43,777 nucleotides of DNA from Lachnospiraceae bacterium (lineage in GTDB: Bacteria > Bacillota > Clostridia > Lachnospirales > Lachnospiraceae), in the NCBI GenBank assembly GCA_017473905.1, contig JAFUJA010000002.1:1-43777 (forward strand). Reading direction: 5' to 3'. Position numbers and translations under genes: made by a program. Numbering within the stretch: position 1 is the stretch's first letter; every line of letters starts with the position of its first letter. Positions 1 to 43,777 of the stretch are shown here, one piece after another. The notes beneath the pieces are model-generated. The model did no database searches. It was given only the letters and a program-made list of their open reading frames with translations, and was not told where the DNA came from.

Positions 1-2
1 CG

Positions 3-1517
3 AAAGAGGCTGTCATAAAAAGCGGAAAAGAAGTTTTTATTGCAGGGGATATCGGGCCCATTCCGGAGACAGCAGGATTTGATGCAACCAATGCAGAGCA
101 GGAATACTATGAAATTGCGAAGACGTTTTTGGAAGAGGGCGTGAGTATTCTTTCCTTTGAAACCTTTGCGGATGCCAGCGGAATTCTTCCTGCAATCATC
201 AGAATAAAAAAAGAATATGATTCTTTTATTATGGTGCAGTTTAGCGTGAATCAGTTTGGCTATACCAATATGGGGCTGAGTGCATCTAAACTTCTGAAAA
301 GAGTAGGAGAGTGTCCGGAAATTGATGCAGTCGGTTTGAACTGCGGAGTGGGTTCGGGTCACATGAAATCCCTGTGGAAGCAGATTGGGATGATTCACGG
401 CCGCTATCTGATTGCACTTCCCAATGCAGGATATCCCCAGAGAGCCAATAAAAAAATCCTATATCATAATAATCCGGAGTATTTTGCGGAAAACGTTGCG
501 GAACTGGCTGAATGGGGTGTGGATATTTTAGGCGGTTGCTGCGGTACCAACCCTTCTTATATCAAAAGCTTAAGTCATCGTATGCAGGATGTGAAGCAGG
601 TTATTTTAGATTCTGCAACACCGGAAAAAATAACTGCTACAGAAATAAAAAAGAAGGGATTTCTCTATGATGAAGCGGGAAATCTGAAGGAGAAAAAACT
701 GATTGCAGTGGAGCTGGCGCCTCCTTTTGATGTGAAAGATGAAACTGTTCTTTCGGCAGCATTCCGGTTAAAAGCAGCCGGTGTGGATATTCTTACTTTC
801 CCTGATTCCCCTTCGGGACGAACAAGGGTTGATTCTGTTCTGATGGCAGAAAAAGTAAAAAAAGAAACAGGATTAACCGTTATGCCTCATATCTGTTGCA
901 GGGATAAGAATGCCATTGCAATGCGTTCCCTGATGTTGGGAGCCCATGTAAACGGTATCAGACATATGTTAATCATTACCGGAGACCCGATTCAGACCAT
1001 GATGCGTCAGACTTTAAAAGCTGTTTTTCATTTTGATTCCGTAGGGCTCATGAATATTGTAAAAGACATGAATGAGGATATTTTTACGGAAAGTCCAATG
1101 GTCTATGGAGGCGCTATTAATCAGGGCAGAAAAAATTTGGATGTGGAAATCGGAAGAGTACGGCGTAAAATGGAAGCGGGAGCGGAATTTTTTCTGACGC
1201 AGCCTGTATTTTCCAAGGAAGATGCAGACCGTATCAAACGGATTAAGGACGAAACCGGTGCAAAGATTTTGTGTGGTATTATGCCTTTGGTAAGCCGTAA
1301 GAATGCACTTTTTATGATGAATGAAATTGCAGGAGTACAGGTGACGGAAGAATTGGTTTCCCGTTATCCGGAGCAGGGCAACAGGGAAGAAGGAGAAGCT
1401 GTGGGTGTCGCCATTGCAAAAGAAATGATGGAATATACACAGGAATTTGCCGATGGCTATTATTTTTCTTTCCCTTTTAACCGGGTTTATCTGTTGGAAA
1501 AAATATTGGAGAAATAG
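3..1517 (+). CDS. Bifunctional homocysteine S-methyltransferase / 5,10-methylenetetrahydrofolate reductase, 5' truncated by window
   Basis: The reading frame is open from base 3, so the gene starts upstream of the window; the TTG at 129 is only an internal codon. The N-terminal half is a homocysteine-binding TIM barrel. It carries SFETF and the zinc-binding GGCCGTNPSYI motif, with a further upstream cysteine in LNCGVGSG. The C-terminal half, from about IAVELAPPFD onward, is a MetF-type flavoprotein (HMLIITGDP, EFFLTQPVFS). Such fusions are common in Clostridia. They are expected to transfer a methyl group to homocysteine and to reduce methylenetetrahydrofolate, linking the folate one-carbon pool to methionine and SAM supply in the cytoplasm. 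Family assignment is firm; which methyl donor is used cannot be read from the sequence. Confidence 0.93.
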   Translation, partial: KEAVIKSGKEVFIAGDIGPIPETAGFDATNAEQEYYEIAKTFLEEGVSILSFETFADASGILPAIIRIKKEYDSFIMVQFSVNQFGYTNMGLSASKLLKRVGECPEIDAVGLNCGVGSGHMKSLWKQIGMIHGRYLIALPNAGYPQRANKKILYHNNPEYFAENVAELAEWGVDILGGCCGTNPSYIKSLSHRMQDVKQVILDSATPEKITATEIKKKGFLYDEAGNLKEKKLIAVELAPPFDVKDETVLSAAFRLKAAGVDILTFPDSPSGRTRVDSVLMAEKVKKETGLTVMPHICCRDKNAIAMRSLMLGAHVNGIRHMLIITGDPIQTMMRQTLKAVFHFDSVGLMNIVKDMNEDIFTESPMVYGGAINQGRKNLDVEIGRVRRKMEAGAEFFLTQPVFSKEDADRIKRIKDETGAKILCGIMPLVSRKNALFMMNEIAGVQVTEELVSRYPEQGNREEGEAVGVAIAKEMMEYTQEFADGYYFSFPFNRVYLLEKILEK

Positions 1518-1587
1518 TTCTTATACACAAACAGGTTGTTTTTGTGTTATTATAATATTAATTAGTGTGTAGAGAGGGGATAAAGCA

Positions 1588-2703
1588 ATGCCACCCAGTG
1601 GAAGATCAAGAAGCTCAAGCAGAAGCCGCAGCAGCCGGCGAAGCAGCAGTGGAAGAAGCAGCCGGAGAAGCAGTAGCAGCCGGTCTTCTTTCAGCCGTCA
1701 TAGTTCAAGTTCATTTCGCGCAAGCGCGGGAGCAAGAGCAAGTCATCGCACCAGAGAGGCGATTTTAAAGAAATACTCCACGTCTTCTGCCGGTGCTTTT
1801 GCCATCAAAAATCACAGACCGCGACGAACCAATGCTGCATTTCCCGGAACCGGAAGTTTTGCGGGAACCAGACGTTTTTATCACTGTTATAAACACGATT
1901 ATATGTATTTTGACAGAGATTTTATGGATGAAAACGGTGTTTTCCGCCGACAGGGTTATTATGATGAAACCGGTGCTTATTATGAGAACTTAAATCTTCA
2001 GGAATATAATAAAACAAAGGGGTATACCTGTGAGTACTGCGGAAGCAGTCTTATTGTCAATACTGAAACGGAAGGTATTAAAGATGTATCCTGCCAAAGC
2101 TGCGGTGCGGACATTGATTTCAGTAAGCTGATTCCGTTAAATGAAGATTATCTGGTAGAAGAAACGGAAGACGTCATGCAAATGAATACCCCCGTCAATC
2201 AGGCAGGTAGTGTTGCGGGTAAGTTTGCACTGATTGTTTTCGGTGTTTTTATGAGTATTTTCCTTGTGCAGGGAATCGGAATGATAGTGATGTCTCTTTT
2301 TTCTGTCGGAAGTGTATTTCAGACCCTTTCCAAGGCGGAGAATGTACATATTACTTCCAATGGCGGTACGGTCATTGTTACGGAGGTGAACGGAGACGAA
2401 GTAACGATGCCGGCGGAAAGCGTATATATTCCGGAAATCGGAAGAGATTGCGACTGGTCCAATGAATATCAATCCTATTATGATGCCCATACAGGCTGTT
2501 ATTTTGTTTATAACGATGATGTAGATACACCGGAGACCCAGTATTGGTATGAAGGATTCTCTGACCGATATGGGGATTACGGATGGATGGCGTATGATGA
2601 AAGCAGTCAGACCTGGTATGTGGAAGTTGATTACGGAGAGTGGGAAGCAGTTCTCGACCCGCCTTCTTATTTCTGGCACACGGATGTATTAGAGCCAAAT
2701 TAA
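1588..2703 (+). CDS. Ser/Arg-rich zinc-ribbon membrane protein of unknown function
   Basis: The protein has 371 residues. The start ATG follows AGAGAGGGGAT at good spacing. Residues 1-55 are almost only Ser and Arg, an RS-like, strongly basic tail built from AGC/AGA/CGC codons. A zinc ribbon follows near residues 147-175 (CEYCGS...CQSCGA), then one hydrophobic segment near 212-240 (FALIVFGVFMSIFLVQGIGM). The C-terminal part is rich in Tyr, Trp, Asp and Glu and contains repeated Trp-Tyr patterns (QYWYEGF, QTWYVEV). The topology suggests a basic cytoplasmic tail plus zinc ribbon, with the acidic aromatic domain outside, but this is inference. I do not recognise a named family. The gene is followed after 11 bases by the HPt gene and may share its transcript. 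Confidence 0.82.
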   Translation: MPPSGRSRSSSRSRSSRRSSSGRSSRRSSSSRSSFSRHSSSSFRASAGARASHRTREAILKKYSTSSAGAFAIKNHRPRRTNAAFPGTGSFAGTRRFYHCYKHDYMYFDRDFMDENGVFRRQGYYDETGAYYENLNLQEYNKTKGYTCEYCGSSLIVNTETEGIKDVSCQSCGADIDFSKLIPLNEDYLVEETEDVMQMNTPVNQAGSVAGKFALIVFGVFMSIFLVQGIGMIVMSLFSVGSVFQTLSKAENVHITSNGGTVIVTEVNGDEVTMPAESVYIPEIGRDCDWSNEYQSYYDAHTGCYFVYNDDVDTPETQYWYEGFSDRYGDYGWMAYDESSQTWYVEVDYGEWEAVLDPPSYFWHTDVLEPN

Positions 2704-2714
2704 GGGAGAGTACA

Positions 2715-3089
2715 ATGACTTTAAAAGAGTGTTATGCAATGATGGAAGGCGATTATGAGGGGCTTTTATCCAGACTGATGACAGAAGGTCTGGCATCTAA
2801 GTATGTTTTAAAATTTCTGGCAGATGATTCTTTGGAGAAACTGGAAGCGGCTGTAAAGGAAGCGGATTATAAAAGTAGTGAATCCATTGCCCATTCCTTA
2901 AACGGAACCGCGAAGTATTTAGGCTTTTTAAATCTTACCCATTCCACAAGAACATTGATAAACGGTGTGCGTGAAGGGGAATACGAACAAAATCCCGAAT
3001 TGCTTGCCGGAGCGTATGAGAAAATAAAAGTAGATTATGTACGGGTAAAAGAGGTAGTAGGCATATACGCAAAAATTCTGACAGATTGA
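2715..3089 (+). CDS. Histidine phosphotransfer (HPt) domain protein
   Basis: The ATG at 2715 follows AGGGAGAG; a longer frame from 2640 would overlap the upstream gene and lacks a ribosome site. The 124-residue product is all-helical in character. It carries AHSLNGTAKYLG, which matches the HPt consensus HxLKGxxxxLG with His60 as the expected phospho-acceptor. The Lys that normally follows is Asn63. As a free-standing HPt it would shuttle phosphoryl groups between a hybrid kinase and a response regulator in the cytoplasm. A hybrid kinase lies in this window at 30707-32914, but no linkage between the two is shown. The EAL gene starts 30 bases downstream, so this protein may feed a c-di-GMP output. 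Confidence 0.8.
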   Translation: MTLKECYAMMEGDYEGLLSRLMTEGLASKYVLKFLADDSLEKLEAAVKEADYKSSESIAHSLNGTAKYLGFLNLTHSTRTLINGVREGEYEQNPELLAGAYEKIKVDYVRVKEVVGIYAKILTD

Positions 3090-3119
3090 TAAAAAAGCAT
3101 CGGAAAGGAGGAACGGTCC

Positions 3120-5030
3120 ATGCTGTTTGGTGTACAAATCGTTTCGTGTATTATTATTGCAACCATTTTGCTGCATTATTTTTTAAATAAAAAGATGGAT
3201 ACCTTTTCCAATAAGATTTTCAGTATTTATCTTGCGTTTTCATTTTCGAATTTGTTGTTTGAGTTTATGACATTGTGGGATTTGTATCATATTGATACGA
3301 TTGTAAAACCTGCAATAGATGTGACGCACCTGTTTTTCCTGGCGACTCTTGTTGTGGCGATTTTCTTTTTCTTCCTGTATCTGGATGCCAAGGCAAGAGG
3401 GCAGAGACGTTATTCTGCCATGCAGTACGCTTTGCGGTTTATTCCCATGATTGTTGCCCTGTGCTTTGTTCTTTTTGGGGATATTGCGTATTATACGGAA
3501 TCGGACGGCGTTTATTCCTATGGACCGAAAACCTATTCCATCTACATTGCGGTAGTAGGGTATCTGACTTTTTCAGCCATTCAGATTATCCGCTACAGAA
3601 AGTCTTTCCGTAGACAGGAAATTCTGGCATTTATGTTGGGAATCGGTGTATGGGGTATCATTGCGGTATTACAGATTACTCACCGGGTATGGTTATTATC
3701 GTCCCTGGGATTAAGTTTTATGACCTTGTTGGTATATCTTTCCTTCGAGAATCCCAGAGAATACAATGATTATGAGATTGAAGGTACCTTCAATCAGTAC
3801 GCACTGGATACTTTTTTAAATGAACTGTTGCAGCGTAAAAAATGTTTTTATGTGGTTGACATAACATTACGAAACACGGTTTTCTTAAAAAGCACCATCG
3901 GAACCTCGGGTATCAATGAAATTCTAAAAGATATGGCAGATACCCTGGAGAGGGAGCTGGAAGTAAGTGTATATCATCCGAAGCGGTATTGTATCACTGC
4001 CATTCTTCAAACGGAGAAGCAAAAGACAAAGTTGATGAATACAAGATTTGACTTTATGCATGAAGAAGAAGGGGGAATCCGTTTGAGCCCCCAGTACAGT
4101 ATTGCGCTTCTCAGTTGTCCTGAATTTGCTGATTCCAAAGAGGATATTCACGCAATGCTGGAATTTGCCGTGACGCAGATTCCGGAAGAACAGAAGAGCC
4201 TTTATATTCTCGGAGATGAAGATATTGAAAAGAAAAAGCAAAGTTCAGTCATCGAAAAAGTAATTCAGCAGGCAATTGATGACAGAAGCTTTCAGGTATA
4301 TTATCAGCCGATTTATTCGGGAAAAGACAAACAGTTTGTTTCCGCAGAAGCATTGGTGCGTCTTAAGGATCCTGAAACGGATAAGTTTATTCCACCCGAT
4401 ATTTTTATTCCCATGGCAGAGAAGAACGGACAGATTAGTGAAGTGGGAAATATCGTTTTTGAAAATGTATGCCGTTTTATCAGAGACAACAAACCGGAAC
4501 AGTATGGTGTGAAGTACATTGAAGTAAATCTTTCCGGGATTCAGTGCGTTGACCAGAATTTAAAGAATATTCTTATGGAATATGTGGAGAAATACAAGCT
4601 TTCTCCTGAGGTGTTTAACCTGGAAATCACAGAGACGGCAGCCGTAAATATGGAAGAACGTCTGCGATATAATATGAGAGTTCTGCGTGAATGCGGCTTC
4701 AAGTTTGCAATGGATGACTTTGGCACAGGATATTCTAATCTGGCGAAAATGGCAAAATCTGATTTTGAACTGATTAAACTGGACAGAAGCTTAATTGTTC
4801 CCTGTTTTGAGAAGGATAAAGACGGTGAAGCAGAAGTTGTGCTGAATTCCTGCATTGATATGGTTCTTCGCTTAGGTGGCGAAATTGTTGCGGAAGGTGT
4901 GGAAACGGAAGAGCAGAATGAATACCTTTTACAAAGAGGTGTAAATTACATTCAGGGATATTACCATTCCCGTCCGCTTCCGGAGGATCAGTACCTCGCT
5001 TTTCTGAAAGAAAGAAGCGCAAGAGGATAG
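3120..5030 (+). CDS. Membrane EAL-domain cyclic-di-GMP phosphodiesterase with degenerate GGDEF-like region
   Basis: The protein has 636 residues and its start follows GGAAAGGAGGAA. About the first 210 residues form roughly seven hydrophobic segments, an integral-membrane sensor. Residues about 215-370 look like a GGDEF domain that has lost its signature loop. The C-terminal EAL domain (about 385-630) keeps the catalytic motifs: EAL in VSAEALVRL, Asn in EVNLSG, NLEITET, DDFGTGYSNL, the Lys of LIKLDRS and AEGVETEEQ. It should therefore hydrolyse c-di-GMP to pGpG at the membrane. It sits directly after the HPt gene with a 30-base gap. The output cannot be deduced; motility or adhesion would be typical. 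Confidence 0.9.
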   Translation: MLFGVQIVSCIIIATILLHYFLNKKMDTFSNKIFSIYLAFSFSNLLFEFMTLWDLYHIDTIVKPAIDVTHLFFLATLVVAIFFFFLYLDAKARGQRRYSAMQYALRFIPMIVALCFVLFGDIAYYTESDGVYSYGPKTYSIYIAVVGYLTFSAIQIIRYRKSFRRQEILAFMLGIGVWGIIAVLQITHRVWLLSSLGLSFMTLLVYLSFENPREYNDYEIEGTFNQYALDTFLNELLQRKKCFYVVDITLRNTVFLKSTIGTSGINEILKDMADTLERELEVSVYHPKRYCITAILQTEKQKTKLMNTRFDFMHEEEGGIRLSPQYSIALLSCPEFADSKEDIHAMLEFAVTQIPEEQKSLYILGDEDIEKKKQSSVIEKVIQQAIDDRSFQVYYQPIYSGKDKQFVSAEALVRLKDPETDKFIPPDIFIPMAEKNGQISEVGNIVFENVCRFIRDNKPEQYGVKYIEVNLSGIQCVDQNLKNILMEYVEKYKLSPEVFNLEITETAAVNMEERLRYNMRVLRECGFKFAMDDFGTGYSNLAKMAKSDFELIKLDRSLIVPCFEKDKDGEAEVVLNSCIDMVLRLGGEIVAEGVETEEQNEYLLQRGVNYIQGYYHSRPLPEDQYLAFLKERSARG

Positions 5031-5038
5031 AATGACTG

Positions 5039-5076
5039 CCGGGTTTTGGTATGGATATCAAAACCCGGTATTTTCC
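5039..5076 (+). terminator. Perfect 10-bp hairpin after the EAL gene, weak T tract
   Basis: CCGGGTTTTG at 5039-5048 pairs perfectly with CAAAACCCGG at 5059-5068 around a 10-base loop, followed by TATTTTCC. The T run is interrupted, so it may be a leaky terminator or an mRNA-stabilising hairpin between the EAL and dihydrouridine synthase genes. Confidence 0.55.
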
Positions 5077-5093
5077 GTGTATAAGGAGATTGT

Positions 5094-6047
5094 ATGAAGT
5101 TTTATTTGGCACCCATGGAAGAAGTGACAGGGTATGTTTTTCGAAATGTATATCATGAGCTATATGGGGGAATTGATAAGTATTTCGGCCCTTTTATTGC
5201 ACCAAACCAGCATAATTCTTTTAAAACAAGGGAAAAGAAAGAAATTGCGCCGGAGAATAACAGGGGATTGTACGTGGTACCGCAGATTCTCACCAATAAA
5301 AGCAATCAGTTCTGTGATACCTGTGAAATACTTCTTACGTTGGGGTATAATGAAGTTAACATAAATATGGGTTGCCCTTCTTCTACTGTAGTAACAAAAG
5401 GAAAGGGAAGTGGAATGTTGGTTGACATAAAACAACTACATTCTTTTATGGAGGACATCTTCGGATGGAGGGACAATTTACATCCGGATTTTAAAATATC
5501 CGTAAAAACAAGGTTGGGAATCGAAGCGGAAACTGAGTTTACTAAGATTCTTCCCATATTTGAGGAATATCCTCTGGAAGAACTGATTATTCATCCCAGG
5601 GTACAGAAGGATTATTATAAAAATACCCCGCATCTTGAGACTTACAAAACGGTTCTCACACAAAGCAGGCTTCCTGTTTGCTATAATGGGGATCTTTTTA
5701 CGAAAAAAAGATTTGACGCATTTGTGGAAGCATTTCCGGAAACGGAATGTGTTATGATTGGAAGGGGTCTGGTTGCCAATCCTGCGCTTTTGCGTGAAAT
5801 CTCTCAGGGAGAGCGGGTAACAAAGGCGGAGTTAAGAATCTATCATGATAAGCTGTATCAGGCTTATACGGATGCACTGGGATGTAAAGATGCACTCTTT
5901 AAAATGAAAGAGGTCTGGTTTTATTTAAGCTTTCGCTTTGCAGATTGTGAAAAGTATGTAAAAGCAATCCGGAAGGCAGAAAGCGGCAGGGCATATGAAA
6001 GTGCTGCGCAGGCGCTTTTTACGGACTGTAGTTTAAAAGGAGAGTAA
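5094..6047 (+). CDS. tRNA-dihydrouridine synthase (Dus family)
   Basis: The protein has 317 residues and its start follows AAGGAGATTGT. It is an FMN-binding TIM barrel with the Dus hallmarks: YLAPMEEVTGYVFR at the N-terminus, INMGCPSS with catalytic Cys94, SVKTRLG, IIHPRVQKD, VCYNGDLF and VMIGRGLVANP. It should reduce uridine to dihydrouridine in tRNA loops using NADPH. The length fits the family. A hairpin separates it from the EAL gene, and the next gene starts 17 bases downstream. Which Dus subfamily and which tRNA position cannot be decided here. Confidence 0.92.
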   Translation: MKFYLAPMEEVTGYVFRNVYHELYGGIDKYFGPFIAPNQHNSFKTREKKEIAPENNRGLYVVPQILTNKSNQFCDTCEILLTLGYNEVNINMGCPSSTVVTKGKGSGMLVDIKQLHSFMEDIFGWRDNLHPDFKISVKTRLGIEAETEFTKILPIFEEYPLEELIIHPRVQKDYYKNTPHLETYKTVLTQSRLPVCYNGDLFTKKRFDAFVEAFPETECVMIGRGLVANPALLREISQGERVTKAELRIYHDKLYQAYTDALGCKDALFKMKEVWFYLSFRFADCEKYVKAIRKAESGRAYESAAQALFTDCSLKGE

Positions 6048-6064
6048 CGGAAGGAAGTATTGGC

Positions 6065-7972
6065 ATGGAAAAAACAGAACAAAAAAAGAAAAAAACGAAA
6101 AGAAGAATTCGTATAAAAAAAGTGCTTCTTTTTGTGGCAGGGGGCATTGTTTTACTTCTTGTGGCGGGAGCGTTACTTTTTAACGGACTTTTTGGGGCAC
6201 AGCTTCGTGCGGCCGACTCCGTTACACAGGTGGCAGAGGACTTTTACACCATGAATTACAGCGGAAATTATATGTTCGACAAGCTGCTGAAAGAAGGTGG
6301 TGTGGAGTCTGACGAAGAACTCTTTACATTCATAGCAGAGAATTTATATCGGGGTCTTTATGATGCAGAATCGGGTGAGTCCGAGTTTGGTTGCAGTACT
6401 CTTGCGATGACAAGTCCCGACGGAGAAGCTTTGTTCGGAAGAAACTTCGATTATCCGGAATGCAAGACAATGGTTGTATTTACAGATCCCAAAGGCGGAT
6501 ATGCGTCGGTTTCTACCTGCGATTTGGAGTTCCTTTCCATCGGTGAAAGATGGGAGCCTACGGATTTACTGAACCGGCTTATGGCAATTTCCGCAGTATA
6601 TGTTCCTGTGGACGGTATGAATGAAAAGGGCGTCTGTGTAGCGGTTCTGACGATTTCGGACGGTACCAAAACAAAACAGGAGACAGAAAAGCCGGATATT
6701 ACCACAACAACTGCGGTAAGAATGATTTTAGATTATGCGGCAACCACGGAAGAAGCGCTGGATTTGCTTTCCCAATACGATATGCATTCCTCCATCGGGA
6801 ATCAGTTTAAACTGGTTATTTCCGACAGTAAGGGGTATACCGTAAGTGTGGATTATCTTTCCAATGAGATGCATGCAACCGAAGTTCCTTATGCAAGCAA
6901 TTTTTATCAGGTAGAAGGGGCTTTTTACGGTTATCCCATGAGTCAGCCGGAGCCCAGAATGGCACAGTTGGCACAATCCTATGAGGAAACCGGCGGTATT
7001 ATGGATGGGGATGAACTGATGCATGCAATGGCACGCTCCAGTCAAAAGTATTTTCACCATAATTCTACTCCCTGGACTGCAGTTTTTCATACGAAAGAAC
7101 AGTATGTTGAGTATTGCATTCAGGAAGAGTACACGGTAAAGTATCGTTTTTATGCGGATAAAAAGGGTGCCTTTGAAACTTATGAGCTTGCGCCTGACCC
7201 TGTGATTGCACAGCGGGAAGCGGAAGAAACCCGTCTGGAAGAAGAGAGAAAGGCAGCAAGGGAACAGGCAAAGAAAGAGAAGGCCGAAAAAGAGGCCCGT
7301 ATTGAAGAATTGCTGTTAAACTGGGAAAGCGTTGAACCGGGTAGGGTTTTAACGAAGGATGAGTATGAGAAAAAGCGTGTAGATGAGTATTTTCAGTCCT
7401 ATGAAATTTCCGATGAGGTGTTTGCAATCATAAACGGTAAATCCTATCGGGAGAATCCTCATGTCAGTCTGGGAGATTTAAGATATCTAAAAGTATTGCA
7501 TTACAATTTCGACCACGAATTACAGGTGGGCGAACTGATTGTGGCAAAGGATCTGGAAGAAGATTTCCTGAATATTTTTAAGGAACTGTTTGCGGAAGAA
7601 TATGAGATTCAGTCCATGTATTTGGTAGATAATTACTGGACGGGAGACCCTTCAAGCACGGATTCTGCATCCATTGACGAGAACAATACGTCCTGTTTTA
7701 TGTATCGTCCCGCAACCGGCTCTTCCAATCTTTCAAAGCACGCGTACGGACGCGCAATTGATATTAATCCTCAGCAGAATCCTTATGTCAGTTATAAAAC
7801 CGGTCAGCCTGTCTGGAGCCATGATAATGCTGATGATTATATTGACAGGGATACAGGGCTTCCCCATGTGATTACCCATGAGGATATCTGTTATCAAATT
7901 TTTACGAAATACGGATTTACATGGGGAGGAGACTGGAATACCACAAAAGATTACCAGCATTTTCAAAAGTAA
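6065..7972 (+). CDS. Membrane-anchored fusion of Ntn-type linear amide C-N hydrolase and M15 (VanY-like) peptidase
   Basis: The protein has 635 residues. A basic tail is followed by one membrane segment (about 19-43), so the bulk is extracytoplasmic. Residues about 50-360 resemble the choloylglycine hydrolase / acid ceramidase-like Ntn group: Cys110 in FGCSTLAM, then GRNFDYPE, with a pre-Cys stretch of about 60 residues after the anchor. In that group the Cys becomes the N-terminal nucleophile after self-cleavage. A charged, probably coiled-coil linker (about 385-440) leads to a C-terminal M15-type domain. Its zinc ligands are His559 and Asp566 (SKHAYGRAID) and His632 (YQHFQK), with WGGDW between them. 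M15 enzymes cut D-amino-acid peptide bonds in cell-wall stems. The substrate of the first domain could be a bile-salt, N-acyl or penicillin-like amide and is unknown. The two-domain combination is unusual. Confidence 0.85.
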   Translation: MEKTEQKKKKTKRRIRIKKVLLFVAGGIVLLLVAGALLFNGLFGAQLRAADSVTQVAEDFYTMNYSGNYMFDKLLKEGGVESDEELFTFIAENLYRGLYDAESGESEFGCSTLAMTSPDGEALFGRNFDYPECKTMVVFTDPKGGYASVSTCDLEFLSIGERWEPTDLLNRLMAISAVYVPVDGMNEKGVCVAVLTISDGTKTKQETEKPDITTTTAVRMILDYAATTEEALDLLSQYDMHSSIGNQFKLVISDSKGYTVSVDYLSNEMHATEVPYASNFYQVEGAFYGYPMSQPEPRMAQLAQSYEETGGIMDGDELMHAMARSSQKYFHHNSTPWTAVFHTKEQYVEYCIQEEYTVKYRFYADKKGAFETYELAPDPVIAQREAEETRLEEERKAAREQAKKEKAEKEARIEELLLNWESVEPGRVLTKDEYEKKRVDEYFQSYEISDEVFAIINGKSYRENPHVSLGDLRYLKVLHYNFDHELQVGELIVAKDLEEDFLNIFKELFAEEYEIQSMYLVDNYWTGDPSSTDSASIDENNTSCFMYRPATGSSNLSKHAYGRAIDINPQQNPYVSYKTGQPVWSHDNADDYIDRDTGLPHVITHEDICYQIFTKYGFTWGGDWNTTKDYQHFQK

Positions 7973-7982
7973 AACGTCCATG

Positions 7983-8011
7983 TTGACAAAAAATAAAAAA
8001 AAGAATAAAAT
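7983..8011 (+). promoter_or_regulatory. Promoter of the cobalamin-riboswitch operon
   Basis: TTGACA at 7983-7988 and TAAAAT at 8006-8011 are separated by 17 bases. The predicted start near 8018 lies just before the aptamer. Confidence 0.75.
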
Positions 8012-8033
8012 AAGACGAATTTCATAGAAATGC

Positions 8034-8330
8034 AATCAGGTGTCGGAACGATGACACAAGTTGTCGGTTCCGGTGAAAAGGGAAACAGGTGTGAATCCTG
8101 TACGAACTCGTCACCGTAATTCAGGAGCAGAAGCCGAAATATCACTGGTAAAACGGGAAGATGGCGGATGTGATGATAGTTAAGCCGGGAGACCTGCCTG
8201 ATTGAAGTACGGAAACGGTAGTTTCAAACCACGAGTAATTGGTTAAGCGTGCTGGATGAGTAAAAGAGCCTGACTCTTTTGCTGCATTATGCGTGCAAAC
8301 CCTTTACCCGTAGCGGTAAAGGGTTTTTTT
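8034..8330 (+). promoter_or_regulatory. Cobalamin riboswitch with transcription-termination platform
   Basis: This stretch fills most of the 378-base gap 7973-8350. The aptamer core is recognisable: GGTGAAAAGGGAA, GGTGTGAATCCTG and the B12 box AAGCCGGGAGACCTGCC at 8182-8198. The closing stem P1 is AATCAGG (8034-8040) with CCTGATT (8197-8203). The platform (8204-8330) ends in a 12-bp terminator, 8297-8308 with 8315-8326, followed by seven T. A smaller hairpin near 8264-8280 (AAAGAG/CTCTTT) may belong to the alternative fold. Known cobalamin riboswitches of this layout switch off transcription when adenosyl- or another cobalamin is abundant. The downstream genes fit B12 uptake. Confidence 0.92.
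8297..8330 (+). terminator. Riboswitch-controlled intrinsic terminator
   Basis: AAACCCTTTACC pairs with GGTAAAGGGTTT over a 6-base loop and runs into T7. The start codon of the lipoprotein gene is 20 bases further on, after AGAGAGGAG. Confidence 0.9.
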
Positions 8331-8350
8331 AGAAAGAGAGGAGTTTTATT

Positions 8351-8872
8351 ATGAAAAACAAAAAAATCTTAAGTATCTTATTGGTTGTATTATCCGTAGC
8401 CATGCTTGCTTCAGGATGCGGAGAGAAAACATCAGCTCCCGTGAACGATGTTCCCTCTGATGTAGTTGCGGAGGACAGCGAAGGTTCTTCTTCAGAAGAA
8501 TCTGAAAGTACGGAAGCTGTATCTGAGGAAACAACAGAAGCAACAGAAGGTTCTGAAACCGCAGATGTAACTGTATTGGGTGAAGGAAATACGGTATTTA
8601 CATTTGTTGTGACAGACAAGGACGGAAATGAAACAAACTTTGAAATTCATACCGATGCCAAAACCGTAGGAGAGGCACTTCTTGCTCTGGGTTTGATTGA
8701 GGGAGAAGAAGGTGCGTACGGTCTTTATGTAAAAGTTGTAAACGGTATTACCGCGGATTATGACGTAGACGGTACCTATTGGGCATTTTACGTAGATGGT
8801 GAATATGCAACCTCCGGTGTTGATATGACTGATATTGTTGAAGGCAGTGTGTATTCTTTTAAGGTGGAATAA
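8351..8872 (+). CDS. DUF4430 lipoprotein, probable surface corrinoid-binding protein
   Basis: The protein has 173 residues. It has a lipoprotein signal with lipobox ASGC (lipidated Cys23), then a Ser/Glu/Thr-rich linker to about residue 72. The C-terminal domain (about 75-173) contains TVGEALLALGLI, TADYDVDGTYWAFYVDG and VEGSVYSFKVE. This is the DUF4430 pattern, a fold related to the C-terminal domain of transcobalamin/intrinsic factor. It lies directly under a cobalamin riboswitch and is followed after three bases by an ECF S-component. I therefore infer that it captures corrinoids at the cell surface and hands them to the transporter. Corrinoid binding is inference from fold and context; no ligand is visible in the sequence. 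Confidence 0.87.
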   Translation: MKNKKILSILLVVLSVAMLASGCGEKTSAPVNDVPSDVVAEDSEGSSSEESESTEAVSEETTEATEGSETADVTVLGEGNTVFTFVVTDKDGNETNFEIHTDAKTVGEALLALGLIEGEEGAYGLYVKVVNGITADYDVDGTYWAFYVDGEYATSGVDMTDIVEGSVYSFKVE

Positions 8873-8875
8873 TCA

Positions 8876-9400
8876 GTGAAACTTACGATTCGGGAAATGG
8901 CACTGTTTGGAATGTTTGGTGGATTGATGTATGCATCAAAGGTTCTGATGGAAGTGTTGCCAAATGTACATCTGATAGGGGTTTTTGTTGTTGTTCTGAC
9001 CGCAATATACAGACAGAAAGCATTGTACCCTATTTATATCTTTGTCTTTATTACAGGATTATTGAATGGATTTAATACGTGGTGGATTCCATATGTGTAT
9101 ATCTGGACCGTGCTTTGGGGAGGCGTTATGCTGATTCCCACCCGCATGCATAAGGTATGGCAGACGGTTGCGTATGTAATTGTCTGTGGCGCCCATGGTT
9201 TTTTATACGGAACCTTATACGCACCTTTTCAGGCGTTGGCATTCGGACTGGATTTTCAAGGTATGATAGGGTGGATTATTGCAGGAATCCCGTTTGATGT
9301 AATTCACGGAGTGAGTAACCTTTTGTGCGGGGTTTTCGTCATTCCCGGATTGATAACCGTGCTGAGAAAAGCAGAAAATACGATTCAGAAAAATGAATAA
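8876..9400 (+). CDS. ECF transporter S-component, probable cobalamin/corrinoid specificity
   Basis: The protein has 174 residues with five to six hydrophobic helices, typical of an ECF substrate-binding S-component (IREMALFGMFGGLMYASKVLM, GAHGFLYGTLYAPF, AGIPFDVIHGVSNLLCG). The start is GTG at 8876, preceded by AAGGTGG and placed three bases after the lipoprotein stop, so the two are translated from one mRNA. No EcfA or EcfT gene is nearby, so it must use a shared ECF energising module encoded elsewhere (group II arrangement). The riboswitch and the DUF4430 partner point to vitamin B12 or a precursor as substrate. This is inference, since S-component substrates are hard to read from sequence. 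Confidence 0.85.
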   Translation: MKLTIREMALFGMFGGLMYASKVLMEVLPNVHLIGVFVVVLTAIYRQKALYPIYIFVFITGLLNGFNTWWIPYVYIWTVLWGGVMLIPTRMHKVWQTVAYVIVCGAHGFLYGTLYAPFQALAFGLDFQGMIGWIIAGIPFDVIHGVSNLLCGVFVIPGLITVLRKAENTIQKNE

Positions 9401-9440
9401 TGGGTATAGAACCCGTATTTCGTATCCTATGAAATGAATA

Positions 9441-9467
9441 AAACGGCTCGTAATGAGCCGTTTTTTT
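9441..9467 (+). terminator. Bidirectional terminator between the B12-uptake operon and the DtxR-type gene
   Basis: AAACGGCTC (9441-9449) pairs with GAGCCGTTT (9455-9463). T7 follows on the plus strand, and the complementary A-rich flank gives a TTTTATT tail on the minus strand. It serves both converging genes. Confidence 0.88.
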
Positions 9468-9475
9468 GACGTTAC

Positions 9476-9850
9476 TTATGAATATGCCTTCTTGATTGCT
9501 GCGAAAGATTCTTCACTTAAATCGTGTTCAATCATACAGGCATCTGCGGCAGCAGTTTCCTGAGAAACGCCCAGACTTACCAGCCAATTGGTAAGAATGG
9601 TGTGACGCTCCAGAACATTTTCTGCCCAGGCAAGTCCTTTATCCGTAAGGGTAATATAGCCTGTCTCATCCATTGTAATATACTCTTTCTGGCGTAAATT
9701 TTTCATTGCAACACTGACACTGGGTTTGGAAAAATTCATTTCGGTTGCGATGTCAATGGAACGTACATAGCCTTGTTTTTTCTGGATGGATAGGATTGTT
9801 TCTAAGTAATCTTCCATGGATTCGTTGGAATGGTGTTTGATATGATTCAT
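9476..9850 (-). CDS. DtxR/MntR-family metal-dependent transcriptional regulator
   Basis: The 124-residue protein begins with SMEDYLETILSIQKKQGYVRSIDIATEMNFSKPSVS, a winged helix-turn-helix typical of DtxR/MntR/IdeR proteins. It continues with a dimerisation helix carrying metal-ligand type residues (ERHTIL, DACMIEHDLSEESF). It lacks the C-terminal SH3-like domain, so it is MntR-sized. The family represses metal uptake genes when Fe(II) or Mn(II) is bound. The start ATG is at 9848-9850, after a purine-rich GGGGGAAC on the minus strand. A GTTAG-N6-CTTAC element 28 bases upstream closely resembles the two palindromes before the nitrogenase-like operon at 24193-24286. This suggests autoregulation and control of that operon. 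Whether iron or manganese is sensed is open. Confidence 0.9.
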   Translation of the reverse strand: MNHIKHHSNESMEDYLETILSIQKKQGYVRSIDIATEMNFSKPSVSVAMKNLRQKEYITMDETGYITLTDKGLAWAENVLERHTILTNWLVSLGVSQETAAADACMIEHDLSEESFAAIKKAYS

Positions 9851-9877
9851 GTGTTCCCCCTGTTATTTTAAAAAGAA

Positions 9878-9893
9878 GTTAGAATAAACTTAC
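9878..9893. promoter_or_regulatory. Candidate DtxR-type operator upstream of the regulator gene
   Basis: GTTAGAATAAACTTAC is an imperfect palindrome; the arms extend to AAGTTAG and CTTACTT with one mismatch. It matches 13 of 16 positions of the site at 24193-24208. Its position just upstream of the minus-strand ATG fits an autoregulatory operator. Confidence 0.5.
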
Positions 9894-10026
9894 TTACTAA
9901 TAATAACCCGAGAAGAAAGGAATGTCAAATAAACATGTGCAAAAAAATAATATAAAAATGTGTAAAGCAATATACAGAACATGCAAGACATTTTAGAATA
10001 GAACAAAAAAATAAGGAGGCTTTCCC

Positions 10027-11046
10027 ATGAAACTTTTAAGAGGTATTAATTTAGGCGGTTATCTTTCCCAGTGTGAGCATAAGTTAGAGCATTACGAGAC
10101 TTTTATTCTCAAAGAGGATCTTATTAAAATTGCAGGAATGGGTTTCGACCATGTGAGACTTCCCATTGACTATGAAGTGCTTGAGGATGCGCAGGGAAAC
10201 GAGTATTTACCCGGCATCGCTTTTGTGGACGCCGTTGTTGCATGGTGTGAGGAATTAAAACTGGATGTGGTTCTGGATCTTCACAAAGCCTACGGATATG
10301 ATTTTAACGATGCGGGAGATGCAGAGAAAAACAGTCTTTTTACCAATGAAGATAGTAAATTGCGTTTTATTGCTTTGTGGGAAAGAATGGCAATCAGATA
10401 CGGTAAAAAAGAATGGGTGGCATTTGAACTCCTCAATGAGGTGGTGGAAGAAGAGAATGCTTCCTTGTGGAACGATTTAATTGACAGAACCGTTACCGCC
10501 ATTCGTAAATATGCGCCGGACAGACCGATTATTTACGGCGGTATCCAGTGGAACAGTGCCAGAACCTTAAAACTTTTAACTCCTCCTGCTGATAAAAATA
10601 TCATTTACACCTTCCATATGTATGAGCCTTTGATTTTTACCCATCAGAAGGCTTACTGGGTTCCTAACATGCCTATGGATAAAGATATTTTTTATCCGAA
10701 AGACATGGCATATTACAAGAAAGAATCGGAAGTTCTGGGATACAAAGGGGAGGATGTGGTTGTTTCACCCTGTGAGGAAATGGGCAAGCCGTTCCTGCGT
10801 GAAATGGTTCAGGAGGCAGTGGATGCGGCGAAGGCAGCAGGCGTAAATTTGTATTGCGGAGAGTTCGGGGTTATTGACCGGGCACCAGTGGAGGATACTT
10901 TAAGATGGTTCCGGGATTTGATGGATGTATATAAGGAATATGATATTCACTGTGCAGTCTGGTCATATAAAAAGATGGATTTCGGCATTATTGATGACCA
11001 CTATGCACCTATTTATGAGGAATTGGTTTCTTTGTTAACAAAATAG
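10027..11046 (+). CDS. Intracellular glycoside hydrolase family 5 (cellulase-like) enzyme
   Basis: The protein has 339 residues and its start follows AAGGAGGCTTTCCC. There is no signal peptide, so it acts in the cytoplasm. It is a GH5 TIM barrel: LRGINLGGYL at the N-terminus, GFDHVRLPIDYE, VVLDLHKAYGYDF, FELLNEVVEE with acid/base Glu138, IYTFHMYEP and YCGEFGV with nucleophile Glu279. GH5 members hydrolyse beta-1,4 or beta-1,3 glucosides or mannosides. An intracellular enzyme of this size probably trims short beta-gluco- or manno-oligosaccharides after import. The exact linkage is not readable. It is flanked by a divergent regulator and by the pyrophosphatase gene, which has its own promoter. 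Confidence 0.9.
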   Translation: MKLLRGINLGGYLSQCEHKLEHYETFILKEDLIKIAGMGFDHVRLPIDYEVLEDAQGNEYLPGIAFVDAVVAWCEELKLDVVLDLHKAYGYDFNDAGDAEKNSLFTNEDSKLRFIALWERMAIRYGKKEWVAFELLNEVVEEENASLWNDLIDRTVTAIRKYAPDRPIIYGGIQWNSARTLKLLTPPADKNIIYTFHMYEPLIFTHQKAYWVPNMPMDKDIFYPKDMAYYKKESEVLGYKGEDVVVSPCEEMGKPFLREMVQEAVDAAKAAGVNLYCGEFGVIDRAPVEDTLRWFRDLMDVYKEYDIHCAVWSYKKMDFGIIDDHYAPIYEELVSLLTK

Positions 11047-11067
11047 TGTAAAAGTTAGACAAAATAT

Positions 11068-11096
11068 TTGATAAAAATTCACAGATATGATATAAT
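11068..11096 (+). promoter_or_regulatory. Strong sigma-A type promoter for the membrane pyrophosphatase
   Basis: TTGATA at 11068-11073, a 17-base spacer and a perfect TATAAT at 11091-11096. It lies 22 bases after the GH5 stop codon. Confidence 0.8.
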
Positions 11097-11155
11097 AATA
11101 AGGATTTTTGTCGGATAAATCCGGCAGAAAAAAACATTTTGAAAGGGGTTACAAA

Positions 11156-13312
11156 ATGGTAATCTTATTATTAGTTGTATTGGCAGCTTTGCTGGCATTG
11201 GGGTTTGCGGCACTTAACTTTGCAAAGGTAAAGAAAATGCCGGAAGGAACAGAAAAAATGTCAGAAATCGCAGCTGCAATCCGTGTTGGTGCAAATGCAT
11301 TCATCACGTATGAGTACAAGATTATTGCTCTTGTAGTGGTAATTCTTGCAGTATTGTTTGCGGTAATGGCATGGCAGTCCTCCATCAGCTTTATTATCGG
11401 TGTTGTAATGTCAGCACTTGCAGGCTGGATAGGAATGAAAATTGCAACCTATGCCAATGTCCGCGTATCCAATCGTGCACGGGAAACAAAGAACATCGGA
11501 GAAACTCTTAAAGTAGCGTTCCGCGGCGGTTCCGTAATGGGACTCTGCGTAGGCGGTTTTGCTTTGCTTGGTCTCTTTATTGTGTACGTTGTTTTTGGCA
11601 TTGGTATGGATTTGATGTCCGTTGAGGCAATCAAGGGAGACGGTGTGTTTACTCAGTGTCTTTCCTGTTATGCTTTGGGATGTTCCATTGTGGCAATGTT
11701 TAACCGAGTTGGCGGCGGTATTTATACCAAAGCGGCAGATATGGGTGCAGACCTCGTTGGTAAGACAGAAGCTCACATTCCCGAAGATGATCCCCGTAAT
11801 CCTGCAACCATTGCAGATAATGTGGGCGATAATGTAGGTGATGTTGCCGGTCTCGGTTCTGACCTTTTAGAGTCTTATGTAGGAGCTATTTCTTCCGGTA
11901 TCATTCTTGCATCACATTTATTCCTTGTATCCGCTGTAAATAACGGAAACTTCAGTGAAGCACTTCTTGAAAAGATGTTTTACTATCCTCTAGTGTTCGC
12001 AGCATGCGGACTGATTGCATGTATCATTGGTATTGCAACGGTATTATTTAAAAAAGGTTCCCAGAATCCTCATAAGGATTTGAACTTTGCAACATTTGTT
12101 TCAGCAGGTCTTACGATTGTCTGCGGATTTGCAGCAACATATTTCCTTTTTGGAGATGCGTCACTTGCGGATGCTTTAACTGCAGCAGGTTTTAAAGTTG
12201 GTTTTCTTTCACCCTGGATTGCAGCATCCATTGGTGTTATCAGTGGTGTGGTTATTGGTATGATTGCGGAATACTATACCAGCTATGATTATAAACCCAC
12301 ACAGCAGATTGCCATTGCATCCAAAGAAGGTGCAGCACTTACCATTACCCAGGGTCTTGCGGTAGGTATGAAGTCCTGTATGGCACCTCTGATACTTCTT
12401 GCGGTTGCAACTTATGCTTCCTATGCAGTATCAGGTATGTTTGGTATTTCAATGGCAGCGATCGGTATGCTTTCATTTGTCAGCACTACCGTATCTGTTG
12501 ATACATACGGACCGATTTCCGATAATGCCGGCGGTATTGCGGAAATGTCCGGACTTGATCCTGAAGTACGTGAAATTACAGATAAGCTGGACTCTGTAGG
12601 TAATACAACAGCAGCGATTGGTAAGGGATTTGCCATAGGTTCTGCGGCTTTTGCTGCATTGTCCCTGATGGTATCCTATTTGTACTCCTTTAACGATCCC
12701 TCCACACCTTTGGAATTAAACTTTACGAATCCTTTGATTCTGGCAGGTGCCATGGTTGGTGCAGCGCTTCCTTTCCTGTTCTCAGGTATGTTGATTGAAG
12801 CAGTAGCCAAAGCAGCACGTAAAATGGTAGATGAAGTAAGAAGACAGTTTAAGGAAATTCCCGGTATTCTGGAAGGAAAAGCAAAACCGGATTATAAAAC
12901 CTGTATTGAAATTTCCTCACAGGGTGCTTTAAGAGAAATGCGTGTTCCTGCACTTCTTTCCATCGTATTCCCTTTACTTGCAGGCTTCCTTTGCGGACCC
13001 TGGTTTGTAGGCGGTGTACTGATTGGTGCAACACTTTCTGCTATTATGCTGGCAATCTTTACCGGAAATGCCGGCGGCGCATGGGATAATGGTAAAAAAT
13101 ACATTGAATCCGGTGCGGTGGAAGGTCAGAAAAAAGGTTCTCCTGCACATGATGCAGCGGTTGTAGGCGATACCGTAGGTGATCCTTTGAAGGATACCGT
13201 TGGTCCTTCCCTGGATATTCTTATTAAGATTATGTCAACCGTTTCTTTGGTTGCAGTTTCTGTATTCAGCAAGTACAATTTGTTGGATTGGATTCTTTCC
13301 ATGATGAAATAG
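11156..13312 (+). CDS. hppA: K+-dependent membrane-bound ion-translocating inorganic pyrophosphatase
   Basis: The protein has 718 residues. The ATG at 11156 follows GAAAGGGG; the upstream in-frame TTG at 11108 has no ribosome site and would prepend a hydrophilic tail to the first membrane helix. There are about 16 membrane helices. Substrate-binding motifs are present: DVGADLVGKTE-type (MGADLVGKTE), DNVGDNVGDVAG and GDTVGDPLKDT. The signature GNTTAAIGKG has Ala at residue 486 where K+-independent enzymes have Lys, so it belongs to the K+-dependent class. That class pumps Na+, H+ or both using the energy of PPi hydrolysis. Which ion is moved cannot be told with certainty from the sequence. It is a single-gene unit with its own promoter and terminator. 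Confidence 0.97.
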   Translation: MVILLLVVLAALLALGFAALNFAKVKKMPEGTEKMSEIAAAIRVGANAFITYEYKIIALVVVILAVLFAVMAWQSSISFIIGVVMSALAGWIGMKIATYANVRVSNRARETKNIGETLKVAFRGGSVMGLCVGGFALLGLFIVYVVFGIGMDLMSVEAIKGDGVFTQCLSCYALGCSIVAMFNRVGGGIYTKAADMGADLVGKTEAHIPEDDPRNPATIADNVGDNVGDVAGLGSDLLESYVGAISSGIILASHLFLVSAVNNGNFSEALLEKMFYYPLVFAACGLIACIIGIATVLFKKGSQNPHKDLNFATFVSAGLTIVCGFAATYFLFGDASLADALTAAGFKVGFLSPWIAASIGVISGVVIGMIAEYYTSYDYKPTQQIAIASKEGAALTITQGLAVGMKSCMAPLILLAVATYASYAVSGMFGISMAAIGMLSFVSTTVSVDTYGPISDNAGGIAEMSGLDPEVREITDKLDSVGNTTAAIGKGFAIGSAAFAALSLMVSYLYSFNDPSTPLELNFTNPLILAGAMVGAALPFLFSGMLIEAVAKAARKMVDEVRRQFKEIPGILEGKAKPDYKTCIEISSQGALREMRVPALLSIVFPLLAGFLCGPWFVGGVLIGATLSAIMLAIFTGNAGGAWDNGKKYIESGAVEGQKKGSPAHDAAVVGDTVGDPLKDTVGPSLDILIKIMSTVSLVAVSVFSKYNLLDWILSMMK

Positions 13313-13326
13313 TTAACATAAAATTT

Positions 13327-13362
13327 ATCCCCAAGGGCGGTTGGCGCTCTTGGGGATTTTTT
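13327..13362 (+). terminator. Intrinsic terminator after the pyrophosphatase gene
   Basis: TCCCCAAG (13328-13335) pairs with CTTGGGGA (13349-13356), with an inner GC-rich extension, followed by T6. Confidence 0.9.
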
Positions 13363-13383
13363 AGGTACAAATGCTTTTTTTTA

Positions 13384-13392
13384 TGATATAAT
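13384..13392 (+). promoter_or_regulatory. Extended -10 promoter element of the ligase / radical-SAM cassette
   Basis: TGATATAAT at 13384-13392 is a perfect extended -10; no clear -35 is visible. The expected start point is near 13399. That leaves only about 11 leader bases if the first ATG (13410) is used, or about 53 if the ATG at 13452 is used. Confidence 0.55.
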
Positions 13393-13409
13393 AAATAAGT
13401 TATCGAAAA

Positions 13410-15038
13410 ATGTCGTTATATGAAAAGGTTTTCGTGGAAAGGCAAAAATATATGGCAGGTTATCCGTATTTGGAAACGGTAGTATATCACAATTTCTATG
13501 AAATGTTAAAAGGTGTTTATGATAAAACACCGGATGAAATTGCCTTACGTTTCAGGGAAAAAGAAGAAATCATAGATATTTCCTATACCCGTCTGGTTGA
13601 AGAAGTGGGAAGCGTTTACGGGTTTTTGAAGAATAAAAAGATGCAGGGACGTATCATAGGTATTGTATCAGAGAACCGGTATGAATACATTCCTCTTTAT
13701 CTGGGAACTTCTTTTGAAAATGTGATTGCACCAATTGATAAGGAAAGTGTTCCGGAGGATTTTGGGAAGCAAATCAGGGATTTTGATGTAGAAATGATTT
13801 TTTACACGGAGAAAACCCGACATCTGGTGGAACAGTTTGAATATGATGATAAGATAGTATGTATCAATATTGACGATGATTACAAAGAAATTACCACAAA
13901 GAAACCGGTGATTTCGGATTTTTTTGAACAGGTAAAAGACGTAGACAGTGATAAATTTTCCGTTTTGGCTTTTACATCCGGAACCACGGGAGCATTGAAA
14001 GGCGCCATGTTGTCCCAGCGGAACGTAACTGCAACATTAAGGGGGGCATTACAGAACAATGTGTTAAAAAGTCCTTCTTTGGCAGTTCTTCCCATGAACC
14101 ACACCTATGGTTTTAATCCGGGAATTTTATGTACTCTTTATAACGGAGGGACTTTGTGCCTGACCATGAATATCAAGCACTTCCAGAGGGATTTAAAAGA
14201 ATATAATCCTTATTTTGTGAGTCTTGTTCCCATGGTAGTGGAAGGGATGTATAACAAAATATGGGCAGAAGCGAAGCGTATGGGAAAAGATAAGCTTTTG
14301 CGCCGTATGATTAAGTTAAGCAACTTTCTTTTAAAGTTTAAAATTGATATCCGTAAAAAGGCATTCGGCAATCTTTTGAATCCGGCATTAAAATTTATTT
14401 CCTGCGGCGGTGCCCCCTTGAATCCGGCTTATGTGGACAGATACCGGGAATTGGGAATCTATCTTTTAAACGGTTATGGCTTGACGGAATGTGCTCCTTT
14501 GGTTTGCATCAACAGAGAATTTGATATGGATGTAAACAGCGTGGGAACCGTTACCAAAGAAGTGGATGCCAAAATTGCGGAAGATGGTGAAATTCTTATA
14601 AAAGGCCCCAATGTCATGCTGGGATATTATAAAAATCCGGAAGCAACGAAGGAAACCATGACGGATGGATATTTTAAAACCGGAGACTACGGCTATCTGG
14701 TGGAGCGTCGCCTTTATGTGACGGGGCGTAAGAAGAATCTGATTATTTTAGATAACGGTAAAAATGTATCGCCTGAAGTTTTGGAGGCGAAATTAAATGC
14801 TTTGGACTGGGTGAAAGAATGTCTGGTTATTGTAGGAAAAGTGCAGAACAGGCGTGTGCTGAAGGCACTTATTTATTCCGAGGAATCCCCGTCTGAAGAA
14901 CGTATCCGTAAAGACATCGAGGCAATTAACGGAAGTGTTCCGGAATATATGCAGATTCTTGATTACAAGATGATGGATACCGAATTTGAAAAAAACAGCA
15001 CGAAGAAAATATTACGGAACAGATATGAGGAGAACTGA
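13410..15038 (+). CDS. AMP-forming acyl-CoA/acyl-ACP ligase
   Basis: The protein has up to 542 residues of the ANL adenylating superfamily: VLAFTSGTTGALKGAML (P-loop), LNGYGLTECAPL, YFKTGDYGYL, VTGRKKNLIILDNGKNVSPEVLEA and the C-terminal catalytic Lys in NSTKKILR. It activates a carboxylate as acyl-AMP and transfers it to a thiol. The acyl carrier protein gene two bases downstream is the obvious acceptor. I report the longest ATG frame. However, no ribosome site precedes 13410, whereas the second ATG at 13452 follows GGAAAGG and sits at a sensible distance from the -10 element, so the true start may be 13452. It is the first gene of the acyl / radical-SAM cassette. The acyl substrate is unknown. 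Confidence 0.9.
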   Translation: MSLYEKVFVERQKYMAGYPYLETVVYHNFYEMLKGVYDKTPDEIALRFREKEEIIDISYTRLVEEVGSVYGFLKNKKMQGRIIGIVSENRYEYIPLYLGTSFENVIAPIDKESVPEDFGKQIRDFDVEMIFYTEKTRHLVEQFEYDDKIVCINIDDDYKEITTKKPVISDFFEQVKDVDSDKFSVLAFTSGTTGALKGAMLSQRNVTATLRGALQNNVLKSPSLAVLPMNHTYGFNPGILCTLYNGGTLCLTMNIKHFQRDLKEYNPYFVSLVPMVVEGMYNKIWAEAKRMGKDKLLRRMIKLSNFLLKFKIDIRKKAFGNLLNPALKFISCGGAPLNPAYVDRYRELGIYLLNGYGLTECAPLVCINREFDMDVNSVGTVTKEVDAKIAEDGEILIKGPNVMLGYYKNPEATKETMTDGYFKTGDYGYLVERRLYVTGRKKNLIILDNGKNVSPEVLEAKLNALDWVKECLVIVGKVQNRRVLKALIYSEESPSEERIRKDIEAINGSVPEYMQILDYKMMDTEFEKNSTKKILRNRYEEN

Positions 15039-15040
15039 AC

Positions 15041-15271
15041 ATGATTGAAACACTGAAGAAAATGATGAAAGACTGTTACGGCATAGAAGACCTGAGAGGG
15101 GATGCGAATTTTAAAAAGGATTTCGGTCTTTCTTCTTTTGATTTTGTTAATCTTGTCTGTATGCTGGAGGAAGATTTTAATATTGAAATTGATGAAAAGG
15201 ATTACCGGGCATTAAATACGGTAGATGAGCTGATTGCTTATCTTGAGAAAAAAGCAGCCTGCAGTCAGTAA
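15041..15271 (+). CDS. Acyl carrier protein
   Basis: The product is a small acidic protein of 76 residues with the carrier-protein pattern KKDFGLSSFDFVNLVCMLEE. It aligns with the canonical DLGLDSLDLVE, so Ser32 is the expected phosphopantetheine attachment site. The start follows GAGGAGAACTGAAC and lies two bases after the ligase stop, implying translational coupling. A dedicated carrier next to an AMP ligase is the usual way to load a starter acyl or aminoacyl group for tailoring. The two GNAT-type transferases and the radical-SAM enzymes that follow could act on the carrier-bound chain. That link is inference from gene order. Confidence 0.92.
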   Translation: MIETLKKMMKDCYGIEDLRGDANFKKDFGLSSFDFVNLVCMLEEDFNIEIDEKDYRALNTVDELIAYLEKKAACSQ

Positions 15272-15282
15272 GAGGTAAGAAC

Positions 15283-16368
15283 GTGAAGATTATACAGGTT
15301 ACATCTAAAAAAGAACAGAAGAAATACATCGATTTCCGTAAAGAAATCCTGGGGAAAAATACCCCTTTTGTGGACAATGATATTTTTATGATAAAAGATT
15401 TGTTCAAGGGAAAAACTTCGTTTACCAACGGGAAGCAGGTGGACGTGGTTTATGTGGAAGAAGCGGGGAAGATTCTCTGCGAGGGCATGATTGTATATAC
15501 GGAGAAACTTCCGGAATACATCCAGTTGAGCTTTTTTGTCAGTCGTGAGAATGTTCCGGAGGCGGTTCAGATGCTTCTTGACACGGTAACGGAAACAGGG
15601 AAGCGTTACGGCTGCACCAGAATGGTGGTAGGTTTAAATGGTCATGTGAACTACGGGCTGGGGCTTCTTGCTTCCGGATATGAAAAGAAAAATTCTTTTG
15701 CGGCAGCAATCAATCCTGCGTATTTTCACGGGTATTTTAAAGGGTTTGAGGAATATACTATGAGCTCTTATAAAATTGCCCGTATTTCAGACCAGATGGA
15801 CAGATATGCCGCATTGTTCCGGAAAGTAGAGAAGAATTATACCTTCCGTACTTTTGATAAAAAACACTTCGAACGGGATGCAAAAGTTTATACGGATTTA
15901 AATAACAAATGCTTTAACCGGCACAGATATTATTATCCCAGAACCTATCAGGAAGATATAGAAATGTTAAAAGAGCTCTTTCTTTTTATGAAGGAGGATT
16001 CCCTTATTTTTGCTTATGACGGGGAAGAGCCTGTGGCATTTATTATGTGGTATCCGGATTACAATGAACTGGCAAAACCGGGTGAAGCCTTTGGGGCAAA
16101 GCATTTTATTCGTAAAATATTATGTAAAAATAAGTTGGAAACCGCTAAAGTTATGGAATACGGTGTTTTAGAGGAATACCGTACCGTTGGTATGCCTTTG
16201 GTCCTGATTCATCAGGTGTCCCTGATTGTAAAAGAGAAATATCCGGGCATCACCAAGGGAGAAACTTCCTGGGTGATGGATCAAAATGAGGATTCTGCCG
16301 GATTTTGCCGTGCGGTTTGCGATGATGTGAATAAGAGATTTGTGGTTTATGAAAAAGAAATTTCATGA
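15283..16368 (+). CDS. GNAT-fold acyltransferase (YghO-like) of unknown substrate
   Basis: The protein has 361 residues. The GTG start at 15283 follows AGTAAGAGGTAAGAAC, twelve bases after the carrier-protein gene. The organisation resembles two GNAT-like halves. The N-terminal pattern KYIDFRKEILGKNTPFVDND resembles the YghO-type acyl-CoA N-acyltransferase entry. The C-terminal half contains EPVAFIMWYPDYNE and VMEYGVLEEYRTVGMPLVLI, the latter placed like the acyl-CoA pyrophosphate-binding turn. The family moves an acyl group from CoA or a carrier protein to an amine. In this operon the acyl-ACP is the likely donor. The recipient is unknown, and the family assignment is moderate because it rests on pattern memory. 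Confidence 0.75.
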   Translation: MKIIQVTSKKEQKKYIDFRKEILGKNTPFVDNDIFMIKDLFKGKTSFTNGKQVDVVYVEEAGKILCEGMIVYTEKLPEYIQLSFFVSRENVPEAVQMLLDTVTETGKRYGCTRMVVGLNGHVNYGLGLLASGYEKKNSFAAAINPAYFHGYFKGFEEYTMSSYKIARISDQMDRYAALFRKVEKNYTFRTFDKKHFERDAKVYTDLNNKCFNRHRYYYPRTYQEDIEMLKELFLFMKEDSLIFAYDGEEPVAFIMWYPDYNELAKPGEAFGAKHFIRKILCKNKLETAKVMEYGVLEEYRTVGMPLVLIHQVSLIVKEKYPGITKGETSWVMDQNEDSAGFCRAVCDDVNKRFVVYEKEIS

Positions 16369-17356
16369 TGGTTTGGAGGTTTATCGGGGAGATAACTTTG
16401 ATGAACTTCCCGTACAGGATACATTTGAATATCCCTTTCAGGGAGAACTGCTTGCTCTTTTAAAAAAAGAGAATCCTTTGAAGCAGGAATACTTTTATAT
16501 TAAAAAGGGTACTTCTTACGCTTTTTTTGTGTTGTATTATAATCGGATGAATCTTTTTACGTTCGGGAAGGCAACCTTGTTTTATCCCGTAAAAGTAGTA
16601 GGATTTCCCTGTTCTTTCAGTTCTTCCGGATATGTGACCAACGATGAGGCCTTCCTGATGGAGTATTTAAATACCATAAAAGGTGCCAAGCTTGTTTTGA
16701 ATGCAGAGAAAAAAGCGGTGCATCCAAAATGGATTACGGGAGAAACCCTGCCTGCCTGTATTCTGGAGTTGCAAGATGGAAAACATGCGGGCTTTGAAAA
16801 TATGGAAAGGTATATAAATCTGCTTCGAAGTCCTTACAGAAGACGTATCCGCAAAGCAATAAAGGCATGCGGCGACATCAAAGTTGTTTCAAACGGAAAG
16901 GATTCCCGGGTATATGATCTTTATCTGAATACTTACGAAAAATCCGATTATAAGTTAGAACGTCTTGAGGCAGGATTTTTTGAAACATTTCAGGGAGAAA
17001 ATATCATCTTTTACAGAGGAGAAAAGCCGGTGGGATTTGTTCTCCTGAAAGATGTGGGAAAACGTCTGGATTTTCTGTTCTGCGGTATGGATTATAAAGA
17101 GAAAACCGCGGACTTGTATTTTTATATGCTGTATCATATTGTGAAGCTGGGAATTGAGCGGGGATATGAAAGCATTGATTTGGGACAGACTTCGGAGCTT
17201 ACCAAAATGAAGTTTGGTGCCGTGCCACGGAAGAAGTACTTTTATGCAAGTCACAGCAATGCGATGATGCGGCTTGTTTTAAAAATGGGAAAGGGACTTT
17301 TGGAATATCATTACAGCTTTCCCGAATTTCGCGTGTTTAAGGAGGAAACGGAATGA
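16349..17356 (+). CDS. FemAB/BioF2-like GNAT-fold acetyltransferase (Acetyltransf_6 type)
   Basis: The protein has 335 residues. The ATG at 16349 overlaps the end of the previous gene by 20 bases; an in-frame TTG nine bases earlier is less likely. The C-terminal half has the FemAB/BioF2 pattern: RSPYRRRIRKAIKACGDIKV, then ENIIFYRGEKPVGFVLL, DLYFYMLYHIVKLGIERGYESIDLGQTSELTKMKFGA. This is how Acetyltransf_6 proteins end, with a substrate-binding strand and a GxxxKxxFG-like turn. Such enzymes add an aminoacyl or acyl group to an amine. With the preceding GNAT gene it forms a transferase pair in the cassette. The actual substrate is not deducible. Confidence 0.78.
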   Translation: MKKKFHDGLEVYRGDNFDELPVQDTFEYPFQGELLALLKKENPLKQEYFYIKKGTSYAFFVLYYNRMNLFTFGKATLFYPVKVVGFPCSFSSSGYVTNDEAFLMEYLNTIKGAKLVLNAEKKAVHPKWITGETLPACILELQDGKHAGFENMERYINLLRSPYRRRIRKAIKACGDIKVVSNGKDSRVYDLYLNTYEKSDYKLERLEAGFFETFQGENIIFYRGEKPVGFVLLKDVGKRLDFLFCGMDYKEKTADLYFYMLYHIVKLGIERGYESIDLGQTSELTKMKFGAVPRKKYFYASHSNAMMRLVLKMGKGLLEYHYSFPEFRVFKEETE

Positions 17357-18717
17357 AGGTTCTGTTTTTCAGACCAAGACCACATAAGGAAACCATCGGT
17401 TTGCAGAATGTTATGATTTGTGAGCCGCTGGAGCTGGAGTATCTTGCGTCAAATTTAGAAAGCAAAGGTCATGAGACAGTCATTATAGACATGATTCTAG
17501 AGAAAAAGTCCCTTGCGTATTTTTTAAAATTGCATCAGCCGGATGTAGTGGGGCTGACAGGCTATATTGCCCATGTGAATGTAATAAAAGATTATGCAAG
17601 GCAGGTAAAAGCGTACAACCCGAATTTGCCTGTTGTTGTTGGCGGCGTACATGCGGAAGTCAATCCGGAGGATTTTGAATCAGAGTATATCGATTATATT
17701 GTCCGTGCCAACGGAATCCGTACTATGATGGATATTCTGGATTCCATGGAAGGAAAGAAGGATAGGGAAGCACTTCCCTGTGTATATCGGAAGGACGGAC
17801 CAATGGCTGAGAAGGAAACGGAATTTAATTATCTGTTTCCTGCAAGGGATAAGGTGAATGCATACCGGAAGAAGTACTACTATATGTTTCACCGGAACTG
17901 CAGTCTGATAAAAACCAGCTTTGGCTGCCCTTACAGCTGCAAATTCTGTTTCTGCCGTCAGATAACGGATGAAAAATATTTTACAAGAACGCTGGAAAGC
18001 ATTGTGGAGGAACTGGAAGGTGTTCCGGAAACGGAAATCTATATTGTGGATGATGATTTTTTAGTAAACAGAGAACGGCTTTTAACCTTCTGCGATATGC
18101 TGGAAGAAAGAAATATCAGAAAGAAGTATCTGATTTACGGCCGTGCGGATTTTATTGCCGGAAATGAAGATGTCATCCGACGTTTTAAGGAAGTGGGACT
18201 TCGGGCAGTGATTGTGGGGCTTGAGTCCTGTGACAGCAACGAGCTTGTGGATTACAACAAAAAAACAAATGTAAAAATCAACGAGGATGCAGTCGGAATC
18301 CTGAAAAAATACGATGTGGAGTGCTACGGTACTTTTATTTTGGGACTGGACTGGAAAAAAGAAGATTTTAAAGCTTTGGGCAAATGGATTAAAAAGCTTG
18401 GTCTGGTATTTGTAAATCTTCAGCCTTTAACTCCTTTGCGGGGAACGGAGTTGTATGAAGCATACCGGGATTCTTTTATTGTAAGGGAAGATGAGTATGA
18501 GAAGTGGGATCTTGCCCATCTTGTGGTGAAACCTACCAACATTTCTGCCCGGAAATATTACTGGTATACCATTGTTCTTTACTATGCAATTACCGTAAAT
18601 CCTGCCAGTGCCTGGTACATGGTTAAAAAATACGGTCTGCATGATACTTTGAAGTTAAGCGTAGGTGCGTTTAAGGTAAACCTGCAGTATTTTAAGAAAC
18701 TGATTCAGGGAAAATAA
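17353..18717 (+). CDS. Cobalamin-binding radical SAM protein 1
   Basis: The protein has 454 residues; the ATG overlaps the preceding stop by four bases (ATGA). The N-terminal Rossmann-like B12-binding domain (about 1-150) has EPLELEYLASNL, VVGLTGYIAHV and VVVGGVHAEVNPEDF but no DxHxxG motif. The radical SAM domain has CxxxCxxC as Cys192, Cys196, Cys199 (FGCPYSCKFCF), then IYIVDDDFLVNRERL, YGRADFIA and VIVGLESCDSNELVDYNKKT. A C-terminal helical tail follows. Class B radical SAM enzymes of this layout methylate, rearrange or couple unactivated carbons. The protein is clearly homologous to the next three products, so the cluster grew by duplication. The substrate is unknown; a carrier-bound acyl intermediate is my inference. 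Confidence 0.93.
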   Translation: MKVLFFRPRPHKETIGLQNVMICEPLELEYLASNLESKGHETVIIDMILEKKSLAYFLKLHQPDVVGLTGYIAHVNVIKDYARQVKAYNPNLPVVVGGVHAEVNPEDFESEYIDYIVRANGIRTMMDILDSMEGKKDREALPCVYRKDGPMAEKETEFNYLFPARDKVNAYRKKYYYMFHRNCSLIKTSFGCPYSCKFCFCRQITDEKYFTRTLESIVEELEGVPETEIYIVDDDFLVNRERLLTFCDMLEERNIRKKYLIYGRADFIAGNEDVIRRFKEVGLRAVIVGLESCDSNELVDYNKKTNVKINEDAVGILKKYDVECYGTFILGLDWKKEDFKALGKWIKKLGLVFVNLQPLTPLRGTELYEAYRDSFIVREDEYEKWDLAHLVVKPTNISARKYYWYTIVLYYAITVNPASAWYMVKKYGLHDTLKLSVGAFKVNLQYFKKLIQGK

Positions 18718-18733
18718 ACCGAAGAAAAGGAAA

Positions 18734-20065
18734 ATGACTATGGAAAAGAAAGTAAAACTTTTACTGGTTCGACCTAAATTTACCTCTATTATTGCCAATT
18801 TGGAGCCTTTGGGGCTGGAATATATTGCGGGGCTTTGCAAGGATTTGAATGTGGAATGTGAGATTTTCGATGAATTTCAGTATCCCTGGGCAAACCGTTT
18901 TAACCGTCTGGTTAAAAAAATAAAAAAGGGCGGTTACGATTATATTGGTTTTAATTCCAATGCGAATACGGTGGATTATATTCTTGAAACCTCCGCCAAA
19001 TTAAAAAAACGTCTGAATGATATTCATATCTGGGTCGGCGGTCCGGAAGCAGAGATGAATTATAAGGATTTCTGCACCGATGCAGTGGATATGGTATATT
19101 ACGATAACGGTTTACAGACCATGAAAAATCTGATTCTCGGCGGTTTTACGGAAGAAGTCATGGATGCACAGAACGGAATTTGCTTTAAAAAGGACGGAAA
19201 CTGGGTTTATAAAGAAAAAGGTCCTGCGGTGTGCGATTTTATTTGTAAGCCTGACCGTACCGCATTTTATCAGGGGCTGAAGCGGAACTTTATCTTCCTG
19301 AAGGGAAGCTTTGCTTTGAGTAAGGCATCTTTTTCCTGCCCTTTTAACTGTAGCTTCTGTTACTGTACCAAAATGAACAGCAGCACCTACACGGAGAGGG
19401 ATATCATTAAGGTTGTGGATGAGATTGAAGAAATTGACCATCCCAGAATCTGGTTTGTGGATGATACCTTTTTTGTGGATAAGGAGCGTGTGAGACTCTT
19501 CTGTGAGGAAGTAATCCGCAGAGGCATTAAGAAGCATTTTATGGCGTATTCCAGAGCCGATTTCCTTGCTGAAAATCCGGATATTCTGCCTCTTGCCTAC
19601 GAGGCAGGTTTCAGGGATATGATGGTAGGTCTGGAAGCCATCAGCGATGAGCAGCTGAAAGAGTATAACAAGCAGACTTCCAAGAATGAAAATATTCAGG
19701 CGATTAAGAATCTTCATGATAATAATCTGGTGTGCAATGCCCTTTTTGTGGTAAGTCATACCTCTACGAAGCAGGATTTTAAGAATCTGATTAAGTTTAT
19801 CAAAGACAATAACTTACTTTGGGTTGTATTTGGTATTTTTACCCCTTACAAGGGAACCGACGCATACGACGAGTACAAGGACCGCTTAATCAATTTTAAA
19901 TCAAAAAGACTGGATGGTTTGCATATTACCATTAAGCCGGAACATATGTCTTCTTTTATGTTTATGTTCCGGGTTTACTGGTTGCATGTGCTCACCTATC
20001 CGAAGGTAATGTGCCGTGCTCTGTTTAAAACTGCGTATGACACGAAAAGAACCGGTTGGTTTTAG
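18734..20065 (+). CDS. Cobalamin-binding radical SAM protein 2
   Basis: The protein has 443 residues. The ATG at 18734 follows GAAAAGGAAA; a second ATG two codons on is possible. The N-terminal domain carries ANLEPLGLEYIAGLCK and HIWVGGPEAEMNYKDF. The cluster motif is Cys202, Cys206, Cys209 (FSCPFNCSFCYC), followed by IWFVDDTFFVDKERV, YSRADFLAENPD and MMVGLEAISDEQLKEYNKQT. It is more like the third protein than the first (both have LEPLGLEY and the same spacing). The carriers of the B12 domain lack DxHxxG as in its neighbours. It probably performs one step of the same pathway on a related intermediate. Confidence 0.93.
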   Translation: MTMEKKVKLLLVRPKFTSIIANLEPLGLEYIAGLCKDLNVECEIFDEFQYPWANRFNRLVKKIKKGGYDYIGFNSNANTVDYILETSAKLKKRLNDIHIWVGGPEAEMNYKDFCTDAVDMVYYDNGLQTMKNLILGGFTEEVMDAQNGICFKKDGNWVYKEKGPAVCDFICKPDRTAFYQGLKRNFIFLKGSFALSKASFSCPFNCSFCYCTKMNSSTYTERDIIKVVDEIEEIDHPRIWFVDDTFFVDKERVRLFCEEVIRRGIKKHFMAYSRADFLAENPDILPLAYEAGFRDMMVGLEAISDEQLKEYNKQTSKNENIQAIKNLHDNNLVCNALFVVSHTSTKQDFKNLIKFIKDNNLLWVVFGIFTPYKGTDAYDEYKDRLINFKSKRLDGLHITIKPEHMSSFMFMFRVYWLHVLTYPKVMCRALFKTAYDTKRTGWF

Positions 20066-20079
20066 GGATGGAGAAAGAG

Positions 20080-21423
20080 ATGAAAGAAGAAAGAGTATTA
20101 CTGGTACGTTCCCATTATGATAAAAGAGTGGCCAGCTTAGAGCCGCTGGGACTGGAATATATGATGGCAGCAGTTAAGGCGGAAGGGCTGTTTTGTATGA
20201 TTCATGACGAAGGGATTCATAACTCCTTCGGCAGATTCCGTCGTCTGTTAAAAGTGATTGACAGTAACCAAATCACGTTTGTTGGTTTTTCTACCATTTC
20301 AAACATTGCCTGGTATGTAATTGAAACCATACATAAATTAAAAAAGGCCCGTCCCAACATTAAAATTATGGTGGGGGGAGCGGAAGTTTTTATCAATCAT
20401 GAGGATTTTATGATTGATGATATTGACTTTGTATATTATGATCACGGGTTAGATTCCATCAGAAGGGCATTCAGAAGCGGATTTGAGTTAAAAGAACTGG
20501 AGCAGTGTCCCGGTCTTGCCTACAGAAAAGAAGGTAAGTGGGTAGAAAATGCCAAGGGAGAGCCGATTTCGGATTATGGTATTCTTCCGGACAGAAGTCT
20601 TTTTTATGAGAACCGTAAAAAATACAAGGTGCTGGCACAGGGAACCTTCTCCGTGTTGAAAACAGCCTTTTCCTGCCCTCAGAATTGTAATTTCTGCATT
20701 TCCAGACAGTTTAATGCCTGCCGTTATACTACCCGTAAGGTGGAAGACGTGGTGGATGAAATTGTAAATTTGGACAATGATAAGATTTTTATTATTGATG
20801 ATGACTTTCTTGTGGACAGAGAGCGTGTACTTGCAATTTGTAATCAGCTGATAGAGCGGAACTGTAAAAAGACTTTTATGATTTTTGCAAGAGCGGACAG
20901 CATTGTGAAATGTAAGGATATTATGCCGCTTTTATATCAGGTCGGATTCCGTGAAATGCTGGTAGGACTTGAGGCGGTAAATGATGATACCTTAAGCTCT
21001 TATAACAAAAATTCAAGCGTGGCATTGAACCGGGAAGCGGTGAAAATTTTAAGAGAGCATAAAATGGTGTGCGTGGGGCTTTTTGTCATCAATTACGATT
21101 TTACCCATAAAAATTTTATGGAAATCAATAAGTTCGTAAAAGAAGAGAAGCTGATATGGGTATTGTTCAGTATTCTGATTCCTTTTAAAGGAACTGTTAC
21201 CTATGAGGAAAACAAACACCGCCTGTACAAGTATAAATACAAGCGTACGGACGGTACGTATGTGTTAATGCAGCCGGATCATCTGCCGAAATGGTTGTTT
21301 AAACTGGAATATCATTTCCTGTATTATGTAAACTATCCGCGCATTTATCTGGCCGGTATACTGGGAACCTTTGATAAAATTTATAAGAATAAAGGAAATA
21401 ACCATGAAAGTACTCCTGATTAA
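20080..21423 (+). CDS. Cobalamin-binding radical SAM protein 3
   Basis: The protein has 447 residues from the ATG at 20080, chosen because GGAG lies six bases upstream. In-frame ATG 20068 and TTG 20056 have no spaced ribosome site, and the latter overlaps the previous gene. Motifs: ASLEPLGLEYMMAAVK, IMVGGAEVFINHEDF, the radical SAM triad Cys199, Cys203, Cys206 (FSCPQNCNFC), IFIIDDDFLVDRERVL, FARADSIVKC and MLVGLEAVNDDTLSSYNKNS. The third copy thus keeps all cluster ligands and should be active. The gene ends 20 bases inside the next gene, which indicates tight co-translation. Confidence 0.92.
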   Translation: MKEERVLLVRSHYDKRVASLEPLGLEYMMAAVKAEGLFCMIHDEGIHNSFGRFRRLLKVIDSNQITFVGFSTISNIAWYVIETIHKLKKARPNIKIMVGGAEVFINHEDFMIDDIDFVYYDHGLDSIRRAFRSGFELKELEQCPGLAYRKEGKWVENAKGEPISDYGILPDRSLFYENRKKYKVLAQGTFSVLKTAFSCPQNCNFCISRQFNACRYTTRKVEDVVDEIVNLDNDKIFIIDDDFLVDRERVLAICNQLIERNCKKTFMIFARADSIVKCKDIMPLLYQVGFREMLVGLEAVNDDTLSSYNKNSSVALNREAVKILREHKMVCVGLFVINYDFTHKNFMEINKFVKEEKLIWVLFSILIPFKGTVTYEENKHRLYKYKYKRTDGTYVLMQPDHLPKWLFKLEYHFLYYVNYPRIYLAGILGTFDKIYKNKGNNHESTPD

Positions 21424-22762
21424 ACCGGAAACGGTAGGGATTTTTGCCATGACGGGACAGGTTGACCATGAACCGCTGGAACTGGAATATTTGTATACCG
21501 TTATAAAAGAGCTTGGGCATGAAGCGGTTATTTATGACCGGCGTCATGAATATACATCCCTGAAAAAGAAGCTTCGCAGCGTCAAACCGGATGTGGTGTG
21601 TATGACCGGATATATTACACAGGAACCTTTGATGAAAAGGCTGACACGAAAAATAAAAAAGCTTTGTCCCGGCTGTATTGTTTTGCTGGGAGGAAGTCAT
21701 GTAGAAGTGAATTATGTAAACTTCTATGACAGTGATGCGGACTATCTGTATCATGTGAGCGGACTTCGTCATTTTTCTTCCCTCATGCAGTATCTGAGCG
21801 GAGCAAATAAAGATATTTCCTTACAGGATATAAAAGGAATCTGCTACCGGGATAAGGGAGAATGGATGTGTAATCCAAAGGAAACGGAGAGTCCGCAGGA
21901 TTTACCAATTCCTGACAGGGAGTTCTTTTATGTAAACCAAAAACGATACGGATATTTGTGTTTCCGGCCGCTGGCACTGGTTAAAAATTCCTATAGCTGT
22001 CCCTATGCCTGTAATTTTTGCTATTGTACCAACAGGAATGGGGGGAAATACCGTTGCAGGAGCGCAGAACATCTTGTAGAAGAAATTGCGGCTCTGGATG
22101 TTCCGAATATTCATATTACGGATGATAATTTTCTGGTAAGCCGGGAATATCTTCAGGATTTTATCCGATTGATAAAAGAAAAGAACATTCATAAAAAATT
22201 CCTGATTTACGGCCGGGCGGATTTCATTGCGGAAAACGAAGATTTAATCCGTGCCCTGGCAGAAGTGGGACTTGCTTTGGTTATGGTGGGGCTGGAAGCT
22301 ACCAATGATGACGAACTGGATTCTTACGATAAACACACAACACTTCGACAGAATGAGGAGTGTGTAAGAATTTTAAGTGAGAATCATATTATATGCGCAG
22401 GTTTGTTTATTGTGCATCAGGATATGGACAGGAAGGATTTTAAGGCGTTATACCGGTGGATTGGCAGTCGCCCCATTATTCCTACCATTTCCGTGCTGAC
22501 TCCCATGCAGGGGGCGGCGAATTACAGGGAATATGAGGATAAACTGATTACGAAGGATATCCGCAAGCAGGACTTATTCCATTGCATCCTTCCGGCAAAG
22601 CACATGAGTGTATTTGCTTTTACCATGGAGTATTATAAATTATCTTTAAAACTTGCTTTTAAAAACAGGAATGCAGAATTGTATTCCAATCTTGGCATTC
22701 GGGATTTTTTCTTTGTATGCAAGGTTTTTTGTATTAAAATAAAACGCCTTTTTGCTTTTTAA
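21404..22762 (+). CDS. Cobalamin-binding radical SAM protein 4
   Basis: The protein has 452 residues. The ATG at 21404 follows AAAGGA and overlaps the previous gene by 20 bases; a TTG at 21371 is in frame but less likely. N-terminal motifs: VDHEPLELEYLYTVIK, VVCMTGYITQEPL, VLLGGSHVEVNYVNF, closest to protein 1 (EPLELEYL, TGYI, HVEVN). Triad Cys199, Cys203, Cys206 (YSCPYACNFCYC), then IHITDDNFLVSREYL, YGRADFIAENED and VMVGLEATNDDELDSYDKHT. Proteins 1 and 4 therefore look like one pair and proteins 2 and 3 another. This suggests two reaction types, each represented twice, or successive cycles of one chemistry. Confidence 0.92.
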   Translation: MKVLLIKPETVGIFAMTGQVDHEPLELEYLYTVIKELGHEAVIYDRRHEYTSLKKKLRSVKPDVVCMTGYITQEPLMKRLTRKIKKLCPGCIVLLGGSHVEVNYVNFYDSDADYLYHVSGLRHFSSLMQYLSGANKDISLQDIKGICYRDKGEWMCNPKETESPQDLPIPDREFFYVNQKRYGYLCFRPLALVKNSYSCPYACNFCYCTNRNGGKYRCRSAEHLVEEIAALDVPNIHITDDNFLVSREYLQDFIRLIKEKNIHKKFLIYGRADFIAENEDLIRALAEVGLALVMVGLEATNDDELDSYDKHTTLRQNEECVRILSENHIICAGLFIVHQDMDRKDFKALYRWIGSRPIIPTISVLTPMQGAANYREYEDKLITKDIRKQDLFHCILPAKHMSVFAFTMEYYKLSLKLAFKNRNAELYSNLGIRDFFFVCKVFCIKIKRLFAF

Positions 22763-22783
22763 ATGAGGCGGAGGAGACGGGAA

Positions 22784-24103
22784 ATGAACAAAAAGATATT
22801 GCTGATTCAACCCACACCTTATGACCAACATGGTGTACTTGTGAAAAAAAACAGATTGTTCTTTGTGGGACTGGCTTTGCCGCTTCTGGCTGCGCTGACT
22901 CCGGAAGAATATGAGGTGGAATTGTGCTATGAAACCATAGAAGATGTTCCCTTTGATACGGATGCGGATTTAATCGGTATCAGCAGTATGGGACATGCGG
23001 TGCACCGTACCATTGACATTGCCAATAAGTTTCGTGAAATGGGTAAAACCGTGGTGCTGGGCGGCTATATGGTAAGTCTTATGCCGGAAGAAGCACAGAA
23101 GTATGCGGACTGCGTTATGATTGGAGATGCGGAGGAAACCTGGGGAGAAATGCTTGCAGATTATTCCCGGGGAGAATTGAAGAAGGTTTATCGTAAAAAG
23201 CTTACAAAGTTAGAAACTCCACTTCCCAGATATGAGCTTCTTTTAAATAAAAAAATAGGCAATTTCCTGCCGGTGCAGGCAGGAAGAGGATGTCCGAAAA
23301 CCTGCAGCTTCTGCTCCGTATATTGTTTATACAGAGGGCAGTAATTAAAACGCAGCATACCGGATGTAATAAGGGATATTAAGCGTGTAAAAGAGCTTGG
23401 TTTTAAACAGTTTCTTCTTTTGGATGATAATATTTTTTCGGACAGGGATTATGCCATTGAACTTTGTGCTGAAATTAAAAAATTAAAAATGAAGTGGATG
23501 ACCCAGTGTTCCATAGACATTGCCAAGGATGAAGAACTGCTGGATATTATTGCCAAAAGCGGCTGTTATGTTTTAAGCTTCGGACTGGAAAGCATTACCA
23601 GGGAAAGTCTTGTGAGCATGAACAAAGCATGGGCGCATCCGGAGAACTACAGCGAACAGATCCGTATTATCAGAAAACACGGCATAGATATTTCTACGGA
23701 GATGGTAGTGGGAGCAGACGGAGATACATTGGAATCCATACGGAAAACTGCGGATTTTATTTCGGATAATCATATTGCCGTGCCGAGATTTTATATCCTT
23801 ACACCGATTCCCGGAACGAAGTTTTTTGACGAAATGGAAGAGCAGAAGCGTATCTATAATCCGGATATTTATTCTTATAATTCCTGTGAGGCGGTGCATG
23901 TGCCGAAGAATATGACACCGGAGGAACTGACAAAAGCTTACTGGGATTTGTACAACGAAGTATATACCATGAAAAGTATTTTGAAGCGGACCATTTTTAC
24001 AAGTACGTTTATAAAAAGACCGTTTAACGCAATCTTTTATTTTGCGGTGAATGTGTTTTACCGTTCCCAGATAAAGAGAGGAATTGTTCCGAATATTGTG
24101 TAA
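22784..24103 (+). pseudogene. Cobalamin-binding radical SAM protein 5, interrupted by an in-frame TAA
   Basis: The start ATG follows GGAGGAGACGGG. The frame codes a divergent B12-binding radical SAM protein (about 439 codons): IGISSMGHAVHRTIDIA, VVLGGYMVSLMPEEAQ, then GRGCPKTCSFCSV with Cys170, Cys174, Cys177. Codon 187 is TAA (23342-23344). After it the same frame continues without loss as LKRSIPDVIRDIKRVKELG, FLLLDDNIFSDRDYA, LSFGLESITRESL and VVGADGDTLESI up to 24103. In homologues the interrupted place reads like GxYRKRPVEEVI, so a Tyr codon (TAT/TAC) has probably become TAA. The truncated 186-residue peptide would lack most of the barrel. It belongs to the more usual BchE-like type (GRGCP), unlike the four upstream paralogues. 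Confidence 0.88.
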
Positions 24104-24109
24104 AAATTT

Positions 24110-24140
24110 CAAGGACTATGGAAATGTAGTCCTTGTTTTT
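24110..24140 (+). terminator. Intrinsic terminator closing the radical-SAM cassette
   Basis: CAAGGACTA (24110-24118) pairs with TAGTCCTTG (24127-24135) and is followed by T5. Confidence 0.85.
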
Positions 24141-24155
24141 ATGTAAAAAAATCTA

Positions 24156-24185
24156 TTGACATCCGATGAAGAGGTATGCTATTCT
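24156..24185 (+). promoter_or_regulatory. Promoter of the nitrogenase-like operon
   Basis: TTGACA at 24156-24161 and TATTCT at 24180-24185 are spaced by 18 bases. The predicted start point, near 24192, abuts the first palindrome. Confidence 0.65.
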
Positions 24186-24192
24186 GTCAAAG

Positions 24193-24208
24193 GTTAGAAA
24201 ATACTAAC
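24193..24208. promoter_or_regulatory. Palindromic operator 1 (DtxR-type candidate)
   Basis: GTTAGAAAATACTAAC has 5-bp perfect arms GTTAG/CTAAC around six A/T-rich bases. It overlaps the predicted transcription start, a position that would block initiation when occupied. It resembles the element at 9878-9893 in front of the DtxR-type gene. Confidence 0.62.
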
Positions 24209-24270
24209 TCAAAAAATGGAATAAAATAATATCGGGACAATAAGCATGTTCCTTTCTTTTTTACCATGGA

Positions 24271-24286
24271 GTTAGTTAAAACTAAC
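24271..24286. promoter_or_regulatory. Palindromic operator 2 (DtxR-type candidate)
   Basis: GTTAGTTAAAACTAAC is a perfect palindrome (arms GTTAGTT and AACTAAC) 78 bases downstream of operator 1 and 32 bases before the NifH-like start codon. Two matching sites in one leader are typical of metal-repressor regulons. Confidence 0.62.
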
Positions 24287-24317
24287 GAAAAGAAAATCTG
24301 AAAACGGAGAATGAAAA

Positions 24318-25082
24318 ATGATTAAAATTGCAGTGTATGGAAAGGGTGGAATCGGTAAATCCACCACGACATCAAATCTTTCGGCAGCTTTCAGCAAGAT
24401 GGGATACCGTGTTATGCAAATAGGCTGTGACCCGAAATCGGATTCCACCAAGAATCTGATGAAAGGGGTTAAGATTCCCACGGTTTTAGATCAGATTCGG
24501 GAAAAGGGAACGGACAATATCAAACTTGAGGATATTGTTTTTGAAGGTTACAATGGTGTCCTTTGTGTTGAAGCAGGCGGTCCTACACCCGGTATCGGTT
24601 GTGCGGGAAGAGGTATTATTACCGCTTTTGAAAAACTGGAAGAGTTGGGAGCTTATGAAACTTACAAACCGGATATTGTTCTTTATGATGTATTGGGAGA
24701 TGTGGTTTGCGGTGGGTTTGCAATGCCTATCAGAGGCGGATATGCCGATTATGTATTTATCGTTACATCCGGTGAAATGATGGCTCTTTTTGCAGCAACC
24801 AATATTTCACATGCAATTCAGAATTTCGGAAACAGAGGATATGCAAAACTTGCCGGATTTATTCAGAATTCCCGTAATGTAGAAAACGAGGATGAACTGG
24901 TAGCAAAGGCTGCTTCGGAAAATGAAACAACCGTTGTTAAAATTATCCCCAGGGATGGTGCGGTATGGACGGCAGAACAGCAGGGAAAAACTGTTGTAGA
25001 GGCTCTTCCTGAATCCGATATGGCAGGAGAATATAAAAATCTGGCAGAAAAAATGCTGGAGGTGATGAAAGATGGCATGTAG
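24318..25082 (+). CDS. NifH-like ATP-dependent [4Fe-4S] reductase
   Basis: The protein has 254 residues and its start follows ACGGAGAATGAAA. It belongs to the NifH/BchL/BchX/CfbC superfamily: P-loop GKGGIGKST at the N-terminus, [16 protein letters not shown] with Cys95 and Arg98, and [10 protein letters not shown] with Cys131. Cys95 and Cys131 are the pair that holds the bridging 4Fe-4S cluster at the homodimer interface. It should pass single electrons to the partner encoded by the next two genes at the cost of ATP. It is shorter than true NifH (about 290) and lacks a long C-terminal tail, closer to the nitrogenase-like reductases. No nifE, nifN or nifB is present, so nitrogen fixation is not implied. 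Confidence 0.93.
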
Positions 25083-26334
25083 TTTTCATGATACATTGCA
25101 TTATTCTTCCCCTGCAAACGGCGGCAGAGGAATTGTGAGAACCGGTATGCTCGTTCCGGAAAGTGTGGAATTGTTTGTTTGTCCCTTTGCATGCGGACGC
25201 CACGGAGCTATCAGTGCAGTAAAACAAAACTTAAAGCAACGTTTGTCATATCTTTATGTAAACCAAGCTGACATTGTAAACGGATATGATGACCTGATTA
25301 TTCCTGCGGTTGGAGAATTGCTTGAGACTTTGCAGAAGAAACCGAAGGTAGTACTTATTTTTGTGAGCTGTCTGGATGATTTAATCGGTACGGACCACGA
25401 GGCTTTACAGGAAAAACTTGAGGAAACATATCCGGGCATTGCATTCAGAAGCTGTCATATGAATCCGATTTCCAAGGGTTCTAAAACACCACCGGGTATT
25501 TCGATTCAAAACAACACGTTCAGTCTTTTGAATAAAAGAGAAGATAGAGATGAAAATATTAACTCTCTTGGGAATCTGATTCCGGTAGATGAGGCAAGTG
25601 AATTATATCCGTTTCTTGAAACCTTAGGTTGTGCGAATCTTCGCCATATCACTCATTATGAAACCTTTGAAGGATATCAGGACATGGCAAAAAGCCGTGC
25701 CAATCTTGTAATTACGCCTGTGGCCCGTCAGGCAGCGGAACAGATGAAGAAGAAACACGGAATGTCTTATTGTTTTGTTCCCGTCAGCTATCGTATTGAG
25801 CAGATTGAACAGGACTATGAGCATATGTATGAGGAGTTAAGAAAACCCGGTACAAATCCGGGAAAAATGGATTTTACAATCTATAAAGAAGATGCTTTAA
25901 AAAAGATTGAAGAAGCAAAATCTGTTATTAAGGATATGCCAATTATTGTGGATGCATCCGCAACAAAGTGTCCCTTCGGACTTGCAAGGGCTTTGGTCGA
26001 ATACGGTTTTCATGTAGTGAGGGTTCAGGCGCCGGAGGTCATTGGTATTGACAAAGGAAACTTCGAATGGCTTTGTGAAAACCATCCTGAAATAGAGGTG
26101 GTGGAATCTCTTCATCACAAATCCGTTTTACGGGAAAATCAGATTCCGGACAGCATCGCAATCGGTGTGGATGGTGCATATCTGGCAGGCTCTAAATATG
26201 TTATGGACCTTTTTGATGATGAGGGAATGTTTGGTTATCACGGTGTGTCCTGTATTATGGAGAAGCTTGCTCATGCAATGGATGCGGAAGTAGAACTTGA
26301 AAAAATGATACATGAGTATGGATTGGTGGTGTAA
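25072..26334 (+). CDS. NifD-like catalytic subunit (nitrogenase component 1 superfamily), subunit A
   Basis: The protein has 420 residues; its start overlaps the NifH-like gene by 11 bases, behind GGAGGTGATGAAAG. It has the nitrogenase component-1 layout: Cys37 and Cys41 in [10 protein letters not shown], Cys100 in [12 protein letters not shown], a middle Rossmann domain ([20 protein letters not shown]) and a C-terminal part with [12 protein letters not shown]. The early cysteines are placed like those that bind the cluster between the two subunits. The protein is shorter than NifD (about 480). With the next gene it would form the heterotetramer that receives electrons from the NifH-like protein. 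The group within nitrogenase-like proteins, and hence the substrate, is not identified; this is not a clear match to BchN, BchY, CfbD or MarD from memory. Confidence 0.87.
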
Positions 26335-26336
26335 AA

Positions 26337-27497
26337 ATGGCGGTTTTATCAGTGTATTTATCCCCTTTTGCCCCTGATTATTCCGGGGTATCAACGGTTA
26401 TGTTTGATTTAAATACCGTTACAGCTATGCATGATGCGTCCGGCTGTACCGGAAACTATACCGGATATGATGAACCAAGATGGTATGGTTCCAAGTCTCC
26501 CATCTTTTGTTCCGGTCTTCGGGAAATCGATGCTATTTTAGGAGATGATGAAAAATTAATCCGTAAAATGCTTCAGGCTGCTGAGGATTTAAAACCGGAT
26601 CTGATGTCTTTGGTCGGAAGTCCCGTCCCCATGGTTATTGGCAGCGATATGCAGGGTATTGCGGAAGAACTGCAGGCCAGAAGCGGAATTCCCAGTCTGG
26701 GATTTGATACTACGGGTACGGCTTATTACGATAAGGGTGTTGCCATGGCAACCATTGCATTGCTTAAGAAATTTACAAAAAAACAGGAAATGATATCCGG
26801 AACGGTAAACATTCTGGGGGCAAATCCTCTGGATTTCGGAAAAGGAAAGAATCTGGAAGTACTGCGAAATAAGATTAAGGAAGCCGGATACGGCATTACG
26901 GCATGTCTTTCCATGGGATATAACATGGATGCGTTGCAAAAAGCCTCTTCTGCGCAGGTTAATCTTGCAGTATCAAGAGCCGGATATCTTATTGCGGAAT
27001 ATATGTATAAAACATACGGAATTCCTTATCTTTGCGGAATTCCTGTGGGAGAAAAAGCGGGTGCGGGATATTTTGAATTACTGGAAGAAGTAATCCGTAC
27101 CGGTGAGAACCGTATTCAGAGAAGTACTGCAGAAGAAAAGGGTGAGGGAGAAGTCCTGATCATTGGTGAGCAGGTGCAGTCCAATGCTCTTCGTGAGGCA
27201 CTGGTTACCGATTTCGGAGAAACAAAGGTTACGGTAGCCTGTATCTTCGGAAAGGAAGCGGCTCTTTCATCAGAAGGAGACCTTTCTTTGGAAAGCGAAA
27301 GAGAAATCACCAATGAGATCAATTCCGGAAAATACAGAATGATTATAGCGGATCCTTTTATGGAGCAGCTTATGGAGGAAGGAAACAAATCCGTATTTCT
27401 AAAAAATGCTCTATATGCAGTATCCAGTAAGGTGTGCGGAGATGAAACACCGGATATGATTGGTGCAGATTTCAATACATGGTACAAAGCAAAGTAA
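26337..27497 (+). CDS. NifK-like subunit (nitrogenase component 1 superfamily), subunit B
   Basis: The protein has 386 residues and starts two bases after the NifD-like stop. The pattern GCTGNYTGYDEPRWYGS...IFCSGLREIDAILG is the typical N-terminal nitrogenase component-1 signature, with Cys37 and Cys58. The third position, where NifD/K proteins usually have Cys before VIG, reads LVGSPVPMVIGSD and has no Cys. Later parts hold GTVNILGANPLDFGKGKNLE and an IPYLCGIPVG segment. Cluster coordination between the two subunits may thus be asymmetric. It pairs with subunit A encoded just upstream. No cofactor-binding His/Cys pair typical of NifD is apparent. Confidence 0.86.
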   Translation: MAVLSVYLSPFAPDYSGVSTVMFDLNTVTAMHDASGCTGNYTGYDEPRWYGSKSPIFCSGLREIDAILGDDEKLIRKMLQAAEDLKPDLMSLVGSPVPMVIGSDMQGIAEELQARSGIPSLGFDTTGTAYYDKGVAMATIALLKKFTKKQEMISGTVNILGANPLDFGKGKNLEVLRNKIKEAGYGITACLSMGYNMDALQKASSAQVNLAVSRAGYLIAEYMYKTYGIPYLCGIPVGEKAGAGYFELLEEVIRTGENRIQRSTAEEKGEGEVLIIGEQVQSNALREALVTDFGETKVTVACIFGKEAALSSEGDLSLESEREITNEINSGKYRMIIADPFMEQLMEEGNKSVFLKNALYAVSSKVCGDETPDMIGADFNTWYKAK

Positions 27498-27536
27498 AAT
27501 GCGGATACTATTCCGTAAAATAAAAGGAGAACAGGA

Positions 27537-28715
27537 ATGAAAAAAAGAATTATAAGTGTTATATTAAGTGCGGTTCTTTGCCTTGGCATTTTAGCAGGAT
27601 GCGCAACGGAAAATGTGCCTGCTGCAGGCAGTGATACCGCAAGCGTAGAAGAACAGAGTGAAAGCAGTGCGGATATGACGGATGCAGTTGATCCGGAAGG
27701 AACCCATATTGTGGTAGACCATTTCGGGAATGAAGTAGAGGTACCCAATACCATTGAAACCATTGTAACGACTTCAATTACACCTATGCCGGCAGTATAT
27801 TGTATGTTTGCAGGTTCGGCAGAGCGTTTGATTGGTATGAGTCCTTCCTCTAAAGCGGCGGCAGAAAATTCCCTTCTTGCGGATATTATGCCGGAAATCA
27901 AAGATGTTCCCACTGATTTTATGACAGGGGGAGAAGTGAATATTGAGGCACTTCTTGCAATGAATCCGGATATTGTTTTCTGCAATACCAGCAAGGAAGA
28001 TGAGTATAAGCAGCTGGTGGCAGCAGGTCTTACCGTTATCGGTGTTTCCACCAGCCAGTGGGGAAGTGATTCTGTAGAAACCTTTGACGGCTGGGTTACT
28101 CTTTTGGGTGAGGTTTTCAATGAAGAAGACAAGGCTGCCGGCATTACGGAATACGGACATGAAATGTATGATATGATTCAGGAACGTGTTTCCGGACTTG
28201 AAGACAGTGAAAAGAAGCGTATTTTATTCCTTTATAATTACAGTGACGGTACCATTAACACTTCCGGAAAGAATCATTTCGGACAGTACTGGTGTGAGGC
28301 AACGGGCGGCATTAATGTGGCCGGAGAAAATGATACTAAGAGTCTTGAAATTAACATGGAACAGATTTACGAATGGGATCCTGATATGATTTACATTACA
28401 AACTTTGTTCCTTACCTTGCTGAAGATTTATATCAGAATACTGCTTTTGAAGGTCATGACTGGAGTGTTGTGAGAGCAGTACAGGAGGGAAAGGTGTATA
28501 AATGTCCTCTGGGTGTATACCGCTGGTATCCTCCTTCATCAGATACCCCTCTCATGCTTTTATGGATGGCGAAAACCAATTATCCCGACTTGTTTGCAGA
28601 TATTGATATGGAACAGGAAATGAAAGCATATTATAAAAAGTTCTATAACATTGAATTGAGCGATGAGGATATTATTAAAATCTTTAATCCCACTCGTGAA
28701 GCAGCGGGAGCATAA
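27537..28715 (+). CDS. Fe3+-siderophore / heme / cobalamin-type ABC transporter substrate-binding lipoprotein
   Basis: The protein has 392 residues; start after AAAAGGAGAACAGG, 39 bases from the NifK-like gene. The lipoprotein signal ends at LAGC (Cys22), then an acidic linker. The rest is a FecB/BtuF-type (cluster A-II) binding protein: IVVDHFGNEVEVPNTIETIV, RLIGMSPSSKAAAEN, GEVNIEALLAMNPDIVFC, GKNHFGQYWCEATGGINVAG and YEWDPDMIYITN. Family members bind ferric siderophores, heme or cobalamin at the outer face of the membrane. Its placement in the same operon as nitrogenase-like genes suggests that it imports the substrate, or the metal, of that enzyme. Ligand class cannot be settled by eye. 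Confidence 0.9.
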   Translation: MKKRIISVILSAVLCLGILAGCATENVPAAGSDTASVEEQSESSADMTDAVDPEGTHIVVDHFGNEVEVPNTIETIVTTSITPMPAVYCMFAGSAERLIGMSPSSKAAAENSLLADIMPEIKDVPTDFMTGGEVNIEALLAMNPDIVFCNTSKEDEYKQLVAAGLTVIGVSTSQWGSDSVETFDGWVTLLGEVFNEEDKAAGITEYGHEMYDMIQERVSGLEDSEKKRILFLYNYSDGTINTSGKNHFGQYWCEATGGINVAGENDTKSLEINMEQIYEWDPDMIYITNFVPYLAEDLYQNTAFEGHDWSVVRAVQEGKVYKCPLGVYRWYPPSSDTPLMLLWMAKTNYPDLFADIDMEQEMKAYYKKFYNIELSDEDIIKIFNPTREAAGA

Positions 28716-28718
28716 AAT

Positions 28719-29726
28719 ATGAAAAAAGGTTATGTTACGATTCTTACCGTATTCTTTGCGGTTGCTCCTTTTCTGGCAGCATTGGTTTGCTTGGGGATAG
28801 GTCGTTACGAACTGACTGTTTTTGAAACCCTGGAAGCAATTTATGATGCTGTTTCCGGTGCGCCGGTGGATGCAACCGTACAATCGGTACTTTTTAAAGT
28901 CCGGCTTCCCAGAATTATTCTTGCCCTCCTTGTGGGGGCAGGACTTGCGGTGGCTGGGACTTCTTTTCAGTCCCTGTTCAGCAATCCTCTTGCAACCCCG
29001 GATACGCTTGGCGTGGCAACGGGTGCATCCTTTGGTGCCGTTATCGCTTTGTTGTTGTGTAATAACTCTGTTGTTGTGCAGCTTTCTGCACTGGGATTCG
29101 GGCTTCTTTCACTGGCGATTACCTGTCTTGTCAGTAAAATGAACGGAAGAAGCAGTATTATTATGGTGGTATTGTCCGGTATGGTGGTTTCATCCATATT
29201 TCAGGCACTGGTATCCCTTGTGAAGTATACTGCGGATACGGAAGAAAAGTTACCTGCGATTACTTACTGGCTTATGGGAAGCATGTCCAGGGCGACTACT
29301 TCTGCATTGCTTATCGGTGCGCCTTTTATTATTGTGGGCATTATCATTTTATTTGCACTGCGCTGGCGACTGAATATTTTGTCACTGAATGAAGATGAGG
29401 CAAAATCTTTAGGAGTAAATGTGAAAAAACTTCGTGTTCTGGTTATGATAGCCGCAACCATGGTCACTGCATCCTGTGTTTCTATGTGCGGGCAGGTCGG
29501 CTGGGTAGGTCTTTTGGTTCCCCATGCCGCACGTATGATTTACGGCAGTGACAACAAAAAACTGATTCCTGCGGGAATCGGCATGGGAGCAACTTTTATG
29601 ATTGTGATAGATACCATTGCCAGAGCAGCTACTTCGGCTGAAATTCCGGTATCTATCCTGACAGCACTTATCGGTGCACCTTTCTTTGTATTGCTTTTAC
29701 GGAAAACAGGAGGCGCAAAATTATGA
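28719..29726 (+). CDS. FecCD/BtuC-family ABC transporter permease
   Basis: The protein has 335 residues with about ten hydrophobic helices. Hallmarks of the FecCD/BtuC family: VRLPRIILALLVGAGLAVAGT, FQSLFSNPLATPDTLGVATG, GRSSIIMVVLSGMVVSSI and CGQVGWVGLLVPHAARMIYG near the coupling helix. One gene is enough, as these permeases form homodimers. It starts three bases after the binding protein and overlaps the ATPase gene by four bases, so all three transporter genes are translated as one unit. Confidence 0.95.
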   Translation: MKKGYVTILTVFFAVAPFLAALVCLGIGRYELTVFETLEAIYDAVSGAPVDATVQSVLFKVRLPRIILALLVGAGLAVAGTSFQSLFSNPLATPDTLGVATGASFGAVIALLLCNNSVVVQLSALGFGLLSLAITCLVSKMNGRSSIIMVVLSGMVVSSIFQALVSLVKYTADTEEKLPAITYWLMGSMSRATTSALLIGAPFIIVGIIILFALRWRLNILSLNEDEAKSLGVNVKKLRVLVMIAATMVTASCVSMCGQVGWVGLLVPHAARMIYGSDNKKLIPAGIGMGATFMIVIDTIARAATSAEIPVSILTALIGAPFFVLLLRKTGGAKL

Positions 29727-30511
29727 CTTTTTCTGTTAAAAATGGTTGTTTCGGATATGAGGACAGACAAATTCTTCATTCCATTTCTTTTACATTGCAG
29801 GATAGTGAGGTTATGACGGTTTTAGGGCCTAATGGAGTTGGTAAAACTACCTTACTGCGTTGTATGATGGGGCTCTTAAAATGGCAAAAAGGGGATACAT
29901 ATATTGATGGAAAAACCATAAAAGAACTGAGAAGTGCGGAAGTGTGGAAGCGTATTGCATATGTGCCGCAGTCGAAAGGGACTGCACTTTCCTACACTGC
30001 CAGGGAAATGGTCCTTATGGGACGTTCGGCCCGTCTGGGAATGTTTGTACAGCCGAGTAAAAAGGATTATGAAGCCGCAGATGAAGCGATGGAAAGAGTG
30101 GGCATTACAAGGTTTGCCTATAAGCAGTGCAGTCAGATGAGTGGCGGAGAACTTCAAATGGTATTGATTGCAAGGGCATTAAGTGCCAATCCCAAGATGC
30201 TGGTACTTGATGAACCGGAATCCAATCTGGATTTTAAAAATCAGCTGATTGTCCTGGATACCATTCAGCGTTTATCAGAGGAAGAGGGCATAGGAGCAAT
30301 TGTAAATACGCATTATCCGGCGCATGCATTAAAAATAGCGGATAAGGCGTTGCTTCTTGATTATGCAGGCAATTCGAGTTTTGGAGATGTGGAAAGCATT
30401 GTCAATGAAGAGAATATGCAAAAAGCTTTTGCCGTAGAAGTAAAAATTGTGGATTTTGAATATAACAACAAATTCCATAAGGGAGTCATTCCTATCAGTA
30501 TTCAGGCATAA
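29723..30511 (+). CDS. FecE/BtuD-family ABC transporter ATPase
   Basis: The protein has 262 residues. Walker A GPNGVGKTTLL, Q-loop AYVPQSKG, ABC signature MSGGELQMV, Walker B MLVLDEPES and switch His in NTHYPAHA. The YTAREMVLMGRSARLGMF stretch is typical of the iron-chelate/B12 subfamily. The start ATG overlaps the permease stop (ATGA). It powers the importer encoded by the two upstream genes and ends the operon before a strong terminator. Confidence 0.95.
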   Translation: MTFSVKNGCFGYEDRQILHSISFTLQDSEVMTVLGPNGVGKTTLLRCMMGLLKWQKGDTYIDGKTIKELRSAEVWKRIAYVPQSKGTALSYTAREMVLMGRSARLGMFVQPSKKDYEAADEAMERVGITRFAYKQCSQMSGGELQMVLIARALSANPKMLVLDEPESNLDFKNQLIVLDTIQRLSEEEGIGAIVNTHYPAHALKIADKALLLDYAGNSSFGDVESIVNEENMQKAFAVEVKIVDFEYNNKFHKGVIPISIQA

Positions 30512-30514
30512 ACG

Positions 30515-30551
30515 AGAGCACCGGATTAAGCGTTTTCCGGTGCTCTTTTTG
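30515..30551 (+). terminator. Intrinsic terminator of the nitrogenase-like / ABC operon
   Basis: AGAGCACCGGA (30515-30525) pairs with TCCGGTGCTCT (30536-30546), followed by a T run. This marks the 3' end of the six-gene unit. Confidence 0.92.
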
Positions 30552-30642
30552 TGGATAGAAAATATGATACATTAGAACCTTTATGCACATTTTTATTCTG
30601 TTGTAATAAAGAATGGATTTCAGTACTGCAGGCATTAAAAGA

Positions 30643-30682
30643 TTGTTTTTTTTGCGGAATATGATATTATAAAACTAGTTTT
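30643..30682 (+). promoter_or_regulatory. Candidate promoter and 12-bp palindrome before the hybrid kinase
   Basis: TTGTTT (30643-30648) and TATTAT (30665-30670) are spaced by 16 bases. The perfect palindrome AAAACTAGTTTT (30671-30682) directly follows and would cover the start point. It may be an operator or chance in AT-rich DNA. Confidence 0.4.
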
Positions 30683-30706
30683 AAATTTACAAAGGAGAAG
30701 GTGCTT

Positions 30707-32914
30707 ATGTTTCACGTGTTGGTTGGTTTACAAATATTTGCAATTGTGATTCTGTCTGTGGCAATGATTTATATGTTCCGGGGAAATTCGACATATACCC
30801 AGAAACTTATGTTGTCTTTTACCATTGCGGAATTGGTACATAATGCAGGATTTCTTCTTGAATTACTTGCTAAAACGCAGCAGGAGGCCATGCTGGCCAT
30901 AAGAGTGCAGTATCTTGGCGGAAGTTTTGTTGCGATTCTTTTTATGATGTTTATCAGTAACTATTGTAATCAGAAAGAGCAGAAGCTTTTCGAACGTATT
31001 CTGTTGGTTTGCGCCTGCCTGGTGGTAACTATGGTTTGGACGAGTCCGTACCATACGCTATATTATTCTGAAATTGAATTCATTCATGAGGGTGTTTTTC
31101 CTCATTTAAAATTGACATACGGCATTGGTTTTTACTTTTATTTTATTGCCTGTACTGTTATTCCGTGGGCATCGGCTGTCTGCACCCTTGTGAAGGCAAT
31201 TTTAAAAGAGAAGAATAAAAAAAGACGGGGAAAACTCAGGTCCATTATAAATGGTGCTGCTTTTGCGTTAGGGGTGCTGGTTTTATACCTTTTTAAACTG
31301 TTTCCGGAAGGCTATGATCCTACTCCTGTTGCCATGGCGCTTATGTTTACCGTGTTGGTTATTTTTGTATGGAACCGGAAAGACTTCGATTTAAGCCGTA
31401 CTGCTACGGAGACGGTGTTAAACTCCCTTGGAGACTGCATGATTGCTTTGGATGAAAGCAATGAAGTGGTAATGTACAATGATGCTGCAAAGAAGCTGTT
31501 TGTTACGTTGGAAAATTACCGGAATATTAAGGAAGTAAATGATTTTCCATTGCAGATTCTGGAAGGACAGGAAAATAAAGCTTTTGAATTAAACGGAAGG
31601 CATTATGAAGTTCGTCTTCATACCCTGGAGGATTTCGAACAGGCCGTAAGAGGATATACGGTTGTAATTACGGATGTGACGGAAACCTACGAGCGCATTC
31701 GGGAATTAAATGAAATGAGAGAAAAAGCGGAAGAAGCCAATCTTGCCAAGTCCAATTTCCTCGCAAATATGTCCCATGAAATTCGTACACCCATGAATGC
31801 AATTGTAGGTATGAGCGAATTGATTATTGAAGAGTGTCACGGACGAAAAGTGTACGATTATGCCTGTGATGTGAAGAATGCTTCTAAGAACCTTTTATCC
31901 ATTATTAACGATATTCTTGACCTGTCCAAGGTGGAAGCGGGTAAAATGGTTCTGGTAGAACAGGAATACTTTGTACAGGCCATGATAAGAGAGAATATCA
32001 GCATTGTAAAAGTGCCTGCCGAACAAAAAGGACTTGACATTGAGGTGGATTTGGATGAAAATATTCCACATCTGCTATATGGTGATATGGGTAGAATCGG
32101 ACAGATTCTGATCAATATCATGAACAATTCCATTAAATTTACCAAGCAGGGCGGTGTATGCCTTAAAGTGACATCCCGGTATCTGGATGAAGAACATATT
32201 GAGTTACAGTTTGTGATTTCTGATACGGGAATCGGAATTAAGGAAGAAGAACTGGATTTGATTTTTGAATCCTTCAGACAACTTGATATGAACAAGAACC
32301 GCAAAACTGAAGGTACGGGACTGGGGCTGGCCATTACAAAGCAGCTGGTTGCTTTGATGGAGGGGGATATCAGTGTAGAAAGTGAGTATGGAAAAGGAAC
32401 CAGTTTCACTGTTAAAATAAAGCAGAAGGTGATTGACCGTCGTACCATCAAAGAAAGAACTTCCCATCTTAAAATGCCGGAATTGGAAAAGAGCAAACAA
32501 TTCGGGTTTGAAGATTGTCATGTTCTGGTGGTGGATGATAATGCCATCAATCGAAAAGTGGTTGATGCAATGCTTAGTACATATAATTTGCAGCCGGATG
32601 ATTCTGATTCGGGAAAAGATGCCATTGAAAAGGTAAAACAAAAAGATTATGATATCATTTTTATGGATCATATGATGCCTGAAATGGATGGTATAGAAGC
32701 AACTAAAATAATTCGTGAGGAATGTGATAAAAAAGGCAGACAGCCCATTATTATTGCCCTTACGGCCAATGCACTTCGAGGGGCGAGAGAGATGTATCTG
32801 GAAAACGGTTTTGATGATTTCCTTTCTAAGCCTTTTGAACGTAAACAGTTAAGTAAATTATTGGAAAGATGGATTCCCAAAGAAAAAAGGGTAGAAGTCG
32901 AATCTGATAAATAA
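30707..32914 (+). CDS. Hybrid sensor histidine kinase with membrane sensor and receiver domain
   Basis: The protein has 735 residues. The ATG at 30707 lies nine bases after GGAG; an in-frame GTG at 30701 is too close to it. About seven membrane helices fill residues 1-225 (7TM-type histidine kinase N-terminus). A PAS-like segment follows (about 235-330), then HisKA with His357 (FLANMSHEIRTPMNAIVGM). The ATPase domain has NIMNNSIKF, DTGIGIKEEEL and GTGLGLAITKQL. The C-terminal receiver (about 605-730) has VLVVDDNAINRKVV and phospho-acceptor Asp654 in IIFMDHMMPEMDG, plus LTANAL and FLSKPF. It should autophosphorylate and pass phosphate internally, then to an HPt protein. The free HPt protein at 2715-3089 is a possible partner. 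The stimulus is unknown. Confidence 0.95.
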   Translation: MFHVLVGLQIFAIVILSVAMIYMFRGNSTYTQKLMLSFTIAELVHNAGFLLELLAKTQQEAMLAIRVQYLGGSFVAILFMMFISNYCNQKEQKLFERILLVCACLVVTMVWTSPYHTLYYSEIEFIHEGVFPHLKLTYGIGFYFYFIACTVIPWASAVCTLVKAILKEKNKKRRGKLRSIINGAAFALGVLVLYLFKLFPEGYDPTPVAMALMFTVLVIFVWNRKDFDLSRTATETVLNSLGDCMIALDESNEVVMYNDAAKKLFVTLENYRNIKEVNDFPLQILEGQENKAFELNGRHYEVRLHTLEDFEQAVRGYTVVITDVTETYERIRELNEMREKAEEANLAKSNFLANMSHEIRTPMNAIVGMSELIIEECHGRKVYDYACDVKNASKNLLSIINDILDLSKVEAGKMVLVEQEYFVQAMIRENISIVKVPAEQKGLDIEVDLDENIPHLLYGDMGRIGQILINIMNNSIKFTKQGGVCLKVTSRYLDEEHIELQFVISDTGIGIKEEELDLIFESFRQLDMNKNRKTEGTGLGLAITKQLVALMEGDISVESEYGKGTSFTVKIKQKVIDRRTIKERTSHLKMPELEKSKQFGFEDCHVLVVDDNAINRKVVDAMLSTYNLQPDDSDSGKDAIEKVKQKDYDIIFMDHMMPEMDGIEATKIIREECDKKGRQPIIIALTANALRGAREMYLENGFDDFLSKPFERKQLSKLLERWIPKEKRVEVESDK

Positions 32915-32933
32915 TAAACAGAGGAGTAAAAAA

Positions 32934-33911
32934 ATGAAAAACAAAACTTTAAAAAACAGACTGATTGCAGGCGCCAGCTTACTTGGTACCTGTCTGTTAC
33001 TTGCAGCATGTTGTATTCGTCATGACTGGGAAGATGCAACCTGTACTACACCTAAAACCTGCAGTAAGTGCGGCGAAACGGAAGGAACCTCTCTGGGACA
33101 TGATTGGCAGGAAGCAACCTGTTCTGCACCGAAGACCTGCAGCACCTGTGGTGAAGAAAGAGGCGATACTCTTGAACACGATTGGGAAGATGCAACCTGT
33201 ACTACACCTAAAACCTGTAATCTTTGCGGCGAAACGGAAGGTGGATTATTAGAGCATGACCTGACTGCGGCAAACTATCAGGAACCAGGTATTTGTACCA
33301 TGTGTAACGAAGCATTTGGGGATCCCCTGGAACCCACACAGTTAGGTATCGGAGCACCTGTAGAACTGGATGTTGTTTATAATTTGGCAGTTCCCTGCTA
33401 TGAAAATGATGATGTAAATACGGTCGCTAAAGTTGTATTTACCAATCACAGAGCATTTGAGTCTGATGACACCCATGCGGCAAAAGAAGGATATGAGTGG
33501 CAGACCCTTGAATGTACATCCGTATTCGGCGATGAAAACGGTTGGGATTACGGTTATACAATCAACAGATGGTTCTGCGATTATTACAGCCATAAGGATG
33601 TGAGAAATACTTACGACGGCTATACCTTTACCGTAAACTATAACGGAAAAGACTACACCGGATGCAGAATGATGATTGATATTGATCAGAGCGATTGGGA
33701 AAAGGTGGAACAGTACGGCTGGTCAAACACCGTAACCATTAAGTACAATATCAGCGTATTGATGCCCAAGGATGCTGACGGATTTATCTGGGGATTATTC
33801 AACAAGGATTATCAGGATGAAATCGGAGATGCAGATTGGGATGAACTTACCGGAAGTGAATATTTGTACTATCGTTTTGACCCTTCTAAGGCATCAAGAG
33901 ATACATTTTAA
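32934..33911 (+). CDS. Lipoprotein with three CxxC-containing repeats and a C-terminal beta domain
   Basis: The protein has 325 residues and its start follows CAGAGGAG. It has a lipoprotein signal with lipobox LAAC (Cys26). Three repeats follow (about residues 29-103), each of the form HDWEDATCTTPKTCSKCGET: His-Asp-Trp, then Cys, then CxxC. A fourth, degenerate repeat has TAANYQEPGICTMCNEAFG. The four-Cys units look like small zinc- or disulfide-stabilised modules found in many Clostridia exported proteins. Residues about 140-325 are an acidic, aromatic domain (YNLAVPCYENDDVN, YNGKDYTGCRMMIDID) of unknown fold. It lies 20 bases after the kinase gene, so the kinase may be its regulator or its client. 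Function not known. Confidence 0.85.
   Translation: MKNKTLKNRLIAGASLLGTCLLLAACCIRHDWEDATCTTPKTCSKCGETEGTSLGHDWQEATCSAPKTCSTCGEERGDTLEHDWEDATCTTPKTCNLCGETEGGLLEHDLTAANYQEPGICTMCNEAFGDPLEPTQLGIGAPVELDVVYNLAVPCYENDDVNTVAKVVFTNHRAFESDDTHAAKEGYEWQTLECTSVFGDENGWDYGYTINRWFCDYYSHKDVRNTYDGYTFTVNYNGKDYTGCRMMIDIDQSDWEKVEQYGWSNTVTIKYNISVLMPKDADGFIWGLFNKDYQDEIGDADWDELTGSEYLYYRFDPSKASRDTF
33019..33243 (+). repeat. Tandem repeats encoding the CxxC modules
   Basis: The unit is about 81 bases, present three times (from about 33019, 33100 and 33181). Units 1 and 3 share GAAGATGCAACCTGTACTAC and the following bases almost without change, while unit 2 has diverged. This indicates recent duplication inside the gene. 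Confidence 0.75.
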
Positions 33912-33913
33912 TT

Positions 33914-33944
33914 AAAAAAGACCGCATAAAGCGGTCTTTTTTTA
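33914..33944 (+). terminator. Bidirectional terminator between lipoprotein and AAC(3)-type gene
   Basis: A6-GACCGC (33914-33925) pairs with GCGGTC-T6 (33931-33942) around ATAAA. The flanks give T runs on both strands, serving the converging genes. Confidence 0.92.
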
Positions 33945-33960
33945 TGCGTGAGAACTTCTT

Positions 33961-34752
33961 TTATTCTGACCAATATTCATCGGGTATCCGGTCTTTTTCA
34001 ATGATACAGGTTTCATCTTTTTCCAATATGATTTTGCACACTTCAAATATTTTATTGGCATCGCAGAGAATACAATCCGCATCCCCGAAAGTACATTTTT
34101 GGGCAGCTCCTTTCCGGTAAAAAATATCTTCCAGTTTATTGAAGTGGTCGGAGAAACTTCCGCTTTCGAGAAAACGGTTGTAGTGGCGATACATGGAAAC
34201 ATCTTTGATGCTTCCGTCCGGCATGACAATATGCATGAGTGTGGGTTCGTCCGTAAGCCGGTCCTTTATGTTCAGGACTTCATCAACGCTGTGTATAAAA
34301 GTATTTCTTCCGTGGGGAACACCCAAAAGAAGAATTTGCGCGTTTACCTCTCTTAAACGGTCCCAGCATCCGCCGGGCGGACAGGGCGTGGTGGCCTTTT
34401 CTTCTCCTTTTATGAAATCAGCGGCTTCTTTTCCGTAAGCGGCCAGACTGTGGGTAGGGTGTAAGGAACGGACAACGCCGGGTCTTTTTAAAAAAAGATT
34501 CGGTATGATTCCCACACAGACAGGCTCCGTTTTGGGATTGAAGGTTAAATGGTCGCCTTTTATCTGTGCCCAGGTGTGGGCGGGGGTCATAAACATGCCT
34601 TCTCTAAAATATTCCATAAAAGTATCTACCACAGTATCCGCACCGCCGTCCACTTCGCCGATGGCTTTCATGGAAGAGTGGACCATGATGGCTTCACTGC
34701 CGTTTAAACCCATATTTTTCAGGTGTTTTTTCAATTCTTCTTTGGTGTACAT
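33961..34752 (-). CDS. AAC(3)-family aminoglycoside N-acetyltransferase-like protein (YokD type)
   Basis: The protein has 263 residues; ATG after AAGGAGTCACT on the minus strand. It has the antibiotic N-acetyltransferase family features: IMVHSSMKAIGEVDGGADTV, GMFMTPAHTWAQI, VGIIPNLFLKRPGVVRSLHP, then HPTHSLAAYG with the conserved His, and ILLLGVPHGRNTFIHSVDE. The family uses acetyl-CoA to acetylate the 3-amino group of aminoglycosides. Many chromosomal members of anaerobes (like YokD) act on other, unknown amines. Anaerobes take up aminoglycosides poorly, so a resistance role is doubtful. The gene stands alone, convergent with the lipoprotein gene and divergent from the pectin genes. Confidence 0.9.
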   Translation of the reverse strand: MYTKEELKKHLKNMGLNGSEAIMVHSSMKAIGEVDGGADTVVDTFMEYFREGMFMTPAHTWAQIKGDHLTFNPKTEPVCVGIIPNLFLKRPGVVRSLHPTHSLAAYGKEAADFIKGEEKATTPCPPGGCWDRLREVNAQILLLGVPHGRNTFIHSVDEVLNIKDRLTDEPTLMHIVMPDGSIKDVSMYRHYNRFLESGSFSDHFNKLEDIFYRKGAAQKCTFGDADCILCDANKIFEVCKIILEKDETCIIEKDRIPDEYWSE

Positions 34753-34831
34753 AGTGACTCCTTTTTAAGAAAAACAATCGTTTTATTTTGTGTTATTGTA
34801 TCATGAAATTTTACTTATGTCATGTGTGTGA

Positions 34832-34860
34832 AAACATACATGATTTTATTGAAACATACA
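34832..34860. promoter_or_regulatory. Direct repeats AAACATACA, possible activator site
   Basis: AAACATACA occurs at 34832-34840 and again at 34852-34860, 20 bases apart (about two helix turns). The second copy overlaps the -35 element of the downstream promoter. This spacing is typical of AraC-type regulators of sugar genes, but no regulator gene is adjacent. Confidence 0.4.
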
Positions 34861-34877
34861 GTGTTTTTTTGTATACT
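34849..34877 (+). promoter_or_regulatory. Promoter of the YetA-like / cupin operon
   Basis: TTGAAA (34849-34854), a 17-base spacer and TATACT (34872-34877), with the start codon at 34919 behind AAGGAGGAAAAGT. Confidence 0.7.
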
Positions 34878-34918
34878 TAAGGTGGTATGAAATTACAGAT
34901 TACGCAAGGAGGAAAAGT

Positions 34919-37150
34919 ATGATTACATTGAACTTTGACAAGCTTTATAACAGAGACAGGATTGCACAGCCCTGTTATGTTTCTGTTCCTTTTCCCAAGG
35001 GGGCATTAACAGGTGTTGATTGTGTGAGTTTAAAACAAAATGACCGGATTTTGCCCGTGCAAAAAAAGGTGTTATCCTCTTATCAGGATGGGTCGGTAAA
35101 ATATCTTTTCCTCAGATTTTTAGCAGATATTCCTGCCAATAAAGGAGCGCAGGTTATTTTAGATACGGACTGTGTGGGAGTAACGGCACCGGAAACAACT
35201 CTGACTTTGCAGAAAGAAAACGGAGTATTACGTGTGCTTACGGGAAATTTGGAGTTTACTGTGTCAAACGGAGGAACTCTTTTATTTGATGAGATCAAAG
35301 CAAACGGAACGCTTTATGCGGGAAAACAGTTTGAAGGTTCCCTTTTAAAAGATAAAAAAGGTGGCAGCTACAATATGGTATACGGCGACTGGAGTGTTGT
35401 GGAAGAAGGTCCCGTGTGTGTGATTTTATCCAATGCAGGTAAGCTGGTACCGGCAGACGGTTCGGATAAGGGGGGAGACGGAATTCTTTGTGAAACCCGT
35501 TTGTCGGCGTATCCCGGCAGATCTTATGTTGAAACCGAAATCCGGCTTGTGAATGCAACAGATGAGGTGTTGGAGATTGCTTCCTGGGAATATAAAATAG
35601 CTATGGAGGATAAGGAGGCTAAAATCCGTACCTGTGTTGCTTCATCAAATTACACGACCTCTTTTGATATCGGTGAAAACGGAGAAACCAAAGAACTGCA
35701 TATCAATACGGAATTTCTTATGAATGAAGGAAACGAGCATTTCCCCGAGACCTTTTATGGTACGTTTTTTGCAGACTATACAACGGAAGAAGCCGGTATC
35801 TGCGCTACCGTTTATCAGGCACAGCAGAACTATCCCAAGGCGATTGTTGCAGACAAGAGCGGTATTATAATCCGTCTTGTTCCGGAAGGTGATTTGACAT
35901 CCGTTATGCAGTCAGGTATGGCTGTAAAACAGAGATTCCAGTTATATTTCCACGACGGAAAGGAAGAATTACAGGAAATTAACCATCAGAGTATCATGTA
36001 TCAGATGCCGGATTGTCCTGTTCTGGATTCTGAAATTTATGATGCATCAGGATTGTTCCCGAATATCTTTGTTCCTTCCGAGAAGAAAAATGATGATGTG
36101 GAGTGCGGACTTATGATGGCCGCAGATATTCATGGCAGAAGTTATGGTATGATGAACTGGGGAGATACTCCGGATGTTCACTATACCGCTCAGGGAAGAG
36201 GTCAGGGTGAATTAATCTGGACCAATAATGAATATGATTTCCCTCATGCATGTATGCTGCAGTTTATTCGAACCGGTATTCGCAGATATATGGATTACTG
36301 TGTTGTAACCGGAACCCACCAGAGAGATGTGGATGTTTGCCATTACAGTCAAAATCCTCTGGTATTAGGCGGACAGTGGGAGCATACCAAGGGACATTGC
36401 GTGGACGGACGTGTTGTTTGCAGTCACCAATGGGCTGAAGGGCTTTTAGACTGTTATCATGTGACCGGTGATGAAAGATTCTTGGAAGCAGCCATCGGAA
36501 TCGGTGAAAATGTTCTTCGTCTTCTGGATACGCCGGAGTATAAAAAGACCGGTGGTCTGAATGCAAGAGAAACCGGCTGGGCATTAAGAACCCTTGCGGC
36601 GTTGTATCGTGAAAACTATGATAAAAAATGGGTTGAAAAAGCAGACTGGATCGTGGAACAGTTTAAAGAATGGGCAGACCTTTACGGGGGCTGGCTTGCA
36701 CCTTATACGGACAATACGGCAATCCGCGTTCCTTTTATGATTTCCGTTGCAGTGGGAAGCCTGATGCGTTACTACAGAGAATTTCCCAGAGACGACATCA
36801 AAGAGATGATTGTCAATGCAGTAGATGATATGCTGGAAAACTGTTTGCTGGAGAACGGATATTTTTATTACAAGGAGCTTCCTACATTAACCCGCGTGGG
36901 AAATAATCCCCTTGTTTTAGAGGCATTGACAATTGCCTATGAACTTACCGGCAAGAGTTCTTATCTCGAATATGGTATTAAAACATTTAAGTATAATATC
37001 ACAGGTTGTATCAGCGGAACATTTGCCATGAGTAAAAAGGTAGCTCAGGAAAGAGTACACGCAGGTATGGAACCCACCAAAAAATTTGCCCAGCTTTATG
37101 TACCCATTACCACTTATTACAAGGCACTGGCAGATTGCGATATGTTATAG
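34919..37150 (+). CDS. YetA-like / exo-rhamnogalacturonan lyase family protein (PcRGLX type)
   Basis: The protein has 743 residues without signal peptide, so it is cytoplasmic. The N-terminal third is a beta-barrel of the RIFT type (QPCYVSVPFPKGALTGVDCV, DGSVKYLFLRFLADIPANKG), with ICETRLSAYPGRSYVETEI-like strands after it. The C-terminal half is an alpha/alpha-barrel: HTKGHCVDGRVVCSHQWAEG-like region with conserved His and Trp residues, GGLNARETGWALRTLAALY and GGWLAPYTDNTAIRVPFMI. This layout matches the fungal exo-rhamnogalacturonan lyase family and bacterial YetA. It probably degrades rhamnogalacturonan oligosaccharides brought into the cell. The cupin gene 12 bases downstream supports a uronate-releasing lyase. 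Activity is inferred from family memory and context. Confidence 0.78.
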   Translation: MITLNFDKLYNRDRIAQPCYVSVPFPKGALTGVDCVSLKQNDRILPVQKKVLSSYQDGSVKYLFLRFLADIPANKGAQVILDTDCVGVTAPETTLTLQKENGVLRVLTGNLEFTVSNGGTLLFDEIKANGTLYAGKQFEGSLLKDKKGGSYNMVYGDWSVVEEGPVCVILSNAGKLVPADGSDKGGDGILCETRLSAYPGRSYVETEIRLVNATDEVLEIASWEYKIAMEDKEAKIRTCVASSNYTTSFDIGENGETKELHINTEFLMNEGNEHFPETFYGTFFADYTTEEAGICATVYQAQQNYPKAIVADKSGIIIRLVPEGDLTSVMQSGMAVKQRFQLYFHDGKEELQEINHQSIMYQMPDCPVLDSEIYDASGLFPNIFVPSEKKNDDVECGLMMAADIHGRSYGMMNWGDTPDVHYTAQGRGQGELIWTNNEYDFPHACMLQFIRTGIRRYMDYCVVTGTHQRDVDVCHYSQNPLVLGGQWEHTKGHCVDGRVVCSHQWAEGLLDCYHVTGDERFLEAAIGIGENVLRLLDTPEYKKTGGLNARETGWALRTLAALYRENYDKKWVEKADWIVEQFKEWADLYGGWLAPYTDNTAIRVPFMISVAVGSLMRYYREFPRDDIKEMIVNAVDDMLENCLLENGYFYYKELPTLTRVGNNPLVLEALTIAYELTGKSSYLEYGIKTFKYNITGCISGTFAMSKKVAQERVHAGMEPTKKFAQLYVPITTYYKALADCDML

Positions 37151-37162
37151 GAGGATAAAGAA

Positions 37163-37492
37163 ATGAATCAGGTTTGGAAATTTAACAAAGATGTGGAAGG
37201 AACTCCCTGCGCACCCGGCGTGGAACGCAAAATCCTTGCATATACAGACGAATTAATGTGTGTAGAGAATCATTTTCAGGAAGGCGGAGTGGGAGCCCTG
37301 CATCATCATCCTCATACACAGATTACCTATGTTGTGTCCGGTCAGTTTGAATTTGAAATTGACGGCGTGAAAAAAATCGTAAATCCCGGGGATACAATGT
37401 TAAAGAAGGATTCTGTGGAACACGGCTGTGTTTGTTTAAAAGAAGGAATCCTGTTGGATATTTTTACACCGATGAGAGAGGATTTTGTGTAA
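37163..37492 (+). CDS. KdgF-like cupin, unsaturated uronate linearisation
   Basis: The protein has 109 residues and its start follows AGGAGGATAAAG, 12 bases after the lyase-like gene. It is a single-domain cupin with motif 1 LHHHPHTQITYVVSGQFEFE (His triad and Gln for metal binding) and motif 2 VNPGDTMLKKDSVEHGCV. Small cupins of this kind next to pectin lyases correspond to KdgF, which converts the unsaturated uronate released by lyases to its linear keto form. The neighbour suggests the same task here. A different sugar-binding role for the cupin cannot be excluded. Confidence 0.82.
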   Translation: MNQVWKFNKDVEGTPCAPGVERKILAYTDELMCVENHFQEGGVGALHHHPHTQITYVVSGQFEFEIDGVKKIVNPGDTMLKKDSVEHGCVCLKEGILLDIFTPMREDFV

Positions 37493-37546
37493 AACATAAA
37501 TCAAAAACTGTTTTACATAACTAATAAACATAATATCATATACAAA

Positions 37547-37588
37547 AACGGACTATTTTTGCTGAAAAAGGCGAATAGTTCGTTTTTT
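37547..37588 (+). terminator. Intrinsic terminator of the lyase / cupin operon
   Basis: AACGGACTATT (37547-37557) pairs with AATAGTTCGTT (37574-37584) with one G-T pair, followed by T4 and AT. Confidence 0.82.
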
Positions 37589-37612
37589 ATATGGAAAAAT
37601 ACGTATTTTCAC

Positions 37613-37641
37613 TTGTCATATTATGGTTTTTATAGTAGTAT
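37613..37641 (+). promoter_or_regulatory. Candidate promoter of the surface-protein gene
   Basis: TTGTCA (37613-37618), a 17-base spacer and TAGTAT (37636-37641). The long leader to 37740 carries GAAAAGG before the start codon and a GC-rich stretch (GGGGAGGCGCCGGAAGG) of no recognised function. Confidence 0.4.
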
Positions 37642-37739
37642 TATGTAAACAAAATGAATATGACATGATGAAAAAAAGCAGAATGGGGAGGCGCCGGAAG
37701 GTTCCTCTCTTGTGTTGCGTAAAGGAAAAGGTGATTGCT

Positions 37740-40700
37740 ATGAAGAAAATTTGGAAAAAGAGAGTATCATTGGTTATGGCCATGTTATTGGTGATGAACG
37801 TAATTTTTGCGTACCCCGTAACTGCCCATGCAGAAGAATCTCTTCCCGGAGACCAGGACGGATTTACCGTGCATTCTTTTGAGGTAAATCTGGTGGAAGG
37901 TGACACAAAGACTCCCATTACGGATGAGTCTGAGGTTGTGGCAGGAGATGAGGTCGAGGTAAAATTTGAGTGGACTCTTGATAACAGTGTCCGTATCCCG
38001 GAAGAAGATGTGGATACTTGGACAAGTGCAGAGTTTACCATTGATACAAATGATGCACAATTTAAATATAGCGGCATTAATATTCCCGGAATGAAAGTGG
38101 GAGAGGAAACGGCTCCCCTGCCTTTGTATGCAACGGGTGCAGGTACGGAAGTAGGCTCCTATTACATGAAGGATGGCATCATTCATATTATTATCACCGA
38201 TAAAACATTTTTCCAGCATGAAGACAATCGTTACGGCGGCGTTTCTTTTAGCGGAACCATAGCAAATAACGGTGATAAGACAGAGGATGGTGAACCGAAG
38301 GAGATTTCTTTTGGTACTCATAGCTCCAACCCGAACTATTATCTGGAAAATACTGAAAGCTCTGCCCATGTAAGCAAGTCAACAAGCGGAGACTTGGTAA
38401 AGAACGGAGATAAGTATTATCAGACTTTTACGGTAACAATTAAAGCGAATAACGGAACCGTAACCAATATTGATTTGACAGATTCCGTATCTCCTGCAGA
38501 TATGTTAAGCAATCCGACTGATGTTCAGATTACTGCAAGTACAGCTACCGGCCTTGCGACCGGAAGTTATGCAAGCCTTGATGAGGCTTTTGCAGCAATT
38601 AAAGCAAACACCTTTTATAAAGATGAGTCCATTACCCTGCAGTATACAATGGAGGTTGATGCCTCTGTTTATGAACAGAATGCAGAATGGTATAAAAATA
38701 TAGTATCCGGTACCTATGAATCCAACCGTTCAGAGGACCCTAAAAATGTATCTGCAGAAGCAGGCGTTTACGTTGAAAAACCCTATGTTAATAAGGCAGG
38801 AGTGTCCTTTGAAAGACGTGACGGAAAAGGATATGTAACCTGGAAAATTACCATTAATCTTGGAGATTACTATACCGGCTCTTCCAATGATTTGGCGGAC
38901 TATTTAAAAAGTATTACCGATTTGCCGGGTGCAGGACTGACACAGGACGGAGAGAGTTTGCCCTTAAATCCTGATTATTTTGTGCAGGACAGTAATAATC
39001 CTGCAATCTACACCTATGTTTATGAAACCGAAGTTGAAGAGGCGATTGCAAACAGTACTTCCGATGAAACTGTAAAAAATAAGGTTACGGTTACCACGCA
39101 GGATGACAATATTTATACCAGCAATGAAGCCGGATATACCATTCCGGGCATTGGTCCCAGCGTGGAAAAAACAATTCTCAGCAAGGTGCGTGATAATGAA
39201 GGTTTGCATGTGACCTGGAATATTAGGGTAGCAGACATTCCCAAATCCGGAATTACCGCTTTGACCGTTAATGATGATTCAAGACATTATAATAATAATC
39301 CCGGCAATCAGAATCTTTTATATGAGATTTATATCGATGATGTTCTTGTTGCAGATGCAAACGGAATTATTGATACCGATAAAATTAAAGCTGTTAATAA
39401 TTGGAACAGTGGACAGTATGGTTCCATTATCCTTCAGGATGCATATGTAAACGATGTTGCAAATGCAGATGGTGAAATTAATATTCAGGTAAAAACCCTG
39501 GTTACAGAAGATACAATCGGTAAAGAATACGGAAACATGGCAAATGTATCTTACAAAGATACTACAACCGGAAGTTCCACAACAACACCGGACAGCCGTG
39601 CTACCTTCCAGGATGCAACAAATCTGCTTACCAAGACCGGAGCGGTAGTTGCAGGGGAAGATTGTATTGATTACACCGTAAAAGTAAGTCTCCCTCCTTT
39701 GGGATTAACTGAGGCAGGCAAACACTTTATCATTGATGATATTCTGCCTATCGGTATGCAGCTTAAGGCAGATAGTGCAAGTGTACGTCTGACCGACCAG
39801 TGGGGAAATGAGAAGCATGTCTTTGCATGTACACCGACTACATCTAATGTTACCGTGGGCACAGAAACTGCAATAAAGATTTCCTTCGATGTAGAAACTG
39901 CAGATGAATGGATTTCCAAGCTTGTGGGTTACAACGGTGCGACAAGCGGAGGATATTATCTTGTTGTTACATACAGAGCAGAATTGACAGATCGTGCCGG
40001 TTTTATTCAGGATGGTGTAACCAAGGAATTTACCAATAGTGTAAGCGGAACTTATGATGGTGAGACCATTGGTAGCGATAAAGCAACCAATTCCATGAAT
40101 CCTTCCCAGATTGTATATAAAACTGCGGAATATACCCGTGGAACGGCGCCTTTTATTAAGTATACCGTTGATGTGAATCCGGATGCCGTGACTCTTTTAG
40201 ATGGTACTGCGAAGCTTCAGGCGGTGGATGAAATTGGTTCGGCGTTAAAATTCGTGGATGCGGATTATTTTGACAATGCAGAAAAGAAAACAAAATACCG
40301 GGTACAGGTGCTTGATATTGAAACCTCCAATGAGCTTATTTTAGGCTCTGATTACACCTATACCATGGCAAAAAACAGACGCAGTATTTCCTTTGAACTT
40401 CCTGACAGCAAAGCTTTAAGAATTATCTATTGGGCTTATGCTGAGCCGGGGACTACTTTGACTGCTGAAAACTCAACCAACAGTTTCTCTTTGTCCGGCA
40501 TGAGTTCAGATGTGGCAGGGGATGAGTATTCATTTGATATGGTGGCATATACTCCCAACGGTTGGACCGGTTCTGAAGTAGGATCTATTATTTTATACAA
40601 ATTCTGGACAGATGAAGGGGAGCAGGTTGCTTTGGAGGGCTCCGTGTTCCGTCTGGAACGAGTTCAGTATGATGAGGAAACAGGAACTTTTGTGCCGAAA

Positions 40701-42383
40701 GAGGTAAACGGTTCTTCTATCATTTTAGATAACATTACCGTTTCTGATGAAAACAGATATGATACCGGTAAAATCATTATTGAAAATTTGCCGGTTAATC
40801 AGGTTATGGCACTTTACGAAATTTCATCACCTGACGGTTTTGCGATTAACAGAAAACCTTATTATTTTGTCTTGGAAGGCTCTACCGCGGTAACCCTTCC
40901 GGATGAGTACAATGTTACCATTTATCAGTCCGGTTCAACCATGGATTATGAAAACCATGAAGCGGCAGTTCTGGTGCTTGAAAAAACCGTAGAAGGTGAT
41001 GTGGAACAGGCTGATATTGAAGGCGTTATTACTTTTACGGTAACAGATGAAAATGGTATTCTGATTGGCACTTATCAGCCGGGTGAGGGTGATTTTACTT
41101 ATGCAGACGGTAAGTGGAAACTCACTCTTGAAGATTTGGAACCCGGCGTATATACCGTGGAAGAGACCGTATACAATGCTACGGGACATGTTGCAAGAAA
41201 GGTTCTTTATTCCATAGACGCAGGTTCCTGGTCTGCAGGTGAGAAGGACACGGAAGCAGAAGTAACATTGGAGGAAAATACCACCACTACGGTTACTTTT
41301 AAAAATGTTTATGACGGATTTGACGTTCTTGTGAGTAAAACGATGCTTACCGGAGGAGCAACCCTTGCGGGAGCAAGATTACAGATTACGGGAACACAGG
41401 CAGACGGAACGCAGATTACCCCTATCGAGTGGACAAGTTCGGTTTCTGCATATTGTGTAAAATTATATCCCGGAAGCTATGTTTTAGAAGAACTTGAAGC
41501 CCCTACAGGATATAAAAAGGCCGCATCCGTTGCATTTACCGTGGATGAAGACGGAACACTTACCGTTGATTCCCAGACTGTAGACGAAATTGAGATGCAG
41601 GATGAAGAAATCAGCGCAGAACTTATTAAAGTAGATGCAGCAGATAATGATACTGTGCTGGAAGGCGCTACAATTGGTTTATACGATGAGGAAGATGTAA
41701 ACAATGATGGCTCATTAAAAGATGATGCAACTGCCCTGGTAAGTTGGACGACTTCTGCGACTCCTTATGATTTCGGAAGTTATTTAACTTGCGGTAAAAA
41801 CTACTATCTGGTAGAAACCGTTGCGCCGAACGGATATGAGTTGGCGGCACCCATTGCAATTTCCGTGAGTGCTGCAGGTGAAGTATCTGTAACTTCAAAT
41901 GATATTACCGTTACGGATGGCGTTATTTATATGGAGGACACCGCGGTGGCAGGAGACTTCGGTTCTCTTGTATTAACCAAAACCATTGCAGGTGAGTGGA
42001 ACAATCCTGACCTTGACGGAAAGGTGACTTTTAAGGTTGAAAGTATAGATGTTGTACCGGCATTTAGCGAAACTTACACACTTGGAGAAGGAAGCTTCCT
42101 TTGGGATGATGTTGCCGGAAAATATATTCTTACATTAAATAACCTTCCTGTCGGAACATATAAAGTAACTGAAACACTTGGTAGTTCCACACCGGAAAAC
42201 ATGTCATGTACCGTGACTTATACCGTAAATGCCGGAGCAAGTGAGAACGGAACGGAAACAGGCAATGTTTCTGTTGATAAGGATGCGGAAACAGCGGTAG
42301 CTTATACCAATACTTATGCAATCCTGAAGGGAAGCATTCAGGTAAGTAAGAACTTTGCCGAGGCAACAGGAACATTAACCTAG
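37740..42383 (+). CDS. Large secreted surface protein with prealbumin-like (Cna-B/SpaA) modules, ending at an in-frame TAG
   Basis: There are 1547 codons from the ATG at 37740 to TAG at 42381. This start is chosen because it begins a classical Sec signal (KKIWKKRVSLVMAMLLVMNV, cleavage after AHA) behind AAAGGAAAAGG; upstream ATGs in frame have no such context. Residues about 35-950 are repeated adhesin-like beta domains with Tyr/Thr/Asp-rich strands. From about 950 on, Cna-B/SpaA-type domains follow one another (SIILYKFWTDEGEQVALEGS, LVLEKTVEGDVEQADIEGV, FDVLVSKTMLTGGATLAGA, AELIKVDAADNDTVLEGA, SLVLTKTIAGEWNNPDLDGK). They carry Lys near each start and Glu near the end (YTVEETV, YVLEELEAPTGY, YLVETVAPNGY), the usual isopeptide pattern. 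It is likely a wall-anchored adhesin or pilus-like shaft. The TAG lies where the next repeat has TGG, so the protein is probably truncated before its anchor. Confidence 0.88.
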   Translation: MKKIWKKRVSLVMAMLLVMNVIFAYPVTAHAEESLPGDQDGFTVHSFEVNLVEGDTKTPITDESEVVAGDEVEVKFEWTLDNSVRIPEEDVDTWTSAEFTIDTNDAQFKYSGINIPGMKVGEETAPLPLYATGAGTEVGSYYMKDGIIHIIITDKTFFQHEDNRYGGVSFSGTIANNGDKTEDGEPKEISFGTHSSNPNYYLENTESSAHVSKSTSGDLVKNGDKYYQTFTVTIKANNGTVTNIDLTDSVSPADMLSNPTDVQITASTATGLATGSYASLDEAFAAIKANTFYKDESITLQYTMEVDASVYEQNAEWYKNIVSGTYESNRSEDPKNVSAEAGVYVEKPYVNKAGVSFERRDGKGYVTWKITINLGDYYTGSSNDLADYLKSITDLPGAGLTQDGESLPLNPDYFVQDSNNPAIYTYVYETEVEEAIANSTSDETVKNKVTVTTQDDNIYTSNEAGYTIPGIGPSVEKTILSKVRDNEGLHVTWNIRVADIPKSGITALTVNDDSRHYNNNPGNQNLLYEIYIDDVLVADANGIIDTDKIKAVNNWNSGQYGSIILQDAYVNDVANADGEINIQVKTLVTEDTIGKEYGNMANVSYKDTTTGSSTTTPDSRATFQDATNLLTKTGAVVAGEDCIDYTVKVSLPPLGLTEAGKHFIIDDILPIGMQLKADSASVRLTDQWGNEKHVFACTPTTSNVTVGTETAIKISFDVETADEWISKLVGYNGATSGGYYLVVTYRAELTDRAGFIQDGVTKEFTNSVSGTYDGETIGSDKATNSMNPSQIVYKTAEYTRGTAPFIKYTVDVNPDAVTLLDGTAKLQAVDEIGSALKFVDADYFDNAEKKTKYRVQVLDIETSNELILGSDYTYTMAKNRRSISFELPDSKALRIIYWAYAEPGTTLTAENSTNSFSLSGMSSDVAGDEYSFDMVAYTPNGWTGSEVGSIILYKFWTDEGEQVALEGSVFRLERVQYDEETGTFVPKEVNGSSIILDNITVSDENRYDTGKIIIENLPVNQVMALYEISSPDGFAINRKPYYFVLEGSTAVTLPDEYNVTIYQSGSTMDYENHEAAVLVLEKTVEGDVEQADIEGVITFTVTDENGILIGTYQPGEGDFTYADGKWKLTLEDLEPGVYTVEETVYNATGHVARKVLYSIDAGSWSAGEKDTEAEVTLEENTTTTVTFKNVYDGFDVLVSKTMLTGGATLAGARLQITGTQADGTQITPIEWTSSVSAYCVKLYPGSYVLEELEAPTGYKKAASVAFTVDEDGTLTVDSQTVDEIEMQDEEISAELIKVDAADNDTVLEGATIGLYDEEDVNNDGSLKDDATALVSWTTSATPYDFGSYLTCGKNYYLVETVAPNGYELAAPIAISVSAAGEVSVTSNDITVTDGVIYMEDTAVAGDFGSLVLTKTIAGEWNNPDLDGKVTFKVESIDVVPAFSETYTLGEGSFLWDDVAGKYILTLNNLPVGTYKVTETLGSSTPENMSCTVTYTVNAGASENGTETGNVSVDKDAETAVAYTNTYAILKGSIQVSKNFAEATGTLT

Positions 42384-43050
42384 GATGAAATTAAAAATAA
42401 CATCAGCTTTACCATTAAAGATTCTACCGGTACAGAGATAGCCGGCTCACCAATCAGCGGTGCAGACCTGACTTTGGATAACGGCAAGTATGTATCCGAT
42501 GAAATCGAAGTAGAAGTAGGAACTTATACCGTAGAAGAAACTTTAACAACCATTGAGGGTTATACCGTAACCACAACTTACACTGTTACAACGGACGGTG
42601 TGGAAGGTGCTGACGGTAACACCACAGCTACAGGAGATATTGAAGTCGGAGACGGCGAAAGTGTTGTTGTAGCTTTCGTAAATACCTATACCGCAGAAGA
42701 AAAGCTTGGTGCGTTAAAGCTTACCAAGGCAGTAGCAGGTGCTCTTGACAGAAGTGAACTGGAAGGCGAATTACAGTTTAAGGTAGAAAATGCAGATGGA
42801 AATACACCTGCATTTGATGAAACTTACACTCTCGGAGAGGGAGAGTTTACCTGGAATGCAGTTTCCGGAACCTATGAGTTACTGATTGAAGATTTACCCG
42901 TAGGTAACTACAAAGTAACGGAAATTCAGGGAACAACCACACCCGAAAATATGTCATGTACCGTAACCTATACCGTAAATGCAGGGGCAACCCAGACAGG
43001 AACGGTAACCGGTGCGGTAGAAGTGACAGAAGACGAAACAAGTACGGTGG
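42301..43050 (+). repeat. 750-bp tandem repeat, copy 1
   Basis: This unit codes 250 residues, one pair of Cna-B-like modules. It begins with the bases coding AYTNTYAILKGSIQVSK and contains the TAG at 42381. By eye it differs from copy 2 at about two dozen of 690 comparable positions, mostly silent third-codon changes. Confidence 0.85.
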
Positions 43051-43777
43051 CTTACACCAATACCTATGCAATCCTGAAGGGAAGCATTCAGGTAAGTAAG
43101 AGCTTTACCGAGGCAACAGGAACATTAACCTGGGATGAAATTAAAAATAACATCAGCTTTACCATTAAAGATTCCACCGGTGCAGAAATTGCCGGCTCAC
43201 CAATCAGCGGTGCAGATCTGACTTTGGATAACGGCAAGTATGTATCCGATGAAATCGAAGTAGAAGTAGGAACTTATACCGTAGAAGAAACTTTAACAAC
43301 CATTGAGGGTTATACCGTAACCACAACTTACACCGTTACAACGGACGGTGTGGAAGGTGCTGACGGTAACACCACAGCCACAGGGGATATTGAAGTCGGA
43401 GACGGCGAAAGTGTTGTTGCAGCTTTCGTAAATACCTATACCGTAGAAGAAAAGCTTGGTGCGTTAAAACTTACCAAGGCGGTAGCAGGTGCTCTTGACA
43501 GAAGTGAACTGGAAGGTGAATTACAGTTTAAGGTAGAAAATGCAGATGGAAACACACCTACATTTGATGAAACCTACACTCTCGGAGAGGGAGAGTTTAC
43601 CTGGAATGCAGTTTCCGGAACCTATGAGTTACTGATTGAAGATTTACCTGTAGGTAACTACAAAGTAACGGAAATTCAGGGAACAACCACACCCGAAAAT
43701 ATGTCATGTACCGTAACTTATACCGTAAATGCGGGGGCAACCCAGACAGGAACGGTAACCGGTGCCGTAGAAGTGAC
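42384..43777 (+). CDS. Open continuation of the surface protein beyond the amber codon, truncated by window end
   Basis: The frame of the surface protein stays open from the TAG to the last base. It codes DEIKNNISFTIKDSTGTEIA, YTVEETLTTIEGYTVTTTYT, LKLTKAVAGALDRSELEGE and LPVGNYKVTEIQGTTTPENM, the same module family as upstream. No ATG with a ribosome site lies close behind the TAG, so efficient restart is unlikely. The wall anchor (LPxTG or similar) must lie outside the window. If the TAG is a real mutation this part is untranslated. If it is a sequencing error the gene is one very long reading frame. Confidence 0.65.
43051..43777 (+). repeat. 750-bp tandem repeat, copy 2, cut by window end
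   Basis: Exactly 750 bases after copy 1, with TGG at 43131-43133 in place of the TAG. The high identity of the two copies, against the weaker protein-level match to the module at 41960-42300, indicates recent duplication. More copies may follow outside the window. Confidence 0.85.

Follow-up and report, generated by a model that had tools for sequence, protein, structure and literature searches.

The window, by which we mean the entire stretch of 43,777 nucleotides analysed here, contains six genes on the forward strand (24318-30511 in its ORF list) that join nitrogenase-like proteins and an importer in one operon. The first gene, H (24318..25082, +; PF00142), encodes a NifH-like ATP-dependent reductase of 254 aa. 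It is followed by genes for two component-1 subunits that match PF00148: D (25072..26334, +), of 420 aa with Cys41 and Cys100, which starts inside H with an overlap of 11 bp, and K (26337..27497, +), of 386 aa with Cys37 and the motif GCTGNYTGYDEPRW. The remaining genes encode a lipoprotein-type (LAGC) substrate-binding protein, SBP, of 392 aa (27537..28715, +; PF01497), a FecCD-type permease of 335 aa (28719..29726, +; PF01032) and a FecE-type ATPase of 262 aa (29723..30511, +; PF00005). The initial annotation had read these genes as encoding a NifH-like protein with Cys95 and Cys131, a pair of component-1 subunits and an importer of FecB/FecC/FecE type. The open reading frames match this description, all Pfam scores exceed their cut-offs, and both cysteines of H are visible in the sequence. 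The carrier of the operon is a gut-type bacterium.

A terminator-like hairpin of 11 pairs followed by TTTTT (24110..24135, +) lies 3' of the upstream gene, and the highest-ranking promoter candidate of the region, a putative sigma-70-like promoter of the operon (24156..24185, +; TTGACA-18-TATTCT with TG, 10/12), was identified by consensus match only. Terminator-like matches are in excess in this region (11 versus 5.3 in shuffled sequences); promoter-like matches show no excess (14 versus 16.6). At the end of the operon an intrinsic terminator (30516..30550, +) was read by eye as a 10-bp stem and a T run, in line with the earlier claim that one terminator closes the operon. It is missing from the list of the terminator scan because its 10-base loop exceeds the limits of that scan.

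The nitrogenase-like proteins

H has the P-loop and the two cluster cysteines of a NifH-type Fe protein. It scores 330 bits against Fer4_NifH (PF00142), over the cut-off, and 345.5 against the nifH equivalog model TIGR01287, under the cut-off of 394.35. D and K (76 and 94 bits with Oxidored_nitro, PF00148) are the only proteins over the PF00148 cut-off in their own genome, which is 71% complete. D Cys41 and Cys100 are invariant in 80 of 80 D rows and K Cys37 in 78 of 78 K rows; no other cysteine and no histidine reaches 80% of these rows, and neither the FeMoco ligands (Cys275, His442) nor the six P-cluster cysteines are conserved among them. The D alignment holds 33 of the 80 D rows and the K alignment 33 K rows, and the cysteines were rechecked on all rows. 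A nitrogenase was rejected because the cofactor ligands are not conserved in D or K, and the earlier view that N2 fixation is not indicated holds: we saw no sign of a nitrogenase.

By sequence alignment the three conserved cysteines correspond to cluster ligands of NifDK, NifEN and BchYZ, and the closest PDB match of the D profile is NifE (8e-21). The proteins thus resemble NifEN with NifH in their cluster site, NifH-type partner and nearest profile match, but differ in that only three cysteines are conserved, H falls below the nifH equivalog cut-off and the genome has no further PF00148 protein over the cut-off. In a superfamily tree whose deep forks are weak, D and K form their own clades (support 92/99 and 89/100) outside the NifDKEN and BchNBYZ rows. 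That tree held one BchN, BchB, BchY and BchZ each; X_L055-X_L058 were left out as fragments, and X_L060 is 18% filled. Placement of the subunits inside a characterised clade, which the initial annotation had named as the outcome that would speak against a new role, was not observed among these rows.

Dos Santos et al. described in 2012 "NifHEN-like" clades in Methanocorpusculum labreanum, Desulfitobacterium hafniense, Coprococcus catus and Dorea longicatena, with cysteines at the alpha C88 and C154 positions and at beta C95 and no FeMoco ligands; the last two species each carry two linked nitrogenase-like copies (PMC3464626). D and K have the same two-alpha, one-beta cysteine pattern, a likeness to the description given in the available part of that article. 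Relative to that part, the following results are new: the iron operator found in the importer clade and the link of this operator to feoA, the hydG pattern, the clade-separating D tail and the shared SBP, all reported below.

Importer linkage and the predicted metal operator

To compare loci, regions were fetched for the strong D matches (n = 60); G191:C1:444836, G124:C249, G167:C187, G245:C8 and C67 and the weak matches (E > ~1e-28) were left out. We set the locus labels ourselves: identity rank defined A1, the presence of an SBP in the locus defined A2, and the presence of hyp genes there defined B. G091, whose hypD is on a different contig, and G167, whose hypD shares a contig with D, were counted as type-B genomes. 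A scan of the genome contigs found one relative.

The SBP (Peripla_BP_2, 79 bits), permease (FecCD, 288 bits) and ATPase (ABC_tran, 110 bits) together make a FecBCD-class importer in which all three parts are present. All six genes occur together in 16 of the 16 A1 loci, those nearest to the window, in two gene orders, and the set is also found on plasmid pTS1 of Treponema saccharophilum (strain JCM 32279). Over 62 loci, the SBP gene adjoins K or heads the operon in 27 by clustering and in two more by tblastn. The ORF caller favours long ORFs, which concealed the SBP and permease of both L072 and L077 as well as the K of L072; A1 linkage was 14/16 by ORF calls and 16/16 after tblastn, and other loci are possibly under-counted in the same way. 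That the importer is an unrelated neighbour of the nitrogenase-like genes is highly improbable, since the pairing persists in every A1 locus, through an altered gene order and on a spirochaete plasmid; these linkage counts refute a chance neighbourhood. The survey of genomes that had been suggested for this linkage thus found the importer to be a conserved partner.

Neither sequence comparison nor a literature search singled out one ligand for the SBP, whose similarity covers binders of iron complexes, B12, heme and molybdate. Its best solved match is PDB 4ovk (3e-49) and its second-best is HI_1472 (2e-20), which we take to be the molybdate binder MolA. Conserved residues are common to 28 SBPs of A1 and A2 and no column is group-specific, which suggests that both groups have one ligand class.

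Weak similarity of the SBP to IsdE and BtuF, together with the value of heme as an iron source, would suit a reductase that acts on an imported tetrapyrrole or corrinoid and for which the release of iron would be incidental or play no part. Enzymes of this kind, BchLNB and BchXYZ, are two-component systems with 4Fe-4S clusters only and a substrate cavity between the subunits; their cluster positions align with those of D and K, K-Cys37 aligning with BchB Asp36 and BchZ Cys35. The operon of the window differs from them in having an importer and an iron operator. K also matches the BchB model TIGR01278, though at 51.7 bits it is far under the cut-off, and against the NCBIfam model of CfbD, from the related CfbCD, it scores 30.6 bits (cut-off 268.4). 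We nonetheless consider such a reductase rather unlikely. D and K lie in clades separate from the Bch rows, no tetrapyrrole gene occurs among the named recurrent neighbours, and the Rfam cobalamin riboswitch lies at a distance of 16 kb, where it precedes other genes.

Putative operators of the form GTTAG-N6-CTAAC were found as palindrome matches at 24193..24208 (+) and 24271..24286 (+), the second 47 bp before the H start. A one-mismatch copy (9878..9893, +) lies directly upstream of the gene for a DtxR/MntR-type metal-dependent repressor of 124 aa (9476..9850, -; PF01325, 48 bits; PF02742, 47 bits), the candidate regulator. Within the window, three matches with at most one mismatch compare with 0.83 expected, and 6 of 100 shuffles reach three; the palindromes of the window alone are weak evidence, and the strength comes from other loci. 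The exact operator occurs 19 times in the 62 loci, always within the 16 A1 loci (324 kb, 0.11 expected), and not once in the other 46 family loci (809 kb, 0.28 expected). Fifteen of the 19 sites precede the operon. Of the remaining four, one lies before feoA, with the repressor gene on its far side, one before feoB, one before a CRP-like gene and one before a cut-off ORF of 124 aa. An upstream operator is present at 10 of the 16 A1 operons versus 0 of the 46 other loci (Fisher 7e-8, for loci that are related), leaving six A1 operons without an exact copy just upstream. The palindromes that the initial annotation had called metal-repressor-like are real and recur before most A1 operons.

The 779 kb of its own genome that were read contain four exact sites: a pair upstream of H, a single one preceding feoA and a fourth adjoining an HD-domain-like gene without an evident iron role. 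In the nearest relative, the operator is common to the operon, feoA, feoB and a DtxR-type repressor gene. FeoA, FeoB and the repressor are Pfam-confirmed, and the repressor of the window matches the one beside feoAB in locus L004 (9e-44). The shared operator and the repressor gene in the window predict control by a DtxR/MntR-type repressor and membership of the operon in an iron (or manganese) regulon; manganese control is possible because the best scores of the repressor, below cut-off, are with MntR models. We found no published account of the iron operator or its feoA link. The iron role put forward earlier thus stands in part: the regulon shared with feoA supports iron, and import of an iron chelate, heme or corrinoid, with its reduction by the enzyme, is a prediction.

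The resemblance of the repressor to MntR, the HI_1472 match and a 2012 proposal, in the available part of that paper, that metal transport is coupled to cofactor assembly (PMC3464626) would also fit an oxyanion or another metal (molybdate, tungstate, manganese or nickel) being imported to build a cofactor of D/K. This is quite improbable given that 4ovk is the best solved match of the SBP, that D and K conserve no cofactor-type cysteine or histidine beyond the three cysteines, and that the operator is common to feoA.

Sister clades and hydrogenase maturation genes

The neighbours of clades A2 and B include hydE, hydF, TM1266 and hypFCDE; some A2 or B loci have no hydE or hydF close by. The initial annotation had missed that, in genomes lacking hydG, members of the same family lie beside genes for [FeFe]-hydrogenase maturation. 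HydG is absent from 38 of the 40 HydF-bearing A2/B genomes and the [NiFe] large subunit from 26 of the 28 type-B genomes; the sister clades probably represent a hydG-free route to the H-cluster, and we found no published account of this pattern. The HydF set comprised 160 genomes (best E < 1e-90) and was matched by its total to the number over the cut-off; the HydG, HydF and D sets were typed by hand from search listings. Many of the genomes are incomplete, and because they are related the Fisher values are not strict probabilities.

Some genomes depart from the pattern. HydG is present in G224 (A2) and in G562, which is labelled A2 and has its D outside the A2/B2 clade; HydF of G175 (A2) is not over the cut-off, and in G047 HydG and HydF are both partial. 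Six family genomes (G011, G114, G122, G128, G142 and G181) have HydF but lack both HydG and a strong D, and searching them with a D profile gave no match, so HydG can be absent for other reasons.

In a tree of 80 D rows, which supports A2+B2 and B1, the D subunits of A2 and B2 mingle within a single clade of 37 rows (support 100/100), around which A1 forms a grade. A C-terminal KGxGC tail is found on D in 12 of 13 A2 and 17 of 19 B2 rows and in 0 of 16 A1 rows; the window D lacks it. The genome of the window has a complete TM1266-hydE-hydG-hydF operon (TM1266 identified by reading the sequence), and the absence of the tail together with this operon indicates that the window is not of the hydrogenase-linked type. 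Replacement of HydG by the window operon was considered and rejected because its own genome has hydEGF. Replacement of hydEFG by the A1 operon was rejected as well: a strong HydA without HydF occurs in 5 of 8 A1 genomes but also in 45 of 80 controls (best E < 1e-80), drawn from ~130 HydF-negative family genomes without strong D at a completeness of at least 94%, and so says nothing.

The position of A1 around A2 and B2 in the D tree, the rarity of HydG in HydF-bearing A2/B genomes and the NifE-like profile of D would also accord with a part for the window operon in assembling the H-cluster or another CO/CN-bearing cofactor, the importer bringing iron or an iron complex and H and D/K acting as a NifEN-like reductive scaffold. 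One A1 genome (G048) has HydF and no HydG. We judge this role unlikely for A1: besides the hydG-bearing operon in its own genome and the missing tail, HydF-bearing A1 genomes of the family show no link to HydG loss (three with HydG, one without; p = 1), no HydF over the cut-off was found in 8 of 15 A1 genomes, and no HydE, HydF or TM1266 was labelled in A1 loci. Where A2 and B adjoin the HydEFG and HypCDEF maturation genes, the window operon does not, and no hyp gene was found among its neighbours.

The available part of a 2022 survey of Clostridium acetogens reports HydE and HydF in 8 of 8 species and HydG in three, with HypCDEF without HypA or HypB in five species; its authors saw no straightforward explanation and listed atypical HydG-like radical SAM candidates (PMC9431212). 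Type B may explain the acetogens without typical HydG.

Proposed role of the operon

We propose that the operon is an iron-starvation operon that reduces an imported metal complex, a reading to which we assign a probability of about one half. When iron is scarce, the DtxR/MntR-type repressor would leave the operator, and the SBP, permease and ATPase would import a metal complex; the likeliest cargo is an iron complex so inert that ordinary reductases cannot act on it. The H dimer would then pass low-potential electrons, with ATP hydrolysis, to a D/K cluster whose ligands, as predicted from sequence conservation, are D-Cys41, D-Cys100 and K-Cys37. It would be a [4Fe-4S] cluster whose fourth site is open or has a ligand other than cysteine. 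This cluster would reduce the imported complex in a D/K cavity, so that iron is freed or re-ligated. In its FecCD-class importer and the operator common to feoA, the window operon is like FecBCD and FeoAB uptake under DtxR-type control. Known iron-uptake systems employ flavin, ferredoxin-type or radical-SAM steps, and the window operon differs from them in adding an ATP-dependent nitrogenase-like reductase.

Within the sister clades this machine appears to substitute for HydG in supplying H-cluster assembly. A single family might act on an inert iron species, such as an iron-cyanide or iron-carbonyl complex, from which A1 wins iron and which A2 and B2 supply to HydE instead of HydG; we regard this extension as speculative and improbable. 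If it were true, A2 and B2 would hand iron with its ligands to HydE in a hydG-free H-cluster route, and the importer of A2 and the hypFCDE and second HDK of type B would be the imported and the made source of the same precursor, a possible explanation for the Clostridium acetogens without typical HydG.

The 2012 study noted, in its available part, that some nitrogenase-like genes are co-located with ABC transporters and others with hydrogenase maturation genes (PMC3464626). The sister clades would turn this aside into a probable H-cluster pathway without HydG, with Hyp proteins in genomes without the [NiFe] large subunit. If the iron-starvation reading of the window operon, whose named cultured carrier is T. 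saccharophilum, is true, the nitrogenase fold would have a new role, in which anaerobes use ATP to free iron from a complex that they import.

The operon and its protein family

The operon occupies positions 24318 to 30511 of the forward strand of the 43,777-base window and encodes a NifH-like protein (H, 254 aa), two component-1 subunits (D, 420 aa; K, 386 aa), a substrate-binding protein (SBP, 392 aa), a permease (335 aa) and an ATPase (262 aa), with adjacent genes overlapping or separated by at most 40 bases. A Pfam search recovered the family assigned to each of the six genes in the initial annotation. A terminator-like hairpin and T run lie 3' of the upstream gene (24110-24135), the best promoter consensus match starts at 24156, and a hairpin identified by eye closes the operon at about 30516-30550. 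The window is contig 5 of a 1.72 Mb assembly that is 71% complete. It is Lachnospiraceae-like, and the closest named relative is a Lachnospiraceae MAG (77% identity in D).

Both D and K have matches to the broad family of nitrogenase component 1, and their NCBIfam scores fall far under the cut-offs of the NifE, NifD, BchB and CfbD models. Profiles built from 33 D and 33 K subunits found as nearest PDB matches NifE (8e-21) for D, and NifE, NifD and BchB for K. In a superfamily tree whose reference proteins were NifDK of Rhizobium and Paraburkholderia, NifEN of Rhizobium and one each of BchN, BchB, BchY and BchZ, 15 D rows grouped in one clade (support 92/99) and 15 K rows in a second (89/100). 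Both clades lay outside the reference proteins, with weak support at the deep forks. Cysteine occupies D-C41 and D-C100 in 80 of 80 D rows and K-C37 in 78 of 78 K rows; no further Cys or His column reaches 80% in either set. These residues align with cluster ligands of the NifD C88, NifD C154 and NifK C95 types in Azotobacter numbering (C98, C164 and C95 in the aligned Rhizobium proteins). K-C37 also aligns with BchZ C35 and BchB Asp36. Judging from the alignments, we infer that D-C41, D-C100 and K-C37 would hold a [4Fe-4S] cluster with one site non-Cys or open.

Probable metal regulation and the importer

We compared 62 loci, comprising 60 regions with strong D matches, the window, and its nearest relative, L004. 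The palindrome GTTAG-N6-CTAAC occurs 19 times among them, always within the 16 loci of the window's layout, A1 (0.11 expected there), and not once in the other 46 (0.28 expected). Fifteen of the 19 sites stand 5' of the operon, spread over 10 of the 16 A1 loci, and the Treponema saccharophilum plasmid pTS1 carries GTTAGTGTCCGCTAAT 5' of H. L004 has additional copies 5' of feoB and in the interval that separates feoA from a DtxR-type repressor gene. In the window's own genome (779 kb scanned) there are four exact copies: two 5' of H, one 5' of feoA, and one by an HD-domain-like gene. There feoB follows feoA, with the imperfect copy GTTAGTATTAACTCAC between them. In the window, a one-mismatch copy precedes the gene of a 124-aa repressor (9476-9850) of the same family as that of L004. 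The A1 operon thus looks like a member of an iron (possibly manganese) regulon together with feoAB. The window operon is real, conserved and probably iron-regulated, and it belongs to an uncharacterised nitrogenase-like family. The operator strengthens the iron part of the earlier proposal, in which the enzyme would reduce an imported metal chelate or tetrapyrrole, perhaps freeing iron. The exact copy by the HD-domain-like gene (L161:1912, contig 16) overlaps the called start of that gene, which would be an unusual member of an iron regulon.

The solved structure matching the SBP best is 4ovk (3e-49), followed by HI_1472 (2e-20); other solved matches carry labels as binders of iron, nickel, B12 or heme. 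SBPs of layouts A1 and A2 (n = 28) have conserved residues in common, among them W252, N260, Y278, W280, Y328 and R329, and no alignment column separates the two groups, suggesting that they likely bind one ligand class.

Several other features of the window were recorded. A cobalamin riboswitch (8021-8215, 95.4 bits) stands 5' of a DUF4430 lipoprotein-like gene (8351-8872) and a 174-aa ORF (8876-9400) with no Pfam or NCBIfam match. At 13410-15271, a 542-aa ORF, a ligase by eye, groups with AMP-ligase-like proteins from other loci in the clustering and is followed by a 76-aa carrier-protein-like ORF. Two ORFs at 22763-24103 (193 and 227 aa) resemble a single B12-binding radical SAM protein, the first its N-terminal and the second its C-terminal half, so that this gene may be split; they come after several ORFs similar by eye. 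A hybrid histidine kinase with a 7TM sensor (30701-32914) lies directly 3' of the operon terminator.

Locus layouts and the tree of D subunits

Relatives of D at E <= 0.001 were found in 57 of 299 family genomes and 46 of 391 class genomes, weak nif-type matches counted. Clustering of 1130 ORFs from the 62 loci gave as recurrent partners SBP (27 loci), HypF (26), permease, HypE and TM1266 (24 each), HypD (22), HypC (19), HydF (18) and HydE (14). One member each of TM1266, HydF, HydE, HypC, HypD and HypE scored above its NCBIfam cut-off; HypF was named from sequence. In layout A1 (16 loci, including the window) H, D, K, SBP, permease and ATPase occur together in 16 of 16, and no hydrogenase gene was labelled in these loci. 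Layout A2 (13 loci) has the same importer, with hydE in five, hydF in six and TM1266 in six. Layout B (27 loci) mostly has two H-D-K sets flanking hypF-hypC-hypD-hypE, with TM1266 in 17, hydF in 12 and hydE in nine. Six of the 62 loci fall outside these layouts. A HydA gene lies immediately 5' of H in L113 and 6 kb 5' of the D gene in L117. The pTS1 A1 operon, accompanied by a second, divergent SBP gene, is in another phylum; this locus (L140, NZ_AP025289.1, 76230-107465, on a 424-kb plasmid) is annotated there as nitrogenase.

In a tree of 80 D rows, hypF-adjacent type-B copies (B1) form a clade of 24 rows (21 B1, two Bx, one O; support 100/99). The remaining type-B copies (B2) and A2 are interspersed within one long-branched clade of 37 rows (19 B2, 12 A2, 3 Bx, 3 O; 100/100), indicating that the same orthologue pairs either with the importer (A2) or with hypFCDE and a second H-D-K set (B). 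A1 is a grade surrounding this clade, and the window clusters with L004 and L064-L066 (100/99). A C-terminal KGxGC motif in D, often with another Cys, is found in 12 of 13 A2 and 17 of 19 B2 proteins, and is absent from A1 (0/16) and B1 (0/21).

Dos Santos et al. (2012; PMC3464626) already describe clades that have this arrangement of Cys residues, and Coprococcus catus and Dorea longicatena as having two linked copies. They also note nitrogenase-like genes lying beside ABC transporters in certain genomes and beside hydrogenase maturation genes in others, and suggest ties to cofactor assembly. A 2022 survey (PMC9431212) notes Clostridium acetogens that lack hydG, gives no straightforward explanation, and names atypical HydG-like candidates. 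The literature search turned up no report of either hydG loss or an iron operator in connection with nitrogenase-like genes, a weak absence given partial coverage with few subscription journals.

HydG and hydrogenase maturation in the sister clades

Among the 299 family genomes, HydG is above cut-off in 132 and HydF in 160. Within those 160, genomes with a strong D include five with HydG and 25 without, whereas the remainder include 123 with HydG and seven without (Fisher 3e-18). The A2 and B subset accounts for one genome with HydG and 23 without. In the class sample HydG is missing from 15 of 16 A2/B genomes and HydF is present in 16 of 16, so that, both samples together, HydG is missing in 38 of 40 A2/B genomes with HydF. 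A1 shows no link to HydG loss (of its HydF-bearing family genomes, three have HydG and one lacks it; p = 1), and HydF above cut-off is missing in eight of 15 A1 genomes. The window's own genome carries hydE, hydG and hydF on contig 30, with a TM1266-like gene 5' of them.

HydA (PF02906) is present in 64 of 66 genomes examined, including every A2 and B genome, and is missing in G000 and G047. HypD is present in 28 of 28 type-B, 0 of 13 A2 and 3 of 15 A1 genomes. A match to the [NiFe] large subunit (PF00374) turned up in two type-B genomes out of 28 (G230 and G069), in both cases adjoining a second HypD distant from the HDK cluster, which leaves hyp genes without a detectable [NiFe] hydrogenase to serve in 26. 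Of 80 examined family genomes that have neither HydF above cut-off nor a strong D, 45 nevertheless carry a strong HydA (PF02906; E value of the best match under 1e-80).

The simplest reading of the A2/B pattern is a HydG-free route to the H-cluster. The H-cluster requires one CN and about two CO per iron, and Hyp proteins produce Fe(CN)2CO. In such a route, a low-potential reductase could provide or swap the missing ligand. Against the HydG-free reading, HydF is present while HydG and D are both missing in six family genomes (G011, G114, G122, G128, G142 and G181), in which no D relatives were found, profile search included. The hydrogenase-linked sister clades are a larger discovery than the window operon.
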